Assembly (NCBI GenBank): GCA_029250275.1
Contig: JAPFBP010000003.1
Span: 1 to 58,918, forward strand
Reading direction: 5' to 3'
DNA: 58,918 nucleotides
Source of the DNA: Candidatus Nitrosopumilus sp.
GTDB lineage: Archaea > Thermoproteota > Nitrososphaeria > Nitrososphaerales > Nitrosopumilaceae
The notes under the pieces were generated by a model. The model had not been told where the DNA came from. It did no database searches and saw only the letters and a program-made list of their open reading frames with translations. The position numbers and the translations under genes were made by a program. Of the stretch, positions 1 to 58,918 are shown in pieces (within the stretch, counting starts at the first letter, position 1; each line of letters opens with the position of its first letter).

Positions 1-91
1 ACAGTCTATATCCTTTTCATTGTAAATCATTGATGTATAACATTAAAATTGATAAAAAAATAGACTAAATTATAATCTATTAAATTTAAAA

Positions 92-110
92 ATATGAAAT
101 ATTTTCATAT
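92..110. promoter_or_regulatory. Perfect inverted repeat upstream of amoC (candidate operator)
   Basis: Two 8-bp arms, ATATGAAA and TTTCATAT, are separated by 3 bases. The palindrome ends about 57 bp before the amoC TATA-like box. The spacing fits an upstream activator or repressor site. The surrounding DNA is very AT-rich, so chance is possible. No binding protein can be named. Confidence 0.3.
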
Positions 111-166
111 ATATCACAAATAATTATAATATATTGCAAAATATATGTTAGTTTTAAAACTCTTAC

Positions 167-174
167 TTTATATT
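167..174 (+). promoter_or_regulatory. TATA-like box of amoC
   Basis: TTTATATT lies 23-30 bp before the ATG at 197. In archaea the TATA box is centred about 26-27 bp before the transcription start. This would place the start at or very near codon 1 and give a leaderless or near-leaderless amoC mRNA. It is also the reason for preferring ATG 197 over ATG 188. Confidence 0.5.
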
Positions 175-196
175 TCGAATTAACATAATGTTATAC

Positions 197-760
197 ATGG
201 CACAAATGCCCGCATTAATCCCAAAAGAAGTTGAGATCCAGAGACTAAAGAAAGTCTGGCTCATCGTTATTGCTATGGGTTCTACTGCAGCATCAGTCGA
301 AGTCGATAACTTTGTTGATGGTTCTTTACATCAAACCTCTATCAGAGATAGTGCATTTACACCAGCACACTGGTGGCTATACTCCCACTTCATCACATTA
401 CCACTTGGATGGGGAGCAGCAGCAATCTATGATAGAAAAATTCCAGTTCTTAGAGGCCCAAATAATTCAATGAACACTGGATTGAAGATGACCATTCTTG
501 GTTACCTTGCAACCATGTTTACAATTGGTATCAATGAGATGTGGCATTTCTGGTTTGTAGAAGAAATATTTTCGGTTCCAAACCATTGGATGTTTAACAT
601 GGGAGTCGTAGTGGCTTTCATGGGTGCACTAGCATACGTAGTTAGAGTATATGCTCGACTCGTAGAATTAGGTGCAGAAACTCCTGGAGAGAACCCATAT
701 GTTGCAGAAATGTACAAGATGGCCTTAGAAGGCAAATTGTACAGCAGAGCTATTCCATAG
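197..760 (+). CDS. amoC: Ammonia monooxygenase subunit C
   Basis: AmoC is a membrane subunit of archaeal ammonia monooxygenase, which oxidises ammonia to hydroxylamine at the cell membrane. The product is about 187 aa, the usual length for archaeal AmoC, and starts MAQMPALIPKE. Several hydrophobic helices are visible (roughly residues 20-35, 60-80, 90-115 and 135-155). The motif NEMWHFWF followed by PNHW gives two His 13 residues apart, matching the spacing of the copper-site histidines in PmoC/AmoC. An in-frame ATG at 188 would add three residues; 197 is preferred from the TATA spacing. amoX and amoA follow on the same strand. amoB is not in the window and may lie upstream. Confidence 0.95.
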   Translation: MAQMPALIPKEVEIQRLKKVWLIVIAMGSTAASVEVDNFVDGSLHQTSIRDSAFTPAHWWLYSHFITLPLGWGAAAIYDRKIPVLRGPNNSMNTGLKMTILGYLATMFTIGINEMWHFWFVEEIFSVPNHWMFNMGVVVAFMGALAYVVRVYARLVELGAETPGENPYVAEMYKMALEGKLYSRAIP

Positions 761-842
761 AAAAAGTGCATTAGCACATTTTTTCTTTTTTATTATTTTT
801 GAAATGAAGTAGATCGTACAAGCTAATCCCCTTTAAGAAAGA

Positions 843-850
843 CTTAAAAG
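843..850 (+). promoter_or_regulatory. TATA-like box of amoX
   Basis: CTTAAAAG lies 25-32 bp before the ATG at 875, so amoX may have its own start site besides any read-through from amoC. Confidence 0.35.
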
Positions 851-874
851 AATCTGAATTGGAATAATTCTAGA

Positions 875-1237
875 ATGACTCTTCCTAAAGGATTCGGTTC
901 TGGCGGCGCTAGTGGATCATCAAGTGCTGATGTAGAACGAATGATTGGTAGACGCGTTGAAAATATGACTGGTATGATCACAATATCATTCTGGGCAGCA
1001 ATATTGGCAACTTTTGGTGGTACTGCAGCAGGATATTTCTATTATCCATGGGCATATCCAACAGCAAGTGGACACTTTGCATTCATCGTACTTACAATCA
1101 TTATCACAATAGGTTACATCTTCTGTGTTAAAGTCATGGAAGAAGGTTCCAACAAAAACAGTAATGGTATAGTTCTTGCTAGTGTTATAGGCGCAACTGT
1201 ATTTTGCTTGTATGTATCTCTATACGTTGGTTGGTAA
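875..1237 (+). CDS. amoX: AmoX, small membrane protein of the archaeal AMO cluster
   Basis: This 120-aa protein sits between amoC and amoA, the position of the conserved amoX gene in marine ammonia-oxidising archaea. AmoX is regarded as an archaea-specific component of the AMO complex. The N-terminus is Gly/Ser-rich and soluble (about 1-30). Three hydrophobic helices follow (roughly 33-55, 66-86 and 97-120), and the protein ends just after the last one. No catalytic motif is visible. The ATG at 875 follows an AT-rich leader with a TATA-like box at 843-850. The identification rests on synteny, length and sequence feel. Confidence 0.9.
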   Translation: MTLPKGFGSGGASGSSSADVERMIGRRVENMTGMITISFWAAILATFGGTAAGYFYYPWAYPTASGHFAFIVLTIIITIGYIFCVKVMEEGSNKNSNGIVLASVIGATVFCLYVSLYVGW

Positions 1238-1356
1238 TCTGAAGAAAACCCTTCAATACACTTCTTTTTCATTTTAATTTTTAAAAATTATATTCTAATG
1301 TATTTTATTATTATTTTAATCAAATCAAAAATAACGATCTTCATCACACCCTAAAA

Positions 1357-1366
1357 TTTTATATAG
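1357..1366 (+). promoter_or_regulatory. TATA-like box of amoA
   Basis: TTTTATATAG is centred about 27 bp before the amoA ATG at 1388, the distance expected for a leaderless transcript. It suggests that amoA is transcribed from its own promoter. Confidence 0.5.
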
Positions 1367-1387
1367 TGACCATTTCTTCACCTTCTT

Positions 1388-2038
1388 ATGGTCTGGTTAA
1401 GACGATGTACCCACTACTTATTCATAGTAGTAGTTGCAGTTAACTCAACATTGTTAACAATTAATGCAGGAGACTATATCTTCTACACTGACTGGGCTTG
1501 GACTTCGTTCACGGTATTTTCAATATCGCAAACGTTGATGCTAATTGTAGGTGCTACATACTATCTTACATTTACAGGCGTTCCAGGCACAGCGACGTAC
1601 TACGCTCTAATTATGACAGTATACACATGGATAGCAAAAGGCGCATGGTTTGCACTTGGTTATCCGTATGACTTCATTGTAACTCCAGTTTGGCTTCCAT
1701 CAGCAATGCTGTTGGACTTGGTCTACTGGGCAACAAAGAAGAACAAGCATTCCTTGATACTGTTTGGCGGCGTACTGGTAGGAATGTCAATACCATTATT
1801 CAACATGGTAAACCTGATAACGGTAGCAGACCCACTAGAAACGGCATTCAAATATCCAAGACCAACATTGCCACCATACATGACACCGATAGAACCGCAA
1901 GTAGGCAAATTCTATAACAGCCCAGTTGCGCTAGGTGCAGGTGCAGGTGCAGTATTGGCATGTACATTTGCAGCTTTAGGTTGTAAATTGAACACTTGGA
2001 CATACAGATGGATGGCCGCTTGGTCAAAGTGGGACTAA
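1388..2038 (+). CDS. amoA: Ammonia monooxygenase subunit A
   Basis: AmoA is a membrane subunit of ammonia monooxygenase and the standard marker gene for ammonia-oxidising archaea. The product is 216 aa, the typical archaeal AmoA length, and begins MVWLRRCTHYLF. It is rich in hydrophobic helices, with the family-typical segments NAGDYIFYTDWAWTSF, YPYDFIVTPVWLP and a C-terminus ending MAAWSKWD. The ATG sits about 27 bp after a TATA-like box, so the mRNA is probably leaderless. It follows amoX by 150 bp on the same strand. The sequence is marine or sediment Nitrosopumilus-like. Confidence 0.97.
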   Translation: MVWLRRCTHYLFIVVVAVNSTLLTINAGDYIFYTDWAWTSFTVFSISQTLMLIVGATYYLTFTGVPGTATYYALIMTVYTWIAKGAWFALGYPYDFIVTPVWLPSAMLLDLVYWATKKNKHSLILFGGVLVGMSIPLFNMVNLITVADPLETAFKYPRPTLPPYMTPIEPQVGKFYNSPVALGAGAGAVLACTFAALGCKLNTWTYRWMAAWSKWD

Positions 2039-2153
2039 ATACTCCAACCTTTTCCTTTTCATTTTATTATCTATCTTTTAGAGTACTCTCTACACTTCAA
2101 AAAATTTGATTAAAAAATACCACACAGCTTGTGATCTTTTATTGTCTATTTTG

Positions 2154-2170
2154 ACAATATGTAATATTGT
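2154..2170. promoter_or_regulatory. Perfect inverted repeat before the adenine methylase gene
   Basis: ACAATAT and ATATTGT flank GTA, ending 11 bp before the GTG start at 2182. The palindrome overlaps the place where the TATA box or transcription start should be, so a protein bound here would block transcription. Candidate operator only; the binder is unknown. Confidence 0.35.
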
Positions 2171-2181
2171 GATTATGATAT

Positions 2182-3042
2182 GTGAAACAACAATACAGTC
2201 AGATTCTAACTATTCCAAAACCATTTGTAAAATGGGCTGGTGGAAAACGACAACTAATTCCTATTCTAAATGAAAATTTGCCTAAATCTTTTGGCACTTA
2301 TTTTGAACCATTCTTGGGAGGCGGTGCATTATTTTTCCATATGTTAACTGAACGTAATTGTCAGAAATGTAGTATCTCTGATCTTAACTCTGATCTTGTT
2401 TTATCATATACTACTATTCGAGATAGAGTAGACAGCCTTATCACATCACTAAAAAATCATGAAAAAAATTATCAAAAAGATTTCAAATCATACTATTACT
2501 CAATAAGAGCAAGTACTCCTAGAAGCCAAATTGAGAAAACTTCTCGATTAATCTTTTTGAATAGAACATGTTTCAATGGATTATACCGAGTCAATAGCAA
2601 AGGAAAATTCAATGTTCCATTGGGTAAATACACAAATCCAAATATTGTAAATGAGGACAACCTTCATTCAGTAAGTCATATCCTACAATCAAGTAAAGTC
2701 AATATCCAATGCAGGGATTTTGAGGCAGTACTCAGAGATGCCAAAAAAGGTGATCTAGTATACTTTGATCCTCCGTATCAACCAGTTAGTGATACTGCTA
2801 ATTTTACCAGTTACACAAACAAGGCTTTTACTTTTGATGATCTCAGTAGATTGGTAGAACTTTGTATGGATTTAGATTCAAAGGGATGCAATGTACTTTT
2901 GTCAAATTCTAATTCCAAAGAAGTCGCAGATATGTTCTCAATAAAACCTTGGAAAATAACTAAAATTCAGGCAAACCGTTCAATTAATTCCAACTCTAAA
3001 AAGAGAACTGGTCACTTTGAATTATTGATTAAAAATTATTAG
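2182..3042 (+). CDS. dam: DNA adenine N6-methyltransferase, Dam/M.DpnII type
   Basis: This 286-aa enzyme uses S-adenosylmethionine to methylate adenine N6, probably in GATC. Motif I with the class D12 signature is near the N-terminus (KPFVKWAGGKRQL, then YFEPFLGGGALFFHM). NGLYRVNSKGKFNVPLGKY lies mid-protein, and the catalytic motif DPPYQP is at about residues 196-201. These match the DpnII/Dam alpha group closely by eye, which is the ground for proposing GATC. No restriction endonuclease gene is nearby, so it looks like an orphan methylase. The start is GTG. It lies between amoA and a tRNA-Thr gene on the opposite strand, a position compatible with acquisition by transfer. Confidence 0.9.
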   Translation: MKQQYSQILTIPKPFVKWAGGKRQLIPILNENLPKSFGTYFEPFLGGGALFFHMLTERNCQKCSISDLNSDLVLSYTTIRDRVDSLITSLKNHEKNYQKDFKSYYYSIRASTPRSQIEKTSRLIFLNRTCFNGLYRVNSKGKFNVPLGKYTNPNIVNEDNLHSVSHILQSSKVNIQCRDFEAVLRDAKKGDLVYFDPPYQPVSDTANFTSYTNKAFTFDDLSRLVELCMDLDSKGCNVLLSNSNSKEVADMFSIKPWKITKIQANRSINSNSKKRTGHFELLIKNY

Positions 3043-3043
3043 G

Positions 3044-3117
3044 AGCTTCGAACGGGATCTGAACCCGTGACCTTTACATTACCAATGTAACGCTCTACCA
3101 GACTGAGCTACCGAAGC
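3044..3117 (-). tRNA. tRNA-Thr (anticodon GGT)
   Basis: The minus strand folds as a 74-nt cloverleaf. The acceptor GCTTCGG pairs with TCGAAGC (one G-U), the D arm contains AGCTCAG...GGTAGAGC, the anticodon arm is TTACA/TGTAA around loop TTGGTAA, and the T arm is ACGGG/CCCGT. No intron and no encoded CCA. Its 5' end points away from the methylase gene. Confidence 0.95.
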
Positions 3118-3208
3118 ACAAATTCACCCTGTAGAAAATCCTTATAATTCTTGATTCTGGGCAAATTCACTCTAAACTGTTAAATTTCGCTCAGATTTTT
3201 ATCCTTTT

Positions 3209-3293
3209 GGAGGAGTAATCAAGCCTGGCCAACGATGTAGGACTTAAGATCCTATCTTTCAGGAGTTCGTGGGTTCGAATCCCACCTCCTCCA
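3209..3293 (+). tRNA. tRNA-Leu (anticodon TAA)
   Basis: An 85-nt type II tRNA with a long variable arm. The acceptor GGAGGAG pairs with CTCCTCC, the anticodon stem TAGGA/TCCTA holds loop CTTAAGA, and the T arm is GTGGG/CCCAC. No intron. Its 3' end is 1 bp from the stop codon of the convergent gene at 3295. Confidence 0.95.
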
Positions 3294-3294
3294 C

Positions 3295-3681
3295 TTATCT
3301 TGGATTTTTGATTCCTTTAGAGTTTAGAACTTCATAAACATCTGGTAATGAGAATACAAATCCAACATGGACACAATCTTTCTCATCACAGAGTTGACAA
3401 AATAATTCACCTTTTTGAATTGCAACTTCTGCAATTCTATTTTTGATATTATCTTTAAGAATAACACGGTCATCATCAACTGAAATTTTTTCTATCTTTG
3501 GAGCATATCTTGCAAAGGTCTTGTCCTTTTGCATCGTCTCCTCTAACATGTAAGTTACATAACCGGCAAAACTGTTGACTCCTTTCATTGTTAGGTCGTC
3601 TTTACTCTTTTGATAAACGTCATGGAATTTATCATAAACAGTTTCTGAAACAGTGATTGATTTGAATCCGGCTTTTGGCAA
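3295..3681 (-). CDS. Conserved archaeal protein with cysteine cluster, function unknown
   Basis: The product is 128 aa. The N-terminal part (FKSITVSETVYDKFHDVYQ) resembles the short beta strand plus helix of ribbon-helix-helix proteins, but no family can be assigned firmly. The C-terminal part holds CQLCDEKDCVHVGF, three Cys and a His that could bind a metal. The start is TTG at 3681, supported by an AT-rich TATA-like stretch about 25 bp upstream. It is convergent with tRNA-Leu with almost no gap. A DNA-binding role is a guess from the N-terminus. Confidence 0.7.
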   Translation of the reverse strand: MPKAGFKSITVSETVYDKFHDVYQKSKDDLTMKGVNSFAGYVTYMLEETMQKDKTFARYAPKIEKISVDDDRVILKDNIKNRIAEVAIQKGELFCQLCDEKDCVHVGFVFSLPDVYEVLNSKGIKNPR

Positions 3682-3798
3682 TTTACTTTTCCTTACCGTA
3701 TAATAAAGTACTCAAGTATATAATGTTTTATTATAAATTTCACCTCGATTTTCTAGATGAAAATTAGTCTTTATAGAATACTGTGACCCAAGAGCATT

Positions 3799-4692
3799 AT
3801 GGGAAAAGGCTATTCTGTTGAGGAGATAAGAGAAAAATTAATTTTAATTTTAGATGACTATGTTTCTGGAATGTCAGGTGTTGAGATTTCTAAAAAAATT
3901 GACATCAATAGAATAACAATGTCAAAGTATCTCAAAGTTTTTGCAGCAGAAGGATTACTCCGACAAAAAAATATTGGAAATGTTACTTTATGGTTTTTAG
4001 AACCTGGACAAGAATCATTCCACTTCCCTGATGATTATTTCAAAATATTTCCTCGATATCTTGAATATTTAGTCAAAGGTACTGAAGATCAAATTTACTC
4101 TCTAATTCGTAATTGTTTACATTCTGGAGGTACAGTGAATCGATTGGTTCTGGAAGTAATTTTCCCCTCTATTGATCATGTACAAAATCTGTATGATGAT
4201 GGAAAAATTGGAGCATCCGAACAAAATCTTCTAATGACTACTATTTCAAAATCTCTTCAAATCTTTAATCAACTTCAAGTTGTATCTGATCCAAAAAAGA
4301 ATATAATTGTCATGGCATCTGATGCACAAAGCCGATTATATTCAGAAGCAGCTTCAGCAGTTTACCATTCTGGTGGATGGAAGGTTTCTCATTTGGGGGA
4401 TATGTCATCGGCAATCAATGTATTGTTTGATCTTGATTTTCAAAAATTAATAGGAAAAATATGGAAACAAAAACCTGGAATTTTAGTAATTGTAATATTT
4501 TCCAAAACTGATGAAGGTCTAAACTTTTTTGCAGATTCTATTAATCCTATAAAAGAAAAATTTGGAAAACATATGAAATTGATACTTTGTGGAAAAGTAT
4601 CTAAAAAAACTAAAATGAATTCTGATTTGACATCTGAAAAAATTGGAGATATTTTACAATGGTCTCAAACTATCTCTCAAAATTTAAAATAA
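3799..4692 (+). CDS. Winged-helix regulator with degenerate B12-binding-like module
   Basis: The product is 297 aa in three parts. Residues about 1-65 look like a helix-turn-helix domain (GVEISKKIDINRITMSKYLK). Residues about 85-150 resemble the helical cap domain of cobalamin-binding regulators (LVLEVIFPSIDHVQNLYDDG followed by IGASEQNLL). Residues about 165-290 resemble the Rossmann-like B12-binding domain (IIVMASDAQSRLYSEA, then GGWKVSHLGDM). The canonical ExHxxG histidine that binds cobalt from below is absent: the matching place reads DAQSRLYS. It may therefore bind another tetrapyrrole, bind B12 base-on, or bind none. Domain calls are by eye. It stands alone before tRNA-Ile. Confidence 0.7.
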   Translation: MGKGYSVEEIREKLILILDDYVSGMSGVEISKKIDINRITMSKYLKVFAAEGLLRQKNIGNVTLWFLEPGQESFHFPDDYFKIFPRYLEYLVKGTEDQIYSLIRNCLHSGGTVNRLVLEVIFPSIDHVQNLYDDGKIGASEQNLLMTTISKSLQIFNQLQVVSDPKKNIIVMASDAQSRLYSEAASAVYHSGGWKVSHLGDMSSAINVLFDLDFQKLIGKIWKQKPGILVIVIFSKTDEGLNFFADSINPIKEKFGKHMKLILCGKVSKKTKMNSDLTSEKIGDILQWSQTISQNLK

Positions 4693-4699
4693 TAAAAAA

Positions 4700-4774
4700 T
4701 GGGCCCGATGTGATTCGAACACATGACCTTTCGATTATCAGTCGAACGCTCCAGCCAAGCTGAGCTACGAGCCC
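4700..4774 (-). tRNA. tRNA-Ile (anticodon GAT)
   Basis: A 75-nt cloverleaf on the minus strand. The acceptor GGGCTCG pairs with CGGGCCC, the anticodon arm TTCGA/TCGAA holds loop CTGATAA, and the T arm is ATGTG/CACAT with loop TTCGAAT. The discriminator base is A. No intron, no CCA encoded. Confidence 0.95.
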
Positions 4775-4807
4775 ACGAACAAATCTCTAGGCTAGACTCA
4801 TTTAAGT

Positions 4808-5362
4808 TTAATTTTCCTTCCACTTGATTGAGCAGCCAATTGAAGGGTCAAAGTCTTTTTCAATTTTCTCTCCAGCTAACAATTTCTCCATATTGACAAT
4901 CATTGTTTTTTCAGTTACTTTATCATCTGGTTTCATGGCATTGTCTATTTTTCCATGAAAAACTAACTGTTTTTGTGCATTAAATAAGAAAGGATCTGGA
5001 GTACACATTGCACCATATTTCTTAGCAATCTCTTGTGTTTCATCTACTAGATAATCAAATTCAAATCCTTTCTCTTTGGCAGTCTGTTTCATAGCATCAA
5101 AACTGTCTTCTGGATAATCCGTAGAATCATTGCTGTTAATCCCAATAATTGCTATGTCCATTCCACATTTTTCATATAGTTCATTGAGAGCATCTACTTT
5201 TGCTTTAACATATGGACAATGATTACACATGAAAATTACTAAAATTCCTTTGTAACTGGAATAATCATTTATTGAATGTATTTTATCATCAATTCCCATT
5301 AATTCAAAATCCGGTGCGATATCTCCTGTTTTTAGTTTAATTTGTGATTCTAAAAGTACCAT
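4808..5362 (-). CDS. Thioredoxin-fold peroxiredoxin-like protein (AhpC/TSA-related)
   Basis: This 184-aa cytoplasmic protein has the thioredoxin fold. GDIAPDFELMGIDD is the AhpC/TSA-type start, and MCNHCPYVKA carries the CxxC redox pair at about residues 46-49. A cis-proline region appears near MCTPDPFLF. The layout matches the PRX-like group with a CNHCPYV motif, which is annotated as thiol peroxidase or thioredoxin family and has no precise known substrate. It probably reduces peroxides or protein disulfides. It has a clear ATG and lies convergent to the tRNA-Ala region. Confidence 0.85.
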   Translation of the reverse strand: MVLLESQIKLKTGDIAPDFELMGIDDKIHSINDYSSYKGILVIFMCNHCPYVKAKVDALNELYEKCGMDIAIIGINSNDSTDYPEDSFDAMKQTAKEKGFEFDYLVDETQEIAKKYGAMCTPDPFLFNAQKQLVFHGKIDNAMKPDDKVTEKTMIVNMEKLLAGEKIEKDFDPSIGCSIKWKEN

Positions 5363-5442
5363 ATTGGAATTATTGTGATTTTAAATAAAATTCTTACCGA
5401 GAAGACAACAATTAAAATCCACACTTTATTCATTCTTCTTGT

Positions 5443-5516
5443 GGGCCGGTAGTATAGCCTGGTAGTATACCCGCCTTGCACGCGGGGGGTCACGGATTCG
5501 AATTCCGTCCGGTCCA
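5443..5516 (+). tRNA. tRNA-Ala (anticodon TGC)
   Basis: A 74-nt cloverleaf. The acceptor GGGCCGG pairs with CCGGTCC and includes the G3-U70 pair that marks alanine tRNAs. The anticodon arm CCCGC/GCGGG holds loop CTTGCAC. The T arm is ACGGA/TCCGT. The discriminator base is A. Confidence 0.97.
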
Positions 5517-5563
5517 CTTTCTAACCTCTACGATCTATACTGAAATTCAAACTTCAAGATGGA

Positions 5564-5571
5564 TTTAAATA
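5564..5571 (+). promoter_or_regulatory. TATA box of the small membrane protein gene
   Basis: TTTAAATA lies 23-30 bp before the ATG at 5594. The position predicts a leaderless transcript for the 33-aa protein and supports it as a real gene. Confidence 0.5.
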
Positions 5572-5593
5572 GGATTAGTTTCCGTTTTTTAAT

Positions 5594-5695
5594 ATGGCAA
5601 GTACAGCAGACGCATGGCCGGTATTCATACCACTTATTGTTGGTTTACTTCCAGGTTTAATTTACTGGATAGCAATTACCGCAAAGAAAAAATAA
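5594..5695 (+). CDS. Small single-pass membrane protein (33 aa)
   Basis: The frame starts MASTADAWPVFIPLIVGLLP and ends in a lysine-rich tail (ITAKKK). One hydrophobic helix spans about residues 9-29, and the basic end probably stays in the cytoplasm. A good TATA box (5564-5571) lies at leaderless distance, and codon use looks like that of genuine neighbours. Such proteins are often small subunits of respiratory or other membrane complexes, but nothing here identifies a partner. Confidence 0.65.
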   Translation: MASTADAWPVFIPLIVGLLPGLIYWIAITAKKK

Positions 5696-5818
5696 GTTTT
5701 ATATAATTTTAATTTCTTTTTATTAATTCAACAGTGTAAACTGGGTTTAACGTTGTTACCTTTCTTGTTCACTATTTGATATGTTACACGAAATTAATCT
5801 CTTTGAATAAGAAAAATT

Positions 5819-6889
5819 ATGATAAAAGTAGTTCTATGTACATTTTTGATATTATTACTCATTCCATTTAGTCAAGGCTTTTCTCAAGTAACTGACAATC
5901 CCTCTACACTTAGTGTATCTTTAAAAAATAAATCTCCTTTTGTTTATCAAGATTCAGAAGGTTACACGGTTGTAGTAGGGATAGTTGAAAATAACAATTC
6001 TCTAACTCCTGTATCTAATATCAAAATTCAAGTATATTTCTTTGATGATCTAACTCCTAATCCTTTGGAAGTTGTACAAGGAACTACCATACTTGAAGTA
6101 ATTGCACCCAATGGAAAATCTCCATATTCCATTCGCTCTCAAACTCCAAATCTAGACATTACTCAGGCCTCTGTATTATTATTGGGATTTGATTCTTCCG
6201 TAGAAAAACAAAAAGGACTTGTCGTATATTCGACTGATGTTTTTTTGGATACTTCTTTTAGATTTTTAGGAGTTTTACAAAATGGAGGAGCTCCGAGTTC
6301 TAATACTAACGTCTATCTTGCATTTTATGATGGCTTTGAACCTCCTCGAATTCTTAGTGTATCCACAATAGAACTGGGTAATGTAGATCTAAACACTAAT
6401 GTCTCCTTTGAGTTAGATGAAGTAATTAATTCTAAAGCAGTAGGATTTTTCTTATTTGCAGAATCCAGTGTTTTCATTTCTAATTTTGTTGATATACAAA
6501 TTCCAGCATCTCAAATTCCTGAGAAACTCATAACTATTTCAAATGTATCTGTAGAAGATTCTGATGGAAATAAATTATCTGAACTAAGTGTTGGTTCTCC
6601 AGTTTATATAAAGAGTAAAACATGGATTCAATTTGCAGCAGATCAAGAATCAGATGAAATTGCATATTCTTACTATGTTCAGGTAAAGAAGATGAAAGAT
6701 AATGAATTACCTTATGTTGAATATATTGGAAAATATGATGGACGGTTTATTGGAACAGGACAAGAAACTCAAACTATAGATTGGATTCCAGAAAAAACTG
6801 GATTATATTTTATTGAGACTTTTGTTTGGGATAGAAATAATATTCCAATTGCTGAGCAAGGTCCATTTGTTCTAGTAATTGTAAACTAA
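5819..6889 (+). CDS. Secreted surface protein, function unknown
   Basis: The product is 356 aa with an N-terminal signal peptide (hydrophobic residues about 4-20, VVLCTFLILLLIPFSQG). The mature part is rich in beta-strand-like stretches and Ser/Asn/Val, typical of extracellular Ig-like or cell-envelope proteins in this group. The C-terminal third has an aromatic-rich segment (YSYYVQVKKMKD) and ends VLVIVN without a membrane anchor. No enzyme motif is visible. The next gene also encodes a secreted protein on the same strand, so both may serve the cell surface. Confidence 0.7.
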   Translation: MIKVVLCTFLILLLIPFSQGFSQVTDNPSTLSVSLKNKSPFVYQDSEGYTVVVGIVENNNSLTPVSNIKIQVYFFDDLTPNPLEVVQGTTILEVIAPNGKSPYSIRSQTPNLDITQASVLLLGFDSSVEKQKGLVVYSTDVFLDTSFRFLGVLQNGGAPSSNTNVYLAFYDGFEPPRILSVSTIELGNVDLNTNVSFELDEVINSKAVGFFLFAESSVFISNFVDIQIPASQIPEKLITISNVSVEDSDGNKLSELSVGSPVYIKSKTWIQFAADQESDEIAYSYYVQVKKMKDNELPYVEYIGKYDGRFIGTGQETQTIDWIPEKTGLYFIETFVWDRNNIPIAEQGPFVLVIVN

Positions 6890-6947
6890 TATTTCAATCA
6901 TTAATTCTATTTTCTACTCACCGTTTAAATGCAGAAAGGAATGTACC

Positions 6948-7658
6948 ATGTTGATTATGAATTCAAAGAAAATTTTCATTATTTCTATAATTTCATTGGT
7001 ACTTGTATTTTCTTCAGAACCATCAGTTTTGGGTTATGGTGGGCCACCTGAACAAAGCAGTGCTAACAATTACACTGTGGAGATAATTTCTGATGATATC
7101 TCATATGCACTTGGGGAATCTGTAATATTTTCTGGTAGTGTAAACAAGTATGACGAAGAGAGAAATTTACGAATTTCAATTTTCAGTACTGGAAATAATT
7201 TAGTTCTCTCTCAAATAACTTCAGTAGGGGTTGATGGTACATTCTCACATAATGTAATACTGGATGAAAAATTCAGTGATGGGACATTTAAAGTCAAAGC
7301 TCAATATGGAAATTCAAAGACAACTATCACAATCATTTCATTTGAAGTGATTTCTAGTGACACTACATCCGTTTCTCAAAATAACAAAATTCCTGATTGG
7401 ATTAAGAACAACGCTGGATGGTGGGCAGATGGACAAATTGATGATAATTCATTTGTTGAAGGCATTCAATTCTTAATCAAAGAAGGATTCATGAAAATTC
7501 CAATCACTGAGCAAGGTTCAGTTTCTCAAAATAACAAAATTCCTGATTGGATTAAGAACAACGCTGGATGGTGGGCAGATGGACAAATTGATGATAATTC
7601 ATTTGTTGAAGGCATTCAATTCTTAATCAAAGAAGGATTCATGAAATTATCAAAATAA
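6948..7658 (+). CDS. Secreted protein with two identical C-terminal modules
   Basis: The product is 236 aa. A signal peptide covers about residues 1-26, followed by a beta-rich domain (about 35-125). Two copies of a 42-codon module then contain IPDWIKNNAGWWADGQIDD and EGIQFLIKEGFMK. This Trp-rich module occurs in many secreted thaumarchaeal proteins and is thought to be an extracellular binding domain of unknown ligand. The copies are identical over 126 bp, which implies a recent duplication or gene conversion. ATG 6948 is used; ATG 6957 is an alternative. Confidence 0.75.
   Translation: MLIMNSKKIFIISIISLVLVFSSEPSVLGYGGPPEQSSANNYTVEIISDDISYALGESVIFSGSVNKYDEERNLRISIFSTGNNLVLSQITSVGVDGTFSHNVILDEKFSDGTFKVKAQYGNSKTTITIISFEVISSDTTSVSQNNKIPDWIKNNAGWWADGQIDDNSFVEGIQFLIKEGFMKIPITEQGSVSQNNKIPDWIKNNAGWWADGQIDDNSFVEGIQFLIKEGFMKLSK
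7371..7646 (+). repeat. Direct repeat, two perfect 126-bp copies 150 bp apart
   Basis: Copy 1 covers 7371-7496 and copy 2 covers 7521-7646; they are identical at every base. The 24-bp spacer encodes the linker between modules. Identity at silent sites shows recent duplication or active homogenisation. Confidence 0.95.
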
Positions 7659-7738
7659 AGCAAAATTTCTAAATAATTTAGACCTAAAAGATACAACAAA
7701 ACTAGTAGATTTATTTTCAAATAATACTATCGATTTAC

Positions 7739-8215
7739 ATGTCTAAATTTTCTCTTGTAGCAACGGGTGGAACTTTTGATATTATCCATAGAGGTCATTT
7801 TACTTTACTATCAAATGCATTTGATATTGCTGATAAAGTAATCATAGGAATTACAAGTGATGAATTTGCTACCAAAAAAGGTAAAATTCTTACCAACAAA
7901 TACGATCAACGTTTTAAAAATTTAACCTCTATTATTTCAAAAGAATTCCCTAATGCTTCTTTTGAAATTAGTAAATTGGAAAATGATTTTGGACCTGCTG
8001 TTCTAGAAAAAGGAGTTGAAGCACTAGTTGTTAGCGATGAAACAAGTAATCAAGGAACTATCCTTAATGAATTAAGATCAAAAAAGAATCTTCCACCTGT
8101 TCAAGTTGTTACTGTTCCAATGTTTTTAGCAAAAGACGGAACGAGAATATCAACGACTAGAATTAAAAATTCTGAAATTGATATTGATGGAAACTTGCTA
8201 TCAATTGACAAGTAG
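7739..8215 (+). CDS. coaD: Phosphopantetheine adenylyltransferase (archaeal type)
   Basis: PPAT joins ATP and 4'-phosphopantetheine to give dephospho-CoA, the next-to-last step of CoA synthesis. The 158-aa product has the nucleotidyltransferase signature TGGTFDIIHRGH with the HxGH motif at residues 17-20, and the second signature RISTTRI near residue 140. Archaeal PPATs are of this length and differ from bacterial CoaD in sequence. It starts with ATG and is followed after 52 bp by a small unknown gene on the same strand. Confidence 0.92.
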   Translation: MSKFSLVATGGTFDIIHRGHFTLLSNAFDIADKVIIGITSDEFATKKGKILTNKYDQRFKNLTSIISKEFPNASFEISKLENDFGPAVLEKGVEALVVSDETSNQGTILNELRSKKNLPPVQVVTVPMFLAKDGTRISTTRIKNSEIDIDGNLLSIDK

Positions 8216-8267
8216 CTTATCGAACTTTGAGTAATTGGAATAAAACAAAATTTTTGGATTGAGCCTC

Positions 8268-8597
8268 ATGGCAATCATTAATCATATGATGAAAAAAATT
8301 GATACTGATGTAGCAAATCTCAAACAGGGATTACATCCTCAAAATCTTTCATATTGGTATGATAAAATTATTAAAGAAACTATTGAAATGGCTCCCCCAT
8401 GGCTTCAGGATAAAATCAAAGTTCATCAAGATCCTGTTCTCCCAATGAAATTTAATTTAGATATTTCAAAACGTGCTGTAAGATATTTCATGATTGTAGT
8501 TGACAATAATTTGGATGATATGCAATATTCTACAAAACTCTATTTTCTTAAAGTGCAAGAAATAATGTCAACTGAAATGGATAAATCTTTAGTTTAG
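8268..8597 (+). CDS. Conserved small protein, function unknown
   Basis: The product is 109 aa from ATG 8268; an in-frame TTG at 8259 would add three residues. It is mostly helical by composition and contains MAPPWLQDKIKV and a central MKFNLDISKRAVRYFMIVVD. No metal motif, signal peptide or membrane helix is seen. It follows coaD closely on the same strand and may be co-transcribed. I do not recognise the family beyond its looking like a lineage-conserved archaeal protein. Confidence 0.7.
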   Translation: MAIINHMMKKIDTDVANLKQGLHPQNLSYWYDKIIKETIEMAPPWLQDKIKVHQDPVLPMKFNLDISKRAVRYFMIVVDNNLDDMQYSTKLYFLKVQEIMSTEMDKSLV

Positions 8598-8669
8598 ATG
8601 GTTTTTTTAATTCTAGGCATAAATTCAAGCTCTAAGTATCTATAACCTATAGATCTAATTTTCTATAAT

Positions 8670-9830
8670 ATGGATCTCTACAAATCAAAATATTCTGATG
8701 GAAAAACAGATGGAAGAAATTCTAGACGAGAAAATAATACATCTCGCTCTTTTAGAAATTCTGGAGATAATAGAGGTTCAAGATTTTCACGAGATGACAG
8801 TAGAAATGAATCTACAACTGTAACTTGTTCTGATTGTGGTACTGAATGTACAGTTCCATTTGTTCCAAGATCTAACAAACCTGTTTACTGTAGTGATTGT
8901 TTTAGAAAAAACAAACCAGAAGATTCAGGAAATGATAGATATTCCAGAGATGATAGAAATTCCAGAGATAATAGAAATTCTGGAGATAATAGAGGTTCAA
9001 GATTTTCACGAGATGACAGTAGAAATGAATCTACAACTGTAACTTGTTCTGATTGTGGTACTGAATGTACAGTTCCATTTGTTCCAAGATTTAACAAACC
9101 TGTTTACTGTAGTGATTGTTTTAGAAAAAACAAACCAGAAGATTCAGGAAATGATAGATATTCCAGAGATGATAGAAATTCCAGAGATAATAGAAATTCT
9201 GGAGATAATAGAGGTTCAAGATTTTCACGAGATGACAGTAGAAATGAATCTACAACTGTAACTTGTTCTGATTGTGGTACTGAATGTACAGTTCCATTTG
9301 TTCCAAGATTTAACAAACCTGTTTACTGTAGTGATTGTTTTAGAAAAAACAAACCAGAAGATTCAGGAAATGATAGATATTCTAGAGATGATAGAAATTC
9401 TGGAGATAATAGAGGTTCGCGATCATCTTCTAGATCAGAATCTAGTAGAGATAATTCTAGATCTAGAAAACCACGAAATGATAAATTTTTGAGAAAACGA
9501 GAGAGCTTCTATTCTAATGGTTCAGATAAATTTTATGAAACTATCAAAGAAAAATTATATGAAATCTTGGGTGGAAAAATTTGTTCTAATTGCGGTTTTA
9601 GTGATGAAAGAGCCGTAGGAATTAGTCCAATATCTGAAAATGTTACTTCTGATAATTCTGGACGTGGAGGTGATGCTGCATCTTGGGGAAAATATATCTC
9701 ATCACCAGATCTTGCTAGAGAAGAATTAAAGGTATTTTGTTTAAATTGTAATGAAATTCGAGAACCTGTTCCATCAAAACGATCTGAAGACAGATCAAGT
9801 TCAAAAAAGAGCAAACACTTTCCTAGATGA
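8670..9830 (+). CDS. Repeat protein with three zinc ribbons and a degenerate HNH-like C-terminus
   Basis: The product is 386 aa. Residues about 30-245 hold three copies of a 67-73-residue module. Each has an Arg/Asp/Ser-rich linker (such as SRDDRNSRDNRNSGDNRGSR) and a CxxC...CxxC ribbon (TCSDCGTECTVPFVPR, then KPVYCSDCF). The C-terminal ~85 residues (ICSNCGFSDERAVG ... VFCLNCNEIRE) look like the two-Cys-pair frame of an HNH nuclease, but the expected DH after the first Cys pair is SP, so catalysis is unlikely. Charged linkers and ribbons suggest nucleic-acid binding. The start is ATG. Copy number may vary between strains. Confidence 0.8.
   Translation: MDLYKSKYSDGKTDGRNSRRENNTSRSFRNSGDNRGSRFSRDDSRNESTTVTCSDCGTECTVPFVPRSNKPVYCSDCFRKNKPEDSGNDRYSRDDRNSRDNRNSGDNRGSRFSRDDSRNESTTVTCSDCGTECTVPFVPRFNKPVYCSDCFRKNKPEDSGNDRYSRDDRNSRDNRNSGDNRGSRFSRDDSRNESTTVTCSDCGTECTVPFVPRFNKPVYCSDCFRKNKPEDSGNDRYSRDDRNSGDNRGSRSSSRSESSRDNSRSRKPRNDKFLRKRESFYSNGSDKFYETIKEKLYEILGGKICSNCGFSDERAVGISPISENVTSDNSGRGGDAASWGKYISSPDLAREELKVFCLNCNEIREPVPSKRSEDRSSSKKSKHFPR
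8761..9399 (+). repeat. Tandem repeat, 219-bp unit x3 (third copy shortened)
   Basis: Units span 8761-8979, 8980-9198 and 9199-9399. The first two differ by one noticed base (Ser to Phe codon in the ribbon). The third has lost 18 bp of linker. A fourth partial unit begins at 9400. The near-identity includes silent positions, so the array is young or kept uniform by recombination. Confidence 0.95.
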
Positions 9831-9892
9831 TTAGTAGAATCATCTATGAGAATTAGTTAACACTTTAATTATAATTCTTTTAATATTAATTC

Positions 9893-9976
9893 ATGAATGG
9901 TGATTTCAAAGCATTAGGAATTTCTCTAATTGTTGTTGTTGGAATTGTAACGGCATATGCTGTATTTGGTTTATAA
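9893..9976 (+). CDS. Small single-pass membrane protein (27 aa)
   Basis: The frame MNGDFKALGISLIVVVGIVT ends TAYAVFGL. It has a short polar N-terminus and one hydrophobic helix. An AT-rich TATA-like stretch around 9864-9872 lies at leaderless distance. It ends 2 bp before the convergent gene at 9979. Length and context make it plausible but not certain. Confidence 0.45.
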   Translation: MNGDFKALGISLIVVVGIVTAYAVFGL

Positions 9977-9978
9977 AA

Positions 9979-10260
9979 TCATTCTTTGACTATTTCTACA
10001 ATATCTTCAATAATTCTAGTTGAAATTAACGTGTGTTCTTTATCTAAGACCGATTGTATAAAATCTACAAATCTTTCTACATTTGCTTCATCTTTGAATA
10101 CAATACTATGAGCAGATTTATCTTTTAATGAAATTACTAATTCATTTTTAACAATATTTAAAATTCTTCTAATGTATGTCTCTTTACCATCTTTTATGAA
10201 AATAAAACTAGATAGTTTTTGAGCCTCGTATTTATCATCACATGCTATAGTTATTTTCAT
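9979..10260 (-). CDS. Small conserved protein co-transcribed with trpS
   Basis: The product is 93 aa, begins MKITIACDDKYEAQKLSSF and is alpha/beta in character. The ATG overlaps the trpS stop codon (ATGA), so translation is probably coupled to trpS. No catalytic motif, Cys cluster or membrane helix is visible. I do not recognise the family. Coupling to a tRNA synthetase hints at a translation-related role, but that is inference only. Confidence 0.7.
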   Translation of the reverse strand: MKITIACDDKYEAQKLSSFIFIKDGKETYIRRILNIVKNELVISLKDKSAHSIVFKDEANVERFVDFIQSVLDKEHTLISTRIIEDIVEIVKE

Positions 10261-11369
10261 TTATCCTCAAAAAGAAATTGTTCTATCTGGTTTTTTGCTT
10301 TTTCTCTATTTTCTTGATGAACTGCAAGAAATGAATTAATTTTTTCAATTAAAATTGCTTTTAGTTCGCCTGAAAGTAATTTGCCTGATTTATAATCTTC
10401 ATAAATTATTTTTAATTTAGCATCATCTGGTTCAAAAAATATTCTTAGATATTGATAGGATACATCGATATCTGGGTTTCCACCAAGTTTTCTATGTTGT
10501 TCAATATCTGGTTGTCCTCCTGAAAATGCATGCTTGTTAATTTTATTTTTTACTTCACTTGGTGAATCTGTTGTGTAAATCGTACCTTTCTCATTTGATG
10601 CTGACATTTTTCCTCCTGGACCTTCTAAACTTGGAATCATAATATTATGAATTAAAGCTGGTTTTTGTTTTCCAATTTTTGGTGCAATATCTCTTGTTAA
10701 TCTAAAGTGAGGATCTTGATCAACTCCTAATGGAATTAACACTGGTTTGTCTTCAATAAAACATGGGGCTGATTGTAATGATGTATAAAATATCATTCCA
10801 ATGTTTGTTTCATTTGTGAAACCAAATGTTGCTTTTGTATTAGAAAAATTAATTTTTTTTGCTACTTCAGCTGCAATTGGATATAACGTTTGAATATTTT
10901 TTGTATTGATAATAATTTTTGTTTTTTCTGGGTTGAAACCTAATGCGATAAAATCTAATGCATTCTCATATGCAAATTTCTTTGTTTCTTCTAAAGTTAG
11001 ATTAGGTTTTGAATAAAATTTCTCATCATCAGTAAGTTGAAAATACATGTTAACATCAAATTTATCTTGTAACCATTTTGCAAACATCCATGGTACTAAA
11101 TGTCCAATATGGGTATGACCTGAAGGACCTCTTCCTGTATATAGAAAGAATTTGTTCCCTTTCTCATATTCATCTAGTATTCTAGTCAGTTCTCTATGTG
11201 AGAAGAAAATACCTCGTCTGAGCATAAAATGGTCTTCTCCTGTGATTTTTTTGATTCTCTCGAGTAATTCTGAAGAAATTTTTTCAGTTCCAAATTGCTT
11301 GATTAATTTATCATAGTCAATATTTCCCTCTACATGCCACGGAGTTACAATAAAGTCATCTGCTGACAT
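10257..11369 (-). CDS. trpS: Tryptophanyl-tRNA synthetase
   Basis: TrpRS charges tRNA-Trp in the cytoplasm; the tRNA-Trp gene lies at 19097-19170. The 370-aa class I enzyme has the archaeal/eukaryotic layout: GRGPSGHTHIGHLVPW contains the HIGH motif (about residues 82-92), FQLTDDEKF follows, and KMSAS is the second signature (about residue 252). The ATG at 11369 lies about 24 bp from the TTTAAA core at 11391, so the mRNA is likely leaderless. It diverges from pheS-pheT and overlaps the small downstream gene by 4 bp. Confidence 0.96.
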   Translation of the reverse strand: MSADDFIVTPWHVEGNIDYDKLIKQFGTEKISSELLERIKKITGEDHFMLRRGIFFSHRELTRILDEYEKGNKFFLYTGRGPSGHTHIGHLVPWMFAKWLQDKFDVNMYFQLTDDEKFYSKPNLTLEETKKFAYENALDFIALGFNPEKTKIIINTKNIQTLYPIAAEVAKKINFSNTKATFGFTNETNIGMIFYTSLQSAPCFIEDKPVLIPLGVDQDPHFRLTRDIAPKIGKQKPALIHNIMIPSLEGPGGKMSASNEKGTIYTTDSPSEVKNKINKHAFSGGQPDIEQHRKLGGNPDIDVSYQYLRIFFEPDDAKLKIIYEDYKSGKLLSGELKAILIEKINSFLAVHQENREKAKNQIEQFLFEDK

Positions 11370-11390
11370 CCATCTTGACTTAGGTTAAGG

Positions 11391-11398
11391 TTTAAAAA
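11391..11398. promoter_or_regulatory. Single symmetric TATA box between trpS and pheS
   Basis: The only good TATA in the 51-bp gap is TTTAAAAA. Its palindromic core TTTAAA is about 24 bp from the trpS ATG (11369) and about 27 bp from the pheS TTG (11421). It could serve both leaderless genes in opposite directions, so their transcription may compete. Confidence 0.45.
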
Positions 11399-11420
11399 GT
11401 CTTTTTCGGATTCTTTGCTG

Positions 11421-12809
11421 TTGTCGCAAGTTTTTCATGAAATTGAAAAAAAAATTATCGCCTCTTTAAGAGACAATCCAAAACAATCTCCTGAGTCATT
11501 AGAAAAATCTACACAACTTTCACCTGATCAAATTAGACGAGGAATTGAATGGCTTAAATTAAAAAATTTGGCAATTGTCACTGAATCAAAATCAAGTATT
11601 TTGAGTTTAGGGAAAAATGGTGTTGAATCTTTTACAAAAGGATTGCCTGAAAGAAGATTGTTAGATTTACTAAAAACTGGACCAAGAAAATTATCTGATT
11701 TACAAAAAGAATTAGGCTTTGTATTTGGACCTTCCATGGGTCTAGCTAGAAAAAATAATTGGGTTGAAGTTTCACTTGATGAAATTTCTATAAAGGATCC
11801 TCCTTCAGAACTTCTAGGAGAAAAAACTCTCAAACTTATTGGAAATGAAAAATTATCTAAAGATAAAATTGATGATGATGATTTATCTGGCCTTTTGAAA
11901 AGACCTGATTTTATTATTGAGGATGTTATTAAAACAAAAGAAATTTCATTATCAGATTTGGCAAAATCAATTAAACTTTCAGATTCTGTTGGTGGGATTG
12001 ATGTTGAAGCTAACGTTCCAGAAGTTTTTGTTGCAAGAACTCATCCTCTAAAAGATACTATTGATGAAATTCGTGAGATATTTGTCACACTTGGTTTTTC
12101 AGAAATTCTTGGTAATATGACCCAATCAAGCTTTTGGAATTTTGATGCTTTGTTTACTCCACAAGATCATCCTGCAAGAGAATTACAAGATACATTTTAT
12201 CTAGATAGAATAAATGCTAAAAAAATTGGAACCCCTGAACAAATAAGAAAAGTTTCCGAATCTCATAAAAAGAATTGGCGATATCAGTGGGATATTAATG
12301 AAGCAAGAAAAATGGTTCTTAGAACCCACACCACTTGTGTAACAATCAAACATTTAGCTGAAAACAAACCTGATGAGGCACGAATATTCTCTTTAGGTCG
12401 TGTATTTAGAAATGAAAAAGTTAGTTACAAACATTTGGTTGAATTTAATCAAATTGAAGGCATCGTTGTTGGAAAAGATGCTTCATTGAGAAATTTAATG
12501 GGAATTCAACGAGAGTTTTACAAACGAATTGGAATTACCAAAATTAAATTTTGGCCAACATTTTTTCCCTATACTGAACCATCACTTCAAACTATGGTTT
12601 ACAATGAAAAATTAGGAAAATGGATTGAATTGTTTGGAATGGGTATTTTTAGACCTGAAGTAACTAAACCCCTTGGTATTACTCAACCTGTTTTAGCTTG
12701 GGGTGGCGGTATTGAAAGAATTGCTATGTTAAAGTATGATCTAGGTGATGTAAGAGAGTTTTACAATAATAATCTTGGTTGGTTAAGGAGTGCTATAAAA
12801 TGCCAGTAA
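11421..12809 (+). CDS. pheS: Phenylalanyl-tRNA synthetase alpha subunit
   Basis: PheS carries the catalytic class II core of the alpha2-beta2 enzyme that charges tRNA-Phe. The product is about 462 aa. Winged-helix-like repeats of the archaeal/eukaryotic type fill the N-terminal third. Class II motifs follow: motif 2 around LRTHTTCVTIKHL and FSLGRVFRNEKV, and motif 3 near the C-terminus (WGGGIERIAMLKY). No ATG is available. TTG 11421 is chosen because it lies about 27 bp after the TATA core; TTG 11415 is an alternative. It overlaps pheT by 10 bp. Confidence 0.94.
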   Translation: MSQVFHEIEKKIIASLRDNPKQSPESLEKSTQLSPDQIRRGIEWLKLKNLAIVTESKSSILSLGKNGVESFTKGLPERRLLDLLKTGPRKLSDLQKELGFVFGPSMGLARKNNWVEVSLDEISIKDPPSELLGEKTLKLIGNEKLSKDKIDDDDLSGLLKRPDFIIEDVIKTKEISLSDLAKSIKLSDSVGGIDVEANVPEVFVARTHPLKDTIDEIREIFVTLGFSEILGNMTQSSFWNFDALFTPQDHPARELQDTFYLDRINAKKIGTPEQIRKVSESHKKNWRYQWDINEARKMVLRTHTTCVTIKHLAENKPDEARIFSLGRVFRNEKVSYKHLVEFNQIEGIVVGKDASLRNLMGIQREFYKRIGITKIKFWPTFFPYTEPSLQTMVYNEKLGKWIELFGMGIFRPEVTKPLGITQPVLAWGGGIERIAMLKYDLGDVREFYNNNLGWLRSAIKCQ

Positions 12810-14440
12810 TTGAATTATCTTATTCTCGTCTCCAAAAATTAATTGGTAAAGTAACAAAAAAACAAATTTCTGATTCATTACCTTTTCTTGGATTAGATAT
12901 TGAATCAGAAGATAAAGATCTTATACGGATTGAATATAGCCCAAATAGACCTGATTACTCAACTGATTATGGGATTGCACTTGGCATGCAAGGATTACTT
13001 GGGATTAAAACTGGCATGGTAAAACTCAATGTAAAAAAATCTCACAATTATCAAATTTCTGTTAATTCTTCAGTGACAAAGATTAGGCCTTTTGTAACTG
13101 GAATTATTGCAAAAAATGGAAAAGTTGATGATAAAACAATCAAGCAATTAATGACCATGCAAGAGGATCTTCATTTTGGAATAGGAAGAAAAAGAAAAAA
13201 ATCGTCAATTGGAATACATGATTTAGATAAGATTTCGTTTCCACTAGTTTACACTACAACAACTAGAAATCATAAATTCATTCCATTAAACTCTGAAAAA
13301 GAGACAACTATCTCAGAAATATTGGTAAACACTGATGTTGGAAAAGATTATGGTTCTATACTTGGTCAATCTTCTCAAGTACCTATAATTTTAGATGATA
13401 ATGAAAATACAGTATCTTTCCCTCCTATAATTAACGCTGCAGTCACCACAGTTACTACAAAAACTAAAAATCTCTTTGTTGAGGTAACTGGAATTAACAA
13501 AGAAGATGCTGAAGATATGCTTGCAGTTGTAGCGACCATTTTACAAAGTGCTGGTTTTATCTTAGAATCAATAAAAATAACAGGTGCAAAAAATTCTTCA
13601 CCAAAATTAGAACAAAGAAAAATTACTGTTAGTACTTCATTGATCAATCAGATTTTAGGTTTAAATCTTAATTCTTCAAAAATTATCTCATCTTTAAAAA
13701 AATCTCGCTTAGATGCAATATCTAAAGGGACAAATATTATTTGTACAATACCTGCATATAGATTTGATATTTTTGGACCTTTAGATTTAGTTGAAGAAGT
13801 TGCTTTGGGATACGGAATCCAAAATCTTGAACCTATACTATCTCCTTCTCAAACTATAGGAAAAATAAATCCTGTTTCATTAAAACTAAAATCTCTAGAT
13901 CAAACAATGATTGGACTTGGATTTCTTGAAGCTTTGAATTCTAGTTTGACTAGTAAACGAGTATTATATGATATGACTAACAGAGATTCAACAAAAATTA
14001 TTTCTGTACTTGATTCAAAAAGTAGAGAACATACTATTTTACGTGATTCTATTCTTCCAGGTTTATTAGAAAATCTTTCAAAGAATATTCACGAATCGTA
14101 TCCTCAAAAAATGTTTGAAACTGGAACTGTTTTTGCTACAGAAAACCCAATATCTGAAAAAATTAATTTTTCTGGTATCAGTGCACATAAAGATGCAAAT
14201 TTCACTGAAATAAAATCAATTATTCAATCTGCATTAAATATTGGATTTGGAATTAAGGTAGAAACGAAAACTGCAACTAATTCTACATTTGAAGATGGTT
14301 ATTGTGCATCAATTGTTCTAAATAATATTCCAATTGGAATTATTGGAAAAATTGATTCAAAAATTATTGAAAATTATAAGATTCGTGTTCCTGTAGTAGG
14401 ATTTGAGATATCTTTGTCTGATTCTGTTCTTAAAAATTAA
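12800..14440 (+). CDS. pheT: Phenylalanyl-tRNA synthetase beta subunit
   Basis: The 546-aa product is of the archaeal/eukaryotic PheT length. It begins MPVIELSYSRLQKLIGK and has the NRPDYSTDYG segment typical of the B1 region, a B5-like domain (about 270-340) and a C-terminal inactive class II-like domain. It pairs with PheS. ATG 12800 is chosen because AAGGAG sits 9 nt before it, a clear internal Shine-Dalgarno in a region where most first genes lack one. That fits its place as the second gene of an overlapping pair. Confidence 0.95.
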   Translation: MPVIELSYSRLQKLIGKVTKKQISDSLPFLGLDIESEDKDLIRIEYSPNRPDYSTDYGIALGMQGLLGIKTGMVKLNVKKSHNYQISVNSSVTKIRPFVTGIIAKNGKVDDKTIKQLMTMQEDLHFGIGRKRKKSSIGIHDLDKISFPLVYTTTTRNHKFIPLNSEKETTISEILVNTDVGKDYGSILGQSSQVPIILDDNENTVSFPPIINAAVTTVTTKTKNLFVEVTGINKEDAEDMLAVVATILQSAGFILESIKITGAKNSSPKLEQRKITVSTSLINQILGLNLNSSKIISSLKKSRLDAISKGTNIICTIPAYRFDIFGPLDLVEEVALGYGIQNLEPILSPSQTIGKINPVSLKLKSLDQTMIGLGFLEALNSSLTSKRVLYDMTNRDSTKIISVLDSKSREHTILRDSILPGLLENLSKNIHESYPQKMFETGTVFATENPISEKINFSGISAHKDANFTEIKSIIQSALNIGFGIKVETKTATNSTFEDGYCASIVLNNIPIGIIGKIDSKIIENYKIRVPVVGFEISLSDSVLKN

Positions 14441-14480
14441 AACTAATTTTTCAAAAACTGCTTTTCATAATTATTCCTTC

Positions 14481-14698
14481 AATGGTTTTTAGTAGGAGTA
14501 ATCTTATTACAAATCGCCCAAGAGCAGGCATGCAGACGGATTAGGATGAGTCGATCGTAATGATACCAGTGATTTCTAATTCACCCAGGCGTGCTACATT
14601 GTGGGCAACCCCGGTTTCAGAACGCGAGGAGGCGTATGGCTATGACCAATGATTTGGTGCGAGTCAGAACCGGGGAACATCTTTTTTCAAAAACCATT
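14481..14698 (+). ncRNA. Structured RNA candidate, double hairpin with ACA boxes (H/ACA-like)
   Basis: No convincing coding frame covers this stretch, and its GC content exceeds the flanks. Hairpin 1 pairs GCATGC (14528-14533) with GCGTGC (14589-14594), then GGATTAG (14538-14544) with CTAATTC (14576-14582). ACA follows at 14596-14598. Hairpin 2 pairs CCCCGGTT (14609-14616) with AACCGGGG (14668-14675), with an inner ACCAA/TTGGT stem. ACA follows at 14677-14679. In each hairpin 13-15 nt separate the upper stem from the ACA, as in pseudouridine-guide RNAs. Outer arms AATGGTTTTT and AAAAACCATT could pair, and a T-run (14682-14687) may end transcription. Signatures of 5S, SRP and RNase P RNA were looked for and not seen. 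Confidence 0.55.
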
Positions 14699-14714
14699 AA
14701 ACACAGATAAAAAT

Positions 14715-15146
14715 ATGAAAAATAAAATGGTGAATTATTGGTTAGCAAAACAAGAACCTAGTGGACCAAGGGGATATAATTTTGAACAGCTCAAAAAAGA
14801 AAAAACAACCGTATGGGATGGGGTCCATAATAATTTAGCATTAAAGCATATGCGAGAAATGAAATTAGGCGATCTTGTATTTTTTTATCATACAGGTGAT
14901 GAACGACAAGCAGTAGGTATTATGCAAATAACTTCAAAACCATATTCAAATCCTAAAGAAGATGTAGAACGATTTATTGTTGTTGATGTAAAATACAAAA
15001 AAACATTGAAACGTCCAGTAACTCTTGATGAAATAAAAAAAGAGAAAAAATTCAAAGATTGGGAATTAATAAGAATTTCAAGGTTATCTGTAATGCCTGT
15101 GCCAAAGCCAATCTGGGATAGTATTGTAAAGATGTCTCAAAACTAA
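14715..15146 (+). CDS. EVE-domain (PUA-like) protein
   Basis: The 143-aa product begins MKNKMVNYWLAKQEPSGPRG and shows the EVE layout: YWLAKQEPSG, then TVWDGVHNNLALKHMREMK, LGDLVFFYHTG and VDVKYKKTLKRPVTLDE. EVE domains belong to the PUA-like superfamily and bind modified nucleobases in RNA or DNA. The substrate is unknown. ATG 14715 is chosen because an upstream in-frame ATG (14649) falls inside the structured RNA and adds residues unlike the family. It follows the RNA element directly. Confidence 0.88.
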   Translation: MKNKMVNYWLAKQEPSGPRGYNFEQLKKEKTTVWDGVHNNLALKHMREMKLGDLVFFYHTGDERQAVGIMQITSKPYSNPKEDVERFIVVDVKYKKTLKRPVTLDEIKKEKKFKDWELIRISRLSVMPVPKPIWDSIVKMSQN

Positions 15147-15189
15147 CAATAATCGGTTTATTGATATAGTCGATTTATCTAATTTCTGT

Positions 15190-15429
15190 ATGGCAACAGC
15201 TTATGTTTTAATAAACTGTGAATTGGGTTCTGAAGAAGCTATTATAGGGCAACTAAAGGGCTTAGATGGTGTAAAAGAAGTTCATGGAACTTTTGGTGCA
15301 TATGATATTTTGGCCAAGATTGAATCTGACACTGTTGAAAAACTTAGAGAAACAATTACCTGGAAAATCAGGAAAATTGAAAAGATTCGCTCAACTCTTA
15401 CCTTGATGGGTATTGAAGGTCAAACATAA
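15190..15429 (+). CDS. Stand-alone Lrp/AsnC ligand-binding (RAM) domain
   Basis: The 79-aa product is a single alpha-beta sandwich domain (MATAYVLINCELGSEEAIIG ... GAYDILAKIESDT) like the C-terminal effector-binding half of Lrp/AsnC regulators. It has no helix-turn-helix. Such stand-alone RAM proteins form multimers, bind amino acids and may modulate full-length Lrp proteins by mixed assembly. A full-length Lrp gene lies at 58434-58877. The start is ATG. Confidence 0.88.
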   Translation: MATAYVLINCELGSEEAIIGQLKGLDGVKEVHGTFGAYDILAKIESDTVEKLRETITWKIRKIEKIRSTLTLMGIEGQT

Positions 15430-15447
15430 ACACCTTTTTTTCTTATT

Positions 15448-16017
15448 ATGATTCTACATTTTATTTTTGTAGTACCTGAAGAAGATCGTGAAAAACGACA
15501 ATTTGAATTTGAATATGTCAAAAAAATGAGCAAGTTTTATCAGGTTTGGTTAAAACAAAAGTTTGGTAAAGATTATGAAATTCAATGTGATGAAATGATC
15601 ACAACTCCTAGAAGTATTCTTCAACGTCTTGATACCTCTACATTAATACGTGATCATTACCAACGAGGAAAAGACATTTACCATTTTTACCTAACTCATT
15701 TCAAACCTTGGTGGACTGATTGTACTTGTGATGGATATCATGCTGAACATTTTGGAATGACATATTGGCAATCTCCAAAAGAATCTGATGATACTTTATT
15801 TCTTGCAGAAAAAAATTGTACTACTGTTTCTCATGAATTAGTTCATGAAATGTTGAGAATTGCTGGACATAAAAAATTCATTCAAGATGTACATGATGTG
15901 TGGACCAAACATCTCTTTGAACAGTTAGAATTTGAGCAATATGATGAAGATTTTCAAAAAACTGATGGTAAACCAATGTTTCTAGCAATGGATACTTCAC
16001 AATTTAATTTACAATAA
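15448..16017 (+). CDS. Putative zinc metalloprotease-like protein (HExxH)
   Basis: The product is 189 aa, with no signal peptide. HELVHEMLRIAGH (about residues 130-142) contains the HExxH zinc motif of zincins. A conserved-looking WWTDCTCDGYHAEHFG segment precedes it. A third metal ligand cannot be named. The protein does not match a peptidase family that I can name and seems lineage-specific. It follows the RAM-domain gene by 18 bp on the same strand and faces the unknown gene at 16029. Protease activity is an inference from one motif. Confidence 0.65.
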   Translation: MILHFIFVVPEEDREKRQFEFEYVKKMSKFYQVWLKQKFGKDYEIQCDEMITTPRSILQRLDTSTLIRDHYQRGKDIYHFYLTHFKPWWTDCTCDGYHAEHFGMTYWQSPKESDDTLFLAEKNCTTVSHELVHEMLRIAGHKKFIQDVHDVWTKHLFEQLEFEQYDEDFQKTDGKPMFLAMDTSQFNLQ

Positions 16018-16028
16018 AATATTTACAA

Positions 16029-16661
16029 CTAAAGTTTTGAAACTGAGTAAATATTATTTTCAAAATTTGCAGTTTTGAAATCTAATTTATTTTCTGGATC
16101 ATTGGTTCGTGATTTACCTAATGTTTCAAGTTCTACAAGAGCATCTCCTCTAAAGCCTACAGAAGAACCGTAAATTCCATCAGCTAACATGGTTCCGTGA
16201 TCTCCTTTTTTGATATCATCTACCATATTGTAAAATCTTGTTGTTTCTTTTGCGTTTACTGGATTCCCTGTTGCTTTGTTATATGCAATTGCTATGTACA
16301 TTCCATTGTTTTTTACTGCGACAGGAACTTTATGATTTATACCTGATACACCCGGAATTGTATCGTTAACTATAACTTCACATTTATGATACATGCTTGA
16401 TACATATGCATAGAATCTATATTGAGCATATTTTCCTGCAGAATCTTCTTTGCATCCAACAAAAACTCTGTGTAATAATTCTAAAGCATCATCGTTCATA
16501 CTTTGTAATCTGTCATCTATTCTTCCCCTTTCAAGTAGCTCTGATTTGCATTCTTTTGCAACTAAAACTAAAATAAAATCTGGCAAATTATAATTTTTGA
16601 GTGCTGCAACAAATGCACCAGCTTGTGACATGCCAAATTTTGGAAATCCTTTATTGACCAT
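16029..16661 (-). CDS. Conserved archaeal protein, function unknown
   Basis: The product is 210 aa and starts MVNKGFPKFGMSQAGAFVAA. It has a helical N-terminal half with scattered Cys, and a beta-rich centre (KVPVAVKNNGMYIAIAYNK) that vaguely recalls nuclease-like folds without a full catalytic set. No signal or membrane segment is visible. It diverges from the aconitase gene over 155 bp. I do not recognise the family. Confidence 0.65.
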   Translation of the reverse strand: MVNKGFPKFGMSQAGAFVAALKNYNLPDFILVLVAKECKSELLERGRIDDRLQSMNDDALELLHRVFVGCKEDSAGKYAQYRFYAYVSSMYHKCEVIVNDTIPGVSGINHKVPVAVKNNGMYIAIAYNKATGNPVNAKETTRFYNMVDDIKKGDHGTMLADGIYGSSVGFRGDALVELETLGKSRTNDPENKLDFKTANFENNIYSVSKL

Positions 16662-16816
16662 AATTATACCTCAATTTAGAAAATTTACTACTACCTAACA
16701 ATGCATTGAAAAGCAGTATTTGGCTTATAATTGTTGAGAATTTACATGCCTATTGAAACAATTTATTAAATTTTATAATTGTAAATATTAAATTTAGGAT
16801 TAATTCATCGCAAATT

Positions 16817-19081
16817 GTGGAAATTGATACTACAACAGAACTTGTTTCTAATATTTATTTGAAATTAAAAGAAAATATTGTAAAATATAGAAATCTAGTT
16901 GGAAGACCGTTAACACTTTCTGAAAAAATCTTATCTGGTCATTTAAATAAAATTGATGACACTGTTTTCATCGGCGGAAAAGACTATGTTTTTTTAAAAC
17001 CAGATAGAGTTGCATTACAAGATGTTACAGGTCAAATGGTAATGCTCCAATTTATGCAAGCAGGATTAAAACAAACATCTTTACCAACAACGGTACATTG
17101 TGATCATCTCATTAGAGCAGAAGTACAAGGTGATATTGACATGAAAGTTTCACTTGATGAAAATAGTGAAGTTTTCAAATTTTTACAATCAGCATGTGCA
17201 AAACATGGATGTGGTTTTTGGAAACCTGGTGCAGGAATTATTCATCAAGTTGTACTTGAAAACTATGCATTTCCAGGTGGATTGATGATTGGTACTGATT
17301 CTCATACTCCAAATGCAGGAGGTCTTGGAATGATTGCAATTGGTGTTGGTGGATTAGATGCAGCTGAAGTAATGGCAGGTATGCCATGGGAATTACTTTA
17401 TCCAAAAAAAATCGGTGTAAAATTAATTGGAGAACTAACCGGATGGACTGCTCCTAAAGATATCATATTGAAAGTTGCTTATGAATTAACAGTATCTGGA
17501 GGTACAAATGCAATAGTAGAATATTTTGGACCTGGAACAAAATCTATCAGTTGTACAGGTAAGGCTACCATTACTAACATGGGAGCTGAAATTGGAGCAA
17601 CTTGTTCTATATTTCCATATGATGAAAGAATGGAAACTTATCTAAAATATACTAACAGAGAAGATATTGCTCAATTAGCAAATCAAAATAAAGACTCTCT
17701 TGTTGCAGATGCCGAGATAGAAACAAATCCAGAAAAATTCTTTGATAGAGTAATTGAAATTAATCTTTCAACGTTAGAACCACATATTGTTGGACCCCAT
17801 ACTCCTGATTTAGCAAGAACGATAACTGAATTATCTGATGATGTAACATCTAAAGGCTACACTGATTCAATTTCTGTTGCATTAATTGGTAGTTGTACAA
17901 ATTCTTCTTACGAGGATATGTCCAGAGCAGCAAGTTTAGCTGAACAAGCAAAAGCTAAAGGAATTAAAGCAAAGATTCCATTATTGATAACTCCTGGTTC
18001 TGAACAAATTCGTGGTACTATAGAACGCGATGGACAAATGGATTCATTAAAAGACATAGGTGCAATTGTTTTAGCAAATGCATGTGGTCCTTGTATTGGT
18101 CAATGGAATAGACCTGAACTAGAAAAGGATCAACAAAATACTATTGTTACAACATTTAATAGAAATTTTCCAGGTAGAAATGATGGACGGAGAAGTACTC
18201 TGAATTTTATTGGTAGTCCTGAAATGATTATTGCTTTAGCATTGGGTGGTAGACTTTCATTTAATCCATTAAAGGATGATCTAATCGCATCAGATGGAAC
18301 TAAGTTTAAACTTGAACCTCCTAAACCTGCACCAGAAGTTCCTGAAGGAGGTTTTGTGCTACCTGAAGGAATTTTTGTTACACCTCCTGAAAATTCTAAT
18401 GATATTGAAGTTTTAATTGATCCTAACAGTAAAAGACTACAGCTTTTGAAACCCTTTTCTAAATGGGATGGTAAAGATTTTGAAAATATCCCAATTATGG
18501 TAAAGGCTAAAGGTAAATGCACTACAGATCATATTTCCCCCGCCGGGGCATGGCTTTCTTTACGTGGACATTTGGATAATCTCAGTGATAACATGCTTTT
18601 AGGTGCAGTTAATGCATTTAATGATCTAGTCGGTCAGGGCAAGAATATTCTAAATAATAATCAGGAATCATTTTCACAAATTGCCAGACAATACAAAGAA
18701 AATCAAATGCGATGGGTCATTATTGGTGATAATAATTATGGTGAAGGAAGTAGCCGAGAACATGCAGCAATGTCTCCTCGCTTTTTAGGATGTGCAGCAG
18801 TTATCACAAAAAGTTTAGCAAGAATTCACGAAACAAATCTAAAAAAACAAGGTATTTTGGCATTGACCTTTAGTAATTCAGATGATTATGAAAAAATCCT
18901 TGAAGATGATAGAATTAGTTTACTTGAACTAAATGAATTGGCTCCAGACAAGCAAGTCAGATGTATAATTTCTCATTCTGATGGAAACAAGGATGAAATT
19001 TTACTAAATCATTCATACAATAAATCACAAATTGAATGGTTCAAGTCTGGATCTGCACTTAATATATTGAGAAACAATTAA
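16817..19081 (+). CDS. acn: Aconitate hydratase
   Basis: Aconitase interconverts citrate and isocitrate in the TCA cycle and carries a 4Fe-4S cluster. The 754-aa product has GTDSHTPNAGGLGMIAIGVG, the cluster cysteines in IGSCTNSSYED and ANACGPCIGQW, and the swivel-domain motif GDNNYGEGSSREHAA near the C-terminus. The length fits the mitochondrial-type aconitase family. No ATG fits; the start is GTG 16817 (first residues MEIDTTTE). A TATA-like ATTAAATTTA stretch ends about 20 bp upstream. It is monocistronic, with tRNA-Trp on the other strand after it. Confidence 0.95.
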   Translation: MEIDTTTELVSNIYLKLKENIVKYRNLVGRPLTLSEKILSGHLNKIDDTVFIGGKDYVFLKPDRVALQDVTGQMVMLQFMQAGLKQTSLPTTVHCDHLIRAEVQGDIDMKVSLDENSEVFKFLQSACAKHGCGFWKPGAGIIHQVVLENYAFPGGLMIGTDSHTPNAGGLGMIAIGVGGLDAAEVMAGMPWELLYPKKIGVKLIGELTGWTAPKDIILKVAYELTVSGGTNAIVEYFGPGTKSISCTGKATITNMGAEIGATCSIFPYDERMETYLKYTNREDIAQLANQNKDSLVADAEIETNPEKFFDRVIEINLSTLEPHIVGPHTPDLARTITELSDDVTSKGYTDSISVALIGSCTNSSYEDMSRAASLAEQAKAKGIKAKIPLLITPGSEQIRGTIERDGQMDSLKDIGAIVLANACGPCIGQWNRPELEKDQQNTIVTTFNRNFPGRNDGRRSTLNFIGSPEMIIALALGGRLSFNPLKDDLIASDGTKFKLEPPKPAPEVPEGGFVLPEGIFVTPPENSNDIEVLIDPNSKRLQLLKPFSKWDGKDFENIPIMVKAKGKCTTDHISPAGAWLSLRGHLDNLSDNMLLGAVNAFNDLVGQGKNILNNNQESFSQIARQYKENQMRWVIIGDNNYGEGSSREHAAMSPRFLGCAAVITKSLARIHETNLKKQGILALTFSNSDDYEKILEDDRISLLELNELAPDKQVRCIISHSDGNKDEILLNHSYNKSQIEWFKSGSALNILRNN

Positions 19082-19096
19082 TAGCATTTTTTGAAG

Positions 19097-19170
19097 TGGG
19101 CCCGATCGGATTTGAACCGACGATCGATGGTTTTGGAGACCATCGCCCTACCAGGCTAGGCTACGAACCC
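19097..19170 (-). tRNA. tRNA-Trp (anticodon CCA)
   Basis: A 74-nt cloverleaf on the minus strand. The acceptor GGGTTCG pairs with CGGGCCC, the anticodon arm GATGGT/ACCATC holds loop CTCCAAA, and the T arm is GTCGG/CCGAT. The discriminator base is A. No intron, unlike many archaeal tRNA-Trp genes. Confidence 0.95.
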
Positions 19171-19246
19171 ACAAGAATCAAAATATTTTGCTTGAATTTT
19201 AACCATTACTAAGATTTATTTGCAAATTGACAATATTAGTAGTAAA

Positions 19247-19780
19247 ATGGTAAAACCAATTTACATTGTATTGGGTGCTATTCCAGTTATTGTAGCTCTT
19301 TTACTTTCTACTCCATTGTTATTAAGAAATGAAATTCCTACATCTGCTGCTAATTACACTGATAATATTGAAATTGAATATACTAAACATCAGTTAAAGA
19401 AAATTTCTTATGGTGTAACAGAACGAATTGGAGCACAAAAAACTGAAATTCTTTACATCAAAAATAATGGTGAAATAAAATATTCTGTAACTGATCAAGG
19501 TTATCTGAAACCTGATGTGCGCTCAAAATTAGATGAAAATAAACTTAACAAAATTAAAGCACTGATTAAAGAAACTGGTTTCATTGCAATACCTTCTGAA
19601 TCTTTTGCAATTATGGATAATGCAACTGAATATCAAAAATCAAATATAAAAATTACTTTGAATGGACGTGTCAATCAAATTCATTGGCCACAACAAAATG
19701 TAACTATGGATTTTATTCCTCCAATTATCACTATGGTAGAATCTGAACTGGATTTGATTATGTCTAAATTTAGTGAATAG
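19247..19780 (+). CDS. Membrane-anchored protein, function unknown
   Basis: The product is 177 aa from ATG 19247; a TTG at 19220 would add nine residues. An N-terminal hydrophobic helix (about residues 5-25, IYIVLGAIPVIVALLLSTPL) anchors an extracytoplasmic domain with alternating strands and charged helices (LDENKLNKIKALIKETGF). No catalytic motif is visible. It precedes pdxS by 30 bp on the same strand, but a functional link to vitamin B6 is not evident. Confidence 0.7.
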   Translation: MVKPIYIVLGAIPVIVALLLSTPLLLRNEIPTSAANYTDNIEIEYTKHQLKKISYGVTERIGAQKTEILYIKNNGEIKYSVTDQGYLKPDVRSKLDENKLNKIKALIKETGFIAIPSESFAIMDNATEYQKSNIKITLNGRVNQIHWPQQNVTMDFIPPIITMVESELDLIMSKFSE

Positions 19781-19810
19781 ATACAAATAGTGATGAGGAA
19801 AAATTAAGAC

Positions 19811-20779
19811 ATGCTTCCATTATTTGGAGAAAGACAAGATGCTAAAGGAATAATTTATGACAAAATAAATTCTATTGATATTTTACGTGGTTCATCTACT
19901 GTTAAACGTGGTTTTGCTCACATGTTAAAAAATGGTGTTGTAATGGATGTTACAAATGTAGAACAAGCTCTAATTGCTGAAGAATCTGGTGCAGTTTCTG
20001 TTATGGTTTTAGATAAACTTCCTTCTGAAGTTAGAAAAGCTGGTGGTGTTGCACGAACTGCAAGTATTAGAATTATTGAAGAAATTATGGATTCTGTGAC
20101 AATTCCTGTGATGGCTAAATGTCGAATAGGACATGTCAATGAAGCACTAGTTTTACAAGAAACTGATGTTGATATGATTGATGAATCTGAAGTTTTAACA
20201 CCTGCTGATGAACTTCGTCATATTTGGAAATGGGATTTTACTACACCTGTTGTTAATGGTGCAAGATCTTTGGCTGAAGCCTTGAGAAGAATTGAAGAAG
20301 GTGCATCAATGATTAGAACAAAAGGTGAACCTGGAACCGGAAATGTTGCAGAAGCAATAAAACATATTAAAAAAGTAAATGACGAATTAAGAACAATCAA
20401 GGCAATTTATGATTCTGGAGATAATCAAGATTTAGTTAGAATGGCAAGAGAATTCAAAGTATCTTATGATATTGTTGAACAAACTGCAAAACTTGGAAGA
20501 TTACCAGTTGTAAATTTTGCTGCAGGTGGTATTGCAACACCAGCTGATGCAGCATATTTGATGTCACTTGGCTGTGATGGAATATTTGTCGGTTCTGGAA
20601 TTTTCAATTCTGATGATGCAAAAGAAAGAGCACGAGCAATAGTTTTAGCTACTACTTTTTGGAATGAATCTGACAAAGTTAAAGAGGCTCAAAAAATGAT
20701 TGATGAAAGACAATCTATGCTAGGATTAGATATAAACACTTTAGAATTACGTATGCAAGATCGTGGTGGATCAGCATGA
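19811..20779 (+). CDS. pdxS: Pyridoxal 5'-phosphate synthase subunit PdxS
   Basis: PdxS builds pyridoxal 5'-phosphate from ribose 5-phosphate, glyceraldehyde 3-phosphate and ammonia. The TIM-barrel product is 322 aa. Family signatures include [42 protein letters not shown] and [17 protein letters not shown]. Ammonia comes from PdxT, encoded next with a 4-bp overlap, so the two are translated together. Confidence 0.97.
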
Positions 20780-21393
20780 GTTTTACTATTGGTGTATTAT
20801 CAATACAAGGAGATGTTAAAGAAAATATCTTGTCAGCTAAATCTGCAATCGATGAATTAGGAATTGATGGAAAAGTAATTGATGTTAAAACACCTGAAGA
20901 AATTTCTCAATTAGATGGTTTGATAATTCCTGGCGGAGAGAGTACTACCATTGGTAAATTATCTCTAGTAAACGGCTCTCTAAAGGTGATAAAAGAAAAA
21001 ATTGAAGGTGGAATGCCAGTTCTTGGAATTTGTGCTGGTATGATTATGTTGTCTAATACCGTAAATGATCGTATTGTCGGTAAAACTGATCAACCATTAT
21101 TTGGTATTTTTGATATCAAATTAGAGAGAAATTCATTTGGAAGACAAAGAGAATCTTTTGAATCTAATATTTCTTTAGATTCTATCAATATTCCAAAATT
21201 CAATGGTGTCTTTATTCGCGCACCATCCGTTTCTGATGTAGGTTCTGATGTGGAGATTTTATCAAAATTCAATAATCGTATCATCGCAGTAAAAAAAGGC
21301 AATGTTATTGGTACAGCATTTCATCCTGAACTAACTGAAGACACATCATTGCACAAATATTTCATTAATCTTGTGAAAATATCAAAAAATTAA
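20776..21393 (+). CDS. pdxT: Pyridoxal 5'-phosphate synthase glutaminase subunit PdxT
   Basis: PdxT is a class I glutaminase that releases ammonia from glutamine for PdxS. The 205-aa product has GGESTTIGK near residue 55, the nucleophile region [10 protein letters not shown] (Cys about 83) and the His/Glu dyad in AFHPELTED near the C-terminus. The ATG overlaps the pdxS stop codon (ATGA), a sign of translational coupling. Confidence 0.96.
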
Positions 21394-21402
21394 TCTTTTT
21401 AA

Positions 21403-23721
21403 TTAATCCAACAAATTATGCATAGATTTCAAATCTTTTTTGAATGCTTCTAGGGATTCTGGAATTTCTAATTTAATTGAATCTTTTAATGAAAGATTTT
21501 GAGATTTTTTCTCATTCCAAACTTTTGAATTAAATTCTGAAATTTCCTTTGTGATGTTATTCTGATCTTCAAGATTTTCTGGTATGATTTGTTTTTCTTT
21601 ATGAATACTATTTTTTGAATACAATATTTTCCAAAGGTACTCAGTGATAAATGGAGTTATTGGTGCTAATAATTTTAAAATTGTTGATAATGTTTTATGT
21701 AGTGTAAATATTGCACCATCTCGTTCCTCGTCAGAGAAATCAATTCCATAGGCTCTTGCTTTAACCATTTCAATGTAATGAGCTGCAAATACATTCCATG
21801 TAAATTCTCTAATTGCAATTGCTGGAATGAAAAAGTTGTATTCTTCATATCCTTTCTTACATTCTTTTACTAAATTATCTAATTCTGATAAAATCCATTC
21901 ATCTGTTGCAGTAAGTTTTCCTGATTCAATTACTGGAAAACTAGACAAAAATCTTGCTACATTCCACAATTTACTAAGAAATTTTTTAGTTGATTCAATT
22001 TTTTGTTCATTACATCTAAAATCTTGTCCATGATTGATCTCACTTGCACTCCAAAATCTAAAAGTATCTGCACCTACTTTTTCAATTACCGGTAAAGGAT
22101 CTATTGCATTTCCTTTACTCTTACTCATTTTCATTCCATTTTCATCCAGACCATATCCCATTATCCATGCTTCAGACCATGGTTTCTTTCCTGTTAGTTG
22201 TTCACATCTTAGAAGTGTATAGTATAACCAAGTTCTAACAATATCTTTTGCTTGAGGTCTAATTGATACAGGGTATACTTTTTTGAAAAATTCATCATCT
22301 CTGTTAAATTTACTAATGAAAAGTGGAGATATGCTAGAATCCATCCACGTGTCAAATGTTCGTTCTTCCCCAACAAATTCAGTGGAATCACATTTAGTGC
22401 AATTACTGATAGGACATTTTTCATTCCAAGGTCTATAGTATTTTCCAGGTTCAGGAACATGGGGTTCTGAGCATTTTTTACAATACCATATTGGGATTTC
22501 AGTACCATAGTATCTTCTTCTTGAAATTGGCCAGTCGATATTGATAGATTCTAGCCAATTCATTAGAATCTGTTTATGCATTGCTGGATGAAACGTAATT
22601 TCTTGTCCTAAACTTTTAATTTTTGGTACTGCTTCTTTTTGTTTTAGATAATATTCCTCCATTGGAATAATTTCAATTGGAGTTTTACTTCTCTCTGATA
22701 CAGGTGTTCTGTGAACAATGTTTTCAATTTTTTCTAGAAATCCTTTTGTTTCCAGATCTTCTATGATTTTGGTTCTTGCTTGTTTAGGTTTTAATCCTGC
22801 ATATTCATCTGCAACTTTAGTCATTCTTCCATCTAACCCAATTGCAACAATCTCTTCTAATTCTAATTCTCTAAATAATGCCACATCGTTTTGATCACCA
22901 TAACTACATACCATTACAGCTCCTGAACCAAATTCTTGTTGAGCAGAATGATGTGTTCTTAATTCTACTTCTGCATTAGTAATTGGAACAATTATTTTCT
23001 TTCCGATATACTGTGTATATCTTTCATCTTCAGGATTTACAATAATTATTCTACATGCACAAAGCAATTCTGGTCTTGTACTTGCAATGATTATTTCTTT
23101 ATCTGTATCTTTAATTTTGAATTTCATGTAAACTAGTTTTGTGGATAAATCTTCATAGATTATTTCAGCATCTGCAATTGTTGTACCTGACACCCAATCA
23201 TAATTGTTAGGTCTATTTGCAAGATACACTTGTCCTTTTTTCCATAAATCAATGAATGTTGATTGAGTAAGTGTCCTGTATTCTTCTGAATCTGTTCTAT
23301 AGTAGTTTGCAAAATCACCACTAATACCTAAACTTTTCATAATGAAAATCATTTCAGCTTCCAAATCGTCTAGTGCTTCTCTGCATAGATTCAAAAATTC
23401 ACCTCTTTCTGTTTCTCTCATTCTAATTTTGTATTTTTTCTCAGTGTACAGTTCTACTGGAAGCCCATTCCTGTCAATTCCTATTGGGAAATAGACATTT
23501 TTGCCTGCCATTCTTGCTGTGCGTGCAATCATGTCAATTTGTGAATAATGTGCTGCAGCGCCAATATGCCAAGGCCTACCTGATGGGTATGGTGGAGGCG
23601 TATCTATTGTATAGTTATCTTCTTGTGGTGTAAAATCATAAATTTTTTCTTCATCCCATTGTTTTAGAATTTCCTTTTCTAATTCTGGGTTCCATGCTTT
23701 TTCTAATATTTTAGGTTCCAT
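21403..23721 (-). CDS. valS: Valyl-tRNA synthetase
   Basis: ValRS charges tRNA-Val and edits mischarged threonine. The 772-aa class I enzyme has PPPYPSGRPWHIGAAAHY (HIGH motif, about residue 52), a CP1 editing insert, four Cys as paired zinc ligands (WYCKKCSEP, CPISNCTKCDS) and MKMSKSKGNAIDP as the second signature. The archaeal form is shorter than the bacterial one and lacks a long C-terminal coiled coil, as here. The start is ATG. The nuclease/pterin-synthase fusion gene lies just upstream (8 bp), so they may share a transcript. Confidence 0.96.
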   Translation of the reverse strand: MEPKILEKAWNPELEKEILKQWDEEKIYDFTPQEDNYTIDTPPPYPSGRPWHIGAAAHYSQIDMIARTARMAGKNVYFPIGIDRNGLPVELYTEKKYKIRMRETERGEFLNLCREALDDLEAEMIFIMKSLGISGDFANYYRTDSEEYRTLTQSTFIDLWKKGQVYLANRPNNYDWVSGTTIADAEIIYEDLSTKLVYMKFKIKDTDKEIIIASTRPELLCACRIIIVNPEDERYTQYIGKKIIVPITNAEVELRTHHSAQQEFGSGAVMVCSYGDQNDVALFRELELEEIVAIGLDGRMTKVADEYAGLKPKQARTKIIEDLETKGFLEKIENIVHRTPVSERSKTPIEIIPMEEYYLKQKEAVPKIKSLGQEITFHPAMHKQILMNWLESINIDWPISRRRYYGTEIPIWYCKKCSEPHVPEPGKYYRPWNEKCPISNCTKCDSTEFVGEERTFDTWMDSSISPLFISKFNRDDEFFKKVYPVSIRPQAKDIVRTWLYYTLLRCEQLTGKKPWSEAWIMGYGLDENGMKMSKSKGNAIDPLPVIEKVGADTFRFWSASEINHGQDFRCNEQKIESTKKFLSKLWNVARFLSSFPVIESGKLTATDEWILSELDNLVKECKKGYEEYNFFIPAIAIREFTWNVFAAHYIEMVKARAYGIDFSDEERDGAIFTLHKTLSTILKLLAPITPFITEYLWKILYSKNSIHKEKQIIPENLEDQNNITKEISEFNSKVWNEKKSQNLSLKDSIKLEIPESLEAFKKDLKSMHNLLD

Positions 23722-23728
23722 TTTCTAA

Positions 23729-24544
23729 TTATCTTGAAATATTTGAAATAATATGAGATCCTTTATTGTAACCTTCATAGATGTAAACACCTACTGCTTC
23801 TACATTTGATGGCATTTTTGGTGCTAATAGTTTGATAATCTCACTTGAAAGATTTTCTACTGTAGCTTCACCTTCTAATAGATATGTTGTATTTTTAGGA
23901 ACTTGTAATTCAAACATTCCTTTAGGCCCCTCAAATTGAATTTGATAATGTGAATCATCTTCTTTCTTTAGATATTTTCTGTTAATAAAAAATTTATGAT
24001 CAAATACATTTACAACTTCTTTGATTATTTTTTTAGCTTCGCCAAAATCTAAAAGAAGATTGTCTTTCATTTGTCCTACTAATTCAACCATTACTGAAGA
24101 TGTGTGTCCATGTAGGATAGAACATTTTTCAACTAATGGGAGTATATGTGCATAATCATATGAGAATGATGCATCTTCTAAAAATATAGAACCTGTTTGC
24201 GGTGTTTTATCATAAAATACTATATCTTGTAATTCTTTAATTTGTGCAACATATTTTGCATGTCCTATTGCCATTACCTTGTCTTGAGGAAAATCTTCTT
24301 TGATTTGCTTGTACTTTTCAATATCCTCATCTGTATCAATTACCTCAATCAATCCTTTTTCTGTTTTAAAATCAACTAAAACCTCATTTCCATTCTTTAA
24401 TGTTATTTTGTGATGATATTCATATTCTTGCTCAAGAAAAGTAAGCATTTGTGCTACTGTTAATTCAGTTCTAGTTTTGAGCAAGTTTCCTTTCTTATCG
24501 ATATATTTAAAATCTGAATCTAATATTGTAGGACTTGATGCCAT
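23729..24544 (-). CDS. PTPS/QueD-family protein fused to a nuclease-fold-like N-terminal domain
   Basis: The product is 271 aa. The C-terminal half (about 125-271) is 6-pyruvoyltetrahydropterin synthase-like: FSYDYAHILP, CSILHGHTSSVMVELVG with the zinc-binding HGH, LLLDFGEAKK and FDHKFFIN. The family works in pterin or 7-deazaguanine synthesis. The N-terminal ~120 residues (RTELTVAQMLTFLEQEYEY, then EVLVDFKTEKGLIEVIDTD) recall a PD-(D/E)xK nuclease fold, with the D in VDF and the E in IEV; the usual catalytic Lys is not at its normal place. The fold call is by eye. Pterin carbinolamine dehydratase lies upstream on the same strand and valS downstream. Confidence 0.78.
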   Translation of the reverse strand: MASSPTILDSDFKYIDKKGNLLKTRTELTVAQMLTFLEQEYEYHHKITLKNGNEVLVDFKTEKGLIEVIDTDEDIEKYKQIKEDFPQDKVMAIGHAKYVAQIKELQDIVFYDKTPQTGSIFLEDASFSYDYAHILPLVEKCSILHGHTSSVMVELVGQMKDNLLLDFGEAKKIIKEVVNVFDHKFFINRKYLKKEDDSHYQIQFEGPKGMFELQVPKNTTYLLEGEATVENLSSEIIKLLAPKMPSNVEAVGVYIYEGYNKGSHIISNISR

Positions 24545-24613
24545 GTGAAGTCATCTGACTTTGGATATAATATAAATTCTGTAATGATTATGCCTAAAAT
24601 TCTTCATTTAGAA

Positions 24614-24892
24614 CTATACCAAGGAATTTAGAATTTTAGCCAGATTAACATCATTTTTTGTAATGCCTCCTGCATCGTGAGTTGTTAATTCTATGGTGAT
24701 TCTGTTGTATACGTTAAACCACTCTGGATGATGATTCATTTTTTCAATTTCCATAGCTGCCCTAGTCATAAAACCAAAAGCCTGATTGAAGCTCTCAAAT
24801 TGAAATTCTTTGTGTAGTTTTTCGTTTACAACACTCCAGCCTGGTAAATTCTCTAGTTGTTCATCAATATCTATTTGTGATAATCGCATCAT
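24614..24892 (-). CDS. Pterin-4a-carbinolamine dehydratase
   Basis: PCD dehydrates 4a-hydroxytetrahydropterin and so recycles pterin cofactors. The 92-aa product matches family length. [24 protein letters not shown], read as [12 protein letters not shown] plus [11 protein letters not shown], holds the active-site His residues (HHPEW and the later TTHD). [17 protein letters not shown] is the typical start. It is 69 bp upstream of the PTPS-like fusion gene on the same strand, which strengthens a shared pterin role. Confidence 0.92.
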
Positions 24893-24965
24893 GATGTTTT
24901 AGAAATAACGTTAAATTAAAAGATTGATTCATTACCCTTTTGGAGAATATATGGTGTGAGAGATA

Positions 24966-25721
24966 ATGGATGAGATAAATAAAAAATTACTTGAAAATAT
25001 TAAAAATTCTATTTCTGAAACTGTTAAAGAAAAAAAAATTGGAGTTGCTTTTTCTGGTGGTGTTGATAGTACATTAATTTCAAAAATTTGCACAGACATG
25101 AATTATGATATTACACTATTGACGATTGGATTTCCTGAATCTCATGATATTTTATTTGCAAAAGAAGTTAATGAATATCTAAAGTATCCACACAATGTTC
25201 TAGAAATTGATTCAGACACATTTCCTGCACTTTCTTTAAAAATTAACCAAATAATAAAAATTGACAATCTATCTTGGAATGAAAATTGCATTGCATTTTA
25301 CTATGTTTCTAAACTTGCAAACAGTTTAGGTCTTGATACGGTGATTACTGCAAATGGGGTAGATGAATTGTTTTGTGGTTACAATGCATATAGAGAAGCA
25401 TTTTCTGGAGGCGAATCTCAAATTAATGAAGTAATGCTTGGTAAATTAGATAACGAACTAAAAATGATGAAGGCTGTAAATTTAGTTACATCTGAATTCA
25501 AAGTAAATGTACTTCAACCACTACTCTCGCCGAAATTTATTGAATATGCAAAAACTGTCCCTATATCTGAAAAAATTCATGACTCTGAAGACTTGTATCG
25601 TAAGCACATTATACGAAAATTAGCTAGCGAGATTAATGTCCCAGAGATTTCTTGTACAAAACGAAAGAAAGCACTACAGTATGGTTCTAAAATTCACAAA
25701 GCATTACTAAAAACTAGATAA
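24966..25721 (+). CDS. Asparagine synthase-like ATP-pyrophosphatase
   Basis: The 251-aa product is a stand-alone synthetase domain of the asparagine synthase family. The PP-loop SGGVDST is at residues 30-36, and NGVDELFCGYNAY lies near residue 130. There is no N-terminal glutaminase domain, so it would need free ammonia or a partner, which suits an ammonia-oxidising cell. The substrate cannot be fixed from sequence; other archaeal members of this superfamily adenylate different carboxylates or amides. Its 3' end overlaps the convergent purB by 8 bp. Confidence 0.85.
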   Translation: MDEINKKLLENIKNSISETVKEKKIGVAFSGGVDSTLISKICTDMNYDITLLTIGFPESHDILFAKEVNEYLKYPHNVLEIDSDTFPALSLKINQIIKIDNLSWNENCIAFYYVSKLANSLGLDTVITANGVDELFCGYNAYREAFSGGESQINEVMLGKLDNELKMMKAVNLVTSEFKVNVLQPLLSPKFIEYAKTVPISEKIHDSEDLYRKHIIRKLASEINVPEISCTKRKKALQYGSKIHKALLKTR

Positions 25722-27075
25722 ATTTTTTAATTGTATTCTGAACTGTTTTTTCTACATTTTTTATGATTATTGGTGATGCACCCAGGTGTTTCTCTGGTAA
25801 AAATATCGAATCAATTTCTTTATTAGTTAATTTTGAAGTAAATGCTTTATCGTTTTTGATTGCATCTATGTAGTACATTCCTTTATCATTTGCCTCAAAT
25901 GCTACTCTTTGAACATCTTTGTATGCTACAAATCTTGGTATACCTTTTTTGATCAGTGCTTCCAAAACAAACTCTGCAAAGATTTGCCCCTTTGTAATGT
26001 ATAGATTGTCTACAATTTTTTTCTCATTTACAATCAAGTTTGAAATGATTCTAGTCATAGTTTCAAGCATTTCATCAACTAGAATTGAAACTGTTGGAAG
26101 AATAAATCGTTCATTTGCTGAATTTGAAAGATCTCGTTCATGCCATAATGGAATATTTTCAAACGCAACTGCAACTTGACTTCTTACTAATTTAGATAAT
26201 GATGATACTCGTTCACTCTTTATTGGATTTCTTTTTACAGGAACTGCACTACTTCCCATCTGTCCTTTCTTAAATTGCTCTGCAACTTCTCCTATCTCTG
26301 TTCTTTGTAAATTTCTAATCTCTATTGCAATTTTTTCTAAAGTTGCACCAATTAATGCTAATTCAAACACATATTCAGCATATCTTTCTCTAGGAACAAC
26401 TTGTGTTGTAACTTCTGCCGGAAATAATTTTAATCGCTTTGCAGCTCTTTTTTGCACTTCAAGTGATTTTGCACCCATTAGTGAACCTGTACCTACAACA
26501 CCTAGTGTCTTGCAAATCAAAATTCTTTTCTTTATCTCTTCAATTCGCTCTACATGCTTTGCCATCTCTGCAGCCCAATTTGCAAACTTTAATCCAAATG
26601 AAATGATACTTGCATGCTGACCATGCGTTCTACCAACTGCTGGAATCTTTGAATATTTTACTGCTTTTTTTGCAAGTATTGATGCCATCTCTGCGACTTT
26701 TGGCTCAATAATTTGCAATGCATCTCTCATTTGCATTGAATTGCTAGTATCAACTAAATCATTACTTGTTAATCCATAATGTATCCAAGGTTTGGCGTTT
26801 TTACTACATTTCTCACTTAGTGATTCTACAAGAGCTGCAGTATCGTGATCACTTTTTGCTTCTAACTGCTTGATTCTCTTTGCAGTTATTTTTCCAGACA
26901 TTGCCACTCTGTAAATTTCTTTACCTATGCTTTTTGAGATCATTCCTATTTCACTTTGAGAAATGGCAGCAACTCCCTCAATCTCTAATTGATAGTCTAT
27001 TTTCTTTTGCTCACTGAAAATATCCATCATTTCTTTTGTGCCGTAACGACCATTATCAATAGGTAAAATTGCCAA
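25714..27075 (-). CDS. purB: Adenylosuccinate lyase
   Basis: PurB removes fumarate from SAICAR and adenylosuccinate in purine synthesis. The 453-aa product has YGLTSNDLVDTSNS, VGRTHGQHASIISFG and the fumarase/lyase signature GSSAVPVKRNPIKSE (about residues 270-285). The start is TTG 27075 (MAILPIDNGRYG). The partner enzyme PurA is at 45533-46534. It overlaps the convergent asparagine synthase-like gene. Confidence 0.95.
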   Translation of the reverse strand: MAILPIDNGRYGTKEMMDIFSEQKKIDYQLEIEGVAAISQSEIGMISKSIGKEIYRVAMSGKITAKRIKQLEAKSDHDTAALVESLSEKCSKNAKPWIHYGLTSNDLVDTSNSMQMRDALQIIEPKVAEMASILAKKAVKYSKIPAVGRTHGQHASIISFGLKFANWAAEMAKHVERIEEIKKRILICKTLGVVGTGSLMGAKSLEVQKRAAKRLKLFPAEVTTQVVPRERYAEYVFELALIGATLEKIAIEIRNLQRTEIGEVAEQFKKGQMGSSAVPVKRNPIKSERVSSLSKLVRSQVAVAFENIPLWHERDLSNSANERFILPTVSILVDEMLETMTRIISNLIVNEKKIVDNLYITKGQIFAEFVLEALIKKGIPRFVAYKDVQRVAFEANDKGMYYIDAIKNDKAFTSKLTNKEIDSIFLPEKHLGASPIIIKNVEKTVQNTIKKFI

Positions 27076-27240
27076 TGTTTCTGTTCGTTAGGCATCGAAA
27101 ATAAATCTACTTATGAAATCGAATCTCTAACACGTTTAAGTTCATTATTCTTAAAATACCAAAAATTGTGTATTCTATGTGTAATTATTTTGCATACTCT
27201 AGTCTATATTCATAATTTTACAAAAAATACTAGTAATAAA

Positions 27241-27348
27241 ATGCTGAATAATCAGATCTTAATACATTTAGGAATAATTAATCCAATAGATAATTTTGAA
27301 TGTATTGAAGAATGTATTGAAGAATGTATTGAAGAATGTGATTGCTAA
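27241..27348 (+). CDS. Small cysteine-rich protein with CIEE repeats (35 aa)
   Basis: The frame begins MLNNQILIHLG and ends ECIEECIEECIEECDC. The tail comes from a 12-bp unit (TGTATTGAAGAA) present three times. Five Cys within 14 residues, each but the last followed by acidic residues, could bind metal ions or form disulfides. A longer reading from 27166 exists but has a less plausible hydrophobic start. It may be a microprotein or chance reading of a small repeat. Confidence 0.35.
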   Translation: MLNNQILIHLGIINPIDNFECIEECIEECIEECDC

Positions 27349-27369
27349 TTAGATTCTGACTCTATTGTT

Positions 27370-27630
27370 TTATCTACGTGTCATTTTACGACCTAAAAAT
27401 GCAACAATCCAACCAATTCCAATTAATACAGTACCAAACAGGATGTTCCACTCATAATATTTTACATACTCTTCTTCAAATCTAGGATCTTCTAAAAATT
27501 GTTCTTGTGGAATGTCAGTAAGGAATAATGCCCACAATGAAAATCCGACAAACAACACACCTAACGCAAAAAATGCAATCATGATGTATTTTGGAGCTCC
27601 ACTAATCATACTCACAACTACGAATTTCAC
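27370..27630 (-). CDS. Small two-helix membrane protein
   Basis: The product is 86 aa, or 79 aa from the internal ATG at 27609. Two hydrophobic helices (roughly 15-37 and 61-80) flank an acidic loop (EQFLEDPRFEEEYVKYYEW). The C-terminus is basic (GRKMTRR). No family is recognised. Two other small genes follow upstream on the same strand. Confidence 0.6.
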   Translation of the reverse strand: MKFVVVSMISGAPKYIMIAFFALGVLFVGFSLWALFLTDIPQEQFLEDPRFEEEYVKYYEWNILFGTVLIGIGWIVAFLGRKMTRR

Positions 27631-27693
27631 TATATTGAGTGTACACCATTAAATTCTAAACTAAAATTTATTCTAGTTTCTACTTACAGAAAA

Positions 27694-27804
27694 TTAATCT
27701 ACTCTATCTCTTAATTGATGACAATCACAAAGACAACCTTTTTGACATTTCATTCTTTTACAGTCTGAGCATACATTTTTTTCCCAGTAGGGTGCTGTGT
27801 TCAT
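27694..27804 (-). CDS. Cysteine-rich small protein (36 aa)
   Basis: The frame MNTAPYWEKNVCSDCKRMKC continues QKGCLCDCHQLRD. Six Cys and one His in 18 residues suggest a compact zinc- or iron-binding knuckle. The ATG is 2 bp after the stop of the upstream membrane gene at 27806, so it probably belongs to that transcript. Such short metal-binding proteins are typical of this lineage; the role is unknown. Confidence 0.55.
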   Translation of the reverse strand: MNTAPYWEKNVCSDCKRMKCQKGCLCDCHQLRDRVD

Positions 27805-27805
27805 G

Positions 27806-28027
27806 TTAGTATTTTTGAGTTACTTTGAAAGTTCCTTTTTTTACTTGAAGAATAATTTTGATCAAATACAATGACCAAATTATCATTAAGATGTAATACA
27901 AAATGCTCACATCTGGTTCTTCTGGAATAACTTTTGGTTCTACCTCTACAGGTTGATCAAATGGTGGCATGTACACCAATCCAAGAAAAATAGGTATTGC
28001 TACTAGGATGATTATTGGTACTACCAT
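27806..28027 (-). CDS. Small two-helix membrane protein
   Basis: The product is 73 aa. The first helix is at residues 2-19 (VVPIIILVAIPIFLGLVY), then a Pro/Glu-rich loop (PVEVEPKVIPEEPD), a second helix (about 43-62) and a basic tail. No catalytic residue is evident. It is 8 bp downstream of the CBS-domain gene on the same strand and probably shares its transcript. Confidence 0.65.
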   Translation of the reverse strand: MVVPIIILVAIPIFLGLVYMPPFDQPVEVEPKVIPEEPDVSILYYILMIIWSLYLIKIILQVKKGTFKVTQKY

Positions 28028-28035
28028 GATATTTT

Positions 28036-28497
28036 CTAATTGTATGGGCTGTAATTAGCGTAAATTTTTGCTACTGAATGAAAATACATGTCTCTCATGT
28101 CTTCTTCAACACAAACAGCCAATAAATTAACAATATCAGTAGATGTGATAATTCCAACCATCTTTCCATCATCAATTACTGGTAGTTTTCTTATTTTTCT
28201 GTCATGCATTAATTCTGCAGCAGTTCTTATCGTTTCATCTGAATTTATTGAAAATAGTGGTGATGACATTATTTGTTTGATATGTGTAGTGATTTGATAT
28301 GCGTGAGCTGCAATTTTTATTGCAAAGTCTCTATCTGTAACAATTCCTATAGGTGTATTATCTTCCATGACTATGACGGCTCCAACTTTAGCATCTTCCA
28401 TCATTTTTGCAGTTTCATTTACTGTTAATGTTGCATCTACAGAAATTACTGATTTTGTCATTACATCTGAAATAGTCATTGTTTTAGCATCTGTCAT
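28036..28497 (-). CDS. CBS-domain pair protein
   Basis: The 153-aa product is a stand-alone Bateman module with two CBS domains (about 5-65 and 75-140). The first contains VGAVIVMEDNTPIGIVTDRD and the second IRKLPVIDDGKMVGIITSTD. These modules bind adenine nucleotides and tune partner proteins to energy state. The partner is unknown. It diverges from the universal stress protein gene, another nucleotide-sensing family, across 116 bp. Confidence 0.9.
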   Translation of the reverse strand: MTDAKTMTISDVMTKSVISVDATLTVNETAKMMEDAKVGAVIVMEDNTPIGIVTDRDFAIKIAAHAYQITTHIKQIMSSPLFSINSDETIRTAAELMHDRKIRKLPVIDDGKMVGIITSTDIVNLLAVCVEEDMRDMYFHSVAKIYANYSPYN

Positions 28498-28613
28498 TTT
28501 ACAAGTTTACTTTGTCTAATTCCTTATTTTACAGTCTTCTCGAATATCAAAGATGAAAATCATCTTAGGTAATCTGAATAGTCTTTTAAATTAAAAATTG
28601 ACCTTTTCCTGTC

Positions 28614-29039
28614 ATGACACTTCAAATAAAAAAAATTCTTGTTCCTTTAGATGGTTCTTCTAATTCTTTTCGAGGATTAGATGTTGCAATTCACATGGCA
28701 CGAGAATCACATGCAACTATCACTGGACTTTATGTGGCAGGAATTGTTAAACCTAGAACTAGTGATCCAATAACTCCATTAGAGAAAATTTTATTGGATC
28801 ATGCTCAAAAAATTATGAAAAAAGCTAAACTAAATGCAGCCAAAAAAGGAATTTTATTTTTTGATAGAGTGTCATACGGTGATGATAGAAAAATAATTGT
28901 TGAGGTTGCTGAAAAGCAAAATTTTGATTTGATTGTAATTGGTTCAAGAGGAATGGGCGCTGTAAAAGAACTTTTCTTGGGAAGTACGTCAAACTATGTA
29001 CTTCATAAATCTAAAAAGCCTGTATTGGTAGTAAAATAA
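28614..29039 (+). CDS. Universal stress protein (UspA family)
   Basis: The 141-aa product has a single Usp domain. KKILVPLDGSSNSFRGL forms the first strand and loop. GSRGMGAVKELFLGSTSNYV carries the G-x2-G-x9-G-S/T pattern of ATP-binding members. The ATG 28614 is clear. A coding frame without a normal start codon begins 5 bp after its stop. Confidence 0.92.
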   Translation: MTLQIKKILVPLDGSSNSFRGLDVAIHMARESHATITGLYVAGIVKPRTSDPITPLEKILLDHAQKIMKKAKLNAAKKGILFFDRVSYGDDRKIIVEVAEKQNFDLIVIGSRGMGAVKELFLGSTSNYVLHKSKKPVLVVK

Positions 29040-29043
29040 AACG

Positions 29044-29349
29044 ATTGAATTAGACGCAAAATCACTAGAGTATTTACAAAAATTACTTGAAAAAACTCAA
29101 GAATCTTTTAATGGGTTATTTTCTCGATGGAATGAACTGCAACCCCGAAGAGAATTTGACGTAAAAATATCTGAGGACTTTCATCTTGGATTTATTTTTG
29201 GAAAATTAGAAGATTATTTTGTAGCATGGTTTTATTTTGAATATGGAAGATCCATAACAGATCATGAGTATAGAAAATTTTGGATAAAATGTCGTGAACT
29301 TGTCAGATCATTACATGAAAAATATAATGTATTTTATTTTCGAGAATAA
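29044..29349 (+). CDS. Conserved-looking protein lacking an ATG/GTG/TTG start (possible ATT start)
   Basis: A clean 101-codon frame directly follows the UspA gene. It reads ELDAKSLEYLQKLLEKTQES, later WFYFEYGRSITDHEY and FWIKCRELVRSLHEKYN. Composition is protein-like with a stop at 29347-29349. The frame is closed upstream by TAA at 29032, and no ATG, GTG or TTG occurs at its start. ATT 29044 gives the best reading. The gene either uses a rare start codon coupled to the UspA stop 5 nt before, or has lost its start. No function is recognised. Confidence 0.55.
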   Translation: MELDAKSLEYLQKLLEKTQESFNGLFSRWNELQPRREFDVKISEDFHLGFIFGKLEDYFVAWFYFEYGRSITDHEYRKFWIKCRELVRSLHEKYNVFYFRE

Positions 29350-29537
29350 TTTTTTTAATTTAGCTTTGAAATATTGGTCATTAAACAATATTATGTGCTG
29401 ACCTTGCAATATTCATTGTTTTTATGACAGAAAAATGTATAAACGCACTATGATACGTTAGAATTAGTTTGTGACACACCCAATTACACAAATTAATTAA
29501 AAATTAATGTACTAAAATCTAGATATGTTACAAGTAT

Positions 29538-29729
29538 CTAGCTTCTAGTTCTTTTCTTAACGGCTGCAATCTTTTTTGATGATCTTATTTCTTTTGCCTT
29601 TGCACTTGCTTTACCTTCAGTTTTTATGCTTTTTCCACTTCTTCTAGCTGCACGAGAAGTCGCTACCCTTATTTTTTATTCTTCTTTTTGTTTTTCTATT
29701 TCTTTATCTGTTAACTTTTTTCTTATCAC
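29538..29729 (-). pseudogene. Small basic protein gene with in-frame stop
   Basis: From GTG 29729 the frame reads MIRKKLTDKEIEKQKEE, then TAA at 29676-29678, then continues in the same frame as KIRVATSRAARRSGKSIKTE and further Lys/Ala/Arg-rich sequence ending KKRTRS at 29538. The downstream part looks like a histone-tail-like or nucleic-acid-binding protein. A single TAA disrupts it. It may be decayed, or the downstream part may be expressed from another start. Confidence 0.45.
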
Positions 29730-29790
29730 GGATAATCAAATTATTTTATCCTAGATAAATTAGATGATTGATCTCACTTTTAATTTTTCT

Positions 29791-29943
29791 TTACCAAAAC
29801 TCTCTTTCTATAATTCCAGTATTTTGTAATATACACTCTAAATCTTTGAAATAACCTTGTTTGAAATTTTTTCCATCAATTGCCCAATCTAGGTTTCCTC
29901 GCAATTCTGCAAGTAATTGATTTATTTTTTCTGTTATTATTAC
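29791..29943 (-). pseudogene. Short coding remnant without a start codon
   Basis: A 50-codon minus-strand frame reads KINQLLAELRGNLDWAIDGK and ends NTGIIEREFW before TAA (29791-29793). It looks protein-like, with amphipathic helices, but has no ATG, GTG or TTG at a sensible place; the frame opens a few codons upstream after a stop. It is probably a remnant of a gene on the same strand as the decayed basic-protein gene. Confidence 0.35.
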
Positions 29944-30043
29944 TTTATTTAGTATATTTTTTATGAAATTTTATTTAATTTAAAATTATTTTTACAATTC
30001 TTCTGATGATTTAAATTGGATTGAAAGAAATCTTTACAGATAC

Positions 30044-31492
30044 ATGTCTTCTACAGTCCCAAGAAAAATTGGAGAAAATCAATATCAAATTGATGCTGAT
30101 TCCAATCTTGGAATGAGGGTTCCTGTGAGGATTTATGCTGATGAGCCATTAATGCAAAAAATGTTATCTGATAGAACCATTATGCAGGCACGAAATGTTG
30201 CTTGTATTCCTGGCATAGTGGGACATAGTGTTGTTTTACCAGATGGACATGAGGGTTATGGTTTTCCTGTTGGTGGAGTTGCAGCTATGGATGCTGAAGA
30301 AGGAATGATTAGTCCAGGTGGTGTAGGTTATGATATTAATTGTGGAGTAAGATTACTTCGTTCAAATTTAACAGAAGATATAGTTCGTTCAAAACTAAAA
30401 GAATTAGTTACAGATCTTTTTAGTTCTATTCCATCTGGTGTGGGTTCTAAAGGTGCAATCAAACTTAGTCCTTCAGAACTTGATGAAGTTTTGGTAAGGG
30501 GTGTTAATTGGGCAATTGATCATGGTTATGGTTCATCAGATGATGCAGATGTTTGTGAAGAAAATGGCCAAATTCAAAATGCAGATCCTGACAAAGTATC
30601 TGACAAAGCAAGAAAAAGAGGTGCACCACAACTTGGAAGTTTAGGTTCTGGAAATCATTTTCTTGAAGTACAGAAAGTTTCAGAAATTCATGATGAAGAA
30701 GCAGCAAAGAGAATGGGAATTGAAGAAGGAACAATTACAGTTTTAATTCATTGTGGTTCTAGAGGATTTGGGCATCAAGTATGTAGTGATTATCTTAGAG
30801 TATCAGAACAAGCAATGGAAAAATATGATATCCATTTACCTGATAGAGAACTTGCATGTGTTCCAAATAGTTCTGAAGAAGGAGAATCTTACAGAAAAGC
30901 TATGTTTTCTGCATTAAATTTTGCATGGAGTAATAGACAAATGCTAACCCATTGGACACGTAATTCATTTCAACGTGTGTTCAATCAATCCGAATCTGAT
31001 CTTGATATGAAATTAGTTTATGATGTTGCTCACAATATTGCTAAAGTAGAAAAACACAAAGTTGATGGAAGAGATCGTAATTTGGTTGTTCATAGAAAAG
31101 GTGCAACAAGAGCATTTCCTGCAAATCGTGATGAAATACCATTAAAATATCGAGATTTAGGACAACCTGTTTTAGTTCCAGGTTCAATGGGTACTTCAAG
31201 TTGGATTTTACTTGGACAACAAAATTCTATGAATTTGAGTTTTGGTTCTACTGCACATGGTGCAGGAAGAACAATGTCAAGATCCAAGGCTAGAAGAAAT
31301 TTTACTGAAGATTATGTAAAAAAATCTCTTAATGACAAGGGCATATTTATCAAAGCATTAACCAGAGATGGGATAGTGGAAGAAACCCCTGAAGCATACA
31401 AAGATGTTGATGCTGTAGTAAATGTCTCTCATAATTTGGGAATAGCCACAAAAGTTGCAAAACTAGTACCTATTGGTGTGATAAAAGGTTGA
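30044..31492 (+). CDS. rtcB: RNA-splicing ligase RtcB
   Basis: RtcB joins RNA 2',3'-cyclic phosphate to 5'-OH ends using GTP and Mn2+, and seals tRNA exons after intron removal in archaea. The 482-aa product has VVLPDGHEGYGFPVGGVAA, GGVGYDINCGVRL (with the metal-binding Cys), GSLGSGNHFLEVQ, HCGSRGFGHQ and the C-terminal SMGTSSWIL and HGAGRTMSR. The His in HGAGR is the guanylylated residue. No intein is present. The ATG follows an ATTTAAATT TATA-like box. It overlaps the next gene by 4 bp (TTGA). Confidence 0.97.
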   Translation: MSSTVPRKIGENQYQIDADSNLGMRVPVRIYADEPLMQKMLSDRTIMQARNVACIPGIVGHSVVLPDGHEGYGFPVGGVAAMDAEEGMISPGGVGYDINCGVRLLRSNLTEDIVRSKLKELVTDLFSSIPSGVGSKGAIKLSPSELDEVLVRGVNWAIDHGYGSSDDADVCEENGQIQNADPDKVSDKARKRGAPQLGSLGSGNHFLEVQKVSEIHDEEAAKRMGIEEGTITVLIHCGSRGFGHQVCSDYLRVSEQAMEKYDIHLPDRELACVPNSSEEGESYRKAMFSALNFAWSNRQMLTHWTRNSFQRVFNQSESDLDMKLVYDVAHNIAKVEKHKVDGRDRNLVVHRKGATRAFPANRDEIPLKYRDLGQPVLVPGSMGTSSWILLGQQNSMNLSFGSTAHGAGRTMSRSKARRNFTEDYVKKSLNDKGIFIKALTRDGIVEETPEAYKDVDAVVNVSHNLGIATKVAKLVPIGVIKG

Positions 31493-31899
31493 GCGAAGAA
31501 GATTCTGAACTTGAAAGATTAAAGGCAAAACGACTAGCTGAAATGCAGAAAAATATTTCTATAAAACGAAATATTGAATCTGCTGCGGAAACTACAAAAG
31601 AAACAATTTCTGAAAAACCACGAGATTCTCTTATCAAAATACTTGGATTTAGAGGACTAGAAGTTTTAGAAAATGCTGAATCACAATTTCCTAATGAAAC
31701 CAAAATGATTGTAGAAAAATTATCTGAATTAATTAAAACTGGTGAAATTAATGAAAGTCTTGATGGAGGAAAATTATTGGCATTATTTAGATCAGTTGGA
31801 TTGAATGTCAGAATGGCAACAAAAATTAATGTTGAACAAGATGGAAAATTTGTATCTCTAAGTGATAAACTTAGTAATCAAACATCAGGCGATGAGTAA
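31489..31899 (+). CDS. PDCD5/TFAR19-like DNA-binding protein
   Basis: The product is 136 aa. The N-terminus (EDSELERLKAKRLAEMQKN) matches the charged helix that opens PDCD5 proteins, and the C-terminal half (KMIVEKLSELIKTGEINESL, then a basic tail) fits the three-helix core. Archaeal PDCD5 homologues bind DNA or interact with translation and chaperone factors; the exact role is unsettled. It is longer than usual, with an insert rich in Glu/Lys at about 25-55. The TTG start overlaps the rtcB stop codon, so the two are coupled. Confidence 0.75.
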   Translation: MSEEDSELERLKAKRLAEMQKNISIKRNIESAAETTKETISEKPRDSLIKILGFRGLEVLENAESQFPNETKMIVEKLSELIKTGEINESLDGGKLLALFRSVGLNVRMATKINVEQDGKFVSLSDKLSNQTSGDE

Positions 31900-32210
31900 T
31901 GGACGTTGTTTTAGAAATAGGAACAAAAAATTATTTAGATGATTTGTTAACAATTAAAAAAGCATTATCACATATGGAAAGTCTTGTAGATGGTTATAAT
32001 GGATATGTGTTAAGTGAACCATTATCAAAGTTTGGATGGACATTTTTCAAACTATCTTTTAAATCAAATTTACAAAATGGAATAGAAGAAAAATTTTCTG
32101 ATATGATTATGAAATACCATGCAAATGATCAATATGGAAAATTTGCAAAATTTATGACAGATTATTTTATTTCTAAAGGTTGTGACATTAAAATAAAAAT
32201 ATCTAACTAG
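31899..32210 (+). CDS. Small conserved protein of the rtcB transcript
   Basis: The 103-aa product begins [20 protein letters not shown] and is alpha/beta in nature. Its ATG shares one base with the stop of the PDCD5-like gene, so three genes (rtcB, PDCD5-like, this one) form a tight transcript. No metal or catalytic motif is seen. Its 3' end overlaps the convergent uS11 gene by 4 bp. No family is recognised. Confidence 0.7.
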
Positions 32211-32713
32211 ACTCTTCTTCCTCTTTTTCCACCTTTCTTTCTGGTGGTATCATGAGGAATTGGTGTTACATCATCAATTCGTCCAATTCTAAATCCGCCT
32301 CTTGCCAAGGCTCTAATTGCAGCTTGTGCACCTGGGCCCGGAACTCTGGAACCAGTTCCACCAACAGCTCTAACTCTGATATGAAATCCTGTAAATCCTT
32401 TGGTTCTTGTAACCTCTACAACCGCATTTGCAGCTTTCATTGCAGCAAATGGTGATGACTCGTATCTGTCAGCATTAACATGTACACCACCAGAACTGAT
32501 GGATACTGTTTCTGCACCTGTAAGGTCGGTCATGTGAATAATTGTATTATTATAACTACTGTAAATATGAGCAATTCCCCATTTTTCAGGGCCTTCTTTT
32601 TTTGTCTCTGGTTGATTCTTTGATTTTACTTCTACTGCTTCCTCAGATTTTACTTCCTCAACTACATCTTCAGTCTTTTTAACTACTACAGTCTCAACTT
32701 CAAGTTCTGACAA
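32207..32713 (-). CDS. rps11: Small ribosomal subunit protein uS11 with acidic N-terminal extension
   Basis: uS11 sits on the platform of the 30S subunit and contacts 16S rRNA near the mRNA exit. The core (about 44-168) begins [20 protein letters not shown] and ends [13 protein letters not shown], the usual basic tail. The first ~43 residues are an added, very acidic stretch ([15 protein letters not shown]) not found in most archaeal uS11. The start is TTG 32713, about 25 bp after a TTTTAAA box on the minus strand. It stands outside a ribosomal protein cluster. Confidence 0.95.
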
Positions 32714-32830
32714 TGTCTAATCAGACCTTAAAGGGTTTAAAATACATTGATTTTCTAATCTTGCCTTATTTTTGGCATTTAGCTGTACATTAATGACTAT
32801 TCATATACCATTTCAATCTGTTTCCATTAA

Positions 32831-33151
32831 ATGGCATCTATCCTGTTCTTGGCAATTGGAATTGTAGTTGCAACTACTTTAATGGCTTCAGTGACAATTC
32901 ATTTTTTGACACCGATCACCGATTCCGGTTTATCACCTCAAGAAAAAAACTGTCAACAAATAGCTAATGAGGGGTATAGAATTCATACAATTTACCCTGA
33001 TTCATATCCTGATGAACTTCCTGATGATGATTTTAAACGCTTGATGCACCTAGATGAATTGTGGATTACAGAATGTGTTAACGTTTTACCTACAGAATCT
33101 GTTTTTAGCATTATAAATAATGTTGAAAGAAATTTCTTTTCTGGTGAGTAG
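32831..33151 (+). CDS. Small membrane-anchored protein, function unknown
   Basis: The product is 106 aa. The N-terminal helix (residues 3-28) acts as a signal anchor. The rest is a small acidic external domain (PDSYPDELPDDDFKRLMHLD) with two Cys (NCQQIAN and TECVNVL) that may form a disulfide. It ends 3 bp before the convergent thiL. No family is recognised. Confidence 0.65.
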   Translation: MASILFLAIGIVVATTLMASVTIHFLTPITDSGLSPQEKNCQQIANEGYRIHTIYPDSYPDELPDDDFKRLMHLDELWITECVNVLPTESVFSIINNVERNFFSGE

Positions 33152-33154
33152 ATA

Positions 33155-34102
33155 TCAAAAATGCTTCCAACCTGAATCTTTCAAATTAATAAAACTATTA
33201 TTTTTTTCAATATAGACCCCTTTGCCTAAAGTAACATAACCAATTTCTATAATCTGTATTTTTAACGATTTTGCATTTTTTTCAATGATTTTTTTATGTT
33301 TGGGAGATGCGGTAAATATGAATTCATACTCTTCTCCACCATTGAAAATCAAGTTATTCAAATCTAATTTATAAAATTTCACATAATCTTCTAAATCTTT
33401 CAATACTGGAATTTTGTTTATTATAAATTTATTTTTACTTTGTTTTGACATTTCATTTAGTGTAGTTGATAATCCATCACTAGAATCCATTGATGATGAA
33501 AAATATTTTTTATTCTTTAATCCAAAACTGAGTTTAGGTTTTGGATTAATAACTGATTTTATAGCTTTTTTGACAAAAATTTCTTTGCCTTTTTTCTTAC
33601 CTAGAAGCATACTTAATCCAGCAGATGTATATCCAAATGGACCTGTTACAAATATTAGATCCCCTTTCTTAGAACCTTTCCTAGTAACTATCCTGTCTGT
33701 AATTCCAAAAAGGCATACATTGAATACAATTTCCTTGCCTCCGTTAGTGTCTCCTCCAATAATTGAAATATCGAATTCTTTACATGCTTTTTTAAAACCT
33801 GAAACAATTTCGTTAACTTTTGAGCGTGAAATTGTTTTTGGTAGATTAATTGAAATCATTCCATATTTGGGTTTGACACCTTTTGCAGCAAAATCACTTA
33901 CACATGCAACAACACTTTTCCTTGCAGCATCAGATAATTTCATTTTAGATGGAATATCTGTGCTTTCTACTAACGTGTCAGTTTTTGCTATAATTTTGAT
34001 TTTATTTAAATTCAAAATTTCAACATCTTCTGATTCAAAATCCTTCTTACCAAAACCATTCTGAAAAATCTTGATTATTGCTGTCTCATCTAATTTTTTC
34101 AT
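33155..34102 (-). CDS. thiL: Thiamine-monophosphate kinase
   Basis: ThiL phosphorylates thiamine monophosphate to the active diphosphate. The 315-aa product belongs to the PurM/ThiL superfamily: IIAKTDTLVESTDIP and CVSDFAAKGVKPKYG near the N-terminus, IIGGDTNGGKEIVF with Mg-binding Asp, and SSSMDSSDGLSTTL. Related AIR-synthase-like enzymes share the fold, so ThiL is the best but not the only reading. It overlaps the upstream phosphohexomutase gene by 17 bp on the same strand. Confidence 0.85.
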   Translation of the reverse strand: MKKLDETAIIKIFQNGFGKKDFESEDVEILNLNKIKIIAKTDTLVESTDIPSKMKLSDAARKSVVACVSDFAAKGVKPKYGMISINLPKTISRSKVNEIVSGFKKACKEFDISIIGGDTNGGKEIVFNVCLFGITDRIVTRKGSKKGDLIFVTGPFGYTSAGLSMLLGKKKGKEIFVKKAIKSVINPKPKLSFGLKNKKYFSSSMDSSDGLSTTLNEMSKQSKNKFIINKIPVLKDLEDYVKFYKLDLNNLIFNGGEEYEFIFTASPKHKKIIEKNAKSLKIQIIEIGYVTLGKGVYIEKNNSFINLKDSGWKHF

Positions 34103-35384
34103 AACTTTGATTTACCATTTTTATTGTATTTTTGACTATATCTTTACATTTTTCTTCATTGGTTGATTCTGCTGAAACTCGAATAATGTCTTCTGTGTTT
34201 GATTTTCTGATTAAAACCCAACTATCTTCATCAATAATTCCTTTTATTCCATCTAATGTGATTATTTCAGAGTAATCTTTAGAAAATTTTGATTTTATTT
34301 CTTCAATTACTTTGTCATGAAAATTTGAATTAATTTTTGTTTTATCTCTTATTTGCTTATAATTTTCCATGTAATTTAGAATTTCATTAAATTCTGCACT
34401 CCCTAACATAGATGCAATAAGACCACTTGTAAGAATTCCTTCTCTACAATAATTGAATTCTGGTAAAATAAAACCTCCACTACTTCCCTCACCTCCAGCT
34501 TGGGCATTATTTTTTAACATGAGATCTATTACATTCGCTTCTCCTACTTTGGATCTTTGCACCGTTCCACCTTTTTCTTTAATGAATTTTTCAACTGAGA
34601 CACTTGTATCTATACTTAAAACAAATTTCTTGTGTCCTAACTCTAATGATTTTGCTACGCCCAATCCAAGTGTGACATCTGGTGTTTGTTTTTTCCCATC
34701 GTTAACTACAACTAATCGATCTCCATCCAGATCAAATGCAAATCCAATATCTTTTTTATTAGTTGTAGAAATTAATTCTAATAAATTATCTGATGTGGGG
34801 TCAGGCCCTCTTGAACATGCAGAAATATTTTCATTAATTACTATAACACTACATCCAATTTCTCTTAATAATTCTGGAGCGAAACCTTTGGCAGCCCCTC
34901 CTCCAATATCTACTACAATTTCTGGCTTGTTTTCCAAGTTTCCTATGATTTTTTTTGCGTCTTCTATGTATGATGTTGATATTTCTTTTTCAATGCCTAC
35001 TTTTGTTTTTAAAATCTCTTGATGTTGGATAATTTGAGGAAGTTCTTGCTCATTTACTCCTCTTCCATCAATGATGAATTTCATTCCATTCCATTCTAAT
35101 GGATTGTGGGATGAAGAAATTACTAATCCTGCACCATAATTTCTTGCTTCTCTGAAAACTACTGGTGTTGGAACTGTTTCCAAATTGAAAATATCAATTC
35201 CATTTTTCATCAATACAGCACTTGCTGTATCTTTTATCATTGGTCCTGAAGGTCTGGTGTCTTTTCCTATAACACATTTTTTTGATTTAATTAATGATGA
35301 AAAATTATTACAAAATTCAAGAACATCTTTTAGGGTTAAATCATCTCCAAATATTCCCCTAATTCCTGAAATTGTTTTTTTCAT
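34086..35384 (-). CDS. glmM: Phosphohexomutase (phosphoglucosamine/phosphomannomutase family)
   Basis: The 432-aa enzyme shifts phosphate between C1 and C6 of a hexose or hexosamine phosphate, feeding UDP-GlcNAc or mannose-nucleotide synthesis for glycosylation. ISGIRGIFGDDLT opens the protein. VISSSHNPLEWNGMKF holds the phosphoserine loop, and AFDLDGDRLVVV is the metal-binding loop. Archaeal members have mixed substrate use, so glmM is a likely symbol only. It is the first gene of the pair with thiL. Confidence 0.88.
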   Translation of the reverse strand: MKKTISGIRGIFGDDLTLKDVLEFCNNFSSLIKSKKCVIGKDTRPSGPMIKDTASAVLMKNGIDIFNLETVPTPVVFREARNYGAGLVISSSHNPLEWNGMKFIIDGRGVNEQELPQIIQHQEILKTKVGIEKEISTSYIEDAKKIIGNLENKPEIVVDIGGGAAKGFAPELLREIGCSVIVINENISACSRGPDPTSDNLLELISTTNKKDIGFAFDLDGDRLVVVNDGKKQTPDVTLGLGVAKSLELGHKKFVLSIDTSVSVEKFIKEKGGTVQRSKVGEANVIDLMLKNNAQAGGEGSSGGFILPEFNYCREGILTSGLIASMLGSAEFNEILNYMENYKQIRDKTKINSNFHDKVIEEIKSKFSKDYSEIITLDGIKGIIDEDSWVLIRKSNTEDIIRVSAESTNEEKCKDIVKNTIKMVNQSYEKIR

Positions 35385-35437
35385 TTAGTCCATTTCGGAA
35401 AGGCTTTTTATTAACTCTGATGGATTTATCCAAACGT

Positions 35438-35511
35438 GCCTTGGTAGCTCAGCCTGGTAGAGCGAACGCCTCGTAAGCGTTAGGTCGTGTGATCGAATCA
35501 CACCCAAGGCT
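35438..35511 (+). tRNA. tRNA-Thr (anticodon CGT)
   Basis: A 74-nt cloverleaf. The acceptor GCCTTGG pairs with CCAAGGC, the anticodon arm AACGC/GCGTT holds loop CTCGTAA, and the T arm GTGTG/CACAC has loop ATCGAAT. The T loop starts with A instead of the usual T. The discriminator base is T. No intron. Confidence 0.95.
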
Positions 35512-35541
35512 CTGTTAAATTTTTAAAATTTTAGATAATTG

Positions 35542-35640
35542 TTAATTTGATTCAATGACTGTTTCTATGTCTGTTTCTAGTTCTTTTCCTAAACCTTCCC
35601 ACCATTGTTTTGTTTGATCTGCCAAATAATTCCCTTGCAA
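35542..35640 (-). CDS. Possible small acidic protein (32 aa)
   Basis: From TTG 35640 the frame reads MQGNYLADQTKQWWEGLGKE and ends ETVIESN. A minus-strand TATA-like box (CTATAAAG, 35658-35665) lies at leaderless distance. The double Trp followed by a Glu-rich helix looks protein-like. Short length keeps confidence low. Confidence 0.4.
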   Translation of the reverse strand: MQGNYLADQTKQWWEGLGKELETDIETVIESN

Positions 35641-35716
35641 TTTACTTGAAATTGTCCTTTATAGATCTGTCGGTTGATTAACTATTGATCAATCACTAAC
35701 AATTTCTAAAAGAATT

Positions 35717-35905
35717 CTAATTTTCTTTTTCGTCTTTCTTGTTTTTCATCTTTCTATAGATGATTATCATTAATGCCCCACCTGCACATCCCCAAAATAA
35801 TTCTGATATTCCATTTTTTATTCCATATGGTACGAATAACCCTACAAAACCTAATGTCATTATTGCTACAAGAGCTAATCCTATCATCTCAAGTATTTTT
35901 ACCAT
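35717..35905 (-). CDS. Small two-helix membrane protein
   Basis: The product is 62 aa with helices at about 5-25 and 33-50 and a Lys/Glu-rich tail (KMKNKKDEKEN) likely in the cytoplasm. The Gly-rich FVGLFVPYGIKNG joins the helices. No function is recognised. It diverges from the next small membrane gene across about 60 bp. Confidence 0.6.
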   Translation of the reverse strand: MVKILEMIGLALVAIMTLGFVGLFVPYGIKNGISELFWGCAGGALMIIIYRKMKNKKDEKEN

Positions 35906-35965
35906 CTTTTCTCTGTTTCCTATGTCAAATCAAAAAGATATATGGTTTTGTAAAACAAAGAATTT

Positions 35966-36178
35966 GTGGACAAGTATCTTTTAGTAATCTTAATCTTTAT
36001 GGTTGTAACTATTCCAATAGCTTTTGTTGAACCCTCATCAGGAGAATTTCGAGATCCACCTCTTATTCCGTTATTTTATGCTGCCATAGCAGGAATAATA
36101 ATCATTATAGTTTACAGTTCCTATAAAGAAAGAAAAGAACAACAGAAAGCTAATGCAAAAAGAAGATCTAGAAAATAA
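35966..36178 (+). CDS. Small two-helix membrane protein
   Basis: The product is 70 aa from GTG 35966 (MDKYLLVILIFMVV). Helices lie at about 3-20 and 33-50; the latter begins LIPLFYAAIAGIIIIIVY. A strongly basic tail (KERKEQQKANAKRRSRK) follows. The first helix may be a signal peptide. It ends 3 bp before the convergent winged-helix gene. Confidence 0.6.
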   Translation: MDKYLLVILIFMVVTIPIAFVEPSSGEFRDPPLIPLFYAAIAGIIIIIVYSSYKERKEQQKANAKRRSRK

Positions 36179-36181
36179 ATT

Positions 36182-36463
36182 TTAAAGTTCTAATCCGAAT
36201 GATCCTGCAATACTGGAGAAGTTTATGTAAGAGTCCAAATATTGTCTGCCTTTTGAAGTAATTACAAAAGTATTCTTACCATCAAATTCTATCTTGTTGA
36301 TTAGACCTGCTCCTGTCAAATTTGCTAAGAATTTTGATAATCTTGAATGTGATAGGTTTGCCTTTGTAAGAAGTGATGTTGTTTTGATACCTTCTTGACC
36401 AGACTGTTGAGTTGCATCAAGTAAATCTGCAACAATTTGCATACTGGTTCTATAGGAAGCCAT
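36182..36463 (-). CDS. ArnR1-like winged-helix transcription regulator
   Basis: The 93-aa product begins MASYRTSMQIVADLLDATQQ; the recognition-helix region is LLTKANLSHSRLSKFL and the wing is INKIEFDGKNTFVITSKGRQ. It resembles the archaeal HTH_45/ArnR1 group. A paralogue with the same layout is at 43321-43608. It diverges from the unknown gene at 36548, whose promoter it may control. Confidence 0.85.
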   Translation of the reverse strand: MASYRTSMQIVADLLDATQQSGQEGIKTTSLLTKANLSHSRLSKFLANLTGAGLINKIEFDGKNTFVITSKGRQYLDSYINFSSIAGSFGLEL

Positions 36464-36547
36464 ACGTAACCAAGTCTAAAACTATCATATAAGGGTATTA
36501 CCACTAATTCAGATCAGATAAATAATCTCTGACTTGATTTCTATGTA

Positions 36548-37132
36548 ATGTCTTCACACTCATCAATTCCTTGGTTTGATGACTTTGTAGGTATTGCATA
36601 TAGATACTATGATTTACGAATGAATGTTGTTCCATTATTTACTGATAGAAAAGAAGCAGCTTCCATTTGGCATGACACAATTCATTCTTGGGTAGATCCA
36701 TCAATTAAAATCCGATTTTTAGAGATCGATGACAAATATTGGTTTATCATGGGTTCGGATTCACAAAAACCTGACACGAATCTATCTTTTTTCAAGGAAT
36801 TACCAAAATCTGAAAATTATGAACGATTCAAAAAAGGTCATGACGGAGAAGCATATCTCAGATTGGGTGTATATGCAGAAAAATTACTTGGTGATGTAAA
36901 GAAAGATGCGGTATGTAATTGTAGTCATGAATCTCAGGATCATGACGATGGTGATGGAGATGTTTGTTTGTTCAACAAATGTGATTGTAAGAAATTTTCA
37001 AGTTTTCAGGTTAATTTATTAAAAAAGAAAAAAATAATCACTGATATTAAATTTTTAGAAGAAAAAGATGTAAAAAGTGATCCACTTGTTTGGAATTGTA
37101 TTAATTTGAACAAACTTTTAAAATTAGAATAA
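36548..37132 (+). CDS. Conserved protein with Cys/His-rich insert, function unknown
   Basis: The product is 194 aa. It begins MSSHSSIPWFDDFVGIAYRY. Residues about 122-150 form a metal-binding-like insert with five Cys and two His (CNCSHESQDHDDG, then VCLFNKCDCKKF). The rest is alpha/beta without a known signature. ATG 36548 is clear. The 3' end faces the zinc-ribbon gene at 37135. Confidence 0.65.
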   Translation: MSSHSSIPWFDDFVGIAYRYYDLRMNVVPLFTDRKEAASIWHDTIHSWVDPSIKIRFLEIDDKYWFIMGSDSQKPDTNLSFFKELPKSENYERFKKGHDGEAYLRLGVYAEKLLGDVKKDAVCNCSHESQDHDDGDGDVCLFNKCDCKKFSSFQVNLLKKKKIITDIKFLEEKDVKSDPLVWNCINLNKLLKLE

Positions 37133-37134
37133 AA

Positions 37135-37338
37135 TTAATCTAAATGTTTGTTTACTCTAACGTGTTCACCTGGATAATATTCACTGAGTTTTTTTGAATA
37201 ACATTTACCACATAATGTACCATCAATTTTCCATTCTTCCATGGCTTTGAAATGAAGTTCTATTAATTCACTACAAATTGCACATTTTTCTTTCTTCCCC
37301 AAAGTGACATTACTCTTTTCATTCGATATAAAAAACAT
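37135..37338 (-). CDS. Small zinc-ribbon protein
   Basis: The 67-aa product has two CxxC pairs: KCAICSELIELHFKAMEEW and GTLCGKCYSKKLSEYY. One zinc site is likely. The spacing of about 25 residues and the Trp-Lys-Ile between the pairs look typical of small archaeal ribbon proteins. The partner is unknown. A hairpin element and the AIPR gene lie upstream on the same strand. Confidence 0.7.
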   Translation of the reverse strand: MFFISNEKSNVTLGKKEKCAICSELIELHFKAMEEWKIDGTLCGKCYSKKLSEYYPGEHVRVNKHLD

Positions 37339-37398
37339 TCTGGAATAAACCCTGCTTTAAAAAATTATGTTAAATATTACTGGTTTATACTTAATTTA

Positions 37399-37458
37399 GG
37401 TAGGCAGTCTGACCAATGTAAACCTCCTGCAAGATTTTTACTTGGTTGGACTTCTACC
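37399..37458. repeat. Long imperfect hairpin between the AIPR gene and the zinc-ribbon gene
   Basis: The arms GGTAG, AGTC, ACCAA and GTAAA (37399-37422) pair in order with TTTAC, TGGT, GACT and CTACC (37437-37458). Two G-U pairs and small bulges complete a stem of about 20 bp around a 14-nt loop. It could be a small RNA, an mRNA end structure or an inverted repeat left by a mobile element. Confidence 0.5.
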
Positions 37459-37465
37459 TTTGAAA

Positions 37466-39217
37466 TTAAAATAAACTACTTGTGATTTTTTTTAATGTTA
37501 GAATTTCATCTTCTTCTTGTCTGATTTTTTTATCAATCACCCGAAGCATTGCATCATTCCAAACATGTTGAGAGAAAAAATTGTGCTTGGTATTTGCTAA
37601 TTCAATTTCATCATCAACTACTGTATCTTCAAGAAATTTAGTCACAACTATATCTGCAATCTTTAAAATTCTAGAATTAAGTTTGAAACTACGAAAAATA
37701 GGTTCTAATTTTCTCACATCTCCTTTAAAATCACCCTTTGATTCAAGAATTTTTTTATGAAGTATTCTGAAATATACTGCAACATAAAATAATGTTGCAT
37801 ATCTTTTTGTTTTATGGCCTCCTTGTTTTCCATATTTTAATGATTTTTTTGCAAATTCTTTCACAAGGTACGGGTAAAGTAAAATTCTATAATCATCTTT
37901 GAGATTTTCATTGAATATGTCATCATACTTACTTCCTCTTGGAAGAAATTGGGCTGGTGAACTATATGCTTCTGTAGGTCTCTGCTCGATTCCTGCAACT
38001 AGCGCTTGTATTGCGTCTTTTGCAACAATGACTTTCTTATGATTATCTGGAAGATAATTGTTGTATATTGCATCTCCATCATACTCAGATTGTTTTGATT
38101 TAGATTTTGTATCAAAAGAACCTGCTTGAATCTCATAAAAATAACCACAATTTTTCAACTGTGATTTCACTGATTTATGAAAATCCATTAATGAAACTAG
38201 ATCTTTTCCTCTAACTGAGTTTTGAGAATTTCTATATTTTGTAATGTTATTTTGTTCTTGCTCATCATCTGCTTTGATTATTGTAACAGTCATTGAACCC
38301 TCCATATTTTTTGTTCTCTTTGAATGATCAAGAATAGAGTTTGATGTTTGTGCTCCGTTGACAATTTGAGGAGCATGAAGTTCAATCATATTATCACCTA
38401 ATTCAGCAAAATCACTAACTACAATTGTTATTCCATTGTTGTAAAAGAAAAATTTGCTCGGGTTACTTTGTAATGTTTCTCGTAATCCTTTGTTAACTGT
38501 AGTCTTAAACTGCATCCATTGTCTAATATTGGATTCAAAGACATAGTCTTTATTTTTACTTACAAATTCAGTTAGTTCACGTAACTTCAAAATTCCTAGA
38601 ATGGTATTTTCATGTCTTAACATCCTTTCTAATTTTATAGATGATTTTTTTCCTGCTGCTGGTTTTTTTATTCTATCCCATAATTTTTGAATTATCACTT
38701 TTCGGTCAATGATTTCTACTAGATCATCTGTATAGTCTACATTTTGATCTGTTACATAGCAGCATTTTATTTTTAGATTTTTTTCTTTAATTTTTGTGAC
38801 AAGTTGTGCAAGTTCGGGCCTCATTTTCACCACATCTTTTGTAAGTAATCTTTGTGCGTCTTCTTTGAATTTTGCAATAGCTTCTAGAGAATGTGATGTT
38901 CCGTATTTTGATTGAAATAATCTAATGGTGTTATCTGAAAAATCTACAGGGAGATAGGCATCAATTCCAAGATCATTTGCTCCGTCTACAATTGCATCTG
39001 CTGCATCATCTTCAGTAGCCTCAAAAACTCTTGTCAAAATCCACTGAAGAAAATTATTTCCTTTCTCTACTTCATTTTTAGAATTTTCTGCATATTCATG
39101 AATGCTTTCCTGGATATTTTCTGCAAATCCTTCTAGTGGTAGACTAGAATTTTTTTGAACTAGCAATGCGTGTGAGCCAGGTATGTATTCTAATAACCCA
39201 TTTCCATTTTGAGACAA
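37466..39217 (-). CDS. AIPR-family protein with nuclease-like N-terminal domain
   Basis: The 583-aa product matches the AIPR (abortive infection phage resistance) family: FFYNNGITIVVSDFAEL and APQIVNGAQTSNSI in the centre, followed by TKYRNSQNSVRGKDLVS. The N-terminal part carries GIDAYLPVDF ... IRLFQSKYG, the D...QxK pattern of Mrr-like PD-(D/E)xK nucleases. Together they suggest a phage-defence effector that cuts nucleic acid. It seems complete with an ATG-led N-terminus. No partner toxin or methylase is adjacent; an orphan adenine methylase is far off at 2182. Confidence 0.85.
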   Translation of the reverse strand: MSQNGNGLLEYIPGSHALLVQKNSSLPLEGFAENIQESIHEYAENSKNEVEKGNNFLQWILTRVFEATEDDAADAIVDGANDLGIDAYLPVDFSDNTIRLFQSKYGTSHSLEAIAKFKEDAQRLLTKDVVKMRPELAQLVTKIKEKNLKIKCCYVTDQNVDYTDDLVEIIDRKVIIQKLWDRIKKPAAGKKSSIKLERMLRHENTILGILKLRELTEFVSKNKDYVFESNIRQWMQFKTTVNKGLRETLQSNPSKFFFYNNGITIVVSDFAELGDNMIELHAPQIVNGAQTSNSILDHSKRTKNMEGSMTVTIIKADDEQEQNNITKYRNSQNSVRGKDLVSLMDFHKSVKSQLKNCGYFYEIQAGSFDTKSKSKQSEYDGDAIYNNYLPDNHKKVIVAKDAIQALVAGIEQRPTEAYSSPAQFLPRGSKYDDIFNENLKDDYRILLYPYLVKEFAKKSLKYGKQGGHKTKRYATLFYVAVYFRILHKKILESKGDFKGDVRKLEPIFRSFKLNSRILKIADIVVTKFLEDTVVDDEIELANTKHNFFSQHVWNDAMLRVIDKKIRQEEDEILTLKKITSSLF

Positions 39218-39292
39218 TTATGTCTTCTAATATGTTATATATTTAGAGAATTGGGTAATTATGTAATAACTCTGAAAAGGAAATGATGTGAT

Positions 39293-39694
39293 TTGATAAA
39301 AAAAATAATGATAATTGGAATTATTACAGTTATTGTGATAGTAATCATTGGTTTGATTATTTCTAATTCTTCTATTGAAAAAAACTCCGAAGTGGTTGTT
39401 AAAGGCGATATTATAATGCCCACAAAAACTTCTCGTCCTGGATGTGAGAAGATCGATAGATGTTACATTCCTTCTGTAATTGTTATTGATTCAGGAAATC
39501 CAGTTACTTGGGTAAATGAAGATTCTGCATTTCACAGTGTCACTTCAGGATTTTATGATGAACCTTCTGAATTATTTGATAGTGGGCATTTAGATCCGTA
39601 TGAATCGTTTACTGTAGATTTTGATGAAAAAGGTACTTATGATTTTTTTTGCACACTTCATCCTTGGATGAAAGGCCAAGTGATAGTAGAATAA
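39293..39694 (+). CDS. Membrane-anchored blue copper protein (plastocyanin-like)
   Basis: The product is 133 aa. The N-terminal helix (about 3-25) anchors it to the outside of the membrane. The cupredoxin domain has the type 1 copper set: His in SAFHSVTSG, and Cys, His and Met in FFCTLHPWMKG. Ammonia-oxidising archaea use many such proteins as electron carriers between AMO, hydroxylamine oxidation and the terminal oxidase in place of cytochrome c. The start is TTG 39293. The stop codon's last base is the 3' end of the convergent tRNA-Cys. Confidence 0.92.
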   Translation: MIKKIMIIGIITVIVIVIIGLIISNSSIEKNSEVVVKGDIIMPTKTSRPGCEKIDRCYIPSVIVIDSGNPVTWVNEDSAFHSVTSGFYDEPSELFDSGHLDPYESFTVDFDEKGTYDFFCTLHPWMKGQVIVE

Positions 39695-39765
39695 GGTACC
39701 CGAGGGAGTCGAACCCCCTTGTATAAGCTTTGCAGGCTCACGCATAACCGTTCTGCCAGAGTACC
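39694..39765 (-). tRNA. tRNA-Cys (anticodon GCA)
   Basis: A 72-nt cloverleaf on the minus strand. The acceptor GGTACTC pairs with GGGTACC, the anticodon arm TGAGC/GCTTA holds loop CTGCAAA, and the T arm is GGGGG/CCCTC. The discriminator base is T, as usual for tRNA-Cys. It shares one base with the stop codon of the cupredoxin gene. Confidence 0.93.
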
Positions 39766-39804
39766 ATTTTAAAAAACACAAAATGAATAATTAAACTCTT
39801 TAGA

Positions 39805-40026
39805 TTAGAATTTGTTAAATGATTTTGAAGCCAGCTTCACATCTTCACCTTTCACTGTTTTTCTACTGGCGTGGGACGCCATGTCGACTGCACTTTTAGC
39901 AATACTGTCTGCAATCTCTTCAATTACCCTTCTTAACTCATCTGCTGATTCGTCACTTACTCTCTCTGCACCTGCTTTCTTTAGAATTCTATACATTGCA
40001 GATAATCCTAATTCAGATGATTTCAT
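39805..40026 (-). CDS. Archaeal histone
   Basis: The 73-aa product has a single histone fold (three helices, [20 protein letters not shown], then [18 protein letters not shown] and the basic-acidic end [14 protein letters not shown]). It packs DNA as dimers or longer stacks. There are no N-terminal tails. It diverges from TatD with about 97 bp between the starts. Confidence 0.96.
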
Positions 40027-40122
40027 ATATTTTCTTTTAATTTTTTCCGAAAAAAGATAATGAGTGAAAAAATATCACTAAGGAATCGATTTATACAGAC
40101 TATTTTAACAATTGATAAAGAA

Positions 40123-40878
40123 ATGACGTGGTATTTTGATTCTCATATACACTTGTCAGATCCTGAATATGTTTCTGACATGGAATTCCTCTTAAAGCAA
40201 ATGGAATATTTAAAAATTAAAGCGTGCTGCGTATCAATGAATTACAATAACTCATTACAAACTTTAGAACTTGCAAAAAAAAGTAATTTGGTCCTACCTT
40301 TTATTGGAATTCATCCTGAATGTGCAAATGAAGAACTTGAAAATATTTCTAAATTAATTGAAGAACATCATGAACATATTTCTGGAATAGGTGAAATTGG
40401 ATTGGATCCTACATATGTTAAACAAGATGAAGATGCAAAAAAACAAAGTAAAGTATTTGAAACATTGTTATCCTTTGCAGAAAAATTCAATAAACCAGTA
40501 TCCATTCATTCAAGAAAAAGTCTTGATGATATTTTTGAAATTATGACTTCATACAATACAAAACATGCGTTGTTACATTGGTTTGATGGAAGTAAAAAAC
40601 AACTTCAAAAAGCAATGGATATGGGATTTTTTGTATCTTATGGACCTGTAGTAATCTATGCCGATGACAAGCAAACTTTATTGTCTAAAACTGATGAATC
40701 TCAAATTCTTGTTGAAACTGATGGTCCAGTAAGATTTTCTAGATGTTTTGAAATGAAATCTGGACAAATCAGCTTTATACCTAGTGTAATTTTTTGTGCT
40801 TCAAAAATTTTGGGTAAATCTTTTGATGAAATGGCATATTTGCTAGAAATGAATTCAAATGCATTTCTTGGAATATAG
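40123..40878 (+). CDS. TatD-family metal-dependent hydrolase
   Basis: TatD proteins are TIM-barrel nucleases or hydrolases with two metals. The product is 251 aa from ATG 40123. FDSHIHLSDPEYV gives the HxH motif, GIGEIGLDPTYV holds the bridging Glu, KPVSIHSRKS and LLHWFDGS give further His, and VETDGPVRFS the last Asp. An upstream ATG (40060) would add 21 non-family residues. A TTTATACA box at 40090-40097 supports 40123. Confidence 0.88.
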   Translation: MTWYFDSHIHLSDPEYVSDMEFLLKQMEYLKIKACCVSMNYNNSLQTLELAKKSNLVLPFIGIHPECANEELENISKLIEEHHEHISGIGEIGLDPTYVKQDEDAKKQSKVFETLLSFAEKFNKPVSIHSRKSLDDIFEIMTSYNTKHALLHWFDGSKKQLQKAMDMGFFVSYGPVVIYADDKQTLLSKTDESQILVETDGPVRFSRCFEMKSGQISFIPSVIFCASKILGKSFDEMAYLLEMNSNAFLGI

Positions 40879-40910
40879 GTATAAAATACCCCCCTTATTT
40901 TAGACGCATA

Positions 40911-41219
40911 GTGGATAGAATAAAGCGACTTTCATATGAAGTTCTTGTAGATCACAAAGCAAAATTTGGTCTAGATTTTGCTGATAACAAAAAAGCTTTG
41001 AATGAAGTTTCTATTGTACGTTCTAAAAGTTTAAAAAATAAAATTGCAGGTTATATTACAAAATTTATTAAAAAAGAAGTTCGTGAGGCTAAAGAGAAAC
41101 AATCTCGAATTGATGCATCAAAATCTGAACAACAATTTGAAAAACGATCTGAAATGGTTGAAGACGAAATTGAAACTGTTGAAGGCGAAATTGAAGCTGT
41201 TGAAGCAGAAATTGAATAA
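40911..41219 (+). CDS. rps17e: Ribosomal protein eS17 with acidic C-terminal tail
   Basis: eS17 is a 30S protein shared by archaea and eukaryotes. The core (about 1-62) reads MDRIKRLSYEVLVDHKAKFG and GYITKFIKKEVREAK. A coiled, acidic tail follows (about 63-102), ending in near-repeats of ETVEGEIEAVEAEIE that most archaeal eS17 lack. The start is GTG 40911. It lies in a run with TatD and the MoaD-like/Cgi121 fusion. Confidence 0.93.
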   Translation: MDRIKRLSYEVLVDHKAKFGLDFADNKKALNEVSIVRSKSLKNKIAGYITKFIKKEVREAKEKQSRIDASKSEQQFEKRSEMVEDEIETVEGEIEAVEAEIE

Positions 41220-41257
41220 TAAATTAAATATATTTTTTTAATTCTAATTAGGTAGAT

Positions 41258-42031
41258 ATGTTCACTGTAAAATTTGTTGGTGGTGCGAAAAAGTCTTTTC
41301 CAATAGAACTTTTGAAAATTGATAAATCTAATGTAACAATTCAAGAATTGATCACTTTACTCTTAGAACTAAAACCTACGGATACTCCTAAACTTGATAC
41401 TGATAATGTTTTAATCGCAGTCAATGGGGCTGATTCCTCTGCAATGGATGGAAAATCTACAAAAATAAAAGACAATGATATTGTAAGTATAATCCCTGTT
41501 ATTCACGGCGGTATATCTAAAAAAATTACTTTTGAATATTCTAAAAAACTAATACAAATACTAGAGATTAAAAACCAAAAATTAATTAATGTAAAATTTA
41601 TTGATGATCTTAGAAAAAAATATCCTAAACTACTACTTCAGGCAGTATCATGTGATTTTGTTTTAAATAATTATCATTTAAAAAAAATTATTTCATTATC
41701 GATTGAATCTCAAAAAAATAATCTTTTGCTTTCAAATAAACTTGAAATTGATATTTTAATGCGATTTGCTTTAACTACACAAATTTCTGATGCAATAATG
41801 ACTGTTGGAATAAAATCTAAAACTAATTTTTTCATAATTGCAATAGGAAATAAAAAAATTCTACACTCATTGTATATTGAATTAATGCCAATTTCTACAA
41901 ATATTTTTTCAAAAAATAATGAAACCTATTTAAAAAAACATTTTAAAATAACAAAAAGGCACATTGATTCAATTTATTCAAAAAATCCTTTGGCTGATCT
42001 ATTGATTGAAAAAGCTGCAGTATTACTCTGA
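41258..42031 (+). CDS. MoaD/ThiS-like beta-grasp domain fused to KEOPS subunit Cgi121
   Basis: The product is 257 aa. Residues 1-85 look like a MoaD/ThiS ubiquitin-like fold: TVKFVGGAKKSFPIELL, NVLIAVNGADSSAMDG, DNDIVSIIPVIHGG. The glycine pair that is C-terminal in carrier proteins is here internal. Residues about 88-257 match Cgi121 (MRFALTTQISDAIMTVGIKS, then FFIIAIGNKKIL). Cgi121 binds tRNA for the KEOPS complex that makes t6A at position 37. The fusion joins a sulfur-carrier-like module to KEOPS. The 3' end overlaps the convergent THUMP gene by 9 bp. Confidence 0.82.
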   Translation: MFTVKFVGGAKKSFPIELLKIDKSNVTIQELITLLLELKPTDTPKLDTDNVLIAVNGADSSAMDGKSTKIKDNDIVSIIPVIHGGISKKITFEYSKKLIQILEIKNQKLINVKFIDDLRKKYPKLLLQAVSCDFVLNNYHLKKIISLSIESQKNNLLLSNKLEIDILMRFALTTQISDAIMTVGIKSKTNFFIIAIGNKKILHSLYIELMPISTNIFSKNNETYLKKHFKITKRHIDSIYSKNPLADLLIEKAAVLL

Positions 42032-42544
42032 CATACTTCGTTTTGTTTTTTCTGTACTTAGTATGTCTGATTTTTTTAAAATAGACACTCCTGTTTTATT
42101 ACCTAGAATTTCAATCAATAGAACTTTATCTGGAAATTCAAGAGACACTTTGTTTTTTATTTTATTTGCTATTTTTGTAATTATCTCTTTACTTGATAAC
42201 TCTGAATTTCTTTTTTCAATTGATATTCTATATGTTTCCTCATCTAAAATTTGATTGGATAACTCTCCAACACTTTTTTCTATTTCCTCAATTTTTGATT
42301 CAATGACTCTTTGTATTGGTATGATCCTTTTGCAATATCTGACACTCCATGGTTCATCAAGAAGCATTTCTTTAATTTTCCTTACAGTTTCTATGGGATC
42401 AAGTTTTGTTTCTGCTGTTAAAATTCCTGACATGTTTGTAATTGTAATTTTAGCATCTGAATCTCCAAATTCTTCTAAAATGCTAATTAATTCATTCTTT
42501 GTTTCTGGTTCAAAATGCCTAGGACAAGTAATTATAAGATTCAT
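42023..42544 (-). CDS. THUMP-domain RNA-binding protein
   Basis: The 173-aa product begins MNLIITCPRHFEPETKNEL and has the THUMP pattern in the middle and C-terminal parts: EEIEKSVGELSNQI, TYRISIEKRNSELSS and LEFPDKVLLIEILGNKTGVS. No catalytic domain is attached, as in Tan1, the adaptor for tRNA acetylation. A role in tRNA modification (for example ac4C) is likely, but which one is open. Its ATG overlaps the stop codon of the decayed Sua5 gene (ATGA), so both once formed one transcript. Confidence 0.87.
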   Translation of the reverse strand: MNLIITCPRHFEPETKNELISILEEFGDSDAKITITNMSGILTAETKLDPIETVRKIKEMLLDEPWSVRYCKRIIPIQRVIESKIEEIEKSVGELSNQILDEETYRISIEKRNSELSSKEIITKIANKIKNKVSLEFPDKVLLIEILGNKTGVSILKKSDILSTEKTKRSMSE

Positions 42545-43131
42545 GATTGTAAAATTTCTTCTTTAGTTAAAGAACCTTCCCGGATGATTTTGATCTCTTC
42601 ATTTTCTATTTCAATTATTGTATATTCTCCATTACTTGTAATTATACCATCATTCATAAAAACATCATAATCTTGCATTTTTTTTAAACATTATTTTGGA
42701 TTTGTATATGGTAAATTTCTAGAAATATTTACACTAGTTCCAACAAGATAATTACATTTTTTTAATAATTCTAATGTGCATTTGTGATCAGGAACTCTAA
42801 TGATAATTTTATTTTCTAAATTTAGGGATTTTTTTATTTTTTCATCTATAACTTTTAAAATTATTGTTAGTGGACCAGGTCAAAATTTTTTAACAATTTT
42901 TTTAGCAAGTTGATCAAATTGGGTTTCTTTCGGTCATCTCTATAGAATATGTTAAAACTGGAACTGATTTTGTTATGCATTTAGATTTGATTTTATAGAT
43001 TTTTTCTATTGACGATTTATTGTATGGATCACATCCTATATCATAAACAGTATTTATTGGAAAAATTACAACTCATTCTTTATTATTTGAGAATCTTTCT
43101 CAATTCCTTCCTTGTCACAATTTACTTTCAA
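42541..43131 (-). pseudogene. Decayed Sua5/TsaC (threonylcarbamoyl-AMP synthase) gene
   Basis: Three minus-strand frames together spell an archaeal YrdC/Sua5 protein of about 196 codons. TTG 43131 begins MKVNCDKEGIEKDSQ. After a frameshift near 43075 comes VVIFPINTVYDIGCDPYNK (usual form PTDTVYGLGCDP) and KSVPVLTYSIE. After a second shift near 42930 comes FDQLAKKIVKKF, a TGA (42880-42882) in place of the conserved Trp, then PGPLTIILKV, IIIRVPDHK and VGTSVNISRN, a TAA (42691-42693) and IKIIREGSLTKEEILQS. The stop overlaps the THUMP start. Two frameshifts, two stops and altered signature residues show real decay. TsaC makes threonylcarbamoyl-AMP for KEOPS. Confidence 0.88.
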
Positions 43132-43210
43132 TACATATTCTTATTTTTTTCCTTTAATTATCATTTACATTTGAATACATTTTTAATAGTTCATATCTAC
43201 TTTGGAAAGT

Positions 43211-43324
43211 ATGTCATCTGAAGATTATGAAGATAATGATTTTGAAGATGATTTTGATGATAATCTAGATGAATCTGATAAAGTAAATGATAATCTAGGT
43301 GAATCTGATAAAGTAAATGACTAG
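43211..43324 (+). CDS. Small acidic protein with internal repeat (37 aa)
   Basis: The frame MSSEDYEDNDFEDDFDD continues with two copies of DNLDESDKVN/DNLGESDKVN from a 30-bp repeat. It is almost wholly Asp/Glu/Asn/Ser. The TAG stop overlaps the stop codon of the convergent winged-helix gene. It may be a genuine disordered protein; the repeat could also be slippage. Confidence 0.45.
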   Translation: MSSEDYEDNDFEDDFDDNLDESDKVNDNLGESDKVND

Positions 43325-43608
43325 ATATTTAATCCAAAATTATCTGCAAAGTTTGTAAATGTATAATATGCTTGCAAAAATTCTCTTCCTGGTTGGCTGA
43401 TTTTATATTTGTTAGAACCTTGATTCTCTACTTTCTCTAATAGTCCCTGCGATACTAACGTTTTCAGTATTGTTGAAATTCTAGAATGTGAAATGTTTGC
43501 TTTTCTAATTAGATAAGTAACTGATGCACCATCTTCATCCTGTAGGTCATCCCTTGTTGTTGCTAGAATATCTCCAATAATTTTCATATGTGTTCGGTAT
43601 TCGGCCAT
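43321..43608 (-). CDS. ArnR1-like winged-helix transcription regulator (paralogue)
   Basis: The 95-aa product has the same layout as the regulator at 36182: MAEYRTHMKIIGDILATTRD, recognition region LIRKANISHSRISTIL, wing VENQGSNKYKISQPGREF, end FTNFADNFGLNI. The start is ATG 43608. A 16-bp direct repeat lies just upstream and again about 104 bp further, which could be its binding site. Confidence 0.87.
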   Translation of the reverse strand: MAEYRTHMKIIGDILATTRDDLQDEDGASVTYLIRKANISHSRISTILKTLVSQGLLEKVENQGSNKYKISQPGREFLQAYYTFTNFADNFGLNI

Positions 43609-43613
43609 TTTAT

Positions 43614-43733
43614 CTATTGATAATTATTCAAATTTCTATGATATAGCACTGATATTTTTCAATATACTAAAAAGATAAAAGAATTTGACAAATTTCAAAT
43701 CTATCTAAATTTTGAGCCTATTGATAATTATTC
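43614..43733. repeat. 16-bp direct repeat around the winged-helix promoter
   Basis: CTATTGATAATTATTC occurs at 43614-43629 and 43718-43733. The first lies against the start of the regulator gene at 43608; the second overlaps the end of the membrane gene upstream. It is a candidate operator pair, but the AT-rich word could recur by chance. Confidence 0.3.
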
Positions 43734-44366
43734 TAAATCATCAAATTTTATCTTGGTTAATGGTACCTTACTTACTGGAATGAATAATGCTATTAATCCT
43801 CCAATTTTGATTATCATTGATACAGAATATAGGATTGATTCTGGGAATACAAATGAATACCATCCTACAAATTCTCCCAATGCTAAAAGTCCTAATCCTA
43901 CAGCAACTGAAATTGCTCCTTTATTCCTATTTTCAAAGTATGATAACATTGTTTCAATCGCACCATATGCTAATAAAATAAATGAAACAGATCGGAAAAT
44001 ATGTTCTAATTGAACAGAAGAGACTAGGAATAATGGTATTATCCCAACTGATCTAAAATAACTAGATTTTGGAAAAAATGATTTTATGCTATGTGAAAAT
44101 GCAATAAAAAAATACCCTATTGTTTGAATTGCAATTCCTAAAGTTTGAATCCATCTTTCAACACTTCCAGTTTTTGTGATAAAATCTTCCACCATATATC
44201 CAGACCATATGATGAAAAATCCTGCACTAATTGAGAAAAATGCAATTGATAATCTAAATAATGTTGGACTGCCTGTATTTCTAAATCCAATGTATGACAT
44301 TATTCCTATTACAAGTCCTACCAAAAATCCTACTAGATTAAGAATATTCTCTAATAAAAATTCCAA
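43728..44366 (-). CDS. Polytopic membrane protein, function unknown
   Basis: The 212-aa product has about six or seven hydrophobic helices spread from residue 8 to residue 200. NRNKGAISVAVGLGLLALG and EFVGWYSFVFPES lie in the C-terminal half. The end is LTKIKFDDLE. Length and helix count recall small seven-helix sensors, but no retinal-binding Lys is apparent. It is on the same strand as the winged-helix gene downstream. Confidence 0.7.
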   Translation of the reverse strand: MEFLLENILNLVGFLVGLVIGIMSYIGFRNTGSPTLFRLSIAFFSISAGFFIIWSGYMVEDFITKTGSVERWIQTLGIAIQTIGYFFIAFSHSIKSFFPKSSYFRSVGIIPLFLVSSVQLEHIFRSVSFILLAYGAIETMLSYFENRNKGAISVAVGLGLLALGEFVGWYSFVFPESILYSVSMIIKIGGLIALFIPVSKVPLTKIKFDDLE

Positions 44367-44426
44367 TGATGAATAGAATTATGTTTAATTAATTATTTTA
44401 ATCTGATGAATGATTACACTATCTTG

Positions 44427-44642
44427 TTAATCCCATTCATCCAAAGAACCTGCAGTCTGCCCTTCGGTACTACTTGCATAATCTCCTAAAATATCTGAAT
44501 ATTTTGGTTCATTATGAGCCACATATTTTACATATTCTCCATAACTCATATCAAAATCACAAGAACCACATTTTACTTCAGAATAATCCATTGCTAATTC
44601 TGCATTTTCTTTACATTTTGGGCATTTTATCTTCATGCCCAC
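44427..44642 (-). CDS. Small zinc-ribbon protein
   Basis: The 71-aa product begins MGMKIKCPKCKENAEL and has the second pair KCGSCDFDMSYGEY. The C-terminal half is acidic and disordered (LGDYASSTEGQTAGSLDEWD). It looks like a single-ribbon protein of nucleic-acid-binding or assembly type. It diverges from the YggX-like gene across about 71 bp. Confidence 0.75.
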   Translation of the reverse strand: MGMKIKCPKCKENAELAMDYSEVKCGSCDFDMSYGEYVKYVAHNEPKYSDILGDYASSTEGQTAGSLDEWD

Positions 44643-44713
44643 ATAGTTCTTTGATAATTATTATTGTTTTACATTCAATAAAAGATAAAAGGAGTTCATT
44701 ATTCTTATTTTTC

Positions 44714-44995
44714 ATGAGTCGCACTTGCACAAAATGTAAGAATTCTATTCCTGATAACGAAGAACTAGGAGTTGTTGCAGCAAAATACCCTACATGTAAC
44801 AAATGTTGGGCTGAATGGAAAGAATATCAAATTATGGTCATGAATGAGATGAAACTTGACATGTCTATGCTGGATCATAGAAAATTATTGAAAAAACATG
44901 AGAAGATCTTTGTAGGTGTTTTGTCTTCAGAAGGAGAAGTAATTGACTACACCAATGAAGATAATCGAAAACCTGAAGAACGACCAGGCACCTAA
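44714..44995 (+). CDS. YggX-like Fe(II)-trafficking protein with Cys-pair N-terminus
   Basis: The 93-aa product begins MSRTCTKCKNSIPDNEELG and contains AAKYPTCNKCWAEWKEYQIM and the helix MVMNEMKLDMSMLDHRKLL ending HEKIFVG. That second half resembles the YggX family (weak match by eye: WKxxxxxQxMxxNExxLxxxDxxxxKxLxxxxxxFFxG), which protects iron-sulfur clusters from oxidation. Two CxxC pairs replace the single Cys of bacterial YggX. ATG 44714 is used because an upstream extension is non-protein-like. Confidence 0.72.
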   Translation: MSRTCTKCKNSIPDNEELGVVAAKYPTCNKCWAEWKEYQIMVMNEMKLDMSMLDHRKLLKKHEKIFVGVLSSEGEVIDYTNEDNRKPEERPGT

Positions 44996-45453
44996 AATTT
45001 TAAGTGTTTTTTAGCATTTTCTGGTACAACTATCAAAATTCGTCTTTTTGAATTTTCATCTAAATTATTGATTATTTTTTTAATTGTAATTGCAAGAGTT
45101 TCTCTTTCATTTTCTTCTAATGTCAAAAATATCTCCAAAATCCCATCAACATTAAATTCAATTAGTTTTTGCGGTGATCGTGCAATCTCTGTGATATATG
45201 CTGAAAATAATCCCTCTCTTTGCTCTTCAGATAACGTTGTTAAAATTTTGAGCCATGTTTTGAAAAGTTTTGCAAAGTTAGGAAAAGGAATGCTAGGACC
45301 AGCTTCTAGCGCATTATTAATAACTTCAATTTTTTCAGAATCAGGCAATGAAAAGAATTCTATCATTCTTTTTTTTAAAATTGGATTTCTTAGGAAATCT
45401 GGTAAATTTGCCAAGTTAATGATTATATTTCCTGCAAAATTTTCGCCTACCAT
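44992..45453 (-). CDS. Conserved helical protein, function unknown
   Basis: The 153-aa product is nearly all alpha-helical (LANLPDFLRNPILKKRMIEF, then LSEEQREGLFSAYITEIA and LDENSKRRILIVVPENAKKH) and looks like helical repeats of about 35 residues. No signal or metal motif. The 3' end overlaps the YggX-like gene by 4 bp. It diverges from purA. No family is recognised. Confidence 0.65.
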   Translation of the reverse strand: MVGENFAGNIIINLANLPDFLRNPILKKRMIEFFSLPDSEKIEVINNALEAGPSIPFPNFAKLFKTWLKILTTLSEEQREGLFSAYITEIARSPQKLIEFNVDGILEIFLTLEENERETLAITIKKIINNLDENSKRRILIVVPENAKKHLKF

Positions 45454-45532
45454 CGATCTAAACTAATCATTGTTGAATATAAAATCATGGAAAATACTTT
45501 AGCTTAAATAAACGAAATTAAAGTTTAGCAAT

Positions 45533-46534
45533 ATGACATCCACTGTAGTTGTTGGCGGATTTTTTGGTGATGAAGGCAAAGGAAAGATCATCTCATATTT
45601 GGCAATTAAAGATAATCCAAAAATAATTGTACGTGGCGGTGCTGGTCCCAATGCTGGTCATACAATTAGAGATGGAGATAAAGTGTATAAAGTAAGAATG
45701 CTCCCAAGTGGATTTCTAAATAAAAATGCCAAAGTAATGATTGGACCTGGAGTTGTAATTAATCCGGATATTCTCAACAAAGAAATTAAAGATTTTGATG
45801 TTACAGGGCGTGCATTTATCGATAAACACTGTGGAATCATTGAAGAAACTCATCTAACTAGAGATTCAAAAGGAGAATTAAAAGAAAAAATTGGTAGTAC
45901 TGGTTCAGGTACTGGTCCTGCTAATGCTGACCGTGCTATGAGAGTTTTAAAACTGGCAAAAGATTTCGATTCTTTATCTTCATTAATTGTGGATGTTCCT
46001 TTAGAGATAAATTCTGCACTTGATGCAAATGAAAATGTCTTGGTAGAGGGTACACAAGGAACGTTTCTTTCACTATGGCATGGAACATACCCATTTGTTA
46101 CTTCCAAAGATGTCACTGCCTCTGGGATTTGTGCTGATGTTGGTCTTGGACCTACCAAAGTTGATGAAGTAATTGTTGTTTTCAAATCATATGTTACACG
46201 TGTTGGAGCGGGACCTCTTGACAAAGAACTTTCTCTTGAAGATGCAGAAAAAAAAGGGTGGTCTGAATTTGGCACAGTTACAGGTCGCCAAAGAAGAGCT
46301 GCAGATTTTGATTTTGATTTAGCTAGGCGTGCAATCATGCTCAATAGTGCAACACAAATCTCAATAACAAAATTAGATGTGCTCTTTACTGATTGTGCAG
46401 GAAAAACTTCTTACACTGATTTGTCTGATGATGCAAAATCATTCATTGTAAATATTGAAAAAGAATTAAACACGCCTGTTACAATTATCGGAACTGGTCC
46501 TGACGTCAATGATGTAATTGATAGAAGAAATTAG
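45533..46534 (+). CDS. purA: Adenylosuccinate synthetase (archaeal short form)
   Basis: PurA joins IMP and aspartate with GTP to form adenylosuccinate; PurB (25714-27075) then makes AMP. The 333-aa product is shorter than bacterial PurA (~430), as is common in archaea. GGFFGDEGKGKIISYL is the P-loop region (residues 8-23), GAGPNAGHTI holds the catalytic His, and TVTGRQRRAADFD lies near the substrate site. ATG 45533 is clear. Confidence 0.96.
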   Translation: MTSTVVVGGFFGDEGKGKIISYLAIKDNPKIIVRGGAGPNAGHTIRDGDKVYKVRMLPSGFLNKNAKVMIGPGVVINPDILNKEIKDFDVTGRAFIDKHCGIIEETHLTRDSKGELKEKIGSTGSGTGPANADRAMRVLKLAKDFDSLSSLIVDVPLEINSALDANENVLVEGTQGTFLSLWHGTYPFVTSKDVTASGICADVGLGPTKVDEVIVVFKSYVTRVGAGPLDKELSLEDAEKKGWSEFGTVTGRQRRAADFDFDLARRAIMLNSATQISITKLDVLFTDCAGKTSYTDLSDDAKSFIVNIEKELNTPVTIIGTGPDVNDVIDRRN

Positions 46535-46583
46535 GCTCATCTATTTTGGATAAGTTTAATTTGATAATAAACAGCTAATCCCT

Positions 46584-47264
46584 GTGGAAAAGTTACAAAT
46601 CACTGATAAATTACCACGTTACATTCAAGTTCATTCCACTTTAGAATTTACTCGACTTGTTTGCGCATTAGAACGTGCCCCACGTGTTTCATTTTTACAT
46701 GATTACCTTGGAAAGAAAATTTTATCTGTACAAATGGATATTTTAAAAGAAAAACCAATTGTATATTACACACATCTAGAAAATCACGGTCACTATCTTT
46801 GTTATGGATTAAAGGGAGGAAAAGAAGAATCTAAAATTGTCGATACTACTTCTGATGCCAGTAAACTTTATTCTCCAATTGTTAGAATAAAATCATTACC
46901 TAAAACACTGCAACCTGGAAATGGTACACTTGATAGGTATCAATCTATTGAATTGGAAGACATGTACAGTCTAGCAAAACTCACTTGGGGTATGGAAGAA
47001 ATTCCGTTTCCTTTATTCTTGTTTCCCCATAATGATAAATGGCTAATTGGTGTTTTCATGAATTTTAATGATGAAGGAACATCATATTTTTGTCATGTTG
47101 TATTAGATTCAGATCCACAAAAACCCTTTTTGAAATTTTCTACAGTAAATGGCACTCAACCCACATTCGTAGAAAATCCTTCGGAACATGGTTATTCTTA
47201 TATCAAAATAATAAAATTGAAAGACACCCATCCACTAGTAGATTATGACCACCTTCAAAACTAG
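46584..47264 (+). CDS. Conserved archaeal protein upstream of pyrF, function unknown
   Basis: The product is 226 aa from GTG 46584. It has regions such as LPRYIQVHSTLEFTRLVCAL and PIVYYTHLENHGHYLCYGL. It has no signal peptide or known motif. The beta-rich middle (WLIGVFMNFNDEGTSYFCH) suggests a soluble sandwich fold. It overlaps pyrF by 20 bp and may be translated with it. Confidence 0.65.
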   Translation: MEKLQITDKLPRYIQVHSTLEFTRLVCALERAPRVSFLHDYLGKKILSVQMDILKEKPIVYYTHLENHGHYLCYGLKGGKEESKIVDTTSDASKLYSPIVRIKSLPKTLQPGNGTLDRYQSIELEDMYSLAKLTWGMEEIPFPLFLFPHNDKWLIGVFMNFNDEGTSYFCHVVLDSDPQKPFLKFSTVNGTQPTFVENPSEHGYSYIKIIKLKDTHPLVDYDHLQN

Positions 47265-47985
47265 ACTTTCCCAGATCTCAAAAATTAATGGCAAAGTCAT
47301 TCTTGCCAACGATTATGATTTTTCTGTTAAAAATTTAGAATCAAAAACAATTCAAAACATAAAGCAATTACATCCATTTCTATGTGGAATTAAACTAAAT
47401 TTTCATTTACTTCTTCCATTGAGTGGCAAAGAAATTCTAAAAATTAACAAAACAGCACACAAGTATGGATTACAAACTATCGCTGATATCAAACTTAATG
47501 ATATTGGAAATACAAACAGAGTAACTGCTGAACATTTATGGAATTTGGGATTTGATGCAGTTATTGCAAATCCGATTATGGGTCTTGATAGCTTAGAAAA
47601 TTTGGTACAATCTGCTCACAAAAATGGAAAAGGGGTAATTACACTATGTCATATGAGCGCACCTGAGGCTAAATTGTCATATGATATGGAAATTAAAATG
47701 GGAAAAAAGCAACAATTATACGAATTGTTTTTGAATTGGGCCATTACTGCGAAGGTTGATGGAATTGTAGTAGGAGCTACATTTCCAAAAATTATTCAAT
47801 ATTGTTCTAAAAAAGCAGGAAAAAATTTGAGTATCTTTTCTCCTGGTGTAGGTACTCAAGGCGGTAGTGCAAGTGAAGTAATTTCATCTGGAACAAATTA
47901 TTTAATTGTGGGTAGAACTATTTTAAATTCTAAAAATCCAATACAAGTTGCAAAAGAATTACAACTACAGAGTTTTGGAAAGTAA
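47245..47985 (+). CDS. pyrF: Orotidine 5'-phosphate decarboxylase
   Basis: PyrF converts OMP to UMP. The 246-aa TIM barrel has the catalytic motif ADIKLNDIGNTN (Asp-Lys-Asn-Asp tetrad), DAVIANPIMG and the phosphate-gripper region FSPGVGTQGGSASEVI. ATG 47245 overlaps the unknown upstream gene. The 3' end overlaps the convergent NUDIX gene by 21 bp. Confidence 0.94.
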   Translation: MTTFKTRLSQISKINGKVILANDYDFSVKNLESKTIQNIKQLHPFLCGIKLNFHLLLPLSGKEILKINKTAHKYGLQTIADIKLNDIGNTNRVTAEHLWNLGFDAVIANPIMGLDSLENLVQSAHKNGKGVITLCHMSAPEAKLSYDMEIKMGKKQQLYELFLNWAITAKVDGIVVGATFPKIIQYCSKKAGKNLSIFSPGVGTQGGSASEVISSGTNYLIVGRTILNSKNPIQVAKELQLQSFGK

Positions 47986-48384
47986 CATTTGTGCTTTTGT
48001 TAACACAGTCTTTGCATTATCAAAAGTAGTTTTTTCCATTGCAGTGTTATAATCCACCCATGTATAATCTGAATGTTCATGAGAAATTTCTACATTTTTA
48101 ATATTTGTTTCAGCCAATAAAAATACCACTTTCTTATGAACTAATTCACCTTGATATTGAAAATTATATTCAATCCATTCTTCAAAATTATTTAAAAATG
48201 TTACATCTGTAATTCCTGTTTCTTCTTTTGTTTCTCTTATAGCTGTTTCATAAATTGATTCTCCTTTTTCCATTTTACCTTTTACAAAGTCCCAATGCCC
48301 TGAAGGGTAATGTAAAAGTAAAAATAAATTTTTAGATTCTTCTTTTCTAAATAATACAATTCCTGCAGATGTTTCTTCAATCAT
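47965..48384 (-). CDS. NUDIX hydrolase (Ap4A hydrolase-like)
   Basis: The 139-aa product has the Nudix box GKMEKGESIYETAIRETKEE followed by TGI, matching GX5EX7REUXEEXGU, with SGHWDFVKGKMEKGE before it as in Ap4A hydrolases. It probably cleans up dinucleoside polyphosphates or similar nucleotides. ATG 48384 overlaps the uppS stop codon (ATGA), so it is coupled to the prenyltransferase. Confidence 0.92.
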   Translation of the reverse strand: MIEETSAGIVLFRKEESKNLFLLLHYPSGHWDFVKGKMEKGESIYETAIRETKEETGITDVTFLNNFEEWIEYNFQYQGELVHKKVVFLLAETNIKNVEISHEHSDYTWVDYNTAMEKTTFDNAKTVLTKAQMLLSKTL

Positions 48385-49154
48385 TTTCCTAATCTCCTCT
48401 TCCTCACCTGATATGTTCTAATAGCTCTCATTAAATCTATTTTTCTAAATTCAGGCCAAAAAATATCTATAAAGATTAATTCACTATAGGCACTTTGCCA
48501 TATCAAAAACCCACTTAATCTCTTCTCTCCTGAAGTTCTTAATACCATATCTGGTGATGATTGTGGTAAATGTGATGTGTAAAGATTTAATTCAATTTCT
48601 TTTTTATTGATATCTTCTACATTAAGAGAACCTTCTTTTATTTTACTTCCAATTTTTTTTACTGCGTCTACTAATTCATCTTGTCCACCATATGCAAGCG
48701 CAATATTTAGAAAATGATTGCTATAATCCTTTGTAGCATTATCTAACTGTTGTAAAATTTCTTTAATGGCTTCTGGAAGAAGTTCTATTCTTCCAATTCC
48801 TTTTACTCTCATTTTACATCTATGAATTCTTGGATCATTCAATAATTTTTCTAATCTCATTTGAATTAATTCATAGAGATGTTCTAATTCATCATCTTCT
48901 CTTTCAAGATTTTCTGCTGAAAGGGCATACAGAGTGACAATTTTAATATCAAATTCTTCACACCAATCAAGAAGATTTTCTACTGCATCAGCTCCTTTCC
49001 AATGACCTTTTTTTGGAATCGATAGATGTCTTTTTGCCCACCTTCTATTACCATCTAAAATTACGGCAACATGATTTGGAATGTCTCCATTTTGAATTTC
49101 ATTTTCTAATCTTTTACCATATATCTTATAGATACCTGATAACTGAAAAACCAA
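48381..49154 (-). CDS. uppS: Cis-polyprenyl diphosphate synthase (UppS family)
   Basis: This enzyme extends farnesyl or geranylgeranyl diphosphate with isopentenyl units to give the long cis-polyprenyl carrier used for glycan export and N-glycosylation. The 257-aa product has HVAVILDGNRRWAKR (catalytic Asp, about residue 35), TLYALSAENLERE and LRTSGEKRLSGFLIWQSAYS. The start is TTG 49154. It is paired with the NUDIX gene downstream. Confidence 0.94.
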   Translation of the reverse strand: MVFQLSGIYKIYGKRLENEIQNGDIPNHVAVILDGNRRWAKRHLSIPKKGHWKGADAVENLLDWCEEFDIKIVTLYALSAENLEREDDELEHLYELIQMRLEKLLNDPRIHRCKMRVKGIGRIELLPEAIKEILQQLDNATKDYSNHFLNIALAYGGQDELVDAVKKIGSKIKEGSLNVEDINKKEIELNLYTSHLPQSSPDMVLRTSGEKRLSGFLIWQSAYSELIFIDIFWPEFRKIDLMRAIRTYQVRKRRLGK

Positions 49155-49258
49155 ATCTTTAATTTTACTAATGTTTAATCACCATTTAATGATTCATACT
49201 TGATAGAAGATATCAGTGTTTTCAGAAATTGGATTTATTGATTAATTTTAGAATGAAT

Positions 49259-50404
49259 TCAGTCTGAAATCATTTCTTGTTCTTTATGTTTTCTATATTT
49301 TTTAAAGAGAATCGTAGCTGAGATTAGCGTTACTGCTAATCCGCCTAGCAGTGGTGGAATCAAAGTAAGAGAAGGCTCATCATTAATCATAATTTTAGTA
49401 AATTGTAATATTGTTGGATAAATTGCACCTAATACAATTACTCTCAAAATATCACTAATTTGCCTTGGAATTCCACCCATCCAATTACTTAGTAATGTTC
49501 CTGCAAATATTGAACCCATCCCAATCCATAAAATTGGCATTGCCCCTGACACAAATTGACCCACAATTATTTTATCAGTAATTATTGAAATGAATTGTGC
49601 ATCAACTTTAACTAATTCTGAATCTACAGTATTAACACCAGCTGGTACTGAAGAAAGAATTAGTAAAACTCCTGCAACCATTGTAAACATTCTGATAAAA
49701 CCCATTGGCGTTGGCTTTGACCAACTTGATAATTTTCTATCAATATCAAATGCTCTAATTAAAAACGTAGCACCCAAAATACTTACAAGTACTGCAAATA
49801 TTTCTGCGGTGTAGCCAATCACTGTTGCTACTCCTCCAATTAACAAAAGAATTCCTGGAACTCCTAAAACGAATTTTGAATATTTTGAATCATATACAAG
49901 CATTTTAAGATATTTTCCAAAAACTGCATAAGAATATTCTACACTTCTACTAACTTTCATTACTACACGTTGTACAGATACTACTGGAAGCACGTTTTGA
50001 ATTACTGGTATGACACTTTCATCATCTTCACCGTCAGAAACAATAATTGCACCGTTTGCAGAAAATTTTTCTAAAACTTTTCTTATTTCTAATAGAATTT
50101 TTTCATCGGCTTGAACTCCTCTGTTTTTATCTCCTGCAACAATTACAACTTCTACTTGGTATCCTTTACTGATTAAATCTTTATATGTTTTAATTGCCGC
50201 AAAAATGGAATTTGAATCTGCATCTTCAGGATCTTCTAAAGCTAATCTCTGAGCTGCCTCAATACATGCATCTCTACCGATCACAGGTGTAATGATACCT
50301 GCTTTATCACCTACATCATTATCTCTGTCAACACAAATTACTAGTAACTTGTTAGATGTTGACGCATTAACATCTTTTTCAATTTCCCCTGTTCGCTGAG
50401 ACAT
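49259..50404 (-). CDS. DUF373 membrane protein
   Basis: The 381-aa product has a soluble N-terminal part (about 20-150, with VICVDRDNDVGDKAGI and GAIIVSDGEDDESVIPVIQN) and about six membrane helices in the C-terminal part (about 175-370). It matches archaeal DUF373 proteins, whose function is unknown. The D-x-D-N-D and S-D-G-E-D-D acidic motifs could bind metal or phosphate. The start is ATG 50404. Confidence 0.88.
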   Translation of the reverse strand: MSQRTGEIEKDVNASTSNKLLVICVDRDNDVGDKAGIITPVIGRDACIEAAQRLALEDPEDADSNSIFAAIKTYKDLISKGYQVEVVIVAGDKNRGVQADEKILLEIRKVLEKFSANGAIIVSDGEDDESVIPVIQNVLPVVSVQRVVMKVSRSVEYSYAVFGKYLKMLVYDSKYSKFVLGVPGILLLIGGVATVIGYTAEIFAVLVSILGATFLIRAFDIDRKLSSWSKPTPMGFIRMFTMVAGVLLILSSVPAGVNTVDSELVKVDAQFISIITDKIIVGQFVSGAMPILWIGMGSIFAGTLLSNWMGGIPRQISDILRVIVLGAIYPTILQFTKIMINDEPSLTLIPPLLGGLAVTLISATILFKKYRKHKEQEMISD

Positions 50405-50475
50405 TCAAATTTCTCTTACGGAATTGCTTTTTAATGATTTCTAACTACTACAAATAGTACAATTTGGTTTTGAGG

Positions 50476-50976
50476 CTAATCTGGTCTTGATTGTTCAGAT
50501 ATTTTAACAAATTCTTTAGATTCAAACTTTAACATGTTTATTTTTTCCAAAGTTTCATTCATTTCATCTTCTGTATTGCCATTTTCAATCATGTTGGCTA
50601 AAACCTTGGTTTCTAAAATATAGGAATTAAATGATTTTAAAGCATCCATGTAACTAATGTAACTTGTTTGCCATTCTTTAGATGGTTTTGATGTCACAAA
50701 TTCACTTATTTGTGTAGTTACTTGCGATGATGTCACTTCACTTACTCCAATATAGTCTTGTGGAGAAATTTTCCCTGTTCGTAGATTGTCATATTCAATC
50801 CCAATTGATTCTTCTAAAACTTCATGGATATTTTTTACGCCGTCCAAATAATTTTTATAATCGGCTACAACAAAAGTTGTTTCAACATTTTGAGGAATAA
50901 TCCATAACAAAAAACTTGCACCTGTAATTGCAGCTAAAATTATGACCGTTGTTGCAATTCCTTTTTTTGATGCCAT
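50476..50976 (-). CDS. Membrane-anchored coiled-coil protein, function unknown
   Basis: The 166-aa product has a short basic start (MASKKG), one hydrophobic helix (residues about 8-26) and a long helical external part (VKNIHEVLEESIGIEYDNL, EDEMNETLEKINMLKF). No motif gives a function. It is upstream of DUF373 on the same strand and 71 bp from it. Confidence 0.65.
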   Translation of the reverse strand: MASKKGIATTVIILAAITGASFLLWIIPQNVETTFVVADYKNYLDGVKNIHEVLEESIGIEYDNLRTGKISPQDYIGVSEVTSSQVTTQISEFVTSKPSKEWQTSYISYMDALKSFNSYILETKVLANMIENGNTEDEMNETLEKINMLKFESKEFVKISEQSRPD

Positions 50977-51170
50977 TTTATAATTTTACTAACGAGGAGT
51001 TTATAATTGCTAATAATTAACGAAATCCTAATTTTTTAAACAAATATTGGGAAAAATATGATTTTTCACCAAGTCATTAAGATTTTTTTTAAAATAATGG
51101 TATTTTTTTGTAAATATCAATAAAATTGTTTTTTCGATGCCTAAAAAAATTTACACACATCTAGTCTATA

Positions 51171-51186
51171 GTGAAATAATTTTCAC
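51171..51186. promoter_or_regulatory. Inverted repeat upstream of the DUF5679 gene
   Basis: GTGAAA and TTTCAC flank TAAT. It lies about 10 bp before a TATA-like CCTAAATACC stretch (about 51195-51204) that is at leaderless distance from ATG 51227. It resembles the amoC palindrome (TGAAA-TAT-TTTCA) with one more spacer base. Candidate operator. Confidence 0.3.
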
Positions 51187-51226
51187 AGCCTCTGCCTAAA
51201 TACCACAAAGTTTGATAAATTTCATA

Positions 51227-51379
51227 ATGGTTCAAGCATATTGCGTAAAATGCAGAGCAAAAAGGGATATCAAAGATCCCAAAGAAACTACTCTAAAGAA
51301 TGGACGTCCTGCCGTAAAAGGTACATGTCCAACATGTGGTACTAACGTATTCCGTATTGGTGCAATGCCAAAAGAATAA
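51227..51379 (+). CDS. DUF5679 zinc-ribbon protein (50 aa)
   Basis: The frame begins MVQAYCVKCRAKRDIKDPKE and ends with GTCPTCGTNVFRIGAMPKE. The two CxxC pairs and the KNGRPAVKGTCP segment match small DUF5679 ribbons, widespread in archaea and some bacteria. The function is unknown, with nucleic-acid or ribosome contact suspected. A leaderless promoter fits. It leads into the aIF2-beta run. Confidence 0.88.
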   Translation: MVQAYCVKCRAKRDIKDPKETTLKNGRPAVKGTCPTCGTNVFRIGAMPKE

Positions 51380-51448
51380 GATTACACAAGGTACACACGA
51401 TTTCTCTTTTTCAAAACCAATATAGGGTCAACCCTGCACCATTTTTTA

Positions 51449-51871
51449 GTGACTAAATCCAACTATGAAAATCTACTTGATCGTATTAAGGATAAACTAG
51501 GTGATACTAACAAGGAATCTAAAACTAGATTTGAACTTCCAGTTGTGGATGTGATGTGGGAAGGACAAAAGACCTTTTTGAGAAATTTTTCAGAATTTCC
51601 AAAGATTTTACGTAGAGATCCTGAAAAAGTTTTACAATACCTTTCAAAAGAATTTGCAGTTCCAGCAGAAAGACTGGGAGATAAGGCAATGTTTGTTGGC
51701 AGAAGAGCCCCTGATGATTTTACAAGATTATTTCAAATTTATGTAAAAGATTATCTTGAATGTACAACTTGTAAAAGCCCTGATACAAAAATCGTTAAAG
51801 AAAATAGAATATCATTTTTAATTTGTGAAGCTTGTGGTGCAAAATCTACTCTGAAAGGCAAATATGCGTAA
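51449..51871 (+). CDS. Translation initiation factor aIF2 beta subunit
   Basis: aIF2-beta is part of the heterotrimer that brings initiator tRNA to the ribosome. The 140-aa product has an N-terminal helix, the core (TFLRNFSEFPKILRRDPEKV, QYLSKEFAVPAERLG) and a C-terminal zinc ribbon (ECTTCKSPDTKI ... ICEACGAKSTLKG). The start is GTG 51449. The stop shares a base with the DUF424 start, so both are translated together. Confidence 0.95.
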   Translation: MTKSNYENLLDRIKDKLGDTNKESKTRFELPVVDVMWEGQKTFLRNFSEFPKILRRDPEKVLQYLSKEFAVPAERLGDKAMFVGRRAPDDFTRLFQIYVKDYLECTTCKSPDTKIVKENRISFLICEACGAKSTLKGKYA

Positions 51872-52167
51872 TGCAATTCTCTGTTCGAACTAATAACTAT
51901 CAAAAACAATCAATGCTCAACATTTGTGATGCTAATTTACTGGGAAAAAAAATTATTCAAAATGATTTAACTGTACATATTAGCAAAAATTATTACGGAG
52001 ATAGATTTGTTGAAAAAGATGAAGCCGAATCTTTATTGAAAAATTCATCAATAATAAACATGGCAGGAAAAGAAACTGTTTCTTTAGCTCTGAAATTAGA
52101 AATTGGTTCTAAAAATGCTGTAAAGATAATTTCTGATGTTCCATTTTTAATTATATTTCAAGTGTAA
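51871..52167 (+). CDS. DUF424 family protein
   Basis: The 98-aa product from ATG 51871 matches archaeal DUF424: ICDANLLGKKIIQNDLTVHI, NYYGDRFVEKDEAESLL and INMAGKETVSLALKLEIGS. Its constant place after aIF2-beta suggests a translation role. The ATG overlaps the aIF2-beta stop by one base. It is 87 bp from rio1. Confidence 0.88.
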   Translation: MQFSVRTNNYQKQSMLNICDANLLGKKIIQNDLTVHISKNYYGDRFVEKDEAESLLKNSSIINMAGKETVSLALKLEIGSKNAVKIISDVPFLIIFQV

Positions 52168-52253
52168 AATTGTTTGATTTGCTTTTTACTTTACAAACTT
52201 TTTTAGTTTCTAACAGAAACCCATTTTATCTAGTAGGAGTATCTTTTTTTTAA

Positions 52254-53033
52254 ATGACTGATATAATTAGCAAAAAACTAGAATCTAAATTAGATAATAA
52301 GCTAAATTCAAAACGAAAACGATCACCTTTAGAAGATGGATTCAAAAAAGGAAAAGTAGTAAATGAAGTTTTGGATAAACCAACTGTCATGACTCTTTAC
52401 AAAATGATTACTGATCATGTTATTGCATATGTTAACGGTACAGTAAGTGCTGGAAAGGAGTCTGTTCTTTTTTGGGGAGTTGATGATGACGGTGCTAGTG
52501 TTGCATTAAAAATTTATTTGGTGAGTACTGCAAATTTTAAAAAACGTGCGCCCTATATCCTTGGAGATCCTCGATTCTCTCATCTCAAAAAAGGAACAAA
52601 AAATCTTGTTTATCTATGGGCAAGAAAAGAGCATCGAAATCTAACTCAATGTTATCGGGCTGGAATTCCAGTTCCTAGACCATATTATGTTACAAATAAT
52701 GTTCTTGCTATGGAATTCATAGGTGATGGTGGTACACCTGCAAAGCAATTACTAACTTCAGAAGTTGATGCGAATGATTACGTACAGGCTATTTCTATCC
52801 TTAGGGATCTTTACAAAAAGGCAAAACTGGTTCATGGTGATTTTTCAGAATATAATATTTTTAAAACAGAAAAAGGTTTGGTTGTTTTTGATCTTGGTTC
52901 TGGGGTAGATCTTAGACATCCAAACGCTCATGAATTTCTTAAACGTGATATTAATAACATTGGAAGATTCTTCAATAAAAGAGGAATTCTTGTTGAAGAT
53001 TCAGATAAAATATTTGAGGATATTGTAAAATGA
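52254..53033 (+). CDS. rio1: RIO1 atypical serine kinase/ATPase
   Basis: RIO1 acts in late maturation of the small ribosomal subunit. The 259-aa product has the kinase core: VNGTVSAGKESVLFWG (P-loop equivalent), LKIYLVSTANF with the Lys, the hinge MEFIGDGG, the catalytic loop LVHGDFSEYNIF and the metal-binding VFDLGSGVD. The short basic N-terminus (KLNSKRKRSPLEDG) is normal. The stop overlaps the next gene start (ATGA), linking it to the KH protein. Confidence 0.95.
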   Translation: MTDIISKKLESKLDNKLNSKRKRSPLEDGFKKGKVVNEVLDKPTVMTLYKMITDHVIAYVNGTVSAGKESVLFWGVDDDGASVALKIYLVSTANFKKRAPYILGDPRFSHLKKGTKNLVYLWARKEHRNLTQCYRAGIPVPRPYYVTNNVLAMEFIGDGGTPAKQLLTSEVDANDYVQAISILRDLYKKAKLVHGDFSEYNIFKTEKGLVVFDLGSGVDLRHPNAHEFLKRDINNIGRFFNKRGILVEDSDKIFEDIVK

Positions 53034-53602
53034 GCTTTGAAAAATTAATTCGTATTCCAAATGATCGAGTTGGGGTTTTAATTGGAAAGGCGGGAAATGT
53101 AAAATCAAAAATTGAAGAATCTTGTCATGTTTCTATAGAGATTGATGGTGACAATGGTGAAGTTTTTATAAGAACTCATGGAGATGTTGAGAAAATTCAA
53201 CCATTCAAAGCTATGGAAATTGTCACCGCAATTGGCAGAGGTTTTTCTCCTGAAAATGCAATGACTTTACTAGAAGGTGAAAATGCATTACATGTAATAG
53301 ATCTTAGAGAATTTGCAGGAAAATCTAGTGCAAATGTTGAAAGGATAAAAGGGAGGATTATTGGAGAGGGTGGTAGAGCAAGACGAAATATGGAAAATCT
53401 TAGTGGTACTCATATCTCAGTTTATGGAAGAACTGTTTCAATTATTGGTGATTCAAGTAAATTACGTGTAGCTGTTGATGCAATATCTGCTATTTCAAGT
53501 GGAAGTATGCATGGCGCTGTTTATACAAAGTTAGAAGCTGTTAACAGGAAAGCAAAAATAGAAAGAATGCAATTATGGGAAGATCAAGATGTCTTCTATT
53601 AA
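53030..53602 (+). CDS. KH-domain RNA-binding protein (Dim2/Pno1-like)
   Basis: The 190-aa product has two KH domains: the first with RVGVLIGKAGNVKSKIEE (GxxG loop GKAG), the second with IKGRIIGEGGRARRNMENLS. The arrangement matches archaeal aDim2/Pno1, which binds the 3' end of 16S rRNA during ribosome assembly and interacts with aIF2-alpha. It is coupled to rio1 by a 4-bp overlap and to top6B by 14 bp. Confidence 0.93.
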   Translation: MSFEKLIRIPNDRVGVLIGKAGNVKSKIEESCHVSIEIDGDNGEVFIRTHGDVEKIQPFKAMEIVTAIGRGFSPENAMTLLEGENALHVIDLREFAGKSSANVERIKGRIIGEGGRARRNMENLSGTHISVYGRTVSIIGDSSKLRVAVDAISAISSGSMHGAVYTKLEAVNRKAKIERMQLWEDQDVFY

Positions 53603-55460
53603 AGAACAATTTAATCAAATTTCCCCAAGTGAATTCTTTTACAGTAATCGTGATTTAGCTGGATTTAGTAATCCTACAAGATCTTTATATACTGCTGTAA
53701 GAGAATTTGTTGAAAATGCATTAGATGCATGTGACCAAAAAGGGATTCTTCCAGACGTTCATTTGATTATCACAGCAGTTGATCCTGATAAGCCAGATCC
53801 TAAACCGTACATATTGACTGTAAAGGATAATGGTCCTGGAATAGATGCAGAACATATTCCACTTGCTTTTGGAACTGTACTTTATGGTTCTAAATTTGGA
53901 CTCAAACAAGCTAGAGGCATGTTTGGACTTGGAGCAACTATGGCAATTCTTTATGGGCAAATTACTACTAACAAACCAGTTACAGTCAAAAGTTCTGTAG
54001 ATGGTGTTACACAAGATGTATTTGAATTATTACTTGATATTCAAAAAAATAAACCTATAATAGTAAAACATACAACAAAAGAAGTTTCAAAAAAAGGACT
54101 TTCTGTGAGTATTTGTTTAGAAGGTGACTATTCAAAAGCAGGAACTAAAATTAGAGATTACGTTTATGAAACTTCATTAATTACTCCATACGCTTCAATA
54201 ACTTTTGATGATCCAAAGGAACAGAGATTTAGTCATCCTAGATTTGTAAAAGAAATTCCTCCACCTCCAACTATTATTCGACCACATCCACATGGAATTG
54301 ATGTAGAAAGAATTCGAAGAATGATTGTTGAATCTCAATTTGAAATTCCTATCATTGATGATGCAATGATAGAAAAAGTTAGAAAAGATTTAGGATTATC
54401 TGTAAAAAATCTTAGTTTTACTGTAATCATGGAAAAAGCAAAGAAAAAATGGAAAACACTTCCACGTCAAGTTAGAGTAGTAATATCTTTAATGTCATTT
54501 TTAAAAATGGATTTTGAAAAATTAAACAAAATTAGAATTGAAGATATTGACATACCAAATAAAAAATTATATTATTGGGATTTTGGTGATTCACAATCAA
54601 AATCTGTAGATATGGATCCTGAAAGTCAATATTACAAACAATTAACTAATACTGTTCAAGGTGAACCTCTTACAACATTTCTGACAAAACGTTTTCAAAG
54701 AATAGGACCTACCACTGCTGTGAAATTTGCAGAATATGCTGGATTCAAGCCTGAAAAACGAATGGGCACTTTGTCAAACCAAGAATTAGTAAACCTTAGT
54801 GATGCACTTCAAAAATTTGAAGATTTCATGGCTCCTGATTCTACTTGTCTAGCACCTTTAGGTGCAGATCCACTTGAAAAAGGAATTAAAAAATTCTTTA
54901 ATCCTGATTTTTCTGCTGTTGTACAACGTCCAGCATCTGCATATTCTGGATTTCCATTTATTGTTGAGATGGGCATTGCTTATGGTGGTGATATAAAATC
55001 AGGAGGACCACATGTTTATCGATATGCCAATAGAATTCCTTTACTATATGATGAAGGTAGTGATGTAGTTCTCAAAGTTGTTAATGAAACTGATTGGGGT
55101 AGATACAAAGTAAAAGGAGAACCACCATTCATTATAGTTTCTCATATTTGTTCTACTAGAATTCCGTATAAAACTGCCGGAAAAGAAAATGTAGCAGATA
55201 GACCTGAAATCGAGCGAGAATTAAGATTGGCTTTACAATTATTGTCTAGAAAATTGGCAGCATACATGTCTAAACGAGGTCAAGCTGATATGGCAAAAAA
55301 GAGATCAAATCTTTATGCAAAGTATATTCCATTAATAGCAGAATTTTGTACAGAACTTGCTGGAAAAAAGAAAGAACCTAATTATAAGAAAATTCTAGAA
55401 AAAAATGTAATTGAATCTAAACAAACAGTAGAGGAGGAAAATGAAATTGGCAACAACTAA
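53589..55460 (+). CDS. top6B: DNA topoisomerase VI subunit B
   Basis: Top6B is the ATPase subunit of the type IIB topoisomerase that removes supercoils and unlinks chromosomes. The 623-aa product has the Bergerat ATP fold: REFVENALDACDQ (N motif), TVKDNGPGIDAEHI and ARGMFGLGATMAILYGQ. The transducer domain (about 300-480) follows, and the C-terminal tail is Lys/Glu-rich. It overlaps top6A by 20 bp, as is normal for the pair. Confidence 0.97.
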   Translation: MSSIKEQFNQISPSEFFYSNRDLAGFSNPTRSLYTAVREFVENALDACDQKGILPDVHLIITAVDPDKPDPKPYILTVKDNGPGIDAEHIPLAFGTVLYGSKFGLKQARGMFGLGATMAILYGQITTNKPVTVKSSVDGVTQDVFELLLDIQKNKPIIVKHTTKEVSKKGLSVSICLEGDYSKAGTKIRDYVYETSLITPYASITFDDPKEQRFSHPRFVKEIPPPPTIIRPHPHGIDVERIRRMIVESQFEIPIIDDAMIEKVRKDLGLSVKNLSFTVIMEKAKKKWKTLPRQVRVVISLMSFLKMDFEKLNKIRIEDIDIPNKKLYYWDFGDSQSKSVDMDPESQYYKQLTNTVQGEPLTTFLTKRFQRIGPTTAVKFAEYAGFKPEKRMGTLSNQELVNLSDALQKFEDFMAPDSTCLAPLGADPLEKGIKKFFNPDFSAVVQRPASAYSGFPFIVEMGIAYGGDIKSGGPHVYRYANRIPLLYDEGSDVVLKVVNETDWGRYKVKGEPPFIIVSHICSTRIPYKTAGKENVADRPEIERELRLALQLLSRKLAAYMSKRGQADMAKKRSNLYAKYIPLIAEFCTELAGKKKEPNYKKILEKNVIESKQTVEEENEIGNN

Positions 55461-56568
55461 GAAAGAACAAACTAAGATTAAAGAACGAAGCAAAAAAGCT
55501 GATGAAAAACAAAAGAATATTCTTGAGATGCTTAAAAGTCATGGTGCAAAAATATATGATGACCTAGATAATGGCCAGTTTCCAAAATTCTCTATTCCTA
55601 GTAGATCCGTAAGTAACATTGTTTTTGATAAAAAACTTCGACAGTACATTTTAGGAACTAATGCTGCCGTAAGAAGCTCAAGAAATTCTGCACAATTAAG
55701 ATCTTTTACACAATTGATGTGGTTGGCATTTTTTGCAAATAGATTAACTCAAGAAAGAAAATCCTCTACTTTAAGAGATATCTATTATTCATCACAAGCT
55801 TTCGCTATTGAATTTGAAGACCAATCTGAATCTGATAATATTATTGTCGATTTAGAGGCTATAACTTCTAAACCTAGAGAAGATTTTCACATATTTCCTG
55901 AAGAGAGAAGTTCAATCTTTGGAGATTTGACCATTGAATATACTATTCCTGGATATGAAGGGAAAAAAATGAATCTGTCTAATCACCCTGATGGATATTC
56001 CATCGGTCCTAGTTTAACAACTGCTGAATTAGTTGATACTAGTGCAGAAATTGTTATTGCTATTGAAAAGGGTGGTCTTTTTACAAGATTTGTTGAGGAA
56101 CAAGTTGATAAAAAATTCAAATCTATTATTATCAATACTGGTGGACAAGCACCGCGTTCAACTAGAACATTGTTAAAAAGACTACATGAAGAAATGAATT
56201 TACCTGTAATTGTTTTAACTGATGGAGATGTGTATGGGGAACATATTGCAATGGTTATAAAATCTGGTTCTGCCAATGCTGCTCATCTTAGAGACCTAAC
56301 AGTTCCTGATGCAAAATGGGTTGGTGTATGGGCTACTGATATTGAAAAATACAAGTTACCAACAATCCCAATGACTGAATCTGATATTAAGAGATGTTAT
56401 GATTTGCAAAAAGATCCTAGATATCAAGATGGAGTATGGAAAAAAGAGCTAGATGTATTTTTAAGATTAAAAAGAAAAGCAGAACTCGAGGCTTTCTCAA
56501 AATATGGGTTAACAAACATTACAGATAAATATTTACCACAAAAATTAGAATTAGCAAAAAGTCTCTAA
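55441..56568 (+). CDS. top6A: DNA topoisomerase VI subunit A (Spo11-like)
   Basis: Top6A cuts and rejoins DNA. The 375-aa product has the winged-helix domain with the catalytic Tyr in LRDIYYSSQAF (about residue 120) and the Toprim domain with VLTDGDVYGEHIAM and NTGGQAPRSTRTLLK. ATG 55441 is preceded by GAGGAGG in the overlap with top6B. It is the last gene of the aIF2-beta to top6A series. Confidence 0.97.
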   Translation: MKLATTKKEQTKIKERSKKADEKQKNILEMLKSHGAKIYDDLDNGQFPKFSIPSRSVSNIVFDKKLRQYILGTNAAVRSSRNSAQLRSFTQLMWLAFFANRLTQERKSSTLRDIYYSSQAFAIEFEDQSESDNIIVDLEAITSKPREDFHIFPEERSSIFGDLTIEYTIPGYEGKKMNLSNHPDGYSIGPSLTTAELVDTSAEIVIAIEKGGLFTRFVEEQVDKKFKSIIINTGGQAPRSTRTLLKRLHEEMNLPVIVLTDGDVYGEHIAMVIKSGSANAAHLRDLTVPDAKWVGVWATDIEKYKLPTIPMTESDIKRCYDLQKDPRYQDGVWKKELDVFLRLKRKAELEAFSKYGLTNITDKYLPQKLELAKSL

Positions 56569-57027
56569 TTATTTTATTCTTAGTGTTAGTACACCGTTTT
56601 TATATTTGAAATCAAATATTTGCATTTCTTTAACTCCTTCTATTGGAATTTCTTTTGAAAATCCTGATGTTCCACGTATGTATAAAATCCCGTCAACTAA
56701 TCTTACTGTAATCTTGTCTTCAGGACCTGGAACTTCTGCAACAAAAACAAATTCTTCTTCACCTTTAATCAAATCATATACCCAATTCTTTGTTTCTTGT
56801 TCTCTTGCCTGCGGGTATGTCGGTTTTTGATTTTTTGCCATTTTCTTTAGAACTTTCACCCAGTAAAACATTGTAAGACCAGCTGCACCAATTAGAATAA
56901 AACTCACAAATCCAGAATCTGCTCTTTGTGTCATTATATATATAATTCCTAAAAACAAAATAACAATTATGGGAATTGCAAAATTTAATGATTGTTCATT
57001 TGAATACGCTCCCTTATAACTTGACAA
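56569..57027 (-). CDS. Membrane-anchored Hsp20/alpha-crystallin-like protein
   Basis: The product is about 152 aa. Two N-terminal hydrophobic helices (roughly 15-30 and 40-60) are followed by a charged linker, then an alpha-crystallin-like domain (about 90-152): FVFVAEVPGPEDKITVRLVD, ILYIRGTSGFSKEIPI and the end FKYKNGVLTLRIK. Small heat-shock proteins are normally soluble, so the membrane anchor is unusual. No ATG fits. TTG 57027 is chosen because a TTTATAT box lies about 23-29 bp upstream; a longer TTG-led reading from 57051 is possible. Confidence 0.75.
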   Translation of the reverse strand: MSSYKGAYSNEQSLNFAIPIIVILFLGIIYIMTQRADSGFVSFILIGAAGLTMFYWVKVLKKMAKNQKPTYPQAREQETKNWVYDLIKGEEEFVFVAEVPGPEDKITVRLVDGILYIRGTSGFSKEIPIEGVKEMQIFDFKYKNGVLTLRIK

Positions 57028-57040
57028 ACAGTGAAAATTA

Positions 57041-57643
57041 ATGTCTGCCAAATATAAAGTATCTTTGGTAATTCTTTGGATAACGATTTATCACTTGATC
57101 CAAAAAATGACTCTCTATTCTTGGCTCTCATTCTGCCCCAGTAACTATCGTAGAATTTAGAGATTATCAATGTCCATTTTGCCAAAAGTGGAATATGCAA
57201 ACAAAACCTGCCATTGTGAAAAATCTTATTGAAACTGGAAAAGCTAATCTAATCTATGTGGATCTTGCAATAATTGGGCCTGACTCCATTAAAGATCATG
57301 TTGGAAGTTATTGTGCAGACGAACAATGACTGTATTGGCAATATCATGATTATGTGTATGCAAATCAAGGACATGAAACTAACGGAAGGACAAATTCAAA
57401 AAATCTGAAATTATTAGTATCTGGCATTGATGGAATGGATGCAGATTCATTTGCACAATGTCTTGATTCTGGAAAATATGAACAAAGAGTAAAGGATAAC
57501 AAAAAATTATAACTGATGCTGGTGCACGTTTCACTCCTTCATTTGTTATAGTTGGCCATTTTGGTGATACAATACCAATATCTGGTGCTCAACCGTATTC
57601 TGTATTCCAGAAAGCCGTAGAAGATATGCTTGCTGGACTGTAA
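57041..57643 (+). pseudogene. Decayed DsbA-type thiol oxidoreductase gene
   Basis: Several plus-strand frames together spell a DsbA-family protein. A start-like ATG 57041 gives MSAKYKVSLVILW. After a shift comes a linker (SLDNDLSLDPKNDSLF). After another near 57123 comes GSHSAPVTIVEFRDYQCPFC, the CxxC active site, then SYCADEQ, a TGA at about 57327-57329 and LYWQYHDYVYANQG, SFAQCLDSGKYEQRVKDN. A last shift near 57505 leads to GARFTPSFVIVGHF (cis-Pro region) and the end VEDMLAGL, stop 57641-57643. At least three frameshifts and one stop. Many intact homologues exist in related genomes. Confidence 0.85.
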
Positions 57644-57656
57644 AATTTGTAATTCT

Positions 57657-57845
57657 ATGAAAGACAACGATTCATTTAGAGATCGAGTTCTTTTGGTAGG
57701 GGCAGTTTGTTTAGTTATCCTTTTTCTATTAGATTTTTTCAGAATAAATCTAATAAATAATGTCACAGTAATTGTGGTAATTGGTACTGGATTAATTGTT
57801 ATAATGTATGTACAAAAAACTGTTGAAAAAGCTAAAAATTCCTAG
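57657..57845 (+). CDS. Small two-helix membrane protein
   Basis: The 62-aa product from ATG 57657 (MKDNDSFRDRVLLVGAVCLV) has helices at about 9-27 and 33-51 and a basic end (TVEKAKNS). A longer reading from TTG 57630 overlaps the decayed DsbA gene and is less likely. No function is recognised. Confidence 0.6.
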   Translation: MKDNDSFRDRVLLVGAVCLVILFLLDFFRINLINNVTVIVVIGTGLIVIMYVQKTVEKAKNS

Positions 57846-57916
57846 AATTTTTTCAAAGAACCAACACTTCACACAATTGGGAAATAGGTTAAATTCAATG
57901 TTCACATGCACGTATC

Positions 57917-58357
57917 ATGGACAGTAACATCAAATCTAGTCAAGATAAACACGAAGAAATTTTATCCTCATTATGTGATGTCCTAAAAGAAGATACTTCG
58001 GAAGTTATTAAAAAATTAGAATCACAGGTACCATCTCTGTTTCAAAATTATTCAAATCTGTATACTGAATATCTTCACATGTTTGATGATCTTTTTGGTA
58101 CTTGCTATATCTCAGAAAAACAGTTTTTTGACAAATTAAATATTGATCCGATAATATTGAAACAAATCAAAGAAAATTCAGAAACAATAAAGAAAAACTG
58201 TTTTGAAAGTATAGATATGAATACAAAATATATGAATGAATATTTTAAGATGAGAATTTCAGCAGTAAAATCATTTGATAATTTTATTCATATAATGATG
58301 GAATCATATGCAAAAACATTATCACAATTCAATCATTTTTCAACTCAGAAAAATTAA
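57917..58357 (+). CDS. Helical protein, possibly phasin-like
   Basis: The 146-aa product is nearly all helix with amphipathic pattern (IKKLESQVPSLFQNYSNLYT, FKMRISAVKSFDNFIHIMME). Composition and the run of long helices are reminiscent of PhaE- or phasin-type proteins linked to polyhydroxyalkanoate granules, but no diagnostic motif is seen and no PHA gene is in the window. ATG 57917. Confidence 0.6.
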   Translation: MDSNIKSSQDKHEEILSSLCDVLKEDTSEVIKKLESQVPSLFQNYSNLYTEYLHMFDDLFGTCYISEKQFFDKLNIDPIILKQIKENSETIKKNCFESIDMNTKYMNEYFKMRISAVKSFDNFIHIMMESYAKTLSQFNHFSTQKN

Positions 58358-58433
58358 ATAAAAAATTAGGACAATATTTTCTGACTAATTTTTGGTATCA
58401 AGAAGAGTGTTAAACTGATTTTATAAATCCCAC

Positions 58434-58877
58434 TTAGATTAATCTATTGTCTTCTTTTATTGTATTTAATACAATGTGAGTTACAGTATTTTCAATATTG
58501 GGAATGGTGGATATTTTTTTTACAAAAACACTCAAAGATGCTCTGTCTTTGAATTTTGCAATTACTACTGTATCAGCATCCCCTGTTATGTCATAAACAG
58601 CGATAACATTGTCTTGTTTTGCAATCTCGTTTTCAATTTCTAACATTTTTCCTTGAGTGGTTTTAATTTCGATTATTGCTGTAATGTCATATCCAAGTAA
58701 TTCATGGTCAAGTCTAGCAGCATACCCCTTGATGATCTTTTTTTCTTCGAGTTTTTTTATTCTAGAAATCATGGTCACAGTTGATACTCCTAATCTATGA
58801 GATAGTTGTCTTGCAGATTGCCTTGCATCAGTTAGAAGATATTTTAGAATTTGAACGTCTTTGTCATCAATTTTCAT
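58434..58877 (-). CDS. Lrp/AsnC-family transcription regulator
   Basis: The 147-aa full-length regulator has a helix-turn-helix at the N-terminus (DARQSARQLSHRLGVSTVTM, then SRIKKLEEKKIIKGYAARLD) and a RAM effector domain (TAIIEIKTTQGKMLEIENEI, then YDITGDADTVVIAKFKDRA). Such proteins sense amino acids and act as octamers. The stand-alone RAM protein at 15190-15429 is a possible partner. The ATG is 41 bp from the window end. Confidence 0.95.
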   Translation of the reverse strand: MKIDDKDVQILKYLLTDARQSARQLSHRLGVSTVTMISRIKKLEEKKIIKGYAARLDHELLGYDITAIIEIKTTQGKMLEIENEIAKQDNVIAVYDITGDADTVVIAKFKDRASLSVFVKKISTIPNIENTVTHIVLNTIKEDNRLI

Positions 58878-58918
58878 ACTATATCTTGATTAAACAAATA
58901 TTTAAGAATATGATATAA

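Follow-up and report, generated by a model that had tools for sequence, protein, structure and literature searches.

What occupies the interval between pheT and the downstream EVE-domain gene in the genome of this Candidatus Nitrosopumilus, a marine ammonia-oxidizing archaeon? In the window, the whole 58,918-nucleotide stretch of DNA that we analyzed, we find there an unannotated double-hairpin RNA of the H/ACA type, encoded on the forward strand, with a core as modeled of 14516-14679 that is defined by conservation in the genus and order and by covariation. The first-pass annotation saw no gene here, and this holds: an ORF caller does place the EVE start at 14649, inside the RNA, but this protein-coding reading was replaced by the start at 14727, which is conserved in relatives. 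The 14649-14726 extension of the EVE reading frame runs through the RNA, and the stretch is non-coding. Its predicted fold (14470-14710) has an energy of -73.7 kcal/mol (z = -3.5), and none of 200 dinucleotide shuffles was equally stable. Judging from the sequence, we regard this RNA as a new archaeal H/ACA guide, and it is very likely that the locus encodes an independently transcribed, archaeal-type box H/ACA guide RNA with two guide units.

Known RNA families do not account for the locus. A scan of the stretch against Rfam, at gathering as well as lax thresholds, yielded chance matches only, and none to a different known RNA. Two structured archaeal RNAs that annotation might miss are RNase P RNA (RNaseP_arch, RF00373) and SRP RNA (Archaea_SRP, RF01857), but the genome carries its own copies on other contigs (C79 and C66, respectively) and the family models do not match the locus, so that the RNA is neither of the two. 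Nor did we accept that it arose by copying of 23S or 16S rRNA pieces, as short look-alikes such as GUAUGGCU reach alignment scores at the level of shuffled sequences. In the open-access literature that we searched, we found no description of H/ACA RNAs in Nitrosopumilus or other thaumarchaea. According to the genome paper on N. limnia (PMC3043068), there is one conserved noncoding RNA with 93% identity to N. maritimus, which is not further specified there; this could be the RNA described here, RNase P RNA or SRP RNA. The genome does contain a gene for Cbf5 (contig C93, 376.6 bits).

The elements that the first-pass annotation had listed, namely two hairpins each with an ACA at a distance of 13-15 nt, an 8-bp lower stem, outer arms able to pair and a T-run at the end, are all present, and its inference of a double-hairpin guide RNA is borne out by the anatomy, by covariation, by pockets conserved across the phylum and by two matches to 23S rRNA. 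Each hairpin consists of a lower stem, an internal-loop pocket and an upper stem, an arrangement that covariation supports for both, and each carries a conserved K-turn. In hairpin I, the lower stem (14527-14533/14589-14595) shows two-sided changes at five of seven pairs in the genus alignment, and the pocket is formed by the 5' guide arm GACGG (14535-14539) and the 3' guide arm ACCCAG (14583-14588), of which ACGG and ACCCA(G/A) recur in homologs. Above it stands a GA stem of exactly 10 layers, recognized by its sequence and by covarying pairs, whose 5' side (14540-14549) ends in the K-turn GA and whose 3' side shares 14568-14580 with the K-turn strand. This stem runs from A14540:U14580 up to the second G.A pair of the K-turn (GA at 14548-14549, AGUGA at 14568-14572, with the UGA kept in homologs) and includes one U.U. 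The ACA box (14596-14598) follows immediately 3' of the lower stem, with 0 nt between them, and lies 15 nt from the pair that closes the pocket.

Hairpin II has a lower stem of 8 bp, CCCCGGUU (14609-14616) with AACCGGGG (14668-14675), on which covariation bears as well, and its pocket arms are UCAGA (14617-14621), a 5' guide arm that is purine-rich in homologs, and GUCAGA (14663-14668), in which GUCAG is kept and the last A (14668) already belongs to the lower stem as its first base. The upper stem (14623-14627/14655-14659, with covarying pairs) leads into a K-turn made of GA (14629-14630) and AAUGA (14648-14652), so that the two strands extend over 14623-14630 and 14648-14659; the AUGA is invariant in the genus alignment. 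Here the GA stem has 10 layers approximately, as that number is reached only if A.C/G.U and A.G pairs are admitted along with a bulged U: the first pair of the upper stem is A.C in this sequence and swapped for G.U in relatives, and there is also an A.G layer. The ACA box (14677-14679), likewise invariant in the genus alignment, is separated from the lower stem by 1 nt, GUCAG begins 14 nt ahead of it, and a T-run at 14682-14687 is a probable terminator. Productive archaeal guides have a K-turn, a 10-layer GA stem and 14-15 nt to the ACA, and GA stems with additional G-A layers have been described (PMC4652768). The anatomy of both hairpins fits these published rules, and the values of hairpin I are exact.

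Hairpin I and its ACA are in addition enclosed by a short external helix (14516-14519/14603-14606), which is real. It reads GCCC/GGGC here and extends over 7-13 bp in most of the others, and in the diverse alignment it displays two-sided changes at all four pairs and is 91% paired. Its sequence differs among homologs (CCCGCCG/CGGCGGG, GGCUUUCGUC/GACGAAAGCC, GUCCCUAUC/GAUAGGGAC), and compared with a control in which the upstream bases had been scrambled, the maximal helix length was 8.2 versus 4.9 for the six loci from other families of the order and 7.9 versus 6.0 for the 15 loci from other classes. To our knowledge, described archaeal H/ACA RNAs have no such helix around a hairpin and its ACA. 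At four loci from other classes (L208-L210 and L226), an external helix, GUGGGCGC/GCGCCCAC, appears to enclose hairpin II outside its ACA too.

How widely is this RNA conserved? By BLAST, it was detected in 52 of the 60 genus genomes, the present one included, and close homologs come from records labeled Nitrosopumilus, Nitrosarchaeum, Nitrosopelagicus and Nitrosotenuis. With a first model (R1), it was found in 204 of the 300 genomes sampled from the order, spread over several families, and a second model (R2), built across the order, was positive in 106 of the 299 sampled from the phylum, with E-values down to 3e-11 outside the order; the matches in other classes are weaker. The covariation across related genomes is strong. 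In the genus alignment (51 sequences), which was made with MAFFT and not fitted to a model, although the structure was nevertheless read from it, 97.3% of cells are paired and 12 of 37 pairs show two-sided changes, against a shuffled mean of 3.6. In the diverse, order-wide alignment (37 sequences), which was fitted to the model and hence leans towards the structure, 91.7% are paired and two-sided changes occur at 30 of 37 pairs, against 18.3 after shuffling. Sliding the structures by one to three columns lowered the pairing to 26-51%, and in both sets the observed covariation was reached by no shuffle and by no slid structure.

Across the phylum, no part of the RNA varies less than the pocket arms, and the hairpin I pocket is the most conserved of all. 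A hairpin I signature with (N)ACGG/ACCCA(G/A) was matched in 68 of 71 loci of the family and in 15 of 18 from other classes, and its 3' arm reads ACCCAG in all 68 matched family loci and ACCCA(G/A) in every matched locus of other families and classes. GUCAG stands 14 nt before the ACA in 69 of the 71 family loci, and several loci of other classes have GUUAG. As for the neighborhood, PheT precedes the RNA in 88 of the 97 loci read, even where its identity is only about 40%, and in 10 of 20 further loci, mostly from outside the order, while EVE is found in 65 of the 97, every one within the family. Two variant arrangements were observed. In a set of loci mostly from family f8 (L123-L130 and L135), hairpin II alone was found downstream of pheT, and a pattern search for hairpin I in the f8 genomes searched yielded only stretches unlike the hairpin. 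In family f2 (L132, L133, L136 and L220), a spacer lies between the two hairpins, which recalls the long haloarchaeal spacer.

The outer arms (14481-14490/14689-14698) can indeed form a 10-bp stem in this sequence, and the first-pass annotation had suggested that this could serve in processing. We did not retain that proposal, as the complete stem occurs in 8 of 51 relatives, with no compensatory changes seen, and as the arms sit at the TATA positions of the RNA and of the EVE gene. The 5' arm contains a TATA-like element, TTTTTAGT (14486-14493), between -30 and -23 relative to the RNA start, and tRNA genes of the same genome have A/T-rich, TATA-like elements at a matching distance; part of the 3' arm belongs to a similar element, ATTAAACA (14695-14702), some 30 bases ahead of the EVE start codon at 14727. 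Their sequence and position make two promoters a likelier reading of the arms than a processing stem.

Which RNAs could these pockets recognize? Comparing the pocket bases with rRNA gave matches at two key sites of 23S rRNA. The arms of hairpin I face CUGGGU-UUAGA-CCGUC in the peptidyl-transferase center (PTC; E. coli 2579-2594), with ACCCAG complementary to CUGGGU (2579-2584) and GACGG to CCGUC (2590-2594); the E. coli numbers are our own conversion, by which we take the PTC uridines to be U2585 and U2586. This pairing comprises 6 bp, a 5-nt gap (UUAGA) and 5 bp, where the rule is two unpaired nucleotides. The arms of hairpin II, AGA and GUCAGA, face UCUGAC-UC-UCU in helix 69, pairing over 6 bp, a UC gap and 3 bp, which makes for a weak 5' guide. 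Each pocket pattern, YTGGGT-N2-6-YYGTY for hairpin I and TYTGRYTNTYT for hairpin II, occurs a single time in the organism's own 16S and 23S rRNA, at these very sites. In 1000 shuffled rRNA sets, the strict patterns were met 8 and 3 times and the wobble-allowed patterns 103 and 35 times for hairpins I and II, respectively, rates that are indications and not tests because the patterns were written after the sites had been seen. Both sites are without variation among the families read, introns in helix 69 apart. In L168 (family f7) and L171 (family f3), helix 69 of the 23S rRNA is interrupted by an intron-like insert (GUAACUCUGACUCUC^...) that falls in the stretch proposed as hairpin II target, so that guiding there would have to follow splicing. 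Taken together, the pocket matches and the guide-like hairpins suggest that the RNA probably directs pseudouridylation at the active center of the ribosome and at the bridge loop H69.

An alternative that we regard as unlikely is that the RNA is an H/ACA guide with other targets, such as tRNA, mRNA or other rRNA sites, and that the two 23S matches are partly due to chance. It draws on our scan of the organism's own rRNA for targets with the canonical 2-nt gap, in which the best scores of both hairpins were no better than those of shuffles. One such candidate for hairpin I, GGUGAA[UA]CGUC at 16S position 1317, scored at shuffle level and was dropped because it requires a broken upper stem. This alternative has to contend with the rarity of the strict patterns in shuffled rRNA, and with the fact that both matches fall in regions served by H/ACA hairpins in Haloferax. 

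In Haloferax, HP1 (Hvo1) is reported to serve psi2621 and HP2 (Hvo2) psi1956/1958 in helix 69, and the two are related to stems II and III of Pf7 (PMC2584109; PMC4652768). Like this pair from Haloferax volcanii, the RNA described here has two H/ACA motifs, the first matching the PTC region and the second helix 69. By our own conversion, we take Haloferax psi2621 to be E. coli 2586. The two haloarchaeal hairpins have a long spacer between them, whereas in our RNA they are adjacent and an external helix surrounds hairpin I. The register in helix 69 differs as well: GUCAGA best fits the uridine equivalent to E. coli 1921, and a C-to-U change at the guide base concerned in other classes still pairs with G1918 in this register, while the 1915/1917 register used in Haloferax would need a C.A mismatch. 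By this analogy, the agreement in regions and order lends strong circumstantial support to the guide reading.

Other comparisons are looser. Pyrococcus Pf7 and Pab40 and Archaeoglobus Af4 are likewise multi-hairpin archaeal H/ACA RNAs, but with three hairpins; stem III of the Pyrococcus and Archaeoglobus RNAs guides a helix 69 site (L2016/L1970), whereas for the PTC site an alternative fold of Pab40 was only suggested, and no modification of that site was found in P. abyssi. Among eukaryotic RNAs, U19 and snR191 have a hinge H box and are not known to have a K-turn for L7Ae. These two guide the pseudouridines of helix 69 that are equivalent to psi1956/1958 (PMC2584109).

H/ACA-type particles can have other roles, as with eukaryotic snR30/U17 in the processing of 18S rRNA. 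We therefore also considered that a particle of this type, in binding the PTC strand and helix 69, might mainly chaperone folding or processing rather than guide pseudouridylation. Such a role would account for the 5-nt gap in the 6 + 5 bp pairing of hairpin I, and it would be in line with the exceptional conservation of that pocket. We nevertheless think it improbable, given that the ACA spacing and the length of the GA stem are as in productive guides, that Hvo1 and Hvo2 are regarded as guides acting on both regions, and that a third unpaired target base is accepted for Hvo2. Finally, the position of the RNA between pheT and the EVE gene could suggest that it acts in cis on the EVE gene, as a structured leader, an attenuator or another regulatory element, or that it is a pheT tail, but this is highly implausible, as EVE was not found downstream outside the family, some homologs have no recognizable pheT in the flank examined, and the RNA has TATA-like elements at either end, ACA boxes, K-turns and phylum-wide pockets.

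For the reading as a pseudouridine guide for these two sites, we infer transcription, assembly into an RNP, pseudouridylation and the exact uridines as follows. L7Ae would bind the K-turn of each hairpin, Cbf5, with Nop10 and Gar1, would grip the lower stem and the ACA, and each pocket would base-pair with 23S rRNA and thereby present a uridine to Cbf5. Hairpin I would act on the PTC, with the pseudouridine most likely at the equivalent of E. coli U2586, or at that of U2585, and hairpin II on helix 69, best at the equivalent of 1921, with 1915/1917 as alternatives. The uridine equivalent to E. coli 1921 is a pseudouridine in eukaryotes; we know of no description of this modification in archaea. 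More speculatively, and with considerable reservation, we propose an H/ACA RNA as old as the phylum, in which the ACA of hairpin I lies in a loop sealed by the external helix and the PTC target has a 5-nt open gap, and in which hairpin II of ammonia-oxidizing archaea has moved its helix 69 register to 1921.

Thaumarchaea are among the most abundant archaea of the ocean, and the RNA occurs in most of their genomes as well as in other classes of the phylum; the alignments are ready for an Rfam family. That it shares its two ribosomal regions with the haloarchaeal pair suggests, by analogy, that this may be an ancient guide.
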